Shown piece after piece: positions 1 through 64,000 of a stretch of 64,000 nucleotides of DNA. How positions within the stretch are numbered: the stretch's first letter is position 1; every line of letters begins with the position of its first letter. Position numbers and translations under genes: made by a program. A model generated the notes under the pieces. It was not told the origin of the DNA. It did no database searches and worked only from the letters and a program-made list of their open reading frames with translations. Source of the DNA: Lampris incognitus (taxonomy: Eukaryota; Chordata; Actinopteri; Lampriformes; Lampridae); assembly GCF_029633865.1 (NCBI RefSeq), contig NC_079219.1, forward strand, positions 57,378,046 through 57,442,045, given 5' to 3'.

Positions 1-599
1 GCGCAACACGTTAAGAGTCGATCAATACTGGGCACGAGCAGGACCCTGGCCTAAACCAAATTTAACTTAACTCCTATGTCATCTTAAACCATCCGTCCTC
101 TCCGCAGTCATTGTTTGTGTAGGAAATCTCCTCTCTTGATGGCATCTGGGGGACAAATACACCACTGACTGTGAGATGAAGGAATGAATCAACCACCACC
201 ATCCGGGCACTAGTTTACATGTCCAAACTATCCATGACTGAATGTGTAGAATATGTTATGTCCCCTGCTGGACTTGTAGCGACATAAGAACATTTGCAGA
301 GTGCTGCTGACACCAGCTGGACGCGTGGGTAAAGTGCATACCCTCACTTCCCCAGTATGTTGGTATGGGAACAGATGACTTATTCGTAATAAGGACTATT
401 CATGAAAACTCTCTGACGTGATTGATGAGAATGACCACAGGATCCTGGTTTTATATTTGAATGGAGCCACTTATTTTTAATTGCTGCCCTTTTTTCTTTT
501 TTTTACTTCACTGATATATAAACACACAACATGGATCCTTCATATCCAGCTGATATTTCATATCCCTGGATTTTCATGTAATTACAGACTGTGTTGAGG
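1..599. other. No gene recognised
   Basis: I see no coding pattern, RNA gene or clear repeat structure in this stretch. It is AT-rich and looks intergenic or intronic. Confidence 0.4.
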
Positions 600-700
600 G
601 GCATCCCCTGTTCTTCAGGAATCAGGAACACGTTATTTGTCGTTTCACTTCATGTACTTGCGCACGTGAAGTGAAACGAAATGGCGTTTCCCTCAGCCCG
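600..700. repeat. Hairpin-bearing dispersed repeat
   Basis: A palindrome has 13-bp arms at 640-652 and 667-679 around a 14-bp loop. A related sequence occurs near 48985-49035, also with the arm motif GAAACGA and the loop CATGTACTTGCG. This suggests a dispersed element; its family is not identified. Confidence 0.45.
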
Positions 701-814
701 CAGCAGTGCAACATACAGACAAAACCACATTTAAGGACGACAAGAACACACATATATCCAAACCCCCAAAAAAATCACTGTCCAAGGGAACAAATGCCAG
801 CCAGGGTGACTGTC

Positions 815-1480
815 GGAACCGCCGGTCTGCATGGGCTAGCAGTGAGCTTAGCCTTCCTGATTACGCGTCCTGCCAGACCGCCCTCCGTGTTTCCCCCTCG
901 GGCGCAGCTCCAGGCATGGGCCGTGGTCCCTGCGGCAACTGGACGAAGCAGACCAAGCCCTCCCAGCCGATCCAACGCCAGCTCTCCCAGCCAGACACCC
1001 TTGACCCAACGACACCAAAAACACAGTCAATGCCAGGTGAGGCCGCCGCCAGACCGCCCTCGGTGTTATCAGAACTGCCGGTCTGCATGGGCTAGCAGTT
1101 AGCTTAGCCTGCCCCGCTTCCGCATCCTGTCAGACCGCACCTCGGTGTTACCTCCTCGGGTGCAGCTCCGGGCAAGGCCGCAGTCCCTGGGTCCACAGCG
1201 CAGCAGACCAAGCTCTCGCAACCGATCCAGCGCCAGCTCTCCCAGCCAACAAACGAAGACTTAGACGTGGACAAAGACACTGCATCGACGGTACTGGGTG
1301 AGGCCGCCACAAACGTGAATTCGCACCGCCATCTTCCCACATCGGTACTAGGCGAGGCCTCTGCGAACGTGGATTCGCGCCGCCATCTTCCCACACCGGA
1401 AGCGGAAACATCGGTAGAAACATGGAGGTCGCTTACTTTTAATAACGTCACACAAATCAAGTCTGAGACTAAATTGCGTT
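815..1480. repeat. GC-rich imperfect tandem repeats
   Basis: A block of about 250 bp beginning near CTGCATGGGCTAGCAG at 826 recurs at 1082, with shared stretches such as CAGCTCTCCCAGCCA at 980 and 1231. It is followed by two copies of a roughly 60-bp unit at about 1290-1400, each ending in CGCCATCTTCCCACA, which resembles a YY1 motif. The sequence is CpG-rich compared with its surroundings. I assign no gene; open frames across it are not conserved between the copies. Confidence 0.55.
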
Positions 1481-1599
1481 AATGTTTTTGTTGTAATATT
1501 CAAGACTCGACGTAAGCTGAGGATGCACTCCAAAATATCAAGTTTGACCAGAGACCTTTGAGAGGGCTGGGAAAGTACTTTGAATGGGCGAGACAACTC

Positions 1600-1730
1600 T
1601 GTCAATCCATCTATCCATCCATTATCCTAACCGCTTATCCTTGGCCAGGGAGGATGCTGAAGCCTATCCCAGCAGTCATTGGGCGGCAGATGGGGAGACA
1701 CCCTGGACAGGCCGCCAGGCCATCATTTTT
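1600..1730 (-). mobile_element. Short teleost retroposon, R1 family (minus)
   Basis: This copy starts with an ATCC-rich tail and continues with AACCGCTTATCC and GCCTATCCCAGCAGTCATTG. The same family occurs at 2314, 3628, 10619, 33489 and 36731 in this window. Where target-site duplications are visible at other copies they are 12-13 bp, so the family moves by retroposition. It may be the 3' end of a LINE. Confidence 0.7.
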
Positions 1731-2258
1731 TTAATTTGGCCAGTCAGAGGTTTACAGTCCTCTGTCAAGTAAAAACCTACACCGCTTGAACCAGTTGTCA
1801 ATCAGTTTTTAATACGGCTTGTCATTTTGCAGTATTATAAGGGGGCGGTACACAAACAACTCATGTTCCACCCATTTCTTTTGTACGATTTAGGCCTTTG
1901 TACGGTTTATAATTTACGTGTATGACTTACCGCCAACCCAGAAGTTAATAATAAATTATGGAAACGAACTCCAGGCCCTGTGACCGACACTAGTCACTCT
2001 CCGGTACTATAATAAGACTCTCCTGTATTTTTAGATTGTATTAATTGGATTTTATATACTTCCAATTCAAAGAACATTTGAAATTAATAGACAGCTATGG
2101 TCCAACCAGCCATTAGCTCAAATCGGCGAAGAATTATATCTATATTGATTGGACACAATAGTACATTGTTGGGCGTAATTTCCTCACCAATTACCAAAAT
2201 TATGATAATTAAAAAATTGGACTTTATAATTTGATTGATTCGATAATATAATAATTTT
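1731..2258. other. AT-rich sequence, no gene recognised
   Basis: This is unique-looking AT-rich DNA without a recognisable gene or repeat boundary. Confidence 0.4.
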
Positions 2259-2260
2259 GT

Positions 2261-2313
<53 letters not shown>
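2259..2313. repeat. (GT)n microsatellite
   Basis: An almost uninterrupted GT dinucleotide run directly precedes an R1 retroposon copy. Confidence 0.95.
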
Positions 2314-2425
2314 AGCCCTGTGATGGCCTGGCGACCTGTCCAGGGTGTCTCCCTGCCTGTCGCCTAATGACTGCCGGGATAGGCTCCAGCAAGAGGTTCG
2401 GATAATAGATGGATGGTTTAGGCTT
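2314..2425 (+). mobile_element. Short teleost retroposon, R1 family (plus)
   Basis: It begins CAGCCCTGTGATGGCCTGG and ends in the family's GGATAATAGATGGATGG tail. It lies between the GT microsatellite and the 3' end of the minus-strand L2-like LINE. Confidence 0.65.
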
Positions 2426-2429
2426 GTAT

Positions 2430-4865
2430 TGCAGGGATTTCCATTGCGTTCATTGTGTCTAGCAGGGTCAAAGACCAGTATCTCAGTTTTATCCAAATTT
2501 AAAAGCAGAAAAGTTAGTGTCATCCATTTTTTCACAGCAGCCAAGCAGGCCTCTTAATTAGTCATTTAAGTATGATCTCCAGCCCTTATAGGCACATACA
2601 GCTGAATATCATCAGCATAGCAATGGAAATTTATTCCATGACTGTGTATAATTTGGCCAAGAGTTGAAATATAAAGAGAAGAAAGTAGAGGGCCAAGAAC
2701 TGAGCCCTGAGGTACGTCATATTTAATGTCAGATAATTTTGATGTAATATTATTGTAACAGACACAATGTGTTCTTCTGGTTAAGTAAGCCTTAAGCCAA
2801 GAGAGAGCGAAGCCAGAGACTCCAAAATTACAGTTTATTCTGTTTAATAGTGTACAGTGATCAGTGGTGTCAAAGGCTTCACTGAGGTCCAGTAGCAGAA
2901 GTACAGAAGTGGAATCTGAGTCCATAGCTAGTAGGAGATTTTTCACCACTCTGGTCAGAGCAGTTTCAGTGGAGTGACATGCCCTGAAAGCCAACTGAAA
3001 AGGTTCATATAGATAACATTGTATCCAGATGAACGGATTCAACCCTCTTTGATTTTCTTACCTGGATTATTGAGCAAAAAAAGACGTTCATATAGATGGT
3101 TTTCTTCTATATGGGTGAAAAGTGGTTGATACACAACTCTCTCTAGTACTTTAGAAAAAGAATGGAAGATTAGAGGCTGGTCGATGATTATTCAGAGACC
3201 CTGGATTGAGGTGTGGTTATTTAAGTAGAGGCTTAACCACAGCTGTCTTAAAACTGCTGGGAACAGTGCCAGTAGTAAGGGATAAATTTACAATGTCTAG
3301 CATTGTAGGTCCCAGGAAAGGCCAGAGGTCTTTAAAAAGTTTTGCTGGTAAAAGGGTCAAGTAGGCAAGTTGTTGGTTTAGAAGCTGACACGAGCTTAGT
3401 CAAAGTACCAAGCGAGATAGTCTCAAAAGCTTGAATAACAGGGACTATCAGTGACTCATTGTATAGATATGAATTTAATAAGACAGGTTCTGCAGGAGTA
3501 GCTGGAGTTGAACTAATTTTGTTTGTGATCTCATCAACCTTATTGCAGAAAAAGTCTAGAAACTCCTGGGCCATGAATGGTGAGCAGCTGATAGACGGCT
3601 GCTTTTTAGTAAGTTTAGATACAGTGTGTGGGCCCTGTGATGGACTGGCGGCCTGTCCAGGGTGTCCCCCCGCCTGCCTCCCAATGGCTGCTAGGATAGG
3701 CTCCAGCATCCCCGCGACCCTGACAGCAGGATAAGTGGTTTGGATAAAGGATGGCTGGATAGATACAGTGTCAAACAGAAATATGGGGTTATCTTTATTC
3801 ATATGAATAAGCGAGGGAGATATGCTGCTTTTGCAGCTGATAAAGCACTCTTGCATTTCAATAAACATTCATGCCAAGATAGATTAAAAAAAACCTTCCA
3901 ATTTTGATTTTCGCCATTTACATTCCAATCTCCTGCAGGCCCGCTTGATAGTGCGTGTCTCGTCGTTAAACCAGGGTTTGGGCCTCTTTAGTTGCCTAGC
4001 TCTGGTAATGAGAGGTGCAACTGAATCGAGGAGACTAGAGAGGGCCACATTTAAGTCACTAGGGAAATTTTCAACAGAGTCAGTCACTACAGTGTAAGGA
4101 GCCAAGACTTCAGGCAGCTGCTGGCCAAATGCAGCTACAGTGGAGGGACCAATGTGGCGAGTGGCAATTGCAATCTGTGCTGACATTAACTGGACAGGCC
4201 AATAATGCTTCAAATTTAATGAACAAATGATGTTGACACAGCAGATGTGGTTGGCAAGGCATTCAGATCAGAAACAGCTATCCCTTTAGATAAAACCAAA
4301 TCATGGGTGTTACCACTGCAATGAGTCGACCCTTGAACAAGCTGAGCGAACCCAAAAGTGCCAGAAAGGCTTTACTTAGAGGCTCAGCCGCCTTATTCGG
4401 ACGAATATTGAAATCACCGAGAATTAAAATCTCATCAGAATGAGTAACGAGACCTGAGACAAATGCTCCCAGTTATTCAAGAAATAGTGAGTAAGAGCCA
4501 GGAGGCCGATAGAGTACCACAATCTGGACTGAGTCGAGTCTATTCGTGGCTGAGGGAGATGGAGTTAGAATAAGGGCCTCAAAAGACTGGAACTTACACT
4601 CAAGTCTAGAAGTCAGGGGGGAAAAAAACAGTGGGTTGGTAAACAAATAGCATTGTAGATATTGCAATGTATTTCTTTATAACATTATCAATCCTGTACG
4701 CCCTCGTCTTGCCACATTCACGTTGTAGTCCGTGTTTGTGCCTTTCTCTGGCAGTCTGAATTGACAGGGAGTGCACTTCTTGCAAGGCCGAGGACGGCGG
4801 TCTGCAGCAGAATGATTGACATTACCGGTTAGAGAACAGTCACAATTACATTTTGCCTTCAATAA
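2430..4865 (-). mobile_element. Degenerate L2-like LINE (minus strand)
   Basis: Read on the minus strand, fragments appear in LINE order. Endonuclease-type sequence (VLYRPPGSYSLFLE) lies at 4667-4473. An inter-domain segment with KPWFNDETR lies at 4213-3884, and RT N-terminal sequence at about 3868-3332. The RT core at 3042-2566 has LLLLDLSEAFD, QGSVLGP and the catalytic YADD (CYADDIQLYV), and RT C-terminal sequence (LNLDKTEILVFDP) lies near 2500-2450. Frames are broken between these pieces, so it is a dead copy even though the YADD core survives. The clade (L2-type) is inferred from the RT wording and was not tested by phylogeny. An R1 retroposon is inserted at 3628. Confidence 0.8.
3628..3759 (+). 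mobile_element. R1 retroposon inserted in the L2-like LINE
   Basis: The copy runs from GGGCCCTGTGATGGACTGG to a GGATAAAGGATGGCTGG tail. It is flanked by TAGATACAGTGT at 3616-3627 and again at 3760-3771, a 12-bp target-site duplication. It interrupts the LINE reading frame and is therefore younger than the LINE. Confidence 0.8.
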
Positions 4866-4995
4866 AGTTGTGCAATGTGCACATCACACCCAAGTTCACA
4901 TATTCAAAGGTTATTACTTTCTGTATAAGAATGGACTAAGGATAAGGCAATATACTTTTTTTTCTACAAGTATTGAGCTGAATGATCCAAATGGG

Positions 4996-5268
4996 TTTGG
5001 TAAACGGGCTGCATTTGTACTGCGCTTTTCTGGTCTACCGACCACTCAAAGCACTTAACAGTGTATGCCTCACGTTCACCCATTCACACACACATTCATA
5101 CACTGATGGCTGCCACGCAAGGTGCCAACCTGCTCATCAGGAGCAGTTAGGGGTTCAGTGTCTTGCTCAAGGACACTTCAATATGCTCTCTGGAGGAACC
5201 GGGGATCGAACCAGCGACCTTTTGATTACTGGATGAGCCACTCTACCTCCTGAGCCATGCCGCCCCAG
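4996..5268 (-). mobile_element. tRNA-headed SINE (minus), common teleost tail
   Basis: On the minus strand a tRNA-like head (GGCTCAGGAGGTAGAGTGG, then a B-box-like GGTTCGATCCC) is followed by a body ending in the sequence GCTTTGAGTGGTCGG and AAAAGCGCAGTACAAATGCA, which recurs widely in fish genomes. The head does not fold as a full tRNA and is not a tRNA gene. Confidence 0.7.
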
Positions 5269-5460
5269 TCCCCCCCCCCCCATTTCTCCCCAGTTGTATC
5301 CAGCCAAATACCCCACTTTTCCGAGCCGTCCCGGTCTCTGCTCCACCTCCTCTGCCGATCCAGGGAGGGCTGCAGACTACCACATGCCGGGGATTCGAAC
5401 TGCCGATCCCCGTGTTGGTAGGCAATGGAATAGACTACCACGCCATCCGGATGCCCCGCC
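5269..5460 (-). mobile_element. tRNA-headed SINE, family B (minus, internally deleted)
   Basis: It shares GTTGTATCCAGCCAAATACC and CCGAGCCGTCCCGGTC with longer copies at 6945 (-), 41510 (-) and 57870 (+), and ends in the same head, GACTACCACGCCATCCGGAT. Compared with the 57870 copy the central portion is missing. Confidence 0.7.
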
Positions 5461-6235
5461 CCAGTTTCAGTCCATTTTTTCATGACCTGAAAAGAGTAGA
5501 TAATTGAGATCCAAATATCCGGTGATTGAGATTTGCAGACGTGTATTGTCCTCTGTTACTAGATTATTTATGGCTACAAACTTGAGATATGTGATCTGAA
5601 ATCATTCACAATATTCAGTAGTGACGAAACGCCGACATATTTTGCTTCAGGCAAAAGTGCATCGAGAACAAAGGCGCCGTCATCCGACAGCTGTCTAGAA
5701 TTTGGTGTCGTCTTCATGAGCCCAACAGAAATGACATATAACATGTTGGGCTGCTCTTCGTCATCAAAATAGATGGTTGCCGTCTCCTTTTTCATCACCC
5801 GTGAAGAACGAAGATGGCCTGCAAATAGTTGGCGTTAACTTGAGAGGACAGTCCACATTCATACCACTACCAAAATGACTTGGAATTCGTCTTTTTTTTT
5901 TAATGAAAGCTTTCAGATGCAAATACCACAGATGTCATTTAAAATCACCGTAGACATCCTGTTCCCGCCTTTAGTGTGTTAATGCATTCAGTTCAAGTGT
6001 TGACGCTTCACAATGCCGGCCACAGCTGCAAGATATTGTTACTCGCCCACAAAATCCATTGCACATGTATCTTCTATTACATAAAAGGACACAAAATTGT
6101 AGCTCCCAAACTGTGCTGCCTTTGAAAAAATAAATATAAACACTCACAACAAGCTAGAAGAAAGTGAATTTGCCTATTGTCGCTCTTCCTCGCTGGTCAT
6201 AGGAAACGTGTTGGCCTGATCCTTTCTGCATTTTG
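5461..6235. other. Unassigned; one short minus-strand open frame
   Basis: A 74-codon open frame at 5798-5574 (-) reads protein-like (ISVGLMK, SDDGAFVLDALLPEAKYVGV). I do not recognise it, and no splice-site pair or neighbour clearly extends it. It may belong to the same decayed minus-strand gene fragment that starts at 6236. The remainder is AT-rich and unassigned. Confidence 0.3.
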
Positions 6236-6745
6236 TCAACCCGCGGTTGATTTATTCTCCCTCCACGTTGGATTATAGATCAAATGAGAAGCATTTGTGT
6301 ACTTGGGGACATCGTGTTTAAAAAAATAATCGTTTCTCTCCATCTTTGCAAAGAACTGCTCTGCTAGCCGGCTGTTGAGACGGCCCGCAAGCTCTGGCAG
6401 CAGATGGATTCTGCGTCGCAGGTCTCTCGGCATCTTTTGTGTTTGCCTCATGCAATCCATCCTGCACGGCATAATGCTCAGCTGAGCCTGTGACCGGATG
6501 GCCGTCAAAGTCAGGCTCCCTTTTCTTTTCCTGAAGCCACGGAAGATTGATCAAAATCTTTTTTTCCCCCCCTTTGCAAGCCTTATATTTTCATCAGCTG
6601 GCTGTAGCAGTCTTCCTCCATGAAGGGGGAAAAGGGCAAATCTTCTGGGTCTCTTAAGTTCCCATGTGTTACCACCACAACATTGAGCATGTGTTTCCAA
6701 TGAGAAGAGTAGATCCATAAAATCTCTGGGGCTCTCCACATGCAA
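6236..6745 (-). pseudogene. Fragment of a multicopy fish gene, HMG-domain-protein-3-like annotation (broken)
   Basis: Three minus-strand pieces in different frames follow one another. The 6745-6551 piece has SPRDFMDLLFSLETHAQCC and LLQPADENI; 6554-6318 has NLPWLQEKKREPDFDGHPVTG; and 6508-6236 has MPRDLRRRIHLLPELAGRLN and LAEQFFAKMERNDYFF. From memory, this wording resembles large repeated fish proteins annotated as HMG domain-containing protein 3-like, which are probably transposon-derived. Changes of frame inside 500 bp show that it is broken. Function is unknown. Confidence 0.5.
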
Positions 6746-6775
6746 ATTGACTTTTATGCTGTAAACAATGCCACA

Positions 6776-6935
6776 TGCACTGCAAAAAGGGCAATGTTAG
6801 TAAGATATTACTGCGATAAATACTTGTTTTTTACTTTGATGAGAAGTTTTCTTACTAGGCACCAAGCATGTAATAATGTTTGGTTTGTTTCAAGCAAATT
6901 GGTCCTTAATAATCTCACAAAGATTTTGCGGCTAG
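6776..6935. repeat. Dispersed repeat with CACTGCAAAAA terminus
   Basis: It begins CACTGCAAAAAGGGC. A related terminus occurs in inverse orientation near 14935-14947 (CCTTTTGCAGTG). Both are AT-rich, with stretches such as CTTATTTTGAG or CTTACTAGGC. This suggests a non-autonomous DNA element; the boundaries are approximate. Confidence 0.4.
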
Positions 6936-6944
6936 TTACCAAGC

Positions 6945-7175
6945 TGTCCCCCCCCTCCCCTCCCCTTTCTCCCCCAGTTGTATCCGGCCAATTGCCCCAC
7001 TCTTCCAAGCCGTCCCGGTCGCTGCTTCACCCCCTTTGCCGATCCGGGGAGGGCTGCAGACTACCACATGCCTCCTCCGATACATGTGGAGTCGCCAGCC
7101 GCTTCTTTTCACCTGACAGTGAGGAGTTTCACTAGCACGTGGAAGGATCACACTATTCCCCCCAGCCCCCCCCCC
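6945..7175 (-). mobile_element. tRNA-headed SINE, family B (minus, partial)
   Basis: It shares GTTGTATCCGGCCAATTGCC, GGGAGGGCTGCAGACTACCA and CACCTGACAGTGAGGAGTTT with the 57870 copy. The tRNA-like head is missing, so this is a truncated copy ending in a C-run. Confidence 0.7.
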
Positions 7176-8489
7176 GAACAGGTGCCCAATCACAGCAATT
7201 ACAATAAGAGGAATTAATGTAACAAACAGAAATGCCTTTGGCCGTCTTTATACTAAACCAAATGGAGCTTATCCCCCCCCAAACAAAGCTTTCCCAGTGC
7301 ATAGACGCCTCATTTAGTGGCCAACTACTGAGGGCACACACAACTCCACATGTCAAGTTTTCACATGTCATAACTCGTACCACAAACAGGCTTTAGTCAC
7401 TTGAACATTTGTAAAATCTCATGACAGCCTCAAGATAGTATTTGACGAGTATGTAAGTCTTGGCTCTGGTGTGCAATATGAGGTGAAATCAGCTAGCTTT
7501 TCTGCATCCACTAATTCATTGGCCCGAGCAAGGTGTGGGACTTCAACTTAGTAGGACATAAACTCTGTCAAAGCATATAGTCTCAAGTGCTTGATATTCA
7601 AAGCAATACAGCATAGAATTGACAAGAAATGAGTTCTAAACCAGTCCACATTATGGCATATCACCATTCATACTTTGGTAATGATCATGGACTTTTGAAT
7701 TCTGTATTTATTACCATTTAGCACAAGCCATTTGACTGCTACAGCATGGTTTACTTTGATTCCTAGGAGGTCCGTCAATTTTGCACGCAGTTTTAATTAC
7801 AATTTTGCACGCAAATACTGCAGATATGAAAAAGAAATTGGGTGCAGTGAACTTCTGACATTTTGACAACTTTCATATATTTGAGTGTGTTTAACCAAAG
7901 ATCTGCAGATATATATATCTGCAATTTTAATTAAAATTCAAGCTTTGAGGCCCATTGTTTAAAAAAAAAAAACAATGTTTAGACTGAAATCGCAAACAAA
8001 TATGTCTGACCATTGGACCCAATGATTTGATCTGTGTGGGAAGATAGATCATATAATGTTGCTTTACATGATGCTAGAAAGATTTGTAAACGCTATATTC
8101 TTCCGTGCAGCCGTCAGTACCAAAAAAGCAACCGGAAATCTGAGGTACAACTGTGTAATCTATGTAGCTCAGCAATATAAATGAAAAAGTAATAAAAATG
8201 CTGCAAACGAGGCACAGCCAAAGCCTCTGTATAGCTACAGGCAAGCGAACAAGATATGGGAAGGAGAAGTACTAATTACGTCTGTGTGTGCAGAAAGACT
8301 GAACTTCCATCTCGCTAGAGTTTCATAGATGTGGGGGGTTCATCACATTATCTATATCAGTAGGGTATCCAGTAAATAATTGGGCCTTTTCAATGACCGT
8401 GACCATGAGGAATATCTGCCCAGATCGCTTAAGTTAAGAAAATTTTTTTTAATCAAGAGTGCTTAATGCATGCTCAATAATCCAAGTAA
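7176..8489. other. No gene recognised
   Basis: This is AT-rich sequence without convincing coding potential or a repeat I can name. A short A-run at 7961-7972 and an ATATATAT run near 7911 are the only simple repeats. Confidence 0.4.
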
Positions 8490-8592
8490 GGAAATCACAG
8501 AAAGTTGAGTCAGTTCATCTGGACACAGCGTTTATTGAGAGAAATGTTTCGTCACTCATCTACTAAGTGGCTTCTCCAGTCTCATTAATCAA
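8490..8592 (-). mobile_element. Penelope-like element 3'-end fragment (minus)
   Basis: It contains CAGTTCATCTGGACACAGCG and TTTATTGAGAGAAATGTTTC. These match the 3' ends of the larger Penelope-like copies at 42500 and 47115 in the same orientation. Confidence 0.65.
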
Positions 8593-8747
8593 TAGTGTTT
8601 TTTGTATTATTAGTTAATAATATTTAGTACAATGTTGTTGACCCAGCTCATGAAATGGTAGCTATCCACAAACTTTAATAAATACCTGACTGTTTAATAG
8701 AATATAGTTGTTTTGTTGTTGTTGTTTTTTTTTTTTTTCCTCAAGTA
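8593..8747. other. Unassigned AT-rich sequence with T-run
   Basis: No gene is seen. A TTG/T-rich run at 8709-8738 precedes the hAT-type insertion. Confidence 0.4.
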
Positions 8748-8755
8748 AACTAGAT

Positions 8756-9403
8756 CAGTGGTTCTCAACCTTTTTGGGGTCCTGGACCCCCTGCGTATTT
8801 TTGATCTACCCTGAGGACCCCTCCACCTGATCTTGGGGGAGGGGGGTTGCAATTTGATAGAAACAGTAGAAACTGCATTTTAAATTGCATTATAGCATTT
8901 ATTCACTCTTTGGGGCAAAAATAAGAGCTTTCAGTTGTAACTTGGATATAGTTAACAAAACAGAATTCTTATGCGGGTAACTTTCAGATATATGTAACAA
9001 AACAGAATATGTATCCAGTAACTTTCAGATATATGTAACAAAACAGAATATGTATTCAGTAACTTTCAGATATATGTAACAAAACAGAATATGTATTCAG
9101 TAACTTTCAGATATATGTAACAACAGAATTTTTATGCAGTAACTTTTAACAATGCAAACGGGAGCGAGATCTCTTATTAAAATACAATAAATTACACTTG
9201 TGAAACAGATGTAATTAGAGAAAAAAAGTCCTGTTACCATTTATAGTTTAGGTAGATAAAGGTCTCAGTCACATTTGAGTAAAATAATCCTATTTCTATA
9301 AATGTCATAGGATCTTTTTTTAAAGATATTTTATTTTCACGGACCCCTTGCAATTATACCACGGACCACTAGGGGTCCGCGGACCCCCGGTTGAGAAACA
9401 CTG
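8756..9403. mobile_element. Non-autonomous hAT-type transposon
   Basis: The terminal inverted repeats are CAGTGGTTCTCAACC at the left and, read inward from the right, CAGTGTTTCTCAACC followed by GGGGGTCCGCGGACCCC. The flanking 8-mers AACTAGAT (8748-8755) and CGCTAGAT (9404-9411) match at 6 of 8 positions, which fits the 8-bp duplication of hAT elements. There is no transposase reading frame. The interior carries the 41-bp tandem array. Confidence 0.8.
8978..9141. repeat. 41-bp tandem repeat, about four copies
   Basis: TAACTTTCAGATATATGTAA recurs at 8978, 9019, 9060 and 9101, an exact 41-bp period, inside the hAT-type element. Confidence 0.95.
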
Positions 9404-9411
9404 CGCTAGAT

Positions 9412-9950
9412 CCTGTTCCACACACTCCGATACGGTAGACAGCAGTACGCACCTAACAGTTGCTGCAATCCGCCAAAACAAAAACAACGCGAAGAAGAAA
9501 AAGAAGACGAACGAAGAAGAAGAAGAAGAAGAACTCTGTCCAAAAAAAAACAACACCCAGGCGTGAAGTCGGGGTCAAGTCGACAGGTTGCCCTCCCGTC
9601 TCCGTACCTAACGAGCAGACCGCCGGTCATTACCCGCAGTAGGTAATTTGCTTTTACGTTTTTAATGTGACTTTTTACACTGGTCTAAATCGCACCTAGC
9701 TAACGGTTTTCTTCCTCCTCATAATCGCTAAGCTAGCTGTCTGGTATTCAGATTAGCTGACACGCTGCTAGAACTGTCGTTCAGGCTCAGATTCAGATCT
9801 TTTGTCCCTGTACACTTGCACCCTAATGCTTCGCAGCCTGTAATGTTGTTCTTTCAACGTACGATGGTGTGCGACGTCATCAGCCATGTTAGCTTAGTTG
9901 CTGCGCCTTTCTAGCCACGTTGACTTTAATATAGCTCAGATAGCTTAGCC
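9412..9950. other. Unassigned, with purine-rich GAA tract
   Basis: A strongly purine-biased run of GAAGAA repeats lies at about 9487-9535. The sequence around it is moderately GC-rich and could hold the 5' end of the decayed SAM-domain gene that follows, but I see no supported exon. Confidence 0.35.
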
Positions 9951-10194
9951 CAGTGTTTCTCAACACAGTCCTCAAGGAACCCCTATCCTGCAGATTTTCA
10001 TTGTAACCCTGCATGGGTAGCCCCGCTTGTACTTACTCGACCAATCATCTTGCAGCACTTCATTATGCAAGGTGTGCAGAGTCTGACAAAATTCATTGCT
10101 GATTGGTTGAATAACTACAAACAGGTACCTATTCAGGGTTGCAAAGAAAATATGCAGGATAGGGGGTCCTTGAGGACTGGGTTGAGAAACACTG
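9951..10194. mobile_element. hAT-type MITE, 244 bp
   Basis: The terminal inverted repeats are about 40 bp. The left end is CAGTGTTTCTCAACACAGTC and the right end, read inward, CAGTGTTTCTCAACCCAGTC. Flanks GCTTAGCC (9943-9950) and GTTTAGCC (10195-10202) match at 7 of 8 positions, an 8-bp target-site duplication. There is no coding capacity. Confidence 0.88.
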
Positions 10195-10493
10195 GTTTAG
10201 CCTAACTATCCATATAATAAGCAATCTCGTTCGTGCACGTTGAATTTCTGCTTTCAAGCCCTAGCCTTGAATCCTATCTAAAAGGGGAAAAAAAGTCACA
10301 TTTAACGTTTGCTAGTTATGCATTTAACCTATGAATTGTGTTGCATACTTGAACAGTAGTTGTTAAAGGCTTCATACAGAGACCCGTAACAATTTATTAG
10401 CTTTTGTCAACTCAATCAGCTGCATTGTTTTTTTTAAAATTAATTTCGTGTTGTTAGTTTGGCTGTTACCGTGTAGTCAAATGTGTTTTTCAG
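10195..10493. other. Intron-like sequence before the SAM exon
   Basis: AT-rich sequence ends in a polypyrimidine stretch and CAG at 10493, which would be the acceptor of the following exon. Confidence 0.4.
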
Positions 10494-10618
10494 CTGCTAA
10501 TGTAAGCAAGGGAATGTTCCCCGGCCTCTCTAGGGAGGATATACGTGATCTTGGACCAGAGCACTTTTTGAGAAGGAGAGCTATTTGGAAACTGGCTCAT
10601 GGTGCAAATGAGGTAATA

Positions 10619-10772
10619 GCCATCCATCTATTATCCAAACCGCTTATCCTGCTCTCAGGGTCGCGGGGATGCTGGAGCCTATCCCAGCAGTCATTGGGCG
10701 GCAGGTGGGAAGACACACTGGACAGGCCGCCAGGCCATCACAGGGCCATTTCTTCCTTTTTCTGTGGCTACA
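10619..10772 (-). mobile_element. R1 retroposon at a splice donor
   Basis: A minus-oriented R1 copy is flanked by a perfect 13-bp duplication, AAATGAGGTAATA, at 10606-10618 and 10773-10785. The duplicated target is the exon end plus donor (GAG|GTAATA) of the SAM exon, so insertion doubled the splice donor. Confidence 0.85.
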
Positions 10773-11944
10773 AAATGAGGTAATAATAGCTTTTGAAATG
10801 TGGGAACTCCGTGATAATTCACTTTTATTGAGCTCTGCACGTCTCATTATTTGAATACATGTTTATCTGGACCAGTTGAGAGTTTATGAATTAGTTTAAC
10901 CTAGGAGTGTCTTGCTACAAATGAGGCATGATCAATGAAAATGGCTAAAAATCTCAAAAGAAAATTGTTTTTTTGCAGGAGCAAGAATCGGATTCATGTG
11001 CTCAAGGCATCTCCAGGCCCTGTGACTTAAACCCACCACCTACTGGCCCAGTGACTTGAAGTGCACCCCCTCTAAGACCAGTGACCAAAATGCTACCTCA
11101 CCCTGCAGGCCCAGTAACCAACATGCTGTCTCCAGACCTGTAAAGCTAACTAGGCCAGAGTATGTCATATACTCTGACAGCGAATTGGAACAGTCAAGAA
11201 GCACCTTTTTTGAGAAACTGAGTCAGACAAGAAGGAGATTACATCCTTCCCAAAGACCTTTTAATTTCAACTAATCAGAAACACAATAACAAGCATGGTC
11301 TCCATGAAGACAACAATTGGTGATGGCTTCCAGTGTCTTAGTAGTCGTGAAATCACCTAAGCATCTGGTGGAGTGCTATCCAATGCCATGTGACAGATCT
11401 CAGACTGGTAAAGATGACTGGGTGAGTCACTGCTATCAGCTATTTGAAATAAGTTTCAAAAGCACCATTGTTTGATGGCTGATGGCCAATGCGCAAACTC
11501 CTGGTATTAATGGAGCTGTGCTTCCTCAAGTGAATGTATCTGCCAGGATGGAGTCACATGTTTTATTTAATTTGTTGTAACAGGCAATTTATTGTGTGTG
11601 TTTCTTGATAGGAATCCATCAGTAAGCAGCTCCAGAAGAGAATCCATAATGCGAGCACCCCAAAAAAGAAGCAGGGGCTGACACCCTCAAGAAAGAGGCC
11701 AGGACAAGGCAGGGGATGGACAGGGGCTATCCACTGATGACACTGACGAGTCCACTTCCTCAACTGTGATCTTGGACCCATCACCACGATCCAGATCCAG
11801 CACACGAGAGTGAACAATTGGACAGTGAGTACATAAATTGTACATAATTATTTTAATAATTATAACTAAATATAGTCCTTTATGGTGCAGATGGTCTATT
11901 ACTGATGCATTGTTAATGGAGCATTCTGACTTGATCAACTCCAC

Positions 11945-12740
11945 AGTAAAAATGTTATGTTGTGCAGTTGACCGGAGGGGGTCTGCATGTCCTTAAAAAG
12001 TTTTAAAGTTGTCTAAATCAATTATAAAAATATGAGGCTTTATACATCATTAAAACTTATTTTATGAGACTTTAATTTCAAATGTTTTTTTATGAGTTTA
12101 TTTGTGCATCTGGTTGTTTTTGTCAAACTTGGAATTTTGGGGAAAAAAGGTCTTGTACTTAACTGTCCCATGTTGTACAGGGGAAAAAAAGCATGTTCAA
12201 ATTTATTTGTTGTTGCTTGCTGTCTAACTTAAAGGAAACTGTTATAATAACAGCTGATTTCATCATCTAGCTAATAAGTAACCATATTGCTACCTAAAAC
12301 TGACCTCTCACCTGGACCAAATATAGAGTATTGTTTTTTTTATGCTTATTAGGATAAGCTTAGTTTCGCCTAGTTAGTTAAGCCTAGTTAGTTAAGCCTA
12401 GTTACTTCCTTGCCCTTCTAAATCATGTCATTTTGATGCATGTAGGTTGATTATTATTTGCCTGTTTCCAGACATTTAAAATCGCTGTCTCCCATTTTCA
12501 TTTGCTTCTCTCCCACTTTGTCAAGCGATTCACAGTGTTGCACTAATGCCTCATTCCTGACTGGAAAATCTCTTTGAACTGATATAAACTTGAACGTTGC
12601 TTGACTGCAATTCAGTAGTAAATAGGAATTCATACATACAGAAAACAGCCAACATGAAGGCAGTTTGAGATTAAGGAAAACGAAGTGACCGTTGAGTCTG
12701 CATATGTAGGTGGTTAAATTTGTTGGTTGGGTTTGTTTTG
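11945..12740. other. Intron-like, with short AGTTAGTTAAGCCT repeats
   Basis: This is AT-rich sequence inside the decayed SAM gene. At 12363-12410 a roughly 15-bp unit (TAGTTAGTTAAGCC) repeats two to three times. No exon is supported. Confidence 0.4.
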
Positions 12741-13339
12741 TGTTCTAGTTCCACAAACAGAGCTAACAAAACCAGGTAAGACACTATAAAACTCTCCAGG
12801 AAACATACAAGGCCAAGCCCAACAAGGCTTATGTGTCCTAGCTCTTGGACCTCGAATTCCAAGACGTAAGAATAGCCTGCATGGATTCTGACACAGTTAG
12901 GGAACAGTACCGGGCTGTGAAGATCCTTGCCACATACCCTTGTTTCAAGGAAGCTGACCATGTAAGGAAAATCATTGGCGTACACAAGATTACCGTCTTG
13001 CTGATCAGAGATGTGATACCATTTTCTCTTAATGTCTTATTAAAGGTGATGGACAAATTGCAAAGAATCATCCAGCCAACCTTACAGTGTTATTCAACGT
13101 GATAAACATTTTGACAGTTTATTTCCCCCAAAATGTGTTCAAATTGTAAAAGCATTAAAAACGGTACTGTATCTTGCAGTGGAAGTTAGTGTGTACACTT
13201 TGTTTCTCAAAGCTTTGACGGATTAAAAACAACAAAAAGACATTTAGGGTGACCATTAACTCTGTTTACATATGAAGGCGGTAATGGAAAACGAAAAAAG
13301 GGTGAGTCGAGCTGAGCCGGTACCATGTAGTGGAAAAGG

Positions 13340-13415
13340 GGCACTAGATGAGTGATGAAACGTTTCTCACAATGAACGTTGTGTCCAGATGAACTGATTC
13401 AACTGTCTGTGATTC
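13340..13415 (+). mobile_element. Penelope-like 3'-end fragment (plus)
   Basis: It contains GATGAAACGTTTCTCACAATG and GTGTCCAGATGAACTGATTC. These are the 3'-terminal sequence of the Penelope-like elements at 44738 and 49070. Confidence 0.65.
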
Positions 13416-13958
13416 AGCAGGAACCTTTCTAATGAACTAGTAGGAGTAGCTAATGTAGTACAGAGATGGGCATACTCTCCCCAAGCAACAAGTTTACCCT
13501 CTGTCCCACCTGCAGTTCTAGTCCTTAGTATAATGCACCCTTGTGGATAGTGCATGTAACAGCTACTCTTTGTTGTTCCATCAGGTGTGGTTTGTATTGT
13601 GTTACTTATGTTCATCCCAACACAACTTTCTCACTATTTATTTTTCAGCTCACAGGAGACCCTAGCAAATGTCAGCAAACGCCCCCCTCAACTCTGGCCC
13701 CGTTCTACTGTTTGACCAAGAGAAATACACGTTCATCATTACGACAACGCCAGTGACGTCCTTCCTTAAGGTGGCGCTCTATGAAAGTCTGCTGTACCTC
13801 ATGGCACATCATGCATTACACCTCATATATCCAGCGTGCATTGCCACACTCCTGTCTGTCTTGCAGACTGAAGTGCTCGGTGATGCCATACACGAGCAGG
13901 GTGCAACTGCTTCCTACAAGAAGGCCTTGTCTGAATGGAAAACGTTCTTTGACTAGTG

Positions 13959-14026
13959 GCCGAACGGGGTGTGTGAGAGGGGGGTGATATAAGGCCGAAC
14001 GGGGTGTGTGAGAGGGGGGTGATATA
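13959..14026. repeat. Tandem duplication directly after the SAM gene stop
   Basis: The unit GGCCGAACGGGGTGTGTGAG plus AGGGGGGTGATATA occurs twice in direct succession, just downstream of the stop codon at 13956. Confidence 0.9.
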
Positions 14027-16214
14027 ATTCTGGCGCCCAGGTTCACTCCAGTAGCCGTTGCAGTTTAATGGCTTCTTTGGATATGTACATGCAGCTATAA
14101 TTAGAAAAATAAGTTCATGAGTATATCTTCTGGCCAGTGGGCTGAGTAGCGGAGGGCCACGGGAGTCGACCTGACAAATGTGGTGGCTCTCCAACCTCCA
14201 CTTTGTGAGCTGCAGAAACTCGCATGTTCAAGTTTTCGGTGTAATGGCTTATTTGGATATGTACATGCTACATAGACTGCCGTGCTGTGTTGTAAGCGCC
14301 CCTGGGCCACTCCAGTTGCAGTTTGTGTTTAATGGCCAGTTTGGAAACGTGTAAACATGCTACATGGACAATGGGGGCAGTGTTGCTGTAATTGCCCTCA
14401 GACCAAATGTCTATCGCGTTCACATGTTTATAGCTGTGGGGAGCGTTCCAGCTGTGGGACGCCATCGCAGCTGAATCTGAACTAATGTAGGGCAAACACA
14501 CGAGGGGTTGTCAAGGGCGTGCCGAATAATGTCGATTTTATGTTAATAAAGGGCAAGAAATTCTTTATTTTTTAAGCAAGTAAAACTAATTTCTCGTGGT
14601 TTATTATATTTCTGACAGCTTATTGTAAGTACTAATATACCATTTTTGTCGTAAGCTTCTTTCCATATTGTCTTATTTCAAGAACTTGTCACTCACATAG
14701 GTACCGGTTTTAAGCATATTTGTCTTATTTTGAGCAACTGAACAAAAAAAAAAAGTGTCAGTCATGTGAAATTGGCTTGTTTTGCCTTACTCCATACTAG
14801 TTTTTTGGAAACTAGATTTACTTGTGTTAAGAAATCTTGCCAAGGCAAATTTTACTGCTCTGTTGGCAGATAATTTAACTTAATCCAAGTAATAGTTTCC
14901 TTATTTCATTTTTTTCCCTCGTATTTGAGGACTGACCTTTTGCAGTGGGGGGCACGTAATGACTGCCCGGCCACCTAAAAAAGGAAAAACCAAATATCGA
15001 CTGTAACTTATTTACAAATGGAGTAAAATTCCCTTGCAGAATATCTTATAACTTAATAATCTGCCCCTTTTCCTCCATTTTAAAGAGAAGACATTGACAA
15101 AGCAGGCTTTGTTCCTTCGCCAGAACTAGTAAGGGAGCAGCAAACCTCTTCAGTACTCTGCTCAGGGGCACATTTAAAATAGAAAGACATTTTGATACCA
15201 GGGGCCCGCGGGTGTTTTCCAATGTTAGTGTCTAGAAAAGTACACGTAGTATAATTAAATAAGATTATACCCGAAGCTTTATCAAAACTCTTATCACAAG
15301 TCTGTTTGTGATTTCCTTCCTCAGACAGAGAACGAGGTCCATTTTTGAACCTTTGTGGTCCAATCCACTCTGCTTGCACAACGTTCGTACTGCATCAAGC
15401 TGAAATAATACAGAAAACGCACAATACGGGACATGTACTCAAGACAGTTTCCACTCGTGACGACTTGGAAATGTTGAATCCTCATGACCTCATTCAAAAG
15501 CCGGTCTTCTGTGAGCCACACAGCAGCCATTCCTGCAGCTCTGTGGGACGATGCTCATCCTCCCATTCAGTGTTAAGAACATCTGATCTCCAGGTAGTAA
15601 AACGCTGGATAAAGAATGCAACTACTCACTACAAAAAATTGAAAAGGCACAATTTAATTCTTCCTCGGGGGCAAAGGCATGCGTGGTCATCTTGTACATT
15701 GACTTGGCCCGTGTATCCCTCAGGGCAGAGGGGTCACATGTCACTCACTGCAAATACAAATAACATTTCCTTTTCAAATGTAGAATTCTTTCAGTGCAAC
15801 AAAAGGTTAGGTTTACAACTTAAAACTAGAGGAGAGCGCATGTAAGAGTGCACTTACCTGGCATGTTGAAAACGCCCCGTTTTGTGGAGGTCCATCACTG
15901 CCGCAGGTGGATTATGCCCACATTTAACACAGAAAAATGTGTACTCGTATGCAGTAAGGGCTTGGAAGTGTGATACCAGACGACTGCTCTTTCTTCAGAA
16001 GCCCTGTTTAGAGCATCGCTGACAGAGGGAAGATTAAAACACGGCACCATCAACGTAATTATTTTTGCCGTTTTCGGCGATGAGAACCGGTCCGCCCAGT
16101 GGAATTACACCCTTGGCATTCCGGGCGAAAATTCTCTTCGGGAATAAGAACTTTTCCCGAAATCTTTCTCCTCTGCAACACGTTTCAGCATCTAAGTGAC
16201 CTCTTCAGTCTCCG
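14027..16214. other. No gene recognised; one dispersed repeat
   Basis: Between about 14560 and 14948 is an AT-rich repeat ending CCTTTTGCAGTG, the inverse of the terminus at 6776. Its body is made of TTATTTCAAGAA/TCTTATTTTGAG phrases. The rest has only short uninformative open frames. The CAACACGTTTCAGCATCTAAGTG at 16177-16199 looks like a diverged Penelope-end fragment. Confidence 0.4.
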
Positions 16215-17160
16215 CTGACGGCAGGTATCAGAATCAGAACACTTTATTCATCCCCGAGGGGCAATTGGGTTCTGTTACAGACAATCGAGCTCTAGTAAGA
16301 ACAGAAACAAATAGAAACAAAAGATCAAATAAGAAAGAGAAATGAGAACAAACTATATCAACAAGCATGGTGCACATAACACCCCATCTATACTGCACTA
16401 CCACAGCACAAAACAACAGCACAAACAAAACCCGACAGGGTAAAACCAGTGGAAGGGCCAGTCCAGTGACCATTAACTCCGAGTATCTGTCAGTCTGAGG
16501 GAGGAGTTGTAAAGTGTGATGGCCACAGGCAGGAATGACCTCCTGTGGCGCTCAGTAGTGCATTTTGGCAGAATGAGTCTAGTACTCCTGTGCCCGACCA
16601 GCACATCATGGAGCGGGTGGGAGACATTGTCCACGATGGCACATAACTTCAACAGCGTCCTCCTCTCAGAAACCGCCGCCAGAGAATCCAGCTCCACCCC
16701 CCACAACGTCACCGGCCTTGCAGATCAGTTTATTGAGACTGTTTGCATTCGCTACCCTCCACCTGCTGCCCCAACACACAACAGCAAGCAGGAGAGCACT
16801 GCCACCACAGACTCACACCACACCCTCAGCATCGTCTGGCAGGTTTTGAAGGACCTCAGCCTCCTCGGAAAGTAGAGACGGCTCTGTCCCTCCTTGTAGA
16901 GGGCGTCAGTGTTCTTTGCCCAGTCCAGTTTATTGTCTATATACGTCCCCAGCTACTTCTAGTATTCCACAGTGTCCACACTGACCCCCCTGGATGGAGA
17001 CAGGGGTCACTGGTGTCATGTCCCTCCTCAGATCAACAACCAGCTCCTTTGTCTTAGTCACGTTGAGCTGCAGATAGTTCTGCTCACACCATGTGACGAA
17101 GTTTCCCCACCACAGCCCCGTACTCAGCCTCCTCGCCCTTACTGCTGCACCCAACTATAG
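16215..17160 (-). mobile_element. 5'-truncated non-LTR retrotransposon (minus)
   Basis: On the minus strand the RT C-terminal part reads WCEQNYLQLNVTKTKELVVD (about 17110-17040). It is followed by the characteristic 3' segment ERHRRSFLPVAITLYNSSLR (about 16560-16490) and a 3' untranslated end with GGGGATGAATAAAGTGTTCT (polyadenylation signal AATAAA). Frame breaks are present. The wording matches a LINE family common in fish; I do not assign a clade. Confidence 0.72.
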
Positions 17161-17189
17161 CAGCGTCGTCAGACAACTTCTGAAGATAT

Positions 17190-17445
17190 CCCCACCCTTA
17201 TAAACAATACAGTGGCATAACGACTGAAACCAACTCTAGTTATAGTCACGGTAATTTGCATATGAAACTTGTTTTTGGTTGTTACGCCGCTGGATCGTTT
17301 ATAGGGTGGGGATACCTGTAGTCAGTTGAGACTGAAGGGGGTCACTTGGATGAGCGATGAAACGTTTCTCTCAATAAACGTTGTGTCCAGATGAACTGAT
17401 TCACCTCCAGGTAATTTCCTTACCTGGATTATTGAGCATGCATAA
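17190..17445 (+). mobile_element. Penelope-like 3' end with terminal inversion
   Basis: From about 17255 the sequence is a plus-oriented Penelope 3' end (GTTGAGACTGAAGG, GATGAAACGTTTCTCTCAAT). The first 50 bp (ATCCCCACCCTTATAAACAA) are the same sequence in inverse orientation, giving an imperfect inverted repeat of about 35 bp, 17195-17230 against 17275-17310. Confidence 0.65.
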
Positions 17446-18689
17446 AGACGTTATTCGTTAATGTTAATAGTGATGTGGACATGCTACAAAGCTTAATTTA
17501 AATGTGCCAATTATTTTCCTCGTGGCAGCTCAACTCCGGATCTAAAACAAGGCAAGTTTGCTTCTTCTCCTATGAGAAACATAATTAGCCGAATTTAAAA
17601 AAAAGGGGGGGGGTTGAAAACTGGTTCAGGTGGGTTCAAGCTGTGTGCTTTTGATCGGCAGGGGATTTTAAGCCTCTGATTGGCCGAAGCAAAAAAACGA
17701 TTGCCAGTTATCCCGCCCATTGTAAGTAGTTGGCCCGCCCTCTCCAAGCCTCCGGTCTGCAGAGAATAGTCAAACCAGAGAAGCTGATCAGAAAGATGCG
17801 GCCCGTGTCTCGGCGACTGCACCACCCATTTTGCGCCCTTGTCGCCATTCATGGTCGGGTCTGGCGCTAAAAGTACAAAGGGCTGGTTTACCAAGAGATA
17901 TAGGGATGACGAAGAGTTGTGTGAACTGTTTTAAGTTTCATTTATCTCTAAACATTTCTTATTGTTTTCTTCATTTTTCTTTCTATCACACCGAGCGGAT
18001 AGTTGGGTTGTACGTAGCACTGAGATCTGTTTATTCTTGGTGCATGACACGATATGGTTTTCTTTTTCCTCTTTCTCTCGTGTGTTTTTGGTGCGTTATC
18101 TTGTTTCTGCTATTGTTCACTGTAGTTGAGTTTGTATTGTGCAACGCGACTTGCATTGAATTTAAAGTACACAGTACAGCGGGGGTTGAGTTTGAAATGT
18201 ATAGTCGCTGAATTAATTTAAGAATAGGCGAGAGGGGCTAGGAAAGTATACTTCCTCCTCTTTCGAACTGTAACAAATCATGCATGCATCATGCATGCAT
18301 GCATCATGCACGCGTCGCATCATCGTGCATGCATCGTGCATGCATCATGATCTGTTCGCTGAGTGATGTGTGGATCTGTTGATCACTTCAAATTATTGGC
18401 AATGGTTTATTTGTGTGTTACATCCTGCTTATTGATATGTTGGAAATAAATCATTCATTCGTCCTAAATTTTAACCTCACGCTTACTTTATTCGAACCTT
18501 TACCTGCCAGTGTTTGTTCAACATCATTATTATTGCTGCCAACAATAAAGTTCATTGTCTTTATTTACTTTTGTTGTGACCATCGAATGTGAAGGTGTGA
18601 GGTTATTTACGGTTGGCTGGTCCGATGATGTATGTGTACAACGTGCCTGCATCGTTTGTATTTTGTCAACAAAAAAAAATAATCTGCCA
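17446..18689. other. No gene recognised; ATGCATGC tract
   Basis: Short open frames here do not resemble known proteins. At 18277-18350 there is a run of CATGCATGCATC units, alternating purine-pyrimidine over long stretches. AATAAA hexamers occur near 18449 and 18544, but no coding exon is linked to them. Confidence 0.4.
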
Positions 18690-19200
18690 TTGTCAAGCCG
18701 GGCGCGCATGCGCAAGAGCAGTGGCCGCCATTTTGCACGCGTCTGTCGCGGACGTTAAACGTCACCGATTCAGACCTTTCTTTGATTGTTTGTAGCGCCG
18801 CAATCTCGAGAAAACCCGCACCGGGAGGGACGCCAGCGCCGCAGCCGAAGGTAATTGAAACGCACATGCGCGACATTTTACTGCTGCCGCTTTTTAACGT
18901 TTCGCTCGGGCCAGAGAAGGCGCTCATCGCGACGTTTGCGGCGGCCAACTCGCGTGATACGGAGAGCGGGTGGAAATGGTGCAGTGCCAGTGCGGTGCGC
19001 ACCGGCGCGGAAGGCAAGGGTCGCTAACTAAAGCTAGCATCCGCGCCACGGCCGCCGGCCGCCTCGGGTTCGAGTTGCGGCTATGGGCGCCACGAAGCGG
19101 AGGCGTCCACGGTTCACGACGCGTTACGGGTGGATCCGCTAAACCCGACGGAACCGTTGCGGGCGACAGCGGGAGCTCGCTAGCTGTACGTTTCGATGCC
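18690..19200 (+). promoter_or_regulatory. CpG-rich promoter candidate with NRF1 and YY1 motifs
   Basis: CpG density rises sharply relative to the preceding kilobases. A textbook NRF1 palindrome, CGCGCATGCGCA, lies at 18703-18714, and a YY1 motif, GCCGCCATTTTG, at about 18724-18735. A second NRF1-like site, CGCACATGCGCGA, lies near 18860. A possible first-exon donor, CCGAAG|GTAATT, is at 18850/18851. The arrangement is that of a TATA-less housekeeping promoter. The assignment to adar (first coding exon about 9.8 kb downstream, same strand, no other gene between) is inference. Confidence 0.6.
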
Positions 19201-19417
19201 CACGTCTGTGGTTGGTAGTGTTGAGTCTCAATAGCTTCTTCTTCTCTTCTCGATTAAGGTTTGATGAATACGGTGGCCGAACCTTAAAGGGGACTATACC
19301 CCCCCTCCTCCTCCCCAAGTTGTAGATAAAGTGCGAATTGGTTGCAACGTTCATTAGTTCATCAGTTTTACCTGCGTTCCCCCCCCCCTCCGGTGCTGTT
19401 GCCTGGTTAATTTTGTG

Positions 19418-19453
<36 letters not shown>

Positions 19454-20099
19454 GTTGCCGGTGAAACTTCAATGCGGGCGTTGCAAGTTTGAAATTGCTA
19501 TTTGCGATCCCTGAAGTTGAAAGGATGCCCTCTTTGCAGCGTGTGAGCCTGTTTGAACGGATAGCGGATGTAGAGCCCCCCCCCCCCCATTGAAAGAAAA
19601 ATTGAACAAAATAAATGAATAAATTGCCCCCCCCTCCCCTCAATTTGGCCCAACCCCTGACCAAGTTTACCTGTTTCCCCCCAGAAGTTAAAGTCGCCTG
19701 GCCCGTTGTTCCCTCGGACACGGCTGCTCGGTTCAGATGAGCGTGCGTGACTGAAGCACGTGTGTTGAGGCACGCGACAAGGGCATCCGGATTTCTCCCC
19801 TTTGTCCGCGTTGTCTTCCCCCCCCCCCAAATGTTCCCTTTAGCCCGCTTAAATCGTACACTCCCCGTTATTCGTATCGTCGATTTTTAACTGTCTCTGC
19901 AGAGTTTACCGTGGCTTGCTCTTGAAAAGGTCGCGTTCCAGCCGTCCGCCTGTCGCAGGGGTACGCTGCATAGAGCAACCCCCCGACGGCTGACTCTCGT
20001 AAGTGGGGTAAAAGGCCAGATGCGCGCCGGTGTTTTCGTGCTTAACTTGTATATAACTATGACATCCCCTTCGGTGCCTCCTCGTCGTCCCCCCCCCCC
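19201..20099. other. Between the two promoter candidates; simple repeats
   Basis: It contains a TC microsatellite at 19421-19450 and several C-runs (19380-19389, 19577-19589, 19819-19828). It is moderately CpG-rich. No exon is recognised. Confidence 0.45.
19421..19450. repeat. (TC)n microsatellite
   Basis: An uninterrupted CT dinucleotide run on the plus strand. Confidence 0.95.
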
Positions 20100-20595
20100 C
20101 CCGGAGCGCGTCTGCGGAGGGTCACGTGACACGGCGCGTTACGCCGGCTTTCGGAGGAAAGGAAAACGAAACTTAGGTTGTCGCCATCGGGCCCTGCTGA
20201 ACTTTCTTCGCGTAAAACGCGCCGACGGGATATGTGAACTGACTCTACCGCCGCGGCTCTTCTCTATAGCAGTGCATGTTTCCTTTTACCGCGGAGTGTA
20301 AAAGCAAGCGACATATTTGGCGTTTTGCAGAGAGAGTAAAGGTGGGATCCTGTAAACAATCCGGAAGACTGGAGGGGGGGAAAACTTGGCGTTGTACAGC
20401 TGTAACTTGGTATGTTTGCACAAAGAAAAAAATCCGGTCTGATCCTCTCCGTCGACTTGTTGCATTGCTCTTTGTGAGAGGCACCCCCCGGGTCTGTTTG
20501 CGCAAATCTGGGTTTCCCTTTATCGCGTCCTTGCGGAGACAACGGGAGCAACGTCCTCCCCTCTTCTCACCGTCGCCGCCTTCAGTTTGCCCCAG
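20100..20595 (+). promoter_or_regulatory. Candidate interferon-inducible promoter and first exon of adar
   Basis: A CpG-rich block carries the palindromic E-box GTCACGTGAC (20121-20130). About 30 bp later comes AGGAAAACGAAACT (20160-20173), which fits the ISRE consensus RNGAAANNGAAACT at every position. The block ends with the consensus donor CAG|GTGAGA at 20595/20596. In mammals the ADAR1 p150 promoter is interferon-inducible through an ISRE (established knowledge). Here the same logic is inferred because the next plus-strand gene is adar. The exact start site cannot be read from sequence. Confidence 0.6.
20160..20173 (+). promoter_or_regulatory. Perfect ISRE motif
   Basis: AGGAAAACGAAACT matches RNGAAANNGAAACT exactly. 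It is the binding site class of ISGF3 (STAT1/STAT2/IRF9) and related IRFs. Confidence 0.7.
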
Positions 20596-20839
20596 GTGAG
20601 AACCAGCGTGCTCCGTTAGGCCCTGTGCTTTGTACGTCACACTAGTACGTTGGGTTGTCTGTGCGACACGCAAAATATGAAATAACTTCTCATATTTGTT
20701 TTTTTAAAAAAAACAAACAACCCCTGCCCTGATTGTCTCTGTCGGTTTGGGATATTTTTTTTTGTTATTTGTGAGACCGCCCATCTGTTACCACCATCTT
20801 TTTTTTTTTTGCGCGTATATGAAGCGAGACAAGGTTGGA

Positions 20840-22132
20840 TCGCGTGGGGATAGTGAACCAGGAAGTGCGGTGGATTAGCAAGGAGGAAGTGAGGGCCGCT
20901 ATGAGGAGGATGGGGAGTGGAAAGGCGGCTGGGCCGGATGACATACCTGTGGAGGCACGGAGGTTTTTTAGGAGAGGTGGCAGTGGAGTTTTTAACTAGA
21001 TTGTTTGACACAGTCTGGGAAGGTGAGAGGATGCCTGAGAAGTGTACATGTACCGATTTTCTTGAGTAAGGGTGATGCGCAGAGCTGTGGTAATTGCAGA
21101 GTTATAAAGTTGATCAGCCACAGCATGAAGATATGGGAAAGAGTAGTGGAGGCTAGGTTAAGGCGAAAGGTGATGATCAGCAGCAGCAGTATGGTTTCAT
21201 GCTGTGAAAGAGCACCACAGATGTGATGTTTGCTTTGAGAGTGTTGATGGTAGAAGTATAGAGAAGGCCAGAAGGAGTCACATTGTGTCTTTGTGGATTT
21301 AGAGAAAGCACATGACAGGGTGCCGTGAGAGGAGGTTTGGTATTTTATGAGAAAGTCGGGAGTGGCAGAGAAGTATGCAAATGTTGCAGGATATGTATGA
21401 GGGCAGTGTGACAGTGGTGAGGTGTGTGGTAGGAGTGACGGATGGGTTCAAGGTGGAGGTGGGATTACATCAAGGATCAGGTCTGAACCCGTTTCTTGTT
21501 TGCAATGGTGATGAACAGGTTGACGGATGAGATCAGGCAGGTGTCTCTGTGAACAATGATGTTCGTGGATGAAAATGTGATCTGTAGTGAGAGTATGGAG
21601 CAGGTGGAGGAGAGCCTGGAGAGGTGGAGGTATGCACTGGAGAGAAAAGGAATGAAAGTCAGTAGGAGCAAGACTGAATACATGTGCGTGAATGAGATGG
21701 AGGACAGCAGAATGGTGGGGATGCAGGGAGTAGAAGTGACGAAGGTGTATGAGTTTAAATACTTGGGGTCAACTGTTCAAAGTAATGTGGAGTGTGGAAG
21801 AGAGGTGAAGAAGAGAGTGCAGGCAGGGTGGAGTGGGTGGAGAAGAGTGTCAGGAGTGATTTGCGACAGAATGGTATCAGCAAGAGTTAAAGGGAAGGTT
21901 TACAAGATGGTTGTGAGACCAGCTATGTTATATGGTTTGGAGACGGTGGCAATGACGCAAAGACAGCAGATGAGGCTGGAGGTGGCGAGTTGAAGATGGT
22001 AAGATTTTCACTGGGAGTGACGAAGAATGACAGGATTAGGAGCAAGTCTATTAGAGGGACGGTTCAGGTTGGACGGTTTGGAGACAAAGCAAGAGAGGCG
22101 AGATTGAGATGGTTTGGATGTGTGGAGAGAGA

Positions 22133-22172
<40 letters not shown>

Positions 22173-22800
22173 TTAATCCCCGTAGGGAAATTCATGCTCA
22201 GTATTTAACCCATCCTAGCTGTGTAGCTAGGAGCAGTGGGCAGCCACCATGCAGCGCCCGGGGATCGACTCCAGTTTGTCTTGCCATGCCTCGGTCAGGG
22301 GCACAGACAGGAGTATTAACCCTAACATGCATGTCTTTTTGATTGTGGGGGAAACCGGAGCACCCGGAGAAAACCCATCGCAGACGTGGGGAGAACATGC
22401 AAACTCCACACAGAGGACAACCTGGCATGACCCCCAAGGTTGGACAACCCCAGGGTTCGAACCCAAGGACCTTCTTGCTGTTAGGCGACAGCGCTAAGCA
22501 TCGTGCCACCTGGGCATATGCTGGATAGATATACGTATATCTATACAGAGCGAGAGAGAGAGATTAGATGGATGCTGGGTATATTAGGAGAAGTATGCTG
22601 AATAAGGAGCTGCACAGGAAGAGGAAAAGAGGAAGGCCAAAGACGAGGTTTGCGGATGTTGTGAGGGAGGACATGCATGCAAGTGGTTGGCATGACAGGG
22701 GAAGATGCAGAGGACAGGAAGAAATGGAAACGGGTGATCTGTGGTGGGAGCGGCTGGAAGAAGAAGAATACGCAAAATATGAAATCCACCTTCAGCAAAT
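20840..22800 (+). mobile_element. 5'-truncated RTE-like LINE (plus), interrupted
   Basis: It starts inside the RT domain (AGTGGAAAGGCGGCTGGGCC encodes KAAGPD). Later pieces include FVDLEKAHD, an RT core reading FVDENVICSE where FADD would be expected, SMEQVEESLERWRYALERKG, SKTEYMCVNE and VYEFKYLGSTVQSN. The C-terminal signature [20 protein letters not shown] is followed, after an insertion, by [13 protein letters not shown] at about 22610-22650. The mutated catalytic box and frame breaks show that it is dead. A SINE inserted at 22140-22515 splits it. It lies in the probable intron 1 of adar, in the sense orientation. Confidence 0.82.
22140..22540 (-). mobile_element. tRNA-headed SINE (minus) inserted in the LINE
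   Basis: On the minus strand the head reads GGTGGCACGATGCTTAGCGC with the B-box GGGTTCGAACCC (plus-strand positions about 22515-22450). The body contains the complement of GGAGAACATGCAAACTCCAC, a very common fish repeat. It ends in (AT)n at 22142-22170. The direct repeat GAGAGAGATT on both sides (22124-22133 and about 22555-22564) is consistent with a target-site duplication. Confidence 0.7.
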
Positions 22801-23631
22801 TTAAATCATGAATAGATTTCTGCACAATTGACAAGGGTCATGTGTGTGTTTGTGTGTATATGTATGTACAGGTGGTGGTGGGGTTGTCTAGAAACCAACA
22901 CCAATGGGTAAAAAAATATTTGAAGTCTTGGAAATAATCCAAAGTAGTCAAAAGTTCACCACATTTGATTGTTTGGCTGCCCATATGATCGACTCGTCCT
23001 GTTGTTGCCGTGGTGGTGTTTACGGGCCCAGAGCAGAGAGGGACATGACGAATGTGAATACTGAAATACACAGGATTGTTATTTTGGCTGTCAACTGTTG
23101 CCTTGTATTAAGGTCAAGATGAATCAGCCCCAGCCCAGCTTGCCCTCAGGTCTGTGGGTGCTGTCTGGCCCTGTTATGTTGTTGTTGTTTTTTCAAACCA
23201 ACAGGATGGTGTTTTCTATGTTAATGCGGTGGTATTCACACTTACTCTGTCATGTGACAGAAAAGTCTGTGCTGGAGCTTCACTTGGTATTAGGTGTCCT
23301 CTTGTTGTCAGTCTCGGTGAAAGAGACATAATTGAGTGTTAAGAGTGTCAGCTTGTACAGTACAGTGTTATGGGATATGACACCCAAGGCTGAATCAATG
23401 CTGTCATTCCAGAGGAGGGTTTAGTTGGGATTTTGGATTGTATTTAGTTCTACAGTAACAACAGTTTAATTGGATCTGTTGATAATAAGAGTTTGTCGGT
23501 GTTTTTGTGTGCATCTCATTTAAACTTATGAAGGAAAGTGGCAGCCAGCTACTTTATTTTCTTATAAGGGTGGGATGATAGGAAAATGTCATGTCATGAT
23601 TATCCTGGCCAGAATATTTGCAATTGACGAT
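22801..23631. other. No gene recognised (probable adar intron 1)
   Basis: This is AT-rich sequence with TGTGTGTGTTTGTG near 22839. No exon-like segment with paired splice sites is convincing. Confidence 0.4.
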
Positions 23632-24253
23632 TAGGGCTGTCACAATTATTACATAATCACCTGACTGCGATCATTTTGCATAATCGTTAGACTGGTTTCC
23701 ATTCATTTGTATAAAAACAGCTGGATGAAACTAACAGAAATGTCGTATTTCCACGTCGTTTTTCCACCATCTGTTGTTTGACTGGCGCTCTTTTAATGAC
23801 GTCATCTTGTTGCGCCCCTGGCACATGAGTGGTGAAGTAGTGCTAACAAACTGTTTATCTTGAGACGCTTATGCATTTCGACGAGCATGTGTTGACATTA
23901 ACACCATGGACGTAGTTGCAAAGCCAAACACCTCGGCAGCGTTGTGGGCACATTTTAGTTTTAAGCCAAATGAAAAAGGAGAGCCCGGTAATTTGGAGGA
24001 GGCGATTTGTCAGATTTGCAAAAAAAAGGTGGCGGTCAAAAGCGCTAATACCACAAATAAAAAAAAAACATCTACGGATCCACCACCCCACCCCCACCTA
24101 ATTCGCTGAACTTGGAAAGACGGACGGCTCAGAAAATAGGGTAATTTGCCAAACTTGTACAATTGGGGAGAAAGGGGGGGGGCAATTGTTGCTTACGATT
24201 ATTTGCATGACCAATTAATCGTCAACTAAAATGTCATGATCGTGACAGCCTTA
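23632..24253 (+). mobile_element. Deleted hAT transposon with BED zinc-finger remnant
   Basis: The ends read TAGGGCTGTCAC at the left and, inward from the right, TAAGGCTGTCACGATC. Inside, a 67-codon open frame from 23906 encodes a BED-type zinc-finger N-terminus (ALWAHFSFKPNEKGEPGN, CQICKKKVAVKSANTTN), typical of hAT transposases. The frame ends at 24109 and the catalytic domain is absent. Confidence 0.7.
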
Positions 24254-25969
24254 TTCCAACACCCAGCGGGTAATCCCAATGACAACCTGCTCTCCTGCGG
24301 CCAACAAAACCTCCTCCACTTTCACACTGGGCTCCAGCGGGACTATCCAGATCCCATGACAGATGGACAGAGGTGGTGGATGACGCCGTTCCTCCACAAA
24401 ACAACCAGCAAATAACGGCAGGACAGTCACTAATCGGCCAACAAAAAGAATGACGAGATCATGCAGAAAAGACGGGGGGGGGGGGATATCTCCAATGTTA
24501 GAAACAGAGTACAGTCCAAAATCCACACCAAACACTCACTCACCGCTATCACTACCAACCGCTGTCACTACCAAATCTGAGTCAGTGGTAGATGTGAGTT
24601 GTGCATGGATGTGAGCATAAACGGTTTATGGCACGTAACTCCCAGCATGCAGTGCAGAGAGAGCGCGAGCAAGCTAGACAGCTTTTTCAAGTCACTCGCA
24701 TGAGGGTATTCACGGTTATCCCCATTTTCGATTATCCCGATAATGGAAATTCACCATGATCAACTTTACGTGAGTGTTTTTAGCGCGATTTGTGATTAAA
24801 ATCCTACCTCATCCCGTCCCTAGTTGTAGACAACACTTTTGTCCCGGGTTGCGTCCTTGGATCTGTCCTCTCTATCTGCATCCGTGTCTCACTTTCCTTT
24901 CAGTTATGGATCCAGATCCAGCGATTATTTTTAAGGCCAAAAATAAAACGGAATACTCTGTGAAGGTCTGAATTATTTATCACCAGCCTTTTACCCTGGG
25001 ATTATGTTTCAGAGTGGAAGGGAGAATCAGTATGTCACCCCATGACATTCTCTGTGGACTAACCAGTGTACAAAAAACTTATTACCAAGCAGTCGTACTT
25101 CAGGGTTTATCAACCTCAATTCTGGCCTTTGTTTTATTTGACAGTATTGTGACACTGTTTATTGCTTCATAAGGACATTTTTATTTCCAATCGCCTCCTT
25201 CCTGGGAGGTCAAAGGGCAGGGTCTCCAGCAGAGATGCACCCCTGAAGCTGACAAGGATCCACTGACTTGACCAAACACTTCAGCAGGTTGGGATGCTTT
25301 CAGTCACGAGGCTTGAGCCCTTGTCTGTTTGAAGGACAAGAAAAGTACCTTTCAGCTTGACCACACATGATTTTCGAAGGACTGTGTTTTGGAGGGATTG
25401 AACTTTTCTTTTTACAGTTCGAGTTAAAAATATGGTATGGGCCAAGGATGGTAGAACAGATTGCCGTCATGATTAACCATGCAAAAAACGAGGTGCACCA
25501 CGGAATTCAGTTATGTGTCACTGTCATGGAGGTCCGTGTCTATGCGGGTTTTATTTCCAGCCCAATGCTACACTAGCTGATTTCACTGATTTAAAAACCA
25601 GACAGGTGGACTATTCAGTGAAATCAGCTGTTGTAGTGTTGGGTTGGAAAGAACCTGTGTACATATGAACCTCCATGGCACATAACTGAACACTACCAAT
25701 CTATGCTTTTTTTCTTGCATCTGGAGAGGGTTGATCTCAATGTGTATTTACCCCCGAACTGCCTACTTTAATATGGGTAAAATAGAAAAACATTCTGTAT
25801 ACTCCAAATCAAAAGGCTAAGGCAAACAACTCTAAGTTAGACTAGTGATAAGTTGATTATTGAACTAAAGGTGCAGGTTAAAAATTATATACAAAAAGAA
25901 CTGGAGAGCCAACATTTCAGTTACATGCTTTTCCTCAGTCATTGATAGGTTTGCAGCTAGATCAGCCTG
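24254..25969. other. No gene recognised (probable adar intron 1)
   Basis: It contains a G-run at 24475-24484 and only short frames. A 22-codon frame starting ATGGATCCAGATCCAGCG at 24905 is preceded by TTTCAG and followed by AAG|GTCTGA. That looks weakly exon-like, but nothing supports it further. Confidence 0.4.
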
Positions 25970-26137
25970 TAGACCTTTTTCACAGCAGCCATTTTGACAT
26001 GAAATAGTAGGTAACACAGATGTTACTAATGACATTAATGAAGGTTCTATTTGGGTACTGAGCCTTAATTAATGTGAATAGTAACACCTGTGTTACCTAC
26101 TATTTCACATCAAAATGGCTGCTGTGAAAAAGGTCTA
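25970..26137. mobile_element. Near-palindromic MITE, 168 bp
   Basis: Both ends read TAGACCTTTTTCACAGCAGC inward, and the inverted repeat continues for about 70 bp through GAAATAGTAGGTAACACAG. A foldback structure with a short centre results. TA bases at both ends are compatible with a TA target-site duplication. There is no coding sequence. Confidence 0.85.
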
Positions 26138-26267
26138 TTGGTTGCAGCTGTGTTCACACACGGTGCTGATATAAGTTTTTAAGTACCTAATAATGTGAGG
26201 TCAGTTTAGTCTGTGACTAGAGATACAGAGCATATTGAGCAACCCATAATGTGTCAGCCGTAATTAG

Positions 26268-27950
26268 AGGTCAACCGATATGGGTTTTTTTTTCTTTTCT
26301 CAGAGCCGATACCGATTATTAGTAATCAATGAGATCAATAACTGATATTTGGAACCAGTATTAATTTGATCTAGAAATGAAAATGTTGATGTCAAAGTTT
26401 AGAATTACACAAACTCCAACACCAAACTTTGTTGAAGTGCATTCAAGCATATTTTTAATTGAGAGAACTTTTCATTATCTTAAAAGAAAAAATGCAGGGA
26501 GCTCCCAGCAACAAGAAATAACTTTGTAGCCCATCATTTATTTATTTATTTAGCTAGCTAGTCGGCTGACCAAATGATGGATCAACAAACGCACTTGTTG
26601 CCGTTTGCTATCGCATTCAAGTTAGCTCTGAGACTCAACATTACATTATTATGACCATTGGCTACCTATTTAACTAAAATGGAGGGAGTCTCTGTCTGTG
26701 TCTGTCCTAGGGTTGCCACCTTCTATGTGGAGAAATAAAGGGTGCCCCCCAAGCACTGCCCACCCCCGTTCATCCGATCAACTTCAAACGTGGCGGGTGT
26801 ATTGCCGAGGACCCAAAGAAGTGCAGTCGAGTGTGAAGTTTTTTGAATGACCGGTTCTCAAGAAAGCTGCAAGCAGTAAAGTTTTCAGCGAAGTTAGTCA
26901 TAGTAAATTCTGCTTCTTCACTTCCCGTGGAGTCAACGAGCGGAAACACAAATAGCGCCACTCTGCGGTTGCAACCCACGTTGTGGTCAGGGGGGATTAC
27001 ACCCATATTTCTTCAAGTGTCGAGTGCGTAGTTTGGCTGAACGGGCTCTGCACTAGTAACATGTAAAAACATCAACTCATACGGGCAAGTAATGTTAGGC
27101 TCGTGATTCTTCTTCCTCTTCTTTTGGCTTGTTCCCTGTTTCCCAGGGGTCGCCACAACAGATTTGATAGTTTCTATCGGTACCTTGTGAGAGCAAAGCA
27201 CCAATGGCGGTCTTGTCAATCCACATAATGATTTGGCAAAATTTTATGTCAGATGCCCTTCCTGACACAACCACTAACCCTATGGATGGGGGCACAGGTA
27301 AAGCGCTGGATGCCATCTCAGTATTCATGGGCTTGCGCCCATGCCTGTCGCCGCTGAGAATATCACCAGAAATATCAGCTTAAGCAATACATTCGACTAC
27401 GTCTCAACTTAAGCAAAACGTTCGCAATATGGTAGCTAATATAAGTTCCAGTTGCACTTGTACCAGCGTTACTCAAAGTTAGAGCTATTGCTACATAAAT
27501 TAAATCTATTATAGATTGTGCATTATTCAGGCATTTTCAGAGGTGTAACGGGGAAACTGGGCATGCTTGTCATCATAGAAATTGATCATAAGTTTGTGCA
27601 GTTTTTGCAACTTTGGCGTAGATGACTGTGATATTTATTGCAAATTCGGCAATATCTGCTGCCTTACGTTTGAAACACAGCTCCGCTTGCTCACTGGAAC
27701 CGCTCCAGTCTACAAAAGCGTGTTGATAGGCTATTACTCATGATGTGTAACCAATCAGATAGTGCTGTGGGCGGGACATTGCTTGAGACCACAGAGTGGT
27801 GACTACAGACAGGGAGAGGTGGCTGCGTCAAAGCCAAAGTAGCACATTTTTAAATTAATTTATGGGCAGTCGGGTAAAAAATATGATTCCCGCAACTGTG
27901 AAAATGCTGCATATCGGATCTGATCGGTCAGGCTGATCAGTCGACCCCAA
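26268..27950. mobile_element. Possible degenerate DNA transposon
   Basis: The left boundary TAGAGGTCAACCGATATGGG and the right boundary, read inward as TGGGGTCGACTGATCAG and later CCGATATG, look like diverged terminal inverted repeats of a fish DNA element. Between them lies another dispersed repeat at about 27090-27345 (GGGGTCGCCACAACAGATTT, CAGATGCCCTTCCTGACAC), related to teleost LINE 3' ends. No transposase is recognised. Confidence 0.35.
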
Positions 27951-28471
27951 GTTGTAATGTACATGAACGAAAAGTGGGATCCAGCATGTTAAACCAGTAA
28001 AATATGAAGTGAGTAGAAAGGCTACATGCTGGCATTGGCCAACTGAACTCTTCAGTAGATTTGTCAGAAGTTGGGGTGATGTATTCTCCTACAACACCGC
28101 CACCTTCAGTCTAACGCACACCACCAACACTGTCCTCTACATCTACACTGCTTTTTTCAAAATTTGAGTGAGCAGAAATGGACCATAAACAAGTGCTTAC
28201 TTACTTTGTAAGACTTGTTTGTATTTTCTGCTTTATTTAGACAGGACAGTAGAGTGTGACAGGGCTAAAATTTAAATGGTGAGATGGAATGCAACACAAG
28301 TCCTTGGCTGGATTTGAACCCAGTGCAGTGATGTTAGGCCAGAGACTAAATGGTTTATGTGCCTATCTGTTAAGTCTCAAAGACATCTTGTGTTTTGAGA
28401 TTGATGTCTTTTTTTTTTTTTGCAGATTGTCTTATATGTTTAATCACCATGTCCTTTTGTTTTTGCTTCAG
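27951..28471. other. 3' end of probable adar intron 1
   Basis: It ends in the pyrimidine-rich TTTTGTTTTTGCTTCAG at 28471, the most likely acceptor for the first coding exon. Alternative AGs lie at about 28424 (TTTTTTGCAG) and 28483. Confidence 0.45.
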
Positions 28472-28608
28472 CTGTTGTCAGCAGGAGATCAGAGCCTGCT
28501 CTGCCATCCCACCAGGGTCTGCTGTCCTTGCTACACTGCAGAACACACTGCCATTAAGAAGCTGCAAAGCCAGCTCCAACGGGCCCCTTCCATCCCGCCC
28601 TCTACGCT

Positions 28609-30779
28609 ATGAGCAGAGGTAGAGGAGGGCCTTCTAAAGAACACTACCACAGACCTCCACTGCCCCAGCTCCAGGCCAAAAATTATTACTACAGGCCCCA
28701 CCCAGACAACCCCCATCCAAGAACTCCTCCACAGCAAGCTCCATATACAAGTGACGGCTCCTGCCCCAAACCCCCTGCTGTGCTCTCCCAATCCACAGCT
28801 AGTCCTTTCCCACCCTCTGCTCCCCCCCTATTGGGCCACATACCAGTAAAACATCCTACAGCCAAACTCCCCAACGGATCAGATAGTTGCGACCCCAGCA
28901 CAGCACCCGGTTCCTTTCAGTATCTGCAGGTCAGCTTTTTGCGGGGACAGAGTCGTGAGGCCCCACAATTTAGAAGCAGTCTCCAAGGAGGTGGGGGGGA
29001 AGCAGCACCCAGCAGGGGCTCACTGCACCAGCACCAGATAGGGTACGGTAGGCACTCTTACCCAAATTGTAACTCTTGGGGTAGAGGGGGCTACAACCGG
29101 GACCAGAGTCTGCTGCACCCATCCAACGGTGGAGCTTCAAGAGGCACTGTAGGCCCTCAGTACTGGAATCATAACCAAGCACAAGCTAAAAACCACAACC
29201 AGTACTCCAATAGACAGCTGTGCAGCCAAGAAGACTTGATATCTGAAAGTTTTCAGAATTTGTCCCTTCATAGAGACAGGTCCTACAGAGGAAAGGGAGA
29301 CTGTTTTGATAGAGCATTTGTGTCGAACAGCTCAATCAGTCAGACATTTAATAAAGTGCATCTCACTCTCACCCCCAACATTGAGGAGCTTGTGTATAGG
29401 TCCTTGGATGCATTGAGGTCAAGTGAGAGTATCTCGGCAAAATTGCTTGCAAAAAAGCTGCGCCTGCCCAAAAAAGTTGTCAACCAGGCTCTCTATTCTC
29501 TGGAACGTTCACAGAAGGCCTCCAAACAAGGTGTTCACCCTCCGGAGTGGACTCTGTATAGACAGCCTTCCCAAGACTGGGAAAATCCAAACCCAAAACC
29601 AGGAAGCCCACATTCTCAGCAGTGGGTCTGTTCACAGCACTCTGGGAATCAAAACCCTGAGCTTACGTTAGAAGCAGAAACAGAAAAAACCCAGACACAC
29701 ATTGAAGAAAAAGATTCTGATGGTGAATTCAGTTCCTCTTTGTCCTCCTCCTCCTTAGAATCATCTGACTTCTACCAGAAAGAATCCCAATCACCAGCTA
29801 AACTCAAGCATCGGGTGAAACAACAACCTTTTACTTCCAGTTCCACTAGCCAGGACCTCAAGACAATCACCATGACAGAACAAAAAGAGAAAATTCTGCA
29901 GTATCTCCTTCAGTCAGGGAAGGCCACTTCTCTTGTCATAGCGAAGAACCTGGGCTTTAAAAATGCCAAGCAGGTCAGTCCCACCCTCTATTTCCTGGAG
30001 AAGCAAGGCGAGGTCACCAAGAATAGTGAGGTCAACCCTCCCACTTGGGAACTGTCCAATCATCGCAGAGAGAAGATGGAAAGGAGCGTCAAAGCCTTGC
30101 AAGGGCTTGCAGCAGCCGCAAGCAGTCAGATGGAAGTGGGAGCCGTTGGTGAAGAGACAGGAGCTGAGTCCGTGTTACTGCCATCAATACTACCATCACC
30201 AGGGCTTAAGCCTCATCCACCCCAGGAAAGCTGGCAGCCGCAAGAAAGCCCCAGCGAAGTAAGTGGCCTTTTAAACTTTGAGGCAGGGAGCAGTAGTTAT
30301 GTACATAAAGATGTCCCAGCATGGGCAGCAGGAGAGGTCAACACCACAGACCAGTGCTTTGGAGAATCCCTCCCAGCTCTGGAGCCCCTTCCACAGCCAG
30401 ACCTTTACCTTACTCACCCTAGCTCCTTCATCATCAACTCCTCCATTCCTGACTGCTTTTCTCCATCTTCTTTCTCCCCTACTCAACTCCCTCAACCCCT
30501 CTGTCAGGAGAAAGAGGCCAATGGAGGGCAGTGGACCACCGACGACATCCCTGAATTCCTCAATGCCATTCGCCGAAAGACAGATGCTGAGAAACTGGCT
30601 GAAGACGGAGGGACTGTTGCTGTGTCACTGGCGGCCCCCCCACCTCAGAACCTGTGGGCTAAGTTACAGGAGGTGAGGCTGAAGAATCCCGTCAGTGGCC
30701 TCATGGAGTATGCACAGTACTTAGGCCAGAACTGTGAGTTCCTGCTCCTCGACCAATCCGGGCCCTCCCATGACCCCAG
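28609..30779 (+). CDS. adar: adar coding exon 1: NES, both Z domains, first half of dsRBD1
   Basis: Residues 1-723 plus two bases; donor CAG|GTCAGT. The Met is followed by an RGG-containing start (MSRGRGG). [10 protein letters not shown] near residue 110 resembles the FLKGQ segment of human p150. Z-alpha keeps the recognition residues N292, Y296 and PPEW (311-314). The second Z domain has PPTW (477-480). Low-complexity Ser/Pro linkers lie between them (370-410, 520-640). dsRBD1 starts at NPVSGLMEY (693). The single very long exon carrying both Z domains parallels mammalian exon 2. Confidence 0.95.
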
Positions 30780-32869
30780 GTCAGTCACATGGTACATTTG
30801 CCACAACCCCTTTTTCCATCATTTCTGAGGATAGCTCATTCATTCTTTCTCATGAGCATTAAGTAATAACAATAATAAATAAATTAAACTTTTCTAACAC
30901 TCAAAGTCACTTTACAATAAACGGCGGTGAAACAAGACAACAGATAAACATAACACAGACATACAGGGGTGAATGGGAAGGAGGGGCTACGAGAGGGAGA
31001 AGCGGCAGCCACACACGATGCCAGCAGTACTCTCCGACTTAGACGGATACAAAAGGGGAAGAAAAACAAACACCAAATAAGTGCACCTGTTATGCCTTCA
31101 CTGCTTCCCCGATGCAGATCGCTAAACTCTTCCATCGTCCACACATGAGAGTAGTTCTGCTTCATTAACTTTATTCAGCGTGACCATCAACAGAGTGAAA
31201 ACGGAAACAAAAGAACAAACCCACATCAATCATGCACAAAAATATATCCCCGTAAGCTGACGCTAGCTAGCGAGCTAAAGTGCCAACGCCAGCAAGCTAA
31301 CATGCTAGTGCTTGCGCCATTGTGCCAACAGCAACCAAAATAGACTTTAGCGTTCTATAAAACAAATGTTAAAACAAGTCACAAAAATGGCGTAGGCGCT
31401 CTCAGCATTGGCAAACAGAGCTTCAGGCTTCTGCGTGACTGAGAGAAGACGACAGCAGGACGAACTTTCTATTTCCTGTTACACCGCAGGTCAAAGTTCA
31501 ACATAGCAAAACGAACGTAAATTTAAAGTGACAAGCCTGAACTTCCTTGAATAAACATATAAGAAGGCCCTGAAAACCTGCAGGAGCCAGACTAGCACCC
31601 GCGCACCAGAATAAATATTCACATAAACATGGATAATCTGTTTTTTAGAGTTTGTGATGTTTTTGTCTAACTCCCTTGTTCTTGTTATTTACCTATCGTC
31701 TGTTTGTTCCTAGTTGTTGAAAATACTTTCAAAAAGAAATCTCAGTGGACCTCACCTAACAGCAGTGTCATTTGATGTTGTTAAATGTTAGATCAAGTTG
31801 GCATGTGATCAGTTCACTCCTTTACAACCATAGTCTTGTCACGGTAAATAGTGGTTGAATGGATTGTTTTTGAAAATGTACCTCTTCCCCTTTGTATCCC
31901 TCTGTTAGATTCCGTATGCAGGTGATGCTTGATGGGAGGTTGTTTCCTGCAGCTGAGGCCTCTAGTAAGAAGGTGGCAAAGAAGGATGCTGCTGCAGCCA
32001 CCTTGCGCGCCCTCATAGGAGAGACGCAGGGTGGTGGAAGCCTCGGGGAGGAGGGAAACACTGCCGTTGTGAATGAGGACATGGAACCTATCCCTGAAAC
32101 AACGGTGAAGGCTTGTGTGTGTGTGTGTGCGTGCGTGCGTGCCTTATCACTAATATCAGTTACTCCCTTAGTGCTTTGTTTACTTGCTTTTTTAGATATT
32201 GTTAGGTTTGCAAATACTCATATTAAAGACAATCTTAGGTTGTCGTTCAGAGATTCTCGTAGACTTTTTTACTGAAGTGGGTTTATGTTGCTGCTGGTGT
32301 TCTTTATGCTGATTATTCCAATTAGTCAAGTTTCTTTTAAGTTAGTCAAACTTGCTTGGCGAACCATAAAAACCTTCAATGAATTTAAAAACTTCAGCTA
32401 TTCCACTTAGATTTGAGACTCATCAGCCAAAAAGAATGAAATCTATGAATTTATTGACAATTTTGAGGGATCTGCTAGAAGACAAGCTTTGTGTAGTAGT
32501 CACTTACTCTTCTCTGCTCTTGTCATCCAGGACCCCATTGAAGGAATAGAGGGAGTCTTTGGGGCAGGTGCTATGGAGGCAACTGGAATTGTGGAGGGGC
32601 GTCGGCAGCCCCTGTCCCGCTCGCTGCCGGGTGGAAAGAACCCGGTCTCTGTTTTGATGGAGTACAGTCAGCGCACTGGGAACCCCATTGAGTTCATGCT
32701 CACTGGGCAAGAAGGCCCACCGCATGACCCACGGTACTGACCGCCACATTTCCCTCTGAATCTGTCCATGTGGGACATCTTTACTTTTCGAGAGAAAGTA
32801 AAGACTTATTGATCATTGTTTTTTGTTAAACTTTTTTTTTTGGGAAGACAGACCCATAAATAAGATCTG

Positions 32870-32917
<48 letters not shown>

Positions 32918-35900
32918 TTGGCTATTGGCTGCTCCCATTAGGGGTCGCCACAGCAGCTCATCCGTTTCCATCTCTTCCTGTCCTCTGCATCTTCCTCTGT
33001 CACACCAGCCACCTGCATGTCCTCCCTCACCACATCCATAAACCTCCTCTTTGGCCTTCCTCTTTTCCTCTTCCCTGACACATCCATATTCAGCATCCTT
33101 CTCCCAATATACCCAGCGTCTCTCCTCTGCACATGTTCAAACCATCTCAGTCTTGCCTCTCTTGCTTTGTCTCCAAACCGTCCAACCTGAGCTGTCCCTC
33201 TAATATACTCGTTCCTAATCCTGTCCTTCTTTGTCACTCCCAATGAAAATCTTATCATCTTCAACTCTGCCACCTCCAGCTCCACCTCCTTTTCATCAGT
33301 GCCACTGCCTCCAAACCATACATCATAGCTGGTCTCACGACAATCTTGTAAACCTTCCCTTTCACTCTTGCTGGTACCATTCTGTCGCAAATCCCCTCTG
33401 ACGCTCTTCTCCACCCACTCCATCCTACACAGCATGTACAATCGTCCATTATTGTGAATTATCATTATTAATAATATTATTATGAATTATCCATCCATCC
33501 ATTATTCGAACCGCTTATCCTGCTCTCAGGGTCGTGGAGCTGCTGGAGCCTATCCCAGCAGTCATTGGGCGGCAGGCGGGGAGACACCATGTACAGGCTG
33601 CTAGGTCATCACAGGACAGAATGAATGATTATAATTGTACAGCAGTCTTCCTTCTTCAACTTTCACCATTTGATCCTTTGCTCTGCCTTCACTCTTCTTC
33701 TTCTTGGTCTCAAAAGTCATCCTACAGACCACTATCTGATGCTGCCTAGCTACGTTCTCCCCTGTCACCACCTTGCAGTCTCCAATCCCTTTCAGATCGT
33801 TCCTCTTACATAAGATATAGTCCACCTGTGTATACTTTTCCTCCACTCTTATACGTCACCCTGTGGTCCTCCCTCTTCTTGAAATATGTATTCACCACAG
33901 CCATTTCAATCCTTTTCACAAAATCCACAACCGTCTGTCCTTACACAGTCCTCTCCTTGACACCTGCCCATCACCTCCTCATCACCTCTGTTCCCTTCAC
34001 TATCATGCCCATTGAAGTTCGCTCCCATCACCACTCTCTCCTCCTTCATCCAACTCACAGAGCCACACATAAATTGTACCATCAAAATGTTTAGTCCGCG
34101 GTGGTGTAGCGGTTTAAGCGTCGGCTTTGTGTTGATGCAGTTGCCCATTGGGGACCGGGGTTCGCGCCTCGGTCTTGTCAGATCCGACTATGGCCGGACT
34201 CAATGAAGCAGCAATAATTGGCAATGCTGTCTTCGGGAGGGGGGCGGAGTCGGCTTGTGTTCGTCACATGAATGCATCTCTGTATGTGTCGGAAAAAGCA
34301 GTGGTTCGGCCTGGATTCGCCTTGTCACGAAAGTGGCGAGGCGTCTCCTTCGAGACGCATGCAGTACGAGGGTGGGTGTTTGAATTAAAATAGGGATCGA
34401 TTGGCCGCTAAATTGGGAGAAATCAGAAATAAATTTAAAAAAATGCAATGTAGACACCCGATGTAAAAACAAAATACAAACCCTTTTCAGAGTGAAGACT
34501 GAGACAGTTGATTGAGAATGGCAATAGAATGGCAGTCATCACCCGTCTCTCAAAGATTTAGTTTGTGATTTCTTTTTCACATCAGTAACCCTGCTGGCAA
34601 TTTTTACAAAGTTCAGCAATCTGTCTCCAACATCAGTGGTCATACACTGCCTGAGGTATTTCTGGCCACGTTGGCCTCGATACCGCAGTCTGCTGACAAA
34701 GACACAATCCTGTCTCTGTCCATCCTGCTGTGTCTCTACTGGAACTCTTTCCCTGTCCTCGGGCTTTCTTTTAACACTGCTTCCATCGTCTTGGTAAAGT
34801 CCTGTAACAGTAATCAAATTTCCATGCAAATGCGCAAATTTAGGATTTTTTTTTTTTAATTCGACAAAGAACACAAATGACTGTTTCAATCAAGCCGGTG
34901 GTATGCAAATAAACAGCCTCCCTGTGTGTAGTGTTAAAGTTCTCTTGAAATCAAAATAGAGTGTTTTAATTGATTTTTTTTTTTTTATATATCACATATG
35001 TCTTGCACTGATCGTCACCTATACACCAGTATGTGGCCCAAAGATGACAGAAAAGTCATTTTGTAGGTATTCTTTTTTTAATCAATGTCTTTATTTTCAA
35101 GTTAGATCACAAGTCCAACAGAACGAGAAACTTAACTAATCCCCCCACCACCCCCCAATTACCAGGCATAAACATACATAGCCAGACGTCCATAAAAAAA
35201 TGAATAACACAAATAGAACGAAATGACAAAAAATTGTTACGTTGTCATGCTGGCAGCTTCCATATCCTCAACAAAGGTTAAAAAATGCTGTAAAATAGTA
35301 TGAAATTTCCTAGTAGACCCTCTGACGGTATTTTTAATCTCCCATTTAAAATGGCACATGACTTCCCTGATCTACTGACTATATGTCGGTAGATTTGGGT
35401 CTTTCCATTTAAACAACATCAGTCTCGTGGCCAAGAATGAGCAGAATGCCAACATGCCAGTTTCCATTCTACTACAATGGGTGTCCACTGGGGCCACACC
35501 AAATACTGCGATGAATGCAGATGGCGCTACTGCTTTGTCAGATATCTAAGAGAAGGTCTCAAAGATGGTTTTTCTTTCTTGTCTTGCAAGGTTCATGTAC
35601 AGGGTGAAGGTTGGGGAGAGCTTGTGTGCAGAGGCCTCAGCCCCCAGCAAGAAGGCAGGCCGTCAGCTGGCTGCCGAGGAGGCAGTCAAGGAGTTGATGG
35701 CCGATGGAAAACTCCAGCTGAACAAGGTGAGAAGAGAGGGGACATACATTTTTATAAATACATTAGGACGGAGAATGATTTAGTATCCCCTGACGAGAAG
35801 AAAAGGTAGTTAGAAATCTGTTGAGTCCCCAAGCACTCTTGTAGTTTTTCATTTTGAAAACTCTATTCAGCATGTCCTCGCTGGCAGAATTCAGCATTTC

Positions 35901-38900
35901 TTCTCCACTGATTTTTTTTTTTAAGCTGTTTATCATTCACAACTTCCATTCCTTTCCTTTTGTGCAGCCCCAGTTGCCACTTGGTCCATCATCTGATAGT
36001 GAGGGAGGCAACTCTGGGCCTACCTGCCCCTCCTTACCCCCTCTGACAGCAGATGAGTTGCGTGCAGCCCATGAGGCCGGAGTAGGGGATCTTATTAACC
36101 ACCTGAACAATAATGCTGTGTCTGGTCTGCTGGAGTACGCTAGGGCCCGGGGCTTTGCTGCCGAGATCCGGCTGGTGAGCCAAGCCGGGCCGCCGCATGA
36201 GCCCAAGTATGTTGGCGTGTGAATGCAATTAAAGCACAAAGTGTGAGACCATGTGTCTGCATTTATACACTGGCTATAAAAGTCACCCATTCTGTCATCT
36301 AGTCTGCTTCTCATCCTATTTCTTTCTGCCATTCCTGCTCAGGTTCACCTACCAGGCCAAGCTGGGTGGGCGCTGGTTCCCTCCAGTGTGTGCATCCAAT
36401 AAGAAGCAGGGGAAACAGGAAGCAGCAGATGCTGCTCTGAGGGTTCTGATCGGTGAGGCTGAGAAGGCAGCTCGCACTGGGGAGCTTATCCCAGCAGAGG
36501 TACTGCTTTTTGCCTTTCTTCTTTTTTTTTTTTGATTACTTGATTTTTAGTCTTAATTTTTCAGCATTTCAAATGAACATGCATCATTAGAATATGTACA
36601 GATTGACTAATGAGCCCTGCGCAACATGATTATCAGGGTTGGGTTACAATGGAATACAACTAACAGCGTTATGTATTCAGAATACAAAAATTAAGTATCT
36701 ATATTTAGCCCACGTTATGTTTAGAGACACCGGGGTGTCTGCCCGCCTGCCGCCCAGTGACTGCTGGGATAGGCTCCAGCATCCCTGCCACCCTGAGAGC
36801 AGGATAAGCAATTTGGATAATGGATGGATGGATGGGCGTTTAGAGACACTGTTATTTAGATTAAAGTTACTTTATAAAATATATATTTTTAAATGCTTTT
36901 AGAATACTTCCCTCCTAAATCGGCGTCGGTGTTGTAGGTGAGACAATTTGTTCAAGTTGTGTTGGCGGGCGATCACGAGCTCATGTACAATTTGAAAACC
37001 AAATGGAAGGAAATTCTCTTAAAGGGCTGATTTAGGCTGCAGTCTGCTATTCAGCATTAATAAAACACATGGAAAACATTTAATGTATTGCAACAGATTT
37101 CCTCTCTGCATCACAGGTCATGTAATACGTTTGAGTGTGGTGTTCACCAGGGTTCCTATTCCAACCCTAGTGATTGGCAACATCTCATTTTGTCTCATTT
37201 TTGCCTTTCACTTCATCTGTTCCTCATCCTTGCTCTAGCTTCCAGTGAGCGGCAGCACTTTGCACGACCAGATAGCAATGTTGAGTCACCAGCGTTTCAA
37301 CGCCCTGACCACACGTATCCAGCACAGCCTTCTGGGACGCAAGATCCTGGCCACTATCATCATGAGGAGAGGGGAGGGCCTGGGGACTGTCGTCAGCCTG
37401 GGAACTGGTATATCATTGACACACCTACGAGCGTACTCCATGAAGCACAGTAAACAGGATATAGCAACAGGGAGTGAATAATGTAGTGTAAGGAGTAGAC
37501 GGGGAGGAATGAATACATTACGTTACAGTCATTTAGCCGACGCTTTATCCAAAGCGACTTACAATAAGTGCATTTGACGTAGGAAATCAGGAGAACTACT
37601 AGTCATCAGAGGTCATAGAGAATGATGGACTAGAGAATGATCGTGTATAGGCCTCCTAGTGTGAGACAGTTTTATGTTCTTCTGTGTTCAAAATAAAATG
37701 GAGCATCAGAAAGACACAAAACAAGGTTGTTGTCACTTAGCCGAGAGGTGTTAGTGTTTTGTTCTTTGACTGTTTATTGTTTTTTGCCATTAGGGAATCG
37801 CTGCGTTAAAGGAGAGGAGCTGAGCCTTAAAGGGGACACTGTTAACGACTGCCATGCAGAAATCATCTCCAGAAGAGGATTTGTCCGGTAGAAATAGATC
37901 TTGCCCTCATCAATTTTTCTCCCGAAGTTCTAAAAATACTCCCCTTCTTGCTCTCAGACCTCAATCTCCAGGACATTATTTATAAATCTAGCTCTCCCTC
38001 ATCTCCTTCCCTCCTCAGATTTCTGTACAGTGAGCTGCTGAAGCACTTCAACGATGCAGAGAACAGTATATTTGAGCTAGCTTCGGAAAACAAGCTCCAA
38101 ATCAAATCTGACATCACCTTTCACCTCTACATCAGGTGGGAATATCAAATGCCACCCCCATCAACCACCACCCTCTCCTCTATCCTGTCCTTTTTCACCT
38201 GGTTAGGTGCACCAGTGTTGTGGGCTTGGAACATGATTTCTACATACTAGGTGGTTTTAGTACATGTGGCAGCACAAACCAATATTAATCTTCTTTCATA
38301 CTATTGTCTTTGTATTTGTCCCAAGCACGGCACCATGTGGTGATGGAGCACTGTTTGATAAGTCGTGCAGTGAGACAGGTGATGAGGTGGAGGGTCACCA
38401 GCCTCTCTTTGAGAATGCCAAGCAGGGCAAACTCCGCACCAAGGTGGAGAATGGTGAGAGAAAACACCCAACACCTTCCACTTTCACTTACAAACACAAT
38501 CGCATGTCAATGTCACTGCCACTAGGTGTATACCGATACCAGTATCGGGTATCGGTCTGATACTGTCCTCATGTAGTCATACTCCTAAAACCAATCCGAT
38601 ACAACCGCATCCGATACCCAACTAGACAATTCCTGCTGAAATTGTGAAAAGTGAGCGGGGCCTTTTTTTCGCCATTCGTACGGGAAGAGGAGGAGGTGGA
38701 GCCAGGTAGACGAGGTGGAGCCAGATAGACAACATGGAGTGGCGGCCGAGAAACAGACGAACACGTCCATGTGTCATTTGTCCAAACGGAGCGAGAAATG
38801 AAAACATTACAAGCGTGTGTAACTTGGATGAGTGCAGACAGCCTAGGCATGGACGGAGTGCGTCACGTAGGGAGGGCGGAGCGGGGGTGTTTTTAACCTG

Positions 38901-41900
38901 CTACACCAACTGCGACTGTGTTGTGCGTGTGTGTGTGTGTGTGTGTGGTTGCATGCCAGCTGTGTATTCTGCTTCAACTTGTAAAAACTACATAGAACTG
39001 TAAAAAAAGTAGTCTGTTTAAAAATGGTTAAAATACATGCCTCGTTGTACCAGAGGCAATGCAATGCACCAACGCAACGTTGTGGGTTGATTTTTTTTTT
39101 TTAATTGCACATTAAAATAAATCAATCAAATCAACGTGTATCTGTGATCCCGTAGTTAAAACAACCTAGTTAAGTCAGTACCAGTTATTATAGCATAAAC
39201 TTCAAAACCCTGCATAACCACTGCAGTATCATTTGGCAAAACTCAGTAGGCACGCAGCAAACTCAGAAAACACAGCTGGCATGCAACACAGACATCAGTG
39301 CCATGTTTGTTCAGGAAAACACAAAGTTGAATGTTAAAATGTCAGCAACAACATCCTGTTGTTTATTCAGTTTGTTATAGTCAGAAAGTGAGGAATATCT
39401 AATGAAAATAAAACATGTTTTAAAGTCATTGTTGGAACTGTAATGTTATTAAGTACTCATATCGGTACTCGGTATCTGCAAGTACTCAAATGTACTTGCT
39501 CTGGAAAAAAAAGTGGTATCGGTGCATCCCCAACTACCACACATGGATACCAGTATGCAATGTAAATGTCACCACAACCTTGGTCTGCACTTGTGTGCCT
39601 GTGCTTGATATTATCCTGTCTGTGGTGCTGTTCCAGGTGAGGGAACTATCCCGGTGGAGTCGAGTGCCATCGTGCCCACCTGGGATGGCATTCAGCACGG
39701 CGAGAGACTCCGTACCATGAGCTGCAGCGATAAGATTATGCGCTGGAACGTACTTGGCCTGCAGGGGGCGCTGCTTAGCCACTTTATGCATCCCATCTAC
39801 CTGAGGTCCATCACTCTAGGTTAGACCCAACATTACGACCTACTGTGTGGTATTTTTGTGTCTGCTTGTGACTGAAATAACTTCAATGCCTGGCTTTTAC
39901 CTTCAGAGGTTTTGCATCTGATCTTTCTCTTGGACTTTGTCTTGGTCTTTACTGTTTTTGTCTGGTAGGTTATCTGTACAGCCACGGGCACCTGACACGG
40001 GCCGTCTGCTGTCGGCTCGCCAGAGATAACGAGAACTTTGCCCAGAGTCTGCCTCCTCCCTTCACGCTCAACCATCCAGAGGTATCGTCATGAGTTGTGG
40101 ATAGTTACTACGTGTTTACACTGGTTGGGGAAAATAGAAGTGACTCAATCTAAATTCATAACTTTTGCGACGCTGTTGTCAACAGTGTTTTTTGCTTTGG
40201 AGACCTTTTTCAAATTGGGCATTAAAAGACTGAACTTGTACAGATTTTCACATAAATGTAACCTAAAATACTCTCAGTGGCTTGGAGAACAGGGTTGGCA
40301 TTATGATCTTTGAACCCGCTGTTTTTAAAATCATGCAGGCTTGACTACACATCACCCGAGATGGACATGTATTGCAAAAGATGGCAGAAAAACCTGTCTT
40401 TGTACAGATAAATCTGGCAACACACTAGATTTATTTATTTTTTTTAATTTATTTCTGATTTTTCCCTTTTTTCTCCCAATTTAGTGGCCAATTGATCCCT
40501 ATTTTAATTCAAACACCCACCCTCATATTGCATGCGTTCGCCAACTGCATCTCTCCGGCCGGCAGTCTCGAAGGAGACGCCTCCCCACTTTCGTGACAAG
40601 GCGAATCCAAGCCGAACCACTGTTTTTCCGACACACACAGAGACGCATTCACATGACGAACACAAGCCGACTCCGCCCCCCTCCCGAAGACAGCGTTGCC
40701 AATGATTGCTGCTTCATCGAGTCCGGCCATAGTCGGATCTGACGAGCACGGGGCGCGAACCCCAGTCCCCAGTGGGCAACTGCATCGACACCAAGCCGAT
40801 GCTTAGACCGCTACGCCACCGCGGACCCAACACACTAGATTTTTGAAGTCCTAACCAACTAGGAAAATACATATTTAATGAAATGACTTTCATGAATCAC
40901 ACTGGAAGACAAGCACACTTGTTGAATACAGTCATGGAGGTGCACATACTTGCAGACAAGTTGGGACTTGTCCAGATTCCAGTCGTAAAAAGGAACTGTT
41001 TGATATTATCGTGACGTCTCCAGCTGGTCAAAAGCTGATGGGTTTTGAATCTGAAGCCCCACACAACAAGAGGAAATGTGCTGACTGTTCATGGTGACCT
41101 GCCCTATTTTGTACAGACTGGTGCAGGCTCTCCATGATCTTAAAACTCAGTCATAATGGCTAAATAGGGGTTATTATCAGCCCTAAAATCTTCTATTCTC
41201 TTCCTGGCCTAAGTAGCACAACTGCGTCGATAAATTCTTTAAAATCTGTCATCCTAAACACAGTTAGATGACTGTATGTCTGTGGATGGAAGTGACTAAT
41301 GTAATGGAAAAATATTATAAACTAGAAAGTTTCTGGAGAAACTGGGTGTGCCTGCTGCTTGGTGCCCTCGTAGCTTGAAAAGTACAAGATGTACCAACAA
41401 AATGTTTTCATAACGAGCATCACAAGACTTCAGTGAAGATGCTGATGTACCTTTAGTGTATAAGAGCTGTCGCAGTTTAAAAACTGCCATCATATCTTTT
41501 TTGCGGAGAGGGGGGATTTTTCTCCCCAATTGTACTTGGCCAATTACCCCACTTTTCCGAGCCGTCCCGGTCGATGCTCCACCCCCTCTGCCGACAGTGA
41601 GGAGTTTCACCAGGGGGACGTAGCGTGTGGGAGAATCACGCTATTCCCCCCAGTTCCCCCTCCCCCCTGTACAGGCGCCCCGACTGACCAGGACACATAC
41701 CCACATCCGGCTTCCCACCCGCAGACATGGCCAATTGTGTCTGTAGGGATGCTCGACCAAGCGGGAGGTAACATGGGGATTTGAACCGCTGGTCCTCGTG
41801 TTGGTAAGCAACAGAATAGACCGCTATGCTACCCGGACGCCCCATTGTCTCTGTTTTTGACAACAACTTAAGAGCTCAGTTTAACATGGCAGTCTATGGG

Positions 41901-44900
41901 AGTTTTGGTCAGCACTCTCTGTGCGTGGAGGTGATTTATTCAAAAGCCATAAGTAATGTTACAATGAGCGTCACACTGGGTGAGAGAGGACAAATTTCTC
42001 TACGTTGTGATATAAAAATTGTCCCTGACGGTGGGATATTGTGGGAATTAAGAGGTAAAAAGCTGTTTTTTGGGAAATTTTTCAGGGATGGCAGAGTGTG
42101 GGTCATGTGATATACTCTGAACGGTCCACCCAGTACACACCCATTATAAACTCTGAAACTATCTAAAAAAAAAGCATAAAACTTAAACTACGATTTCGCA
42201 AAAACCGTACTAGATATCAAAATATCGATTTTAGCTCAACAAAGTCTGAAGTTTTGTGACCTGTTTAAAGTTCCTACGTTAAACTATGACAGAGTAATGT
42301 GTCTCCAAAGAAGGATGGGTTTGATTATTTTCACCACTCCATTGTTTTTCTATGAGAGATTTTTCAGTTTCTTTGCAATATTCGTCACCATGGTTACTCG
42401 ACTCGCTGAGAAAAGTCATAGCAGACCATTCCCGATCGAACTGCGTGTTTTGGTTTTTCTCAAAGCTGCAGGATGAAGAAATCAGTATGACGAATAATGT
42501 CTTCATGCATGCTCAATGATCCAGGTAAGAAAATCATAGAAAGGTGAATCAGTTCATCTGGACACAACGTTTACTGAGAGAGACGTTTCATCATCATCTA
42601 AGTGACCCCTTCAGTCTCAACTGACTGCAGGTATCCCCAACCTTATAAACAATACAGTGGCTTAACAGCCAAACCAACCATCAGTTTCATATGCAAATTA
42701 CCGTGACCATTAACTAGAGTTACAATGGCCATGTGTACTATTCACAGAGGGTTGGGGAATAGTTGGAATCACAGCATTGTAAGATGTACACTTAGGCCCC
42801 CCCCTCCCCTTAGTTCAGGGATGGTCCTTCCCTCTTCACATAGGTGGCCTCTTTGACTCCCCGTTCAAACCAGCGTTCCTCCCTATCAAGGATGTGCACA
42901 TCCTCATCCCTGAAAGAGTGGCCACTGACCTGTAGATGGTGCAGACTGTGGAGTCCTGGCCTGACGTGTTAGCTCTCCTGTGTTGTGCCATCCTCTTGGC
43001 CAGCATCTGTTTGGTTTCCCCAACGTACAACTCACGGCAATCATCCTGGCACTTAACAGTGTACACTATATTGCTTTGTTTGTGTCGGGGGACCTGATCC
43101 TTTGGGTGGACCAACTTCTGGCGCAGCATGTTTTGGGGTTTGAAAGTAACTGAGACGTGGTGTTTGGAAAATCCGCATCTCAACTGTTCTGAAACTCCCG
43201 CCACATGTGGTCGGTGAAATGTACATCCTGAGATTTAATTTAACCCAGGTGTCGTCCACAAATCTGAACCAATGGCTAGGTGGTGTCCCTGGATAGGAAG
43301 GACATCAGAGCCTCTTTGCTACTTCCTCCATATACAAGTTGGCCACTGCAGGTGAGACTGGGGAACTCACAGCACACCCATGTTTCTGGCTATAGTGCTG
43401 CCCCCTGTACGTGAAGTACGTGGACTGAAGACACAAGCTTCAGGAGCAGACACACTTGGTCAGTGTTAAGGATGGTGCTATTGCTAAGGGTGGGGTTGTC
43501 CTGTAATTTCATACGGACTACCTCCACTGCTTCATCAACAGGAACACATGATGAGACCTAACATCATAAGAGCCCATTGTTTTATCCGCCTCCATAATGA
43601 TGTCCCTCGCCTTATCCACAAAATCCATAGTGTTCTGAATGTGATGTTCATTGCTGTCTACCAACGGGGTAAGAACAGATGCCAGAAACTTAGAGATGTT
43701 ATAGGTCACTGAGTTAATCATACTAACAATAGGCTGTGATGGCACATCCTGTTTATGTATCTTAGGTAACCCATACAGACTAGGTGTAGCTTCCCCTGAG
43801 TATAATCTGTAGTACAAAATTCTGTCAATAGCGTTGTTCTGACTGTTCTAACAGCTTCAGACAATCTTATCGCCTTTTTCTTGTGACAACTGCCTGGATC
43901 TCCTTTCGGGGGCTCATAAGTATTCATGTCGCTAAGTAACGTCATGACTTTTTCATGATAGTCTGTCTGGTTTAACACAACAGTGCATCTTCCTATGTCT
44001 GCTGGAAGGATGATGATGTTATTGTCCTTGTCGTGAGAGCTTTCATCTCGTCCCTGCTGATGTTATACGGCGGCGCCTTCGCGTTGCTGAGGCAGGCCGA
44101 AACTTTCATCCACAGTTGCTCCGAATTGTACGTCGGGGAAACCAAACAGACGCTGGCCAAGAGGATGGCACAACACAGGAGAGCTAACACGTCAGGCCAG
44201 GGCTCCACAGTCTACACCTCTACAGGCCAGTAGCTACTCTTTCAAGGATGAGGATGTGCACATCCTTGATAGGGAGGAACGCTGGTGTGAACAGGGAGTC
44301 AAAGAGGCCATCTATGTGAAGAGGGAACAACCATCCCTGAACCAAGGGGGGGGGGGGGCACGCGTGCGCTAAGAGTACATCTTAGGGCCCTGACACACCA
44401 GGCCAATGGTCGGCCATCGGCCAATATCAGGCCGTCAGTGAGCATCTGTGACCCTAGTTTTTGCGGTGTGTCCCGCACCGTGGGCACTAGTCGGACCCCT
44501 GTCAGCAGCTTTTTGGCTGATTCAGCATGTTGAATCGGGGGAGCCCGTCGATGAGAGAGATCACTCTGATTGGCTGTTCAGTTTGGCAAATCAGTGCTGC
44601 GCTAGCGGATCAGGGCCGCCGGCTGTAGTCCTTGCAGTGTGTTCGAGTGCTACTTTTTGGCCCAGATGGCAGGCGATGCGAGGCGACGCAACAGTCGGCC
44701 TTCGTCGCCGCTAGTCGGTTTGGTGTGTCTGGGCCCTTCCAGTTTGCGTACGAAAGCGATCGCTGGTTTGGGTCGTTATGCCACTGTGTTGTTTATAAGG
44801 GTGGGGGTGCCTGCAGTCAGTTGAGACTGAAGGGGTCACTTAGATGATGATGAAATGTTTCTCTCAATAAACGTGTCCACATGAACTGATTCAACTTTCT

Positions 44901-46280
44901 GTGATAGGACGAATAATAACGTGTCCTCCTGTGCTGCTTTGCACCGCCGGCACATAATTATTGAAATAAACGGTAAGAACCGTGGTGGCTACAACTGCAG
45001 TGACAGCTCATGCCTGAGGAACAGCTGGCAATTACATATTCAGCATGTCTGGTTTCAGTCTCCATGTAAACCCCAGCGAAGTTGTTTGAAACCCCAAATC
45101 CCACATTGCCCAGCAGTGTGATGCAGCCCTCACACTGACCTACACACTTTACACAAACCTGCTTCATCCGCTACGTCCCTGTGCTCCGCTGGCTCACTTC
45201 GCTGGGCGAAACTGTCCTGAACACAACATGCCCCCCCCAAACCTCTCCCATGCTTATCTGGTTTTGCGCTGCAGGTGGGAAGAGTGAGCGTGTACGACTC
45301 GACGCGCCACACAGGCAAGACCAAGGAATCCAGTGTGAACTGGAGCTATCCAGACCAACTCAGCGTGGAGGTGCTGGATGGTACCAAAGGCAAACTGGAC
45401 GGGTGCGTAGTGTACAATGTGACTTGGCTGTGTCAACCCTTTTGAGGTGATAGTTTGGAATGTGTTATTAGAAAAATAATTTGGATCCACTCCTAAAAAG
45501 ATGAACCGGAGCCAGATTTGCAGTTACTGGGTAAGCAGTTTGTCCCACAACTGCTGGTAAATCTGTTTCCTTTTGTAAGATGTTGCAGAATGTAATGGTC
45601 AGATCTTTTGCTGTAATGACTTCATATTGTTATTCTAAACTAATGACTCTTGACAGCATTTTGGATGGATGTCAGACATTTGGAGCTTTAATGTTTTGTT
45701 TTCAGTGGACGCTGTCGGCTAAGCACAACCTGCCACCACAAGTAACCAGTAAAATAACTGAAAGAGTGAACTTCAGTTTAAGCTAATGGACAAACAGGAT
45801 GGAGTGAGGAGGACGTTTTTACAGAGCCTGGAATGCTTGTTAAACTATGATGCCATTCACGAGCCTTATTCTTGTTTATTTCTAAAAAAAAAAATGTTTT
45901 TGTTAACACGGAACTGACAAAACCACCCGTCTCCCTTTATCTTCCTCAGGCCCAAGCTGGACGTGTCCCGCGTGTCCAAGTCCAACCTGTTCCGTCTGTT
46001 TCGGATGTTGTGTCAGATGGGTGGCCGCCATGACCTCCTCTCTCTGCCTTCCTATGCCCAGGCCAAGTTGTCGGCTACGTCATTCCAGCTGGCCAAGCAG
46101 CACTTTTTCAAGGCCCTTAACATCCACGGGTATGGGGCCTGGATCGGCAAACCGCTGGAAGAGAAGAGCTTTGAGGTGGGGGAGGGGACCAGCAGCAGAG
46201 GGGGAGGTTTCGCCCAGGGATGCAGCAGCAACAACAACGGAGGCATGACTGCGATCGAGAAAGAGGAGGCAGCCATGTAG
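28609..46280 (+). CDS. adar: ADAR1: dsRNA-specific adenosine deaminase (14 coding exons)
   Basis: The enzyme deaminates adenosine to inosine in double-stranded RNA. In vertebrates this marks self dsRNA and limits MDA5, PKR and ZBP1 signalling (family knowledge). Joined exons: 28609-30779, 31909-32104, 32531-32733, 35591-35726, 35968-36206, 36343-36499, 37239-37407, 37794-37887, 38019-38135, 38326-38453, 39637-39819, 39969-40081, 45275-45402, 45950-46280. All introns are GT-AG and all phases fit, giving 1454 aa. Domains: export-signal-like segment 210-220; Z-alpha about 257-318; second Z domain about 424-484; dsRBDs about 693-765, 826-900 and 951-1025; deaminase about 1060-1440. Zinc ligands are H1111 (CHAE, with E1113 as proton shuttle), C1165 (PCGDG) and C1233 (SCSDK). 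The start is set by an in-frame TAA at 28555 with no earlier ATG in this exon. Human p150 is shorter (1226 aa); the excess lies mainly in the N-terminal linkers, plus about 30 residues at the C-terminus. Confidence 0.97.
29872..29874 (+). promoter_or_regulatory. Conserved internal start codon for a p110-like isoform
   Basis: The ATG of M422 has the context CACCATGA, with A at -3, and opens [12 protein letters not shown] directly before the second Z domain. Human p110 starts at Met296 in MAEIKEKICDYL, the matching position. The upstream start (GCTATGA) has a moderate context with G at -3. Confidence 0.6.
30780..31908 (+). other. adar intron after coding exon 1
   Basis: No gene is seen. An AT-rich segment is followed by sequence rich in GCTAGC/AGCTAA words (31258-31310). 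The intron ends in TCCCTCTGTTAG at 31908. If not spliced, the first exon's frame runs on for 16 codons to a stop at 30828. Confidence 0.7.
31909..32104 (+). CDS. adar: adar coding exon 2: second half of dsRBD1
   Basis: Residues 724-789; acceptor CTGTTAG, donor ACG|GTGAAG. The dsRBD helix-2 signature [18 protein letters not shown] (K744, K745, K748) binds the dsRNA major groove in this family. The exon ends in phase 0, in an acidic linker. Confidence 0.95.
32105..32530 (+). other. adar intron 2 (between coding exons 2 and 3)
   Basis: It starts with a GT/GC dinucleotide stretch (32105-32141) and ends TTGTCATCCAG. No repeat or gene is recognised. Confidence 0.75.
32531..32733 (+). CDS. adar: adar coding exon 3: first half of dsRBD2
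   Basis: Residues 790-857; acceptor CATCCAG, donor CG|GTACTG. A linker is followed by [20 protein letters not shown] and GPPHDPR, the N-terminal helix and first strands of a dsRBD. The Arg codon is split across the intron in the same place as in dsRBD1 and dsRBD3, as expected for duplicated domains. Confidence 0.95.
32871..32917. repeat. (TAC)n microsatellite
   Basis: A run of about 15 TAC trinucleotides in adar intron 3, abutting the 3' end of a minus-oriented LINE. Confidence 0.95.
32918..33470 (-). mobile_element. RTE-like LINE 3' part (minus), adar intron 3
   Basis: On the minus strand: [60 protein letters not shown] and [20 protein letters not shown]. This is the same family as the plus-oriented copy at 20840-22800, and so antisense to adar. 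Confidence 0.82.
33489..33615 (-). mobile_element. R1 retroposon (minus), adar intron 3
   Basis: It reads ATCCATCCATTATTCGAACC, GCTTATCCTGCTCTCAGGGT and CCTATCCCAGCAGTCATTGG, as in the copy at 10619. It lies between two pieces of the same LINE family. Confidence 0.7.
33616..34090 (-). mobile_element. RTE-like LINE endonuclease fragment (minus), adar intron 3
   Basis: On the minus strand the endonuclease C-terminal part reads [40 protein letters not shown], with broken upstream frames near 33900-34090. Together with 32918-33470 it may be one element that lost its middle. Confidence 0.7.
34093..34440 (+). mobile_element. tRNA-headed SINE, family A (plus), adar intron 3
   Basis: The head CCGCGGTGGTGTAGCGGTTT and B-box-like GGGGTTCGCGCC are followed by a body containing ATCCGACTATGGCCGGACTC and TTCGCCTTGTCACGAAAGTG. 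The tail is AT-rich with A-runs (AAATAAATTTAAAAAAATG). A highly similar copy lies in the opposite orientation at 40433-40827. Confidence 0.82.
34441..35049 (+). other. adar intron 3, unassigned
   Basis: Unique-looking AT-rich sequence with T-runs at 34847-34856 and 34976-34986. No exon is recognised. Confidence 0.45.
35050..35470. repeat. Dispersed repeat in adar intron 3
   Basis: The phrasing TCTTTATTTTCAAGTTAGAT near 35085, and GATTTGGGTCTTTCCATTTA followed by CATCAGTCTCGTGGCCAAGA (35393-35440), resembles the 3' region of a fish LINE read in antisense. No coding domain is visible, so only a repeat call is made. Confidence 0.35.
35591..35726 (+). CDS. adar: adar coding exon 4: second half of dsRBD2
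   Basis: Residues 857-902; acceptor TCTTGCAAG, donor AAG|GTGAGA. It encodes [20 protein letters not shown] and [20 protein letters not shown]. The KKxxK patch here is KKAGR (K877, K878, R881), slightly diverged from the KKVAK of dsRBD1. Confidence 0.95.
35968..36206 (+). CDS. adar: adar coding exon 5: linker and first half of dsRBD3
   Basis: Residues 903-982; acceptor TTTTGTGCAG, donor AA|GTATGT. A Pro/Ser linker and [10 protein letters not shown] precede [20 protein letters not shown] and GPPHEPK, the N-terminal part of dsRBD3. Confidence 0.95.
36343..36499 (+). CDS. adar: adar coding exon 6: second half of dsRBD3
   Basis: Residues 982-1034; acceptor CCTGCTCAG, donor GAG|GTACTG. It encodes [20 protein letters not shown] and [20 protein letters not shown], with the RNA-contact patch K1002, K1003, K1006. 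In mammals the third dsRBD also carries the nuclear localisation signal. Confidence 0.95.
36500..37238 (+). other. adar intron 6
   Basis: It holds the R1 retroposon at 36731-36837. The remainder is AT-rich, with a T-run at 36520-36531, and ends TTGCTCTAG. Confidence 0.7.
36731..36837 (+). mobile_element. R1 retroposon (plus) with perfect duplication
   Basis: It is flanked by GTTTAGAGACAC at 36719-36730 and 36838-36849, a perfect 12-bp target-site duplication, and ends in TGGATGGATGGATG. This sets the family's borders well. Confidence 0.88.
37239..37407 (+). CDS. adar: adar coding exon 7: start of the deaminase domain
   Basis: Residues 1035-1091; acceptor TGCTCTAG, donor G|GTATAT. It encodes [20 protein letters not shown] and [15 protein letters not shown], the first helix and strand of the ADAR deaminase fold. 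Confidence 0.95.
37505..37665. repeat. Teleost dispersed repeat in adar intron 7
   Basis: It contains TTACGTTACAGTCATTTAGC, CGACGCTTTATCCAAAGCGA and CTTACAATAAGTGCATTTG, a phrase found very widely in fish genomes. Boundaries are approximate. Confidence 0.55.
37794..37887 (+). CDS. adar: adar coding exon 8: catalytic HAE motif
   Basis: Residues 1091-1122; acceptor TGCCATTAG, donor CG|GTAGAA. It encodes the core [17 protein letters not shown]1111 is a zinc ligand and E1113 the catalytic glutamate. Confidence 0.96.
38019..38135 (+). CDS. adar: adar coding exon 9: deaminase domain
   Basis: Residues 1122-1161; acceptor CCTCCTCAG, donor AG|GTGGGA. It encodes [20 protein letters not shown] and [12 protein letters not shown], the stretch linking the first two zinc-ligand motifs. 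Confidence 0.96.
38326..38453 (+). CDS. adar: adar coding exon 10: PCGDG motif
   Basis: Residues 1161-1204; acceptor TTGTCCCAAG, donor [18 protein letters not shown] holds the zinc ligand C1165. The spacing H1111-C1165 is 54 residues, close to the 56 of human ADAR1. Confidence 0.96.
38526..39535. mobile_element. Non-autonomous DNA transposon in adar intron 10
   Basis: The left end GTGTATACCGATACCAGTAT and the right end, read inward as GGGGATGCACCGATACCAC, are related inverted termini of a type common in fish genomes (GGTGCACCGATAC). It has no transposase, and contains a TG microsatellite at 38921-38948. Confidence 0.6.
39637..39819 (+). CDS. adar: adar coding exon 11: SCSDK motif
   Basis: Residues 1204-1265; acceptor CTGTTCCAG, donor G|GTTAGA. 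It encodes [20 protein letters not shown] and [20 protein letters not shown]1233 is the third zinc ligand, 68 residues after C1165. Confidence 0.96.
39969..40081 (+). CDS. adar: adar coding exon 12: deaminase domain
   Basis: Residues 1265-1302; acceptor TCTGGTAG, donor GAG|GTATCG. It encodes [20 protein letters not shown] and [11 protein letters not shown]. It is followed by a 5.2-kb intron full of mobile elements. Confidence 0.96.
40433..40827 (-). mobile_element. tRNA-headed SINE, family A (minus), intron 12
   Basis: It is flanked by a perfect 15-bp duplication, CAACACACTAGATTT, at 40418-40432 and 40828-40842. The head is at the right (GGTCCGCGGTGGCGTAGCGG on the minus strand) and an A/T-rich tail at the left. 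It is close to identical over most of its length to the plus copy at 34093. Confidence 0.9.
41510..41847 (-). mobile_element. tRNA-headed SINE, family B (minus), intron 12
   Basis: On the minus strand it runs from the head GGGGCGTCCGGGTAGCATAG (right end) to the end ACTTGTACAATTGGGGAGAA type sequence at the left. It matches the plus copy at 57870, with an internal deletion around 41597. Confidence 0.8.
41848..42490. repeat. Unassigned dispersed fish repeat, intron 12
   Basis: Phrases such as CATGGCAGTCTATGGGAGTT (41885) and CTCTGAACGGTCCACCCAGT (42115) are familiar from repeated fish DNA. I see no coding domain and cannot place boundaries. Confidence 0.35.
42500..44122 (-). mobile_element. 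Penelope-like retroelement (minus), intron 12
   Basis: On the minus strand, N-terminal RT-associated sequence with [16 protein letters not shown] starts near 44110. RT pieces follow ([60 protein letters not shown]). Next comes the GIY-YIG endonuclease module at about 43090-42836 ([36 protein letters not shown]), then a 3' end to about 42500. RT plus C-terminal GIY-YIG defines Penelope-like elements. Frames are interrupted and the palm motif region is missing, so it is dead. Confidence 0.85.
44123..44910 (+). mobile_element. Penelope-like partial copy (plus), head-to-head with the minus copy
   Basis: It starts abruptly in the endonuclease ([20 protein letters not shown] at about 44122-44182), runs through the same coding 3' end to a G-run at 44346, is interrupted by a MITE (44384-44737), and ends with GAGACTGAAGGGGTCACTTA and CATGAACTGATTCAACTTTC at about 44905. 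Adjoining 5'-truncated copies in inverted orientation are typical of Penelope-like insertions. Confidence 0.82.
44384..44737. mobile_element. MITE inside the Penelope copy
   Basis: The terminal inverted repeats are AGGGCCCTGACACACCA and, inward from the right end, AGGGCCCAGACACACCAAAC. There is no coding sequence. The target duplication is not clear, so the superfamily is left open. Confidence 0.7.
44911..45274 (+). other. 3' end of adar intron 12
   Basis: No repeat or gene is recognised. It ends in the pyrimidine-containing acceptor TTTTGCGCTGCAG. Confidence 0.6.
45275..45402 (+). CDS. adar: adar coding exon 13: deaminase domain
   Basis: Residues 1303-1345; acceptor GCGCTGCAG, donor GG|GTGCGT. 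It encodes [20 protein letters not shown] and TKGKLDG. This is the first exon after the repeat-filled intron 12. Confidence 0.95.
45950..46280 (+). CDS. adar: adar last coding exon
   Basis: Residues 1345-1454; acceptor CTTCCTCAG, stop TAG at 46278-46280. It encodes [40 protein letters not shown] and PLEEKSFEV. The last match to mammalian ADAR1 is around KPLEEKSF (about residue 1422). The remaining 30 or so residues are Gly/Ser/Asn-rich and end in EKEEAAM, a C-terminal extension not present in the human protein. Confidence 0.95.
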
Positions 46281-47114
46281 AGGCGGAGGGAAGAGGCTAG
46301 GCAAAGCCGTCGGGGCAGGAAAGAACAAGGGCCAGGGGTAGATGGGGGGGGGGGGCAGAAGGAGAATGAGGGTAGAACAAGTAGCCAGCAGCCTGCACAG
46401 TATCTTCTTGTGGAACAGGGCTAGAGGCTACACGGAAGGATGGATAGGAAAGGACATATTAACCGGTGGGGGGGTGTAAAGCCGGAGGATGAGTGGGTTC
46501 ACAGTGATGCGATGCAGAAACGGCGGGTTGGTGCGATGCAGAAACAGCGGGTTGGGTGGGCGGGAAAAACAGATCAACGGTAATCTCTGTTTGAAATTGC
46601 ACTACGGAACTGGCTTACCCCAGTTGGATGTCACCAGTAAGCATAGAAATCAGTTGTAGCACAACAGGGAGATCGCAGCTTTCAAGTTACATCGCAAACA
46701 CATCGATGCTAATTTTACCCATGATCAGTCACCAAGCCAACAATTTACTGTCCACTTTTTCAACCATTAACCCTTGTACATGTTCATAGCCTTCGGTCCA
46801 ACTTTGGCTCCTGTCCAGATTCAACCAGCAATGTAAAGTATGTACCCCCCCTTTAGCTGTCCATCAGTCCTCATACTGTAAGAATAGTCCCCATCAGAAC
46901 GACTCCCATCGGTTGCTGTGCCTCTCCGAGTCATCCCATACTTTCTCTTTACCGTTGAATAGAATTGCTGATGTCAGTAACTTAAAAGTACAATATTTCT
47001 GTTTTTGTTTGTTTTGCAAACATTTCCTCTATATTTTTGTGTTCTCTGGTTAAGGTCTTCACTAGCTGGCCATGTTAGAGAGGACTGGAAGATACTGTGA
47101 ACTGTTCAGAGCCT
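46281..47114 (+). other. adar 3' untranslated region, 3' limit unknown
   Basis: No AATAAA hexamer is seen before the Penelope fragment at 47115. Only variants such as AATAGA (near 46969) occur. The first downstream AATAAA hexamers I find are near 49609 and 49953, so the 3' UTR may be long and include the inverted Penelope copies. A 22-bp unit GATGCAGAAACGGCGGGTTG repeats at 46510 and 46538. Confidence 0.5.
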
Positions 47115-47465
47115 CAAAGAAGGTGGAATCGGTTCATCTGGACACAGCGTTTATTGACATACGTTTCATCACTCATCTAAGTGACCTCTTCAGTCTAAGC
47201 TGACTGCAGGTATCCCCACCCTTATATACAGTACAGTACAATACAGTTGCATCACAACTGAATCAACGACCACTTTCATATGCAAATATGTGTGTGACCG
47301 TTGACTAGAGCTTCGATGGCCATGTGTACTGTTCACAGAGGATTTGGGAGTGTTTGTAGTCACAGCCTGGTAAGATGGTGACAGATGTACTTTTTACTCT
47401 TAGCCCCCCCCCCCCCCCCCCCCCCCGGGTTCAGGGATGATCGTTCCCTCTTCACATAGATGTAC
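47115..47465 (-). mobile_element. Penelope-like 3' part (minus)
   Basis: It contains CGGTTCATCTGGACACAGCG, CTGCAGGTATCCCCACCCTT and CGTTCCCTCTTCACATAGAT, matching the minus copy at 42500. A C-run (47405-47426) lies at the end of the coding part. The element is strongly 5'-truncated. Confidence 0.8.
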
Positions 47466-47479
47466 ATTCACATAAACAT

Positions 47480-47510
<31 letters not shown>

Positions 47511-47531
47511 AGATGTAGGGAAAAAACTAAT

Positions 47532-47599
47532 TCATAGCCGTACAAGCCTGTTTCGTGTGTCGCGCACTCATCAGCGCGACGCACGAAACAGGCTTGTAC
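47532..47599 (-). ncRNA. Hammerhead ribozyme core in a palindrome
   Basis: On the minus strand CTGATGAG (47574-47567) is followed by a stem-II hairpin GTGCG-CGA-CACAC (one C.A mismatch), then GAAAC (47554-47550), a short helix III with loop AGGCTT, and TGTA, predicting cleavage between 47541 and 47540. These are the conserved hammerhead nucleotides, and Penelope-like elements are known to carry such ribozymes. The site lies just 5' of the truncated minus Penelope copy. The same 26-nt sequence is mirrored at 47574-47599 with one mismatch, which replaces the normal helix I partner, so cis-cleavage of this copy is doubtful. Confidence 0.6.
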
Positions 47600-48404
47600 T
47601 GCTATATATATATATATATATACTTTTTTGTGTTTAGTTTGGATACGTGTGTTAGTTTTGATATATGTTTTAGTATGTGTGTTCTTGAAGTTCTTGTACA
47701 TAGAGTATTGGCTACTCTGTTTCATGGGCAAAGAGCAGTGCTTATTCAGTTAGCAGTGTGGTGGCCAACAGTCAGTGAGACGAGGATCCTTCACAATAAG
47801 CCTTTTACTGACGTATCAACAAAGTCTGAGTCGGTCTGCAGAGCAACTGACATTCAAACGAAAGCCTCGCTGTCTTTATACCATTATGTTTAGATCTCTT
47901 CATGGGTTTCCCCCCGCCCCTTGCCGCTCCCGCTGGCAGTGATGATCAGAACACATAAGGAGCATACCTTGCAGCATCCTTGCATGTCTACGCAAGGATG
48001 TCTCAGTCTAGCTACGCAAGGATGGCTGACACTCTAGTTGTCGATTTGGAGTCTCACTTAACCTGCCTTTGAGCATAAACAAGTCCATCTTCTAATAACT
48101 TTCTGTGCTGGTTATATGGCCATGTGCTTCTTGCCACAGTTGCTTGCCACTGTAATCGCATGAAATGACAGATACACACATGAGCCCTTACACGTGATGC
48201 CATAGCGGCAAAAGATGACCTGATACCTCTACCTTAAATAGTAGAAACAAATTGGCCACCAGCTGTAGACACCAAAAAAAATATATAACACATAATAATA
48301 ATATATAATTATAATAATATAAAAATGTGTGTGTGTGTGTGTGTAGATATGTATGTATATATAGATTCACATAGATGTAGATGGGTGCAGACTTAGACTC
48401 CTGA
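47600..48404. other. Between the inverted Penelope copies
   Basis: (AT)n runs lie at 47602-47620, and there are AT-rich stretches near 48285-48360 with a GT run at 48327-48344. The phrase TTTAGTTTGGATACGTGTGT at 47634 recurs near 48887. No gene is recognised. Confidence 0.45.
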
Positions 48405-49190
48405 CACAACACAGGAGAGCTAACACGTCAAGCCAGGACTGCACAGTCTACACCATCTACAGGCCAGTGGCCACTCTTTCAGGGATGAGAATGTGCACAT
48501 CCTTGATAGGGAGGAACACTGGTTTGAACTTGGGGCAGGGGTCAAAGAGACGATTTATTTTAAGAGGGATTGACCATCCCTGAACTGAGGGGGGGGGGGG
48601 GGGGGGCTAAGAGTACATCTGTCACCACCTTACAATTTTGTGATTGCAAACATTCTCAAATCTCCTGACTAGTACACATGACGAGTACACATGACTAGTA
48701 TACATGACTTGTACACATGACTAGTATACATGTGAATAGTACACATGACTAGCACACATGTGAATGGCACACATGGCCATTGGGACTCTAGTTAACGGTC
48801 ACACCCATATTTTCATATGAAATTGGTCGTTGGTTTCAGTCAGACAGTCATCCTGGCTGGCGTTCTCTTGGACAGTGATTTTTTTTGTTTAGTTTGGATA
48901 TGTGTGTTAGTTAGGATATGTGTGTTCTTGTAGTTTTTGCATGTGTTTTTGTCTTTGTGTTGTACTGCTGTGGGCTGGGGGAAACGGTGTTTCGCTTCAT
49001 TTCATGTACTTGCGTACATCAAATGAAACGACAGTGTTCCTGATTCCTCGGTGGTTGTGCAGCTGTATTGTACTGTGTTGTTTATGAGGGTGGGGTACCT
49101 GCAGTCAGACTGGACTGAAGCGGTCACTTAGATGAGCGATGACACGTGTGTGTTGATAAACGCTGGGTCCAGATGAACCGAGTCGACCTT
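48405..49190 (+). mobile_element. Penelope-like partial copy (plus), with inserted repeats
   Basis: It starts in the endonuclease C-terminal part (CACAACACAGGAGAGCTAAC). It runs through GAATGTGCACATCCTTGATA and a G-run at 48590, continues as the 3' end at 48601-48670 and 48775-48860, and finishes with GGGTACCTGCAGTCAGACTG to AACCGAGTCGACCTTCTTGG at about 49190. A tandem array (48665-48780) and a hairpin-bearing repeat (48880-49040) are embedded. Confidence 0.7.
48665..48780. repeat. Short tandem array of about 16 bp units
   Basis: Units of the type GACTAGTACACATGAC recur about seven times with variation (TAGTATACATGA, GAATAGTACACATGAC, GAATGGCACACATGG). Confidence 0.85.
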
Positions 49191-51540
49191 CTTGGATCTT
49201 CTACCAGGATTCTGGAGCTAGCGCAGAGGTGTTCAGATCCTCGTGTGTTCTTCACGACGGGCGTTGGGTCATGTTTTGTAACTGCGTTTGCGGTGAAGGG
49301 GCTCGCTCCCTGCCTCTCATGTGTGGCCAGGTCTTGAGGACGACTAAGGACGGCGGTTTGGAACGATGCAATATATACATCATGTACATACAAATACATG
49401 AACACACAGATGTATATGCCATAACGCGTGTTTGTATGAGCTGCATATATGTCTGTGTGTGTATGTATATGTATATATTTCATGTATATATTTTTTAATT
49501 CGTACCTTTTAAATGGATTTTTTTGTTCTCCCAAAATGTTTTCAGTTGTAATGGGATATACTGGGTTTTTTTTCTTTTTGTTTTTTTTTTACAGATGATG
49601 TCTGGCAACTTTAAAATAAAATTTCGAAAGATTAAACGGACCGGCTGTGTTCTTCTGAGTGATGCCCGCGGGGCAGTTTCTGCTCATCAGAGTTTCATCG
49701 GAATGTATGGGCAGAAACAAAATGTCCAAAATCGAGGTGCAGGAATAAGCAAATTCAAAACGTTTAATGAGAATATTTACTATGCACCATCTGTTTTAAC
49801 CTCATGCAGGGTTCGACTAGACGTAGCTGTCTTACTGCAAACATGGTGTTTTGTGTGCGTGTGCATGTGTGTGTGTGTGTGTGTGAGAGCATACACATGG
49901 AGGCACAAGTGTAAAGGGGGGCCCCAACCCTTCACTGTGGATATAATAATTCACAATAAATCTCTGCTGATGGTCTACACCGAAACAGTGACCAGAACAA
50001 TATTTTTGTACCGGAAGTGACTTGTGAAGTTGTGACACCTGCTTTTACGGCACAAGTCCCCCTGTAGGTCTGGGGCTGCTGTGCTGGCGGCTCCTGACTG
50101 AATACATCTGTAACCCTTCTGTTGTTCTACGGGTCAGAAAGGCCCATAACAGTGTTGAACAGCAGAGAAAAGACTGAATCATATTTTTTCAACCTGAAAT
50201 GTGATGACTTTTCCTAGAGGGACCCCAACACTAGAAACCGTGAGATTGTTTTTGTTCATATTTTCTAGAAAGCTGTCACCACTAGGGTACTAAGATTGTC
50301 TTGGGCTCATGTTTGACCCTATAAAAACGAATGGTGTCCTATGATTAAATGCAGTCTTTCTGCACTGTGAAGAGGGAAAACCCAGATAGTTTGTGATGAA
50401 TGACAGCTTGTTTCTGCGTGCATAATAGATTTGGGGTTTAAAATTAAATTAAGTTGCTTTAATTTGGAGGTTTATTGAAGGCGGGTCATAAATGACCCTT
50501 AAAACCAGGGCAGTATACAGAAGGTGTGGACAACACAAGTTAAATAGAGGCCACTGCAATACACCCAATTGACCAGCAGGTGGTGGTGATGTCAACGCTT
50601 GAGGCTGTGTGTGTGTGTGTGTGTGTGTGGCGAGGCAGGCAGCATTTATTCAGCCCCAGGTGACCTGTTAGTCATGGCTAAGGCTAGACGCAATCCTATG
50701 GGGAGATTAGATCAGGTTGTGTGTGGCTCTCCCCATCTCTCTCTTTAATACAACAGGGAATTATGGCACTACTGTGTTTACCGCCAGTTATTTACAAAGC
50801 TATTTGCCAATTCTGGAAAAGATTCCATTAAGAATTTGATAATTTGCTCATCACGTTTTGTTTTTTAACTCAGAGGCTGCGCGTTCCCGTGCTTGTATAA
50901 ACGTGTACTAGGGTGGGCCCACTTCAATCAAGATTGCTTGACCTGTCAGCTGGATTCATTCTGTCAATCAATCACTTCGGTCCAATCGGGCACCTTCGGA
51001 GGGTGGGACTAATGAGTAAGGGTGAGAGAGAGAGGCAAAGAGAGAAGAGGTAAAGAGTGATGGGAGAAAAATCTTGGAGGAGTCGCATAAAGAGGGGAGA
51101 GAGGAGAGCTGGTGGATAGAGTGAAATATTAGTCCGGGCCGAAGGGCTTAAACGAGCCAATCGATGCTCTCCGATGAAAATAAATGAGAGAGGGGAAGGA
51201 GGGAATACATGAGGGGGGGAGGCATGGCTCGGATGAATAGCTAAACAAACAGAAGAGGATGAGAAGCTCTGGGAGAAGTCCAGGGCGAGTTTATAATAGC
51301 CACCCGTGGTGGGAGAAGAGAGGGGGGGGGATCGGTGAGGCCCAAGAGAGAAAGGGGGAGAAGCATGTGAAAGTAACATGCAAACAGTGAATGGGTGAAA
51401 ATCCAGTATAGTGTCACTGTCACTTGGCTCGAAAGCAGCAGAAAACTGGACTTATGGAAGAACCGTGCAACCATCTCAAGACACACCACAATCCAAGTGC
51501 ACGCTCCGTCTCACGCCGACATCGAAACTCCTCAAACAAC
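49191..51540. other. No gene recognised
   Basis: The stretch contains GT runs at 49866-49886 and 50608-50629 and AATAAA hexamers near 49609 and 49953, either of which could end the adar transcript. Short frames do not resemble known proteins. The phrase GGGTCATAAATGACCC near 50485 is a short palindrome. Confidence 0.4.
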
Positions 51541-51547
51541 TCTGCTA

Positions 51548-52540
51548 CGTTTACACGGCGACGGTCTTGCTAAAAACGGCAGAGTATTTCCTCTGCGTTT
51601 TAAAAACGTTCCGCGTTCAGACGACGCCGTTTTGAATGCGGTCCGCATGCACACAGATCCGCAAGAAACGGCTGAAAACGCTGTAGTGTGCACGCCAGGC
51701 CACTAGTTGGCGGTGGAACTGCGTGGTAGAGAGCCCTTCCGGCGGACGCCAATTCTCAGAGCTGCGAGTAAGCGAACGGACCACGGCGAGAGTGCGCTCT
51801 TAATTGGGAATCACGCCAGTCAAAATACTCAGACGTTTTGGAGGCGGTATCCGTCCCGCATCTTCGCTGGTCACGGCAATGACGCAGCGGAGCTACGCTG
51901 TGCTTGGAGGAGCGTTACCAAACTTAGCACAAACACAGCTCGGCGGTCCGCCATTGTTTACGTTGTCGTCTTCTCCTTGTCGGTGATTCGCACATGGCAA
52001 TTTGGCCGAAAACGTAATACGCATGTGCGAAGTGGAGCCGTGACGTCACCGTTTTCACAGGAGCCGTTGTTTTTTTTTGCTAGTTTACGCGGCGGCATTT
52101 GGCCGAAAACGTAATACGCATGTGCGAAGTGGAGCCGTGACGTCACCGTTTTCACAGGAGCCGTTTTTTTTGCTAGTTTACGCGGCGGCAATTTGGCAGA
52201 AAAAGTAATATGCATGTGCGAAGTGGAGCCGTGACGTCACCGTTTTCACAGGAGCCGTTGTGGTTTTTTTTGCTAGTTTACGCGGCGGCATTTGGCCGAA
52301 AACGTAATACGCATGTGCGAAGTGGAGACGTGACGTCACCGTTTTCCCAGGAGCCGGTTCGGGTTTTTTTGCTAGTTTACGCGGCGGCGCTGGACTTGCG
52401 TTCTCTAAAGACTTCGCCCCGGAACTCGGTTTCAGAAGTTCGCGCTTTCCGGCCCCCAAAACGCCGCCGTCGTGTGAACGGACGACCAAAACGCAACAGT
52501 ACTTAGCCGTTTCATGGTGAAAACGTTGCCGTGGAAACGG
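51548..52540. mobile_element. CpG-rich MITE-like element with internal CRE repeats
   Basis: The ends are related inverted sequences: CGTTTACACGGCGACGG at the left and, inward from the right, CGTTTCCACGGCAACG. The interior has four tandem units of 95-98 bp (about 51998-52388), each with GCATGTGCGAAGTGGAG, the palindromic CRE TGACGTCA (52041, 52138, 52233, 52331) and CTAGTTTACGCGGCGGC. CpG density is high. There is no coding domain. Confidence 0.65.
51998..52388. repeat. Four tandem units of about 97 bp, each with a CRE
   Basis: The spacing between CRE palindromes is 97, 95 and 98 bp, the differences lying in the T-run of each unit. Confidence 0.93.
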
Positions 52541-52909
52541 CCCTTCGAAGTGACGCTAAACGGCGACGGCCGCTGGCACGTGCGTCGACAGTTTTGAACC
52601 ACGCGCCTCCTCGACCAGGAAGTGACGCGGCCTCCGCAAAGAACGGGATTTAAGGGTGAGTTTATCTCGCCCCCCCCCCTTGTTATTCGCCTGACCCGTT
52701 TCAATAATTTCCACGGTTCTGACAGAGTGGACTGGCTTCTAACGTGACGCGGTAGGCCGCACGTTGAGAGAGCATATTTCACGACTACATTCGTGACAGC
52801 ATGTTGTATACTAAAAGAAACCCGCTACAATGTAGCGGTATACAGGTCCTGACCTTTACCAATGATCAATGTGTGACCCATGACCACAGTTCAGGAGCTG
52901 AATTTACTA
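52541..52909. other. Unassigned, flanking the minisatellite
   Basis: The sequence is CpG-rich to about 52660, then ordinary. A short frame is not convincing. No gene is recognised. Confidence 0.4.
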
Positions 52910-55293
52910 CTTAGTGCAGTTTATTACAACGAGACTGCCCAACCCTTAGTGCAGTTTACTACAGCGAGACTGCCCAACCCTTAGTGCAGTTTACTACAAC
53001 GAGACTGCCCAACCCTTAGTGCAGTTTACTACAACGAGACTGCCCAACCCTTAGTGCAGTTTATTACAACGAGACTGCCCAACCCTTAGTGCAGTTTATT
53101 ACAATGAGACTGCCCAACCCTTAGTGCAGTTTACTACAGCGAGACTGCCCAACCCTTAGTGCAGTTTATTACAATGAGACTGCCCAACCCTTAGTGCAGT
53201 TTATTACAACGAGACTGCCCAACCCTTAGTGCAGTTTATTACAATGCGACTGCCCAACCCTTAGTGCAGTTTATTACAACGAGACTGCCCAACCCTTAGT
53301 GCAGTTTATTACGAGACTGCCCAGCCCTTAGTGCAGTTTATTACAGCGAGACTGCCCAACCCTTAGTGCAGTTTGTTACAACGAGACTGCCCAACCCTTA
53401 GTGCAGTTTACTACAGCGAGACTGCCCAACCCTTGGTGCAGTTTATTACAACGAGACTGCCCAACCCTTAGTGCAGTTTATTACAACGAGACTGCCCAAC
53501 CCTTAGTGCAGTTTACTACAGCGAGACTGCCCAACCCTTGGTGCAGTTTATTACAACGAGACTGCCCAACCCTTAGTGCAGTGTATTACAACGAGACTGC
53601 CCAACCCTTAGTGCAGTTTATTACAACGAGACTGCCCAACCCTTAGTGCAGTTTATTACAACGAGACTGCCCAACCCTTAGTGCAGTTTATTACGAGACT
53701 GCCCAGCCCTTAGTGCAGTTTATTACAGCGAGACTGCCCAACCCTTAGTGCAGTTTGTTACAACGAGACTGCCCAACCCTTAGTGCAGTTTATTACAACG
53801 AGATTGCCCAACCCTTAGTGCAGTTTATTACCACGAGACTGCCCAACCCTTAGTGCAGTTTATTACAACCATACTGCCCAACCCTTAGTGCAGTTTATTA
53901 CAACGAGACTGCCCAACCCTTAGTGCAGTTTATTACAACGAGACTGCCCAACCCTTAGTGCAGTTTACAACGAGACTGCCCAGCCCTTAGTGCAGTTTAT
54001 TACAACGAGACTGCCCAGCCCTTAGTGCAGTTTATTACAGCGAGACTGCCCAGCCCTTAGTGCAGTTTATTACAAGGAGACTGCCCAACCCTTAGTGCAG
54101 TTTATTACGAGACTGCCCAACCCTTAGTGCAGTTTATTACAAGGAGACTGCCCAACCCTTAGTGTAGTTTATTACAACAAGACTGCCCAACCCTTAGTGC
54201 AGTTTATTACGAGACTGCCCAACCCTTAGTGCAGTTTATTACAACCAGACTGCCCAACCCTTCGTGCAGTTTATTACAACCAGACTACCCAACCCTTAGT
54301 GCAGTTTATTACGAGACTGCCCAACCCTTAGTGCAGTTTATTACAACCAGACTGCCCAACCCTTAGTGCAGTTTATTACAACCAGACTGCCCAACCCTTA
54401 GTGCAGTTTATTACAACCAGACTGCCCAACCCTTAGTGCAGTTTATTACGAGACTGCCCAACCCTTAGTGCAGTTTATTACGAGACTGCCCAACCCTTAG
54501 TGCAGTTTATTACAACCAGACTGCCCAACCCTTAGTGCAGTTTATTACGACGAGACTGCACAACCCTTAGTGCAGTTTATTACAACGAGACTACCCAACC
54601 CTTAGTGCAGTTTATTACGAGACTGCCCAACCCTTAGTGCAGTTTATTACGAGACTGCCCAACCCTTAGTGCAGTTTATTACGACCAGACTGCCCAACCC
54701 TTAGTGCAGTTTATTACAACGAGACTGCCCAACCCTTAGTGCAGTTTACAACGAGACTGCCCAGCCCTTAGTGCAGTTTATTACAACGAGACTGCCCAAC
54801 CCTTAGTGCAGTTTACTACAGCGAGACTGCCCAACCCTTGGTGCAGTTTATTACAACGAGACTGCCCAACCCTTAGTGCAGTTTATTACAACGAGACTGC
54901 CCAACCCATAGTGCAGTTTACTACAGCGAGACTGCCCAACCCTTGGTGCAGTTTATTACAACGAGACTGCCCAACCCTTAGTGCAGTGTATTACAACGAG
55001 ACTGCCCAACCCTTAGTGCAGTTTATTACAACGAGACTGCCCAACCCTTAGTGCAGTTTATTACAAGGAGACTGCCCAACCCTTAGTGCAGTTTATTACA
55101 ACGAGACTGCCCAACCCTTAGTGCAGTTTATTACAACGAGACTGCCCAACCCTTAGTGCAGTGTATTACAACGAGACTGCCCAACCCTTAGTGCAGTTTA
55201 TTACAACCAGACTGCCCAACCCTTAGTGCAGTTTATTACAACGAGACTGCCCAACCCTTAGTGCAGTTTATTACGACGAGACTGCCCAACCCT
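52910..55293. repeat. 35-bp minisatellite, about 68 units
   Basis: The consensus unit is CCCTTAGTGCAGTTTATTAC followed by AACGAGACTGCCCAA. Variants lack a few bases (TTACGAG instead of TTACAACGAG) or carry AACCAG. A 246-bp stretch at 53401-53646 recurs at 54806-55051 with about one base changed, and another block at about 53304-53394 recurs at about 53685-53775, so there is higher-order structure. Apparent reading frames here are by-products of the repeat. Confidence 0.97.
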
Positions 55294-57865
55294 CCTGCTG
55301 TTACTAGTGGGTGTGTGTGTCTGTGTGTGTGTGTGCGCACACGTGTGTCAGACAGCACAAATTCTTTTCTTCTGCTAATGGGTTAAACTGCTGGACAATG
55401 TTAATTGTAAAAGCGGCGTCAGTTTTAACTTTTAATTATTTATTTATTTTGTGATTGACACCGGAGGTCATCTACAATACCACTACATAAGCAAGTCCAG
55501 TTTGGCTGAGCTGAAGCTCTGACAATGTGGTTTTGTGCGCGTGTGTACACGTGTGTAAGTGCATGCACGTGTGTCTGTCCTTTCATTAAAAAGTGGCACA
55601 GTTGTTTGGAAGGTGAGATGTTCTGCACCGCTGGCTTGCCACTTAAATGGTAGAGTGGACGTATTAACTCCAGCTTTCTGCCTGCCTTCCTCTCCGCTCT
55701 TCCTCATCTCCCTCCCTCCCTCCCTCCCTCCGCCGTTATCCTCCATAGTCTCCCTTCCCCTCTATTTGATTAGTCCTTCTCAGACGGTTAGATCAGAGTG
55801 GTGTGTGGAGATCCATCTGCATGCAGTGGTCTGTATTTAGGTTGTGGGCTAGCCACACGTTCTCCCAGCCCCCCCACTCCCCGCCCCAGTGCAATCTGTG
55901 CCATTAGGGTATGATGGAGGCAGTATAGGGCAACAATTACAGAGTGTCTGATGGAGTGGGACCCAGACCAGCAGTCTATTAAGAAGAGCCGTGCAGCGCG
56001 GTGGTGTACTTACTCATCACATTCTCCTCTGACATATGTCATAGATCTGTGCAACACAAGGCACCGTTTATGTGCAATGGAGAGATTCGTCAGTTGCGCT
56101 CATTTCACACAGACACACGCACACACACACCCACCTATGTAAGAGCTCAGTTAATTTAAAGTGTGTGTGTGTGTCTCCATGTTGCACATTAAGGTTTGGA
56201 GGATGCAGATGAAAGACGGATGAGTGATAAAAAGAGACTGATGCCGACTGACCCATGGGATCTGAAACACTTGACATTGTATAATATAATTCTCCATAAT
56301 GGAGTCACTCACAACCATCGGATAAAAGTGTGTGTGTGTGTGTGTGGGGAGGGGGGGTGCACTGGTCGCTATTGATGTGAGAATATAGAAGAAACCATGT
56401 TTTACTGCCATTCTGAGCCGAATCGGCCACTCCCTCTCCTCCACAAATCCCCCTCTCACTCCATGTTTTCTCTCTCTCCATATCACACACACACACACAC
56501 ACCCACATATATATATATATATAAATAATCCAGTGAGTCAAGTAAATTCTTTATAAGATAGTACATGCCTGTTTCATGCCAGTGCTTCTTTAAACAGTCA
56601 TATATATATACATATATATATTTAAATATATATATATATACAGTCATAAATCTTTCCGCCCATTCCCTCTTCCACCCACCTGTTCATCGTGTCCTTTAGA
56701 AGTTTGATATGAAGTATACCACGTCCTGTCAGTCAGTTGTTTATGTGCCTTTGAACTCCGAGGGAGGGAGGTGATACAGAAGGAGAGAGAGAGAGCAAGA
56801 GGGAGAGAGAGAGCGAGAGAGAGAGAGATATCAGATGGAGGGAGAATTCCTCTGTATACGCCATGGTTGGCATAGCAACTGCCTTCCCGGTCATTATTCC
56901 TCTATGTATTCTATTATTCACTTTCTCGATCACATCTTCCAGCCCCCATACATTTGGCGTGCGCTCCAGGGCTGGACCGAGGCCTAACCTTTGCAGTACA
57001 ATGGACCCATCATTTATTACCTCTGTTGCTGCTCCCCCACTCCCTCTTTTGTTGCTTCAATCTCTCCATCTTTCTTGCGGCCCTGTAAGCTTTGTGAATA
57101 ATATTAATGTTCGGCAAAGATGGACCGCAGGGACTTGCCACAATTCCTGTTTTCTGTAAGGCCTCATGTCACTCTCGGGCCTAACAACCTGTTCCCGTTT
57201 TTCCTATTTCACTGTGTCATATTTGTCCAATCTCTCTTTCATCTCCTTCCTCACTTAATTTAATTTTCAGTCCAATGTGCCTTATTAGCCTGACTGTCGG
57301 TATGAAACCTTTTCCAAAGCATTCAATTCAAGGTGACTGTTCTCCCTTTTATTTTATAATCATTTTAATAGCTTACAAGTATAATCTAATACAGGAAACA
57401 CAGCCCCGAGGTAAGATTAAAACGTGGCTCATCAAATTGTCTCACCAATCCCCCCACCCCCCACCCCATCCCATCACACCCTCACCCTCCTGTCCATGTG
57501 TCCACTTTTGGTTTTGCCTTCCTTACATCATGCTATTTTTTTTTTGACCCATGTCATGTTGGTTGGACAGCTGTGGTCTGTGACATTCTACCTCGCCCTG
57601 TCTCTGACCTTCGACCTTCCCCCAGGCCTTTAAGAGGAATGCAGAGCCTGTTGAACCAGCCGCTCTCCACCCTCTGACCAATCACAAATGAGCCCTGAGA
57701 GGCACCGTGGCATTACTGCGTTCCTCTCTTATCCTTGTCCGTCTTTCTTCTATGAATCTTCTCACGCTGTCTCCATCAGTAACCTCTCCTGGTACGCTTC
57801 ATGTTACATTTGTTAAGTATAGGTAAGGTTGCATTACGTATACTGTTTTGACATTTTGATCTGTG
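55294..57865. other. No gene recognised; simple repeats
   Basis: Simple repeats: GT/GC run at 55308-55345, (CCCT)n at 55709-55731, CA runs near 56108 and 56484-56502, (AT)n near 56507-56522 and 56600-56640, (GA)n at 56781-56829. Near 56565-56600 the minus-strand sequence GGCATGAAACAGGCATGTAC resembles the GAAAC arm of the hammerhead at 47550, without a CTGATGA partner. I see no exons. Confidence 0.45.
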
Positions 57866-57869
57866 AGAT

Positions 57870-58310
57870 GATGGGGTGTCCAGGTAGCGTAGCGGTCTAT
57901 TCTGTTACCTACCAACACGGGGCTGTCCAGTTCGAATCCCCGTGTTACCTCCGGCTTGGTCGGGCGTCCTACAGACACAATTGGCTGTGTCTGCAGGTGG
58001 GAAGCCAGATGTGGGTATATGTCCTGGTTGCTGCACTAGCGCCTCCCCTGGTTGGTTGGAGCGCCTGTTTAGGGGGGATGGGGTACTGGGGGGAATAGCA
58101 TGATCCTCCCACGCAATACATCCCCCTGGAGAACCTCCTCACTGTCAGGTGAAAAGAAGTGGCTGGAAACTCCACAGGAGGCATGTGGTAGTCTGCAGCT
58201 CTCCTGGATCGGCAGAGGGGGTGGAGCAGCAAATGGGACAGCTCGGAAGAGTGGGGTAATTGGCCAAGTACAATTGGGGAGAAATCCTAAAAAAAATAAA
58301 AATAAAAAAA
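57870..58310 (+). mobile_element. tRNA-headed SINE, family B (plus, most complete copy)
   Basis: The head GGGTGTCCAGGTAGCGTAGC has the B-box-like GTTCGAATCCCC. The body includes CTGTGTCTGCAGGTGGGAAG, ACTGTCAGGTGAAAAGAAGT and GGGTAATTGGCCAAGTACAA, and the tail AAAAAAAATAAAAATAAAAA. It ends directly before the Ty3/gypsy remnant. Confidence 0.82.
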
Positions 58311-58319
58311 GATATAACA

Positions 58320-60425
58320 ATTGGTGACGAGGATGGCTGAAAGTGTTCCAACATCTCCTTGCCACCTCTCAAACCATTCATTTTACATGCTGGTGAACCT
58401 GTTGTTCCCTGGGAGTGCTGAAGACTTTCGTTCCAAACTTAATGGCTAGCTATGGGATTGGATAATGTACCCGCCAAACGAAAGAAAGCCATATTCCTCC
58501 ACTGCCTTGGCGCAGAAGGGGCCCAGATTTTTCAGACACTCGGGACGGTGCAGACATATGATGGAGAACATGATACTGCTTTTGGGTGGACATTTCACGA
58601 AAAAGCAAAGTGTGCTTCTAAAATGGCTGCTGTTTCATCAGAGAGCAAAGTGTGAAGGTGTCAGTTCGCCAATATGTGGCAGATCTTAAACGGCTAGCAC
58701 AAAACTGCAAGTTCGGTGGCCTGCCAGAGGAAATGGTAAGGGACCAGTTGATAGAAAAAATGACTTGCGCACTGGTGTGTGATATGCTGCATCTCGAAAA
58801 CGATTATCTCTCTGGAAAAAGCCATAACAATTGCTTCTCAGGTGGAATCTGCCGCCCCATGCACCAGCAAAATGGCTGAGACAAAAACCCAAGATGGTGT
58901 TCATGTCATCAACGAACTACAGTGTGCAGGCTGTAGCTGTCAGGCTCATTCAAAAACTAGTGCAACAGTAGAGCAAATCCGTCCTCAAACACATCAAAAA
59001 TGTGGACCTTGTGGCTCTGGCAGACAACCATCACATGCCCCGGGGTGCCCAGCACACAGACAGGTCTGCAAACCTATCCACATTTCGAAATGCTGTAGGT
59101 CTGCTCCAATCCAGTCCCCTAAACGGCATAATTCCCATTGCTCCCATGTGCAACATTGGCTGCCATTCACATAGTATGCAAGAATCCCCCAAGGTTTTCT
59201 ACATGCACCGTTTCCATAGGTAATTTGTGTATTTCCCTTTTACTGGACACTGGGGCTAAAGTCTTCAAGACAAATATGACCACGTATGAACGGTGCCTTT
59301 CCCATTTGTCCCTCCAAGCCCCCACACGCAATCTCTTTGGTTACAGAACTGCTATTGATGTTCTTGGCCTCATTCACAGCACGGTTCTGATACTCTGCAC
59401 TCCCTCAAGGAACTGCTGACCAGTCCTCCTGTCTTGGCTCATTTTAGCCTTGACTGTCCTACTCTGGTTACCTGTGATGCCTCAGCTACAGCTCGTGGCT
59501 TACGCTTCTCACGCGTTGAGCCCCACTGAACAGAAATACTCAGCAGGGGAGAGGGAGCAGGCCCTCACAGCATTGATGCCCACCTCTGGGTCTGGCAACA
59601 AGACCCTCTGCATGTATCACTGAGCTGACATACTCCATCAGAGTTTACCCCTGGAAAGGACAATGTCGTGGCTGATATGTTGTTGCACTCCTAACTTCCA
59701 GCACCTGCCTGCTGTGAGGTCAACACAGAGGCGGACCTAATCCAGCTTTTACACTCCCCTCTCCAAAGTGTGGTGTCCCTCCAGGAGCTCACTCATGAGT
59801 CAGCAACAGATTCAACCCTCACTGCTGTTTGTGACTTTATTAATACCGGCTGGTCTGCACAGGTGCCACCAGATGTTGCACCATTCTAATAACTTAGACA
59901 TGAGCTGTCATGTTGGAATGACTTGTTTGTTGCCCAGGCTAACCGTACTGTTGTACCTGCCAGCCTTAAGGGCAGAGTGCTGGCGATGGCGCACGAGGGC
60001 CATCTTGGCATTGTTAAGTTGAAACAACCCTGCAGGGATCTTGTTTGGTGGCCTGGGATTGATAAGGACATTGAACAGTTAGTATGGGATTGCACACCAT
60101 GCCTTCTTAGTGGAAAAACAGGGTCGCCACCTCTGCCACATCTCCCAACCCGTAGCCTGGCCAACACAGCAGTGGCAACGCATCCAGCTAGACATTTGTG
60201 GTGAACTCCACAATGTATCTCATCATCTGCGTTACTCTGTGGTAGTGTATGATTTACACTCTAGGTAGCCAGAGGTCACTCCCATGGGCTCTGTTACATC
60301 AGGGTCGATCATCAACTTCCTCGACATGCTCTTTGCTTATTGGGCTTTGCCACAGACCCTAACCACAGATAATGGACCCCAGCTGGTCTCAGCTGAGTTC
60401 ACTGACTATCTGCAGTATAAAGGGA
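58320..60425 (+). pseudogene. Ty3/gypsy-type LTR retrotransposon remnant (gag-pol, broken)
   Basis: The order of domains is retained across several frames: gag (58450-58800; PAKRKKAIFLHCLGAEG, VRQYVADLKRLAQNC), a zinc-knuckle-like Cys/His stretch (58990-59070), protease (DTGAKV near 59250), a piece of the RT/RNase H boundary (59430-59500), the integrase HHCC zinc finger (59990-60110; HEGHLG, WWPGID, CTPC) and the integrase core up to TTDNGPQ (about 60370). The RT body between protease and RNase H is missing. No LTRs are recognised at either end and the 3' end stops at a repeat. It is non-functional. Confidence 0.75.
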
Positions 60426-60690
60426 TGTAGCAACCAATAATGTAATACCTGCCAATAACGTAATACCTGCCAATAATACCTGCCAATAATAATTTTGGCC
60501 ATTTTGAATGTAATGAAGCCATTAACATAATAACTTGCCAATAGTGTAATAAGGTTTTTGAGCCAATAACGTAATAACATTTTGCATTATTGGCTGGTTA
60601 TTACGTTATTGGCCTAGCATTAAAAAAAAGTCCTTTGAAAATGTAATAACTGCAGCCGATAATGTAATAATACATAAATAGGACTGCATT
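60426..60690. repeat. AT-rich repeat with AATAACGTAATA motifs
   Basis: Variants of CCAATAACGTAATA recur at least seven times in both orientations (for example TTATTACGTTATTGG at 60599). It may be a foldback element that truncated the gypsy remnant. Confidence 0.55.
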
Positions 60691-61027
60691 TCTTGGAAAT
60701 AAAAGATTTTTTTTGCAGTTTGCTCATCAAAAATAGGTATAGTGGATGGCCTAGGTCGTCATATTCATTCATCACTGTATTTAAATAACTGGACTGGCAC
60801 TATAATGGCACTCTACTTCACTTAATACCACAAGACATACCTACCTCCAACTCCATATACAACATAGAACAAGAACACTCATTTACAAATGTAAAAAAAA
60901 AAACCGAAGAGAGTTGAACTAAGGGGAAAACATCAACATAAGATTGGCATTACTTCTTCCAGTAAATGTCCTTAACTTTGTACTGCCCAAAAGCTACATT
61001 ACTGAGAAGAATCCAGGCTTTCATCCA
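60691..61027. other. 3' flank of the Ginger-type element
   Basis: AT-rich, unassigned sequence lies downstream (minus orientation) of the F-box-like frame. Confidence 0.4.
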
Positions 61028-63930
61028 TCAGCTGTCGTTGCCAAGTAACTGTTTTATGCGTAAGCTTAGACCTCGGTTGCGTCCAGCAGCCTTGTAGAGC
61101 TTCATAATACCAATGGAACAGTCATCTTCTTTGTCCAGTTCTAGGCTCTCTGCAAGTGCTTTTCTTATATATAGGTTGGGATGGAATGGTGCAGACAGTT
61201 CATGGAATAAGAGTGAGACTTGACTGAATGTCCCAAGCATTGACATATCTTGCTTGAGAGAAAATTCAATAATTCTTGATAAGATCTCTGAAGGTAGGTA
61301 TTGAACTCCAGGCTCATTGCCAGCATCATCAACCATGTCAAGCAAAGGGTTAGCTATAGACTGAACATCAGCATTAGGTAGAAACCCAGGTTCAGGCTGA
61401 GACAGAAAGCCAGGTTCATCATCAGGCAGGGCAGGTTTGACAACAGGCATAGAAGCAGGTTCGGCATCAGACTGTTACGGGACACTCAGGAAGGACTCAG
61501 GCGCAGACACAAAACTTGCTTCCAACGGACTTCGGAGTTTATTACAGGGGGCCAGCTAAGGCGAAAACACACAGTGGAAGGAATTGGGCTGGGCTTCCTT
61601 GGGCTGGGGAAACAGGACCCAGGGGCAGAGACCGTGGGTGGTGGAGAGAGCTGGGCAGAGCAGCGATCTGGAGCAGGTCACAATCTGGAGAACAGGGACC
61701 GGAGGCAGAGCAGGATGACTGCAGTGAAAAGCAGGATGTTAGTCAAACAGCGGGTTCAAAAATACTGACAAAAAACAGACTTAGTGAGCAAGGGCTGGAT
61801 GCAGTACACTGACAGATCAGAGGCTACGATCTGGCAGGATGGAAGTGGCAGTGCTGGTCTTTTATAGCAGGTTGGTTTGATTAAAGAATGGGTTGCAGCT
61901 GGTGAGGCTCTGCTCACCTGTCTCCTCTCACACACAAACACAGAAAGACTGACACTCGGGGAGTGACTCAGGTTAAGCAGCCTTTGAGGTGGAGGCTGTG
62001 GAAGGCTGTGGAAGGAGGGACAGATGTAACACAGACAAAGCACCAAGTTCAGTGTCAGACAAGAGGGGCAGGTTGGGACACTATGCATCTCTGCCTCCTG
62101 AATGGCCTGAATGTAAGCGGGAATAGGTCCATCAAAACTTATATAATGTTCCCCCTGTCCCTCAGCGAAATGTCCAAGAACCAAAAGAGGCAGGCTTTCA
62201 CAGTAATCACCAGATGGTGATATTACAGAGGTGGCATCCAAACCAAGAGTCGACACAATAAGGAACTGAACATTAAATATCTAGGATGCTCTCTGAAGAG
62301 TTAGGTGGTCACCGTATGTGCCATGTTGTGCCATCCTCTGTAAATATCCCCCCCCATGTCTCCACAACATACTCCAAAAGGGGTGTCCCATCCACTCCAT
62401 ATGGATTAAATATTAGGTTGGCCACTATTTCTTTACGCAATGTTTCTGCAGAACGGAAAATTCCAATGGAGGCCAATTGATCAGAAATAACAGCAAATTG
62501 GTATTTGCCATTAGGGATCGGGTCAAAGCGAATGTTCAGGTTTGATGATTCAAACTCCTCCAATCTGTCCTGATGCGAGTAAGGTATTCGCAGTCCATTT
62601 GTTGAACTGATTTGGGCTGAGACTTTGAGCGCTGCCTTTCTTCTAGTCTTGTCATACTGGTCACATCAGAAACTGAGAACCACTTTTGTGTTGGAGTGGG
62701 GCTATTTGGCATTTGAAACTCAACCTTGTATTTGTGCAACTTAACTACACAACAGCACCACCCTTGACCCTGACCAACACATTATCATGTAGCCTATACA
62801 TAGAGACTTTAAAATTCCCAGATTGAGTCTGTCGGCGTATGCAGCGTTGTGTTGCTTTTTGTGCCCTTTTCCCAATCCTATTTCGTTCATCCTCAAACAA
62901 AAGCCTCTGCTTTTGGGTGGGCAGTGTTTTTTTGCCTGGTGGACAGTGTTCTTCAAGATCTTCTTGGGTAGAAGTTAAGCGATTGGATAATGCATGACTT
63001 TGTCCTCCATAATAAATCCGAAAAGGAGACATCCAATTCAAAACTTCCTTTGGGTCTTCATTCATTATCTTTGTGTAAATTGGCAAATGCTTAACCCAGT
63101 TCACTCCTTCTTGATCTCGGACTAAGTCATACATTATTTTTTTCCTTAGGTACACGGTGGCTTCTCTCCACTTTACCCTGGCTCTGGGAATGGTATGGAG
63201 AGCTCTGAATTATTTTTAATTGTAAGGACTCCATAAGTTTCTTTTACAGCACCTTTGCACTCCTTCCCTTGGTCATGCTGTATGACTTTTGGTGGACCAT
63301 GCTCATTGTAAATGTCTTCAAGGTGTCTAGCAATCTCCGCACTGTGTTTACCTTTCAGTGGTCTTGCCATACATATCTACTAAACACATCTATTACAGTC
63401 AGGATGTACCTATATGTGACTTGGCCATACTTGACCCTCCCTTTACCCATGTCTGGTCTACCTGGTGTCGATCTTGAACTGCTTTCGGCCGTGATAGATT
63501 CTGGTATGGGTTTGTTCCGGAATGTTTCCTTGTGAAGCTGGTAACATCTTGATCTGTATTGTGGAGCTGGTAACATCTTGATCTGTCCAAGGTGTCTTTC
63601 ACACTTGCTCGGCTGATTCCCAAGTACTGTTCCCTAAGGTATATGTTTAATTTTCTTACACCAGAGCCTTTTGTTTCATCAAGAGCCTTATTTACAACTG
63701 CAGAGATAGTTGACTTTCTGGGTACCAATTTTCCATCGAATGTAATTGACTGACCATCCTCACTGAGGGCGTAATGCTGCCTATTCTGCCACAGTTGAAT
63801 AAGTGCAGAGCACTGGGTCCTGGATCTCTCTGCTACAGAAACATTAAATTCCCCCTTCAGTGCCTTGAGTATGACATCGTATGTCTCATCAGACATTTGT
63901 CTGTGTCCATGTCCTCTGCATTCCAAAATG
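61028..63930 (-). pseudogene. Ginger/KRBA2-like integrase, OTU and F-box-like element (broken)
   Basis: Reading the minus strand: an N-terminal region (63926-63590), then a DDE integrase core with YILTVIDVFSRYVW and HGPPKVIQHDQGKE (63480-63250). A stretch encoding GKVERSHR, with the third acidic residue, is in a shifted frame (about 63185-63160). Next are LRKKIMYDLVRD and WMSPFRIYYGGQS (63145-62985), an OTU protease fold (62563-62309 and 62256-62100; QFAVISDQLASIGIFRSAET, LGHFAEGQGEHYIS) and an F-box-like end (61310-61040; YLPSEILSRIIEFSL, MLGTFSQVSLLFHELS). Such proteins in fish are often annotated KRAB-A domain-containing 2-like; Ginger-type integrases and OTU domains have been reported together. 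At least two frameshifts, a lost OTU cysteine and a solo LTR show that it is inactive. Confidence 0.65.
61474..62031 (-). mobile_element. Solo LTR, 558 bp, with 5-bp duplication
   Basis: It begins TGTTACGGGA and ends GATGTAACA, so the ends are inverted TGTTAC. The flanks CAGAC at 61469-61473 and 62032-62036 are identical. On the minus strand a TATA-like CTATAAAAGACC lies near 61869-61858 and AATAAA near 61545-61538, in the order expected for an LTR. It sits between the OTU and F-box-like parts of the Ginger-type element. Confidence 0.88.
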
Positions 63931-64000
63931 ATGCAGGAGAGGATAAAGATTGTTTGTAAAATACCTGCAATGGTATTAAAGACAAAGTTATTCCCTTTTT

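Follow-up and report, generated by a model that had tools for sequence, protein, structure and literature searches.

The question raised by this locus is whether a fish adar gene possesses an interferon-responsive promoter of its own and, if so, whether such a promoter would decide which protein is made or how much of it. Human and mouse ADAR1 have an ISRE-bearing promoter, in an arrangement in which the inducible promoter PiA stands alongside the constitutive promoters PcB, PcC and Pc2; exon 1A holds the p150 AUG, and the exon 1A mRNA gives rise to both p150 and p110 through leaky scanning (PMC12925331). An earlier note on the present DNA had proposed that a CpG-rich block upstream of adar constitutes an interferon-inducible first exon. 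In the window (the whole 64-kb stretch of DNA analysed, G000:C12:57378046-57442045), the landmarks of adar itself are the following.

28472-30763, plus strand: adar exon 2, with an approximate 3' limit (candidate acceptor at 28472, alternative at 28426)
28609-28611, plus strand: first ATG of the long open reading frame, a p150-like start with G at -3
29377-29556, plus strand: Z-alpha domain (PF02295), by profile match
29857-30081, plus strand: second Z-domain stretch, matching the Z-beta structure 1xmk
29872-29874, plus strand: p110-like ATG in the context CACCATG, aligning with the ADAR1 Met that immediately precedes the second Z domain
45963-46154, plus strand: last match to the adar deaminase domain (PF02137), by profile match

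The frame opened at 28609 carries two Z-alpha stretches, and later exons hold matches to dsRNA-binding motifs (dsrm, two above the Pfam cut-off and one below) and to the adenosine deaminase domain (A_deamin); the gene has the Z domains, dsRNA-binding motifs and deaminase domain of an ADAR1 gene, and the best solved relative of its product is an ADAR1 construct (8e-48). An in-frame stop (28555-28557) precedes the long-form ATG and is itself preceded by the acceptors for exon starts 28426 and 28472, both pyrimidine-rich; exon 1 is thus unable to add N-terminal residues through these two good acceptors. The next in-frame ATG is that at 29872, whose Met we take to be AUG296, the p110 start of PMC12925331. 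The two ATGs between these starts are both out of frame, against means of 8.9 in codon-order shuffles (P 0.004) and 3.9 in synonymous shuffles (P 0.19); because of the latter value, the shortage does not prove selection for leaky scanning. This exon anatomy fits the proposal that the long form begins inside the big exon, the promoter then setting amount rather than N-terminus.

Among the reading frames tested between 20.6 and 28.5 kb, adar is the next plus-strand coding sequence, as had been claimed, save for a fragment resembling reverse transcriptase at 21553-21990, whose 27.2 bits fall slightly short of the cut-off of 29.6. On the other side, ten nearby upstream reading frames that were scanned contained no Pfam family above cut-off (four gave weak sub-threshold matches), no Rfam family was found in the window, and the nearest identified upstream gene, a nicotinic acetylcholine receptor on the minus strand, lies outside the window (L026, G000:C12:57368046-57378045); no rival gene near the block was identified in these searches. 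An upstream coding gene as owner of the CpG islands was considered and set aside on the scan of the same ten frames. The receptor gene and adar stand head to head at about 20 kb.

The elements of the proposed promoter and first exon are as follows.

19600-20820, unstranded: CpG-rich block with approximate limits, from the observed/expected (o/e) CpG ratio
20123-20128, unstranded: E-box CACGTG, on the upstream side of the ISRE
20160-20173, plus strand: strict ISRE AGGAAAACGAAACT, a pattern match without mismatch
20174-20595, plus strand: candidate non-coding first exon, deduced from the donor and the ISRE, within which the putative transcription start would lie if this reading is right
20276-20595, plus strand: upstream reading frame with its ATG in a weak context, 156 codons long if spliced to 28472
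20593-20601, plus strand: donor CAG/GTGAGA (exon end 20595), 10.75 bits

Each of the four features on which the earlier note had built its case is borne out: the ISRE consensus is matched at every position, in the single strict site of the 64 kb; the CpG o/e of its surroundings is about 1.3 (300-bp windows beginning at 20001 and 20101 give 1.30 and 1.32) versus 0.54 for the whole window; the gap to the E-box, given as about 30 bp, measures 31 bp; and the consensus donor at 20595 is strong. The E-box as such is frequent, with 10 copies of CACGTG in the window, and comparable or higher CpG scores occur at 18.5-19.2 kb and 51.4-52.6 kb. The latter stretch (51400-52600) is very CpG-rich, with o/e up to 1.7 and repeated reading frames; frames at 53332-53646 and 54740-55051 are built of tandem units (approximately CSLLQRDCPTLSAVYYNETAQPLVQF) and probably represent a minisatellite. 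A repeat origin was also considered for the block at 20 kb and ruled out, since 19900-20820 matches only itself in a genome-wide comparison and is therefore single copy.

How much weight can the ISRE bear? The site at 20160-20173 is the sole match to AGGAAAACGAAACT in the window even with up to two mismatches; however, 39 of 100 shuffled sequences contain at least one match at that tolerance, and the weight thus rests on the exactness of the fit. With both strands counted, the 64 kb hold a single copy of the strict consensus RNGAAANNGAAACT, whereas a first-order Markov model predicts 0.11 occurrences in the window, 0.005 in 18501-20820 and 0.003 in 19600-20820; for the pattern RGGAAANNGAAACT with at most one mismatch there are three matches versus 0.90 expected, that at 20160-20173 alone being exact. 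Across the genome, the exact 14-mer is ordinary, at the level expected by chance (11 sites in 1.48 Gb versus 25 for the reversed control), and CpG o/e exceeds 1 at two of the eight AGGAAAACGAAACT sites examined, namely the one upstream of adar and one other (L005). The 21 other stretches of the same genome (L023-L043; 200,300 known bases, selected without regard to the ISRE) hold one strict ISRE, in CpG-poor DNA. The evidence is the conjunction of a strict ISRE with a good donor, in a unique CpG-rich block and at a gene in which an ISRE was expected beforehand. A second exact AGGAAAACGAAACT in CpG-rich DNA (L044:2994, G000:C12:12090631) precedes by 1061 bp the ATG of a gene that encodes an XPG N-terminal domain and that we take to be aste1; that gene could be interferon-responsive.

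Other elements were sought around the ISRE. The best fit to a KCS-like element beside it, using the letters of the PKR element, is 9/15, a score reached by 94% of shuffles, and neither a GAS (TTCNNNGAA) nor GGGCGG occurs in 18501-20700. A scan for bacterial promoters and terminators, which is of no relevance to such DNA, found nothing.

The donor lies 422 bases downstream of the ISRE; six plus-strand and five minus-strand sites in the window reach its strength, and such donors number about 0.09 per kb per strand in L023-L043. The distance from the block to the first coding exon is 7.9 kb. The ATG at 20276 complicates this first exon: its frame, spliced to 28472, runs across the p150-like start in a different register, and if transcription started before 20276 it would lower p150 production, which favours a transcription start downstream of that position. 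With the acceptor at 28426, two more ATGs (28436 and 28449) stand ahead of 28609.

Genes of the interferon system elsewhere in the genome served as controls. A CARD_2 search gave three matches, two of them within one gene, the third (C21) being left out of the comparison; the first CARD exon of the two-CARD gene resembles MDA5 (9.3e-16) more than RIG-I (5e-7), and we take the gene for ifih1/mda5 (L043, G000:C14:3674212-3682211). In the promoter of this mda5-like gene, GAAACTGAAAGC lies in CpG-rich DNA, 137 bp ahead of the chosen ATG, with CACGTG at -192 and -236; GAAACTGAAAGC fits the core GAAANNGAAA and not the strict consensus, and the same 8 kb contain three further GAAANNGAAA cores in CpG-poor DNA. 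Among 14 IRF loci, picked from 25 domain matches and examined over 10 kb upstream of each, one has a strict ISRE, in CpG-poor DNA; the STAT loci (12 domain matches) entered no count. The one positive control, mda5, thus resembles the adar block, whereas the IRF set does not. Genome-wide, CACGTG followed by an ISRE core occurs at 1930 sites versus 993 for the reversed control, an approximately twofold excess that is not interpreted here because many of the listed sites, all from contig C1, are copies of a few repeats.

A second CpG island lies further upstream.

18501-19200, unstranded: CpG island exceeding that at 20 kb, a candidate for the constitutive promoter of adar (CpG o/e up to 1.5)
18704-18713, unstranded: NRF1-type site GCGCATGCGC, by motif match
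18724-18734, minus strand: YY1-type site, reading GCCGCCATTTT on the plus strand, by motif match
18848-18856, plus strand: possible donor AAG/GTAATT (exon end 18850), 9.0 bits

This island may be the constitutive promoter of adar. The reading that we prefer, with a probability of roughly 60%, is that at about 20.1-20.6 kb there lies an interferon/IRF-responsive promoter of adar that works like mammalian PiA; adar is probably up-regulated by interferon here much as in mammals. In such a promoter, the ISRE at 20160 would be bound by ISGF3 (STAT1-STAT2-IRF9) or an IRF, the E-box may be occupied by a USF/TFE-type factor, and transcription would begin tens to a few hundred bases downstream of the ISRE. 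The resulting non-coding first exon would end at 20595 and be joined by splicing to exon 2 at 28472 (or 28426), and the second island would supply constitutive transcription. From the position of the start codons, either promoter would yield an mRNA with both the p150-like and the p110-like start, and the two proteins could both be made from that one mRNA through leaky scanning; the effect of interferon would be more adar mRNA, because both ATGs (28609 and 29872) lie in exon 2. The strict ISRE where 0.003 are expected, the CpG ratio, the single-copy status, the strong donor, the presence of adar downstream with no rival gene identified near the block, the similar mda5 promoter, the rise of adar with virus or poly(I:C) in other fish and the ISRE promoter of the human and mouse genes argue for this reading; the lack of a KCS-like element better than shuffles and of GGGCGG, the mda5 site that fits just the core, the single strict ISRE among 14 IRF loci, the chance-level frequency of the 14-mer genome-wide and the ATG at 20276 argue against it.

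Three other accounts of the block have to be weighed against this one. It is conceivable, if unlikely, that adar starts at the 18.5-19.2 kb island only, with a first exon ending at 18850, so that the ISRE, 1.3 kb downstream, would be an enhancer within intron 1 and the donor at 20595 would go unused. That island is the more CpG-rich of the two and holds the NRF1-type and YY1-type sites as well as a donor of its own; however, the donor at 18850 is weaker than that at 20595, and the mammalian ISRE, as described in PMC12925331, belongs to a promoter that serves its own first exon. We regard as somewhat less probable still that the block represents either a constitutive promoter or ordinary CpG-rich DNA whose ISRE match arose by chance and confers no interferon response. 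The genomic frequency of the 14-mer, the many motifs that had been looked over, the absence of a KCS-like element and the strict ISRE at just 1/14 IRF loci would all agree with a chance match, but so exact a match was hardly to be expected in this block, in a gene where an ISRE had been anticipated, and adar can be induced by virus in other fish.

Bidirectional activity is common among CpG islands, and this property, together with the 7.9-kb intron and its retroelement fragment between the block and adar exon 2, leaves some room for a transcript other than adar, unannotated or antisense, as the true product of the block. Such a transcript is highly improbable, given ten upstream frames devoid of any Pfam family above cut-off, a window devoid of Rfam families and an identified upstream gene that lies outside the window.

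The preferred reading, an interferon-responsive promoter of adar at 20.1-20.6 kb, agrees with what has been reported from other fish. The gene is up with reovirus and poly(I:C) in grass carp (PMC4337036), Adar is among the effector genes increasing over time in NNV-infected sea bass (PMC12246263), adar falls within the main response cluster in virus-infected zebrafish larvae (PMC10051318), and trout red cells made to express a viral glycoprotein show raised adar (PMC6220650); ADAR is also named in a lumpfish poly(I:C) paper (PMC10300353). The remark in the earlier note that conserved interferon control in a fish would be notable needs a correction, since virus or interferon control of adar is already published for grass carp, sea bass, zebrafish and trout; what stands of its inducible first exon is the unique, CpG-rich, promoter-like block with the strict ISRE and the good donor. 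Among the matches listed from the open-licence literature, none was seen that dealt with the isoform logic of fish adar or described an ISRE in its promoter. In zebrafish adar mutants, ifih1 and other response genes are raised in an MDA5-type interferon response (PMC9489775); adar is therefore a brake in fish too.

If the interferon promoter of adar is old, this feedback predates mammals. One might go further and suppose, with the odds against it, that the two-promoter layout of ADAR1, with a constitutive island upstream and an ISRE promoter nearer exon 2, predates the split between fish and mammals; that isoform choice was at first untied from promoter choice, p150 and p110 arising from one mRNA by leaky scanning; that the p150 AUG later moved into the mammalian inducible exon; and that adar and mda5 share an E-box and ISRE module in this lineage. 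As the p150-like start lies in exon 2 here, a comparison of first exons across fish, amphibians, birds and mammals would show when the choice of isoform became tied to that of promoter. The locus offers expected biology, plus a testable twist on the origin of isoform choice.

By comparison with known systems, the closest is mammalian PiA with exon 1A: the gene is the same, and in both cases an ISRE promoter precedes its exon 2, here as a proposal, beside other promoters that are constitutive. A consensus ISRE does lie upstream of the fish gene; however, unlike with PiA, no KCS-like element was found in the block and, unlike exon 1A, its candidate first exon lacks the p150 start, the p150-like and p110-like starts both being in exon 2, and for these two reasons the block is not classed as PiA itself. 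PKR and fish PKZ provide a more distant parallel, as genes with ISRE-driven induction whose targets are double-stranded RNA or Z-form nucleic acid (PMC8297547 and PMC7137213), but they are other genes, and PKR has a KCS upstream of its ISRE. A Z-alpha search of the genome reported adar alone at E ≤ 0.001; PKZ was not seen, a weak indication of its absence because, of the two Z stretches in adar, the search reported just one. Within the same genome, the promoter of ifih1/mda5 differs from the adar block in having GAAACTGAAAGC rather than the strict consensus, a position near a coding first exon and two E-boxes instead of one, and resembles it in combining an ISRE core with CpG-rich DNA and a CACGTG within 100 bp upstream.
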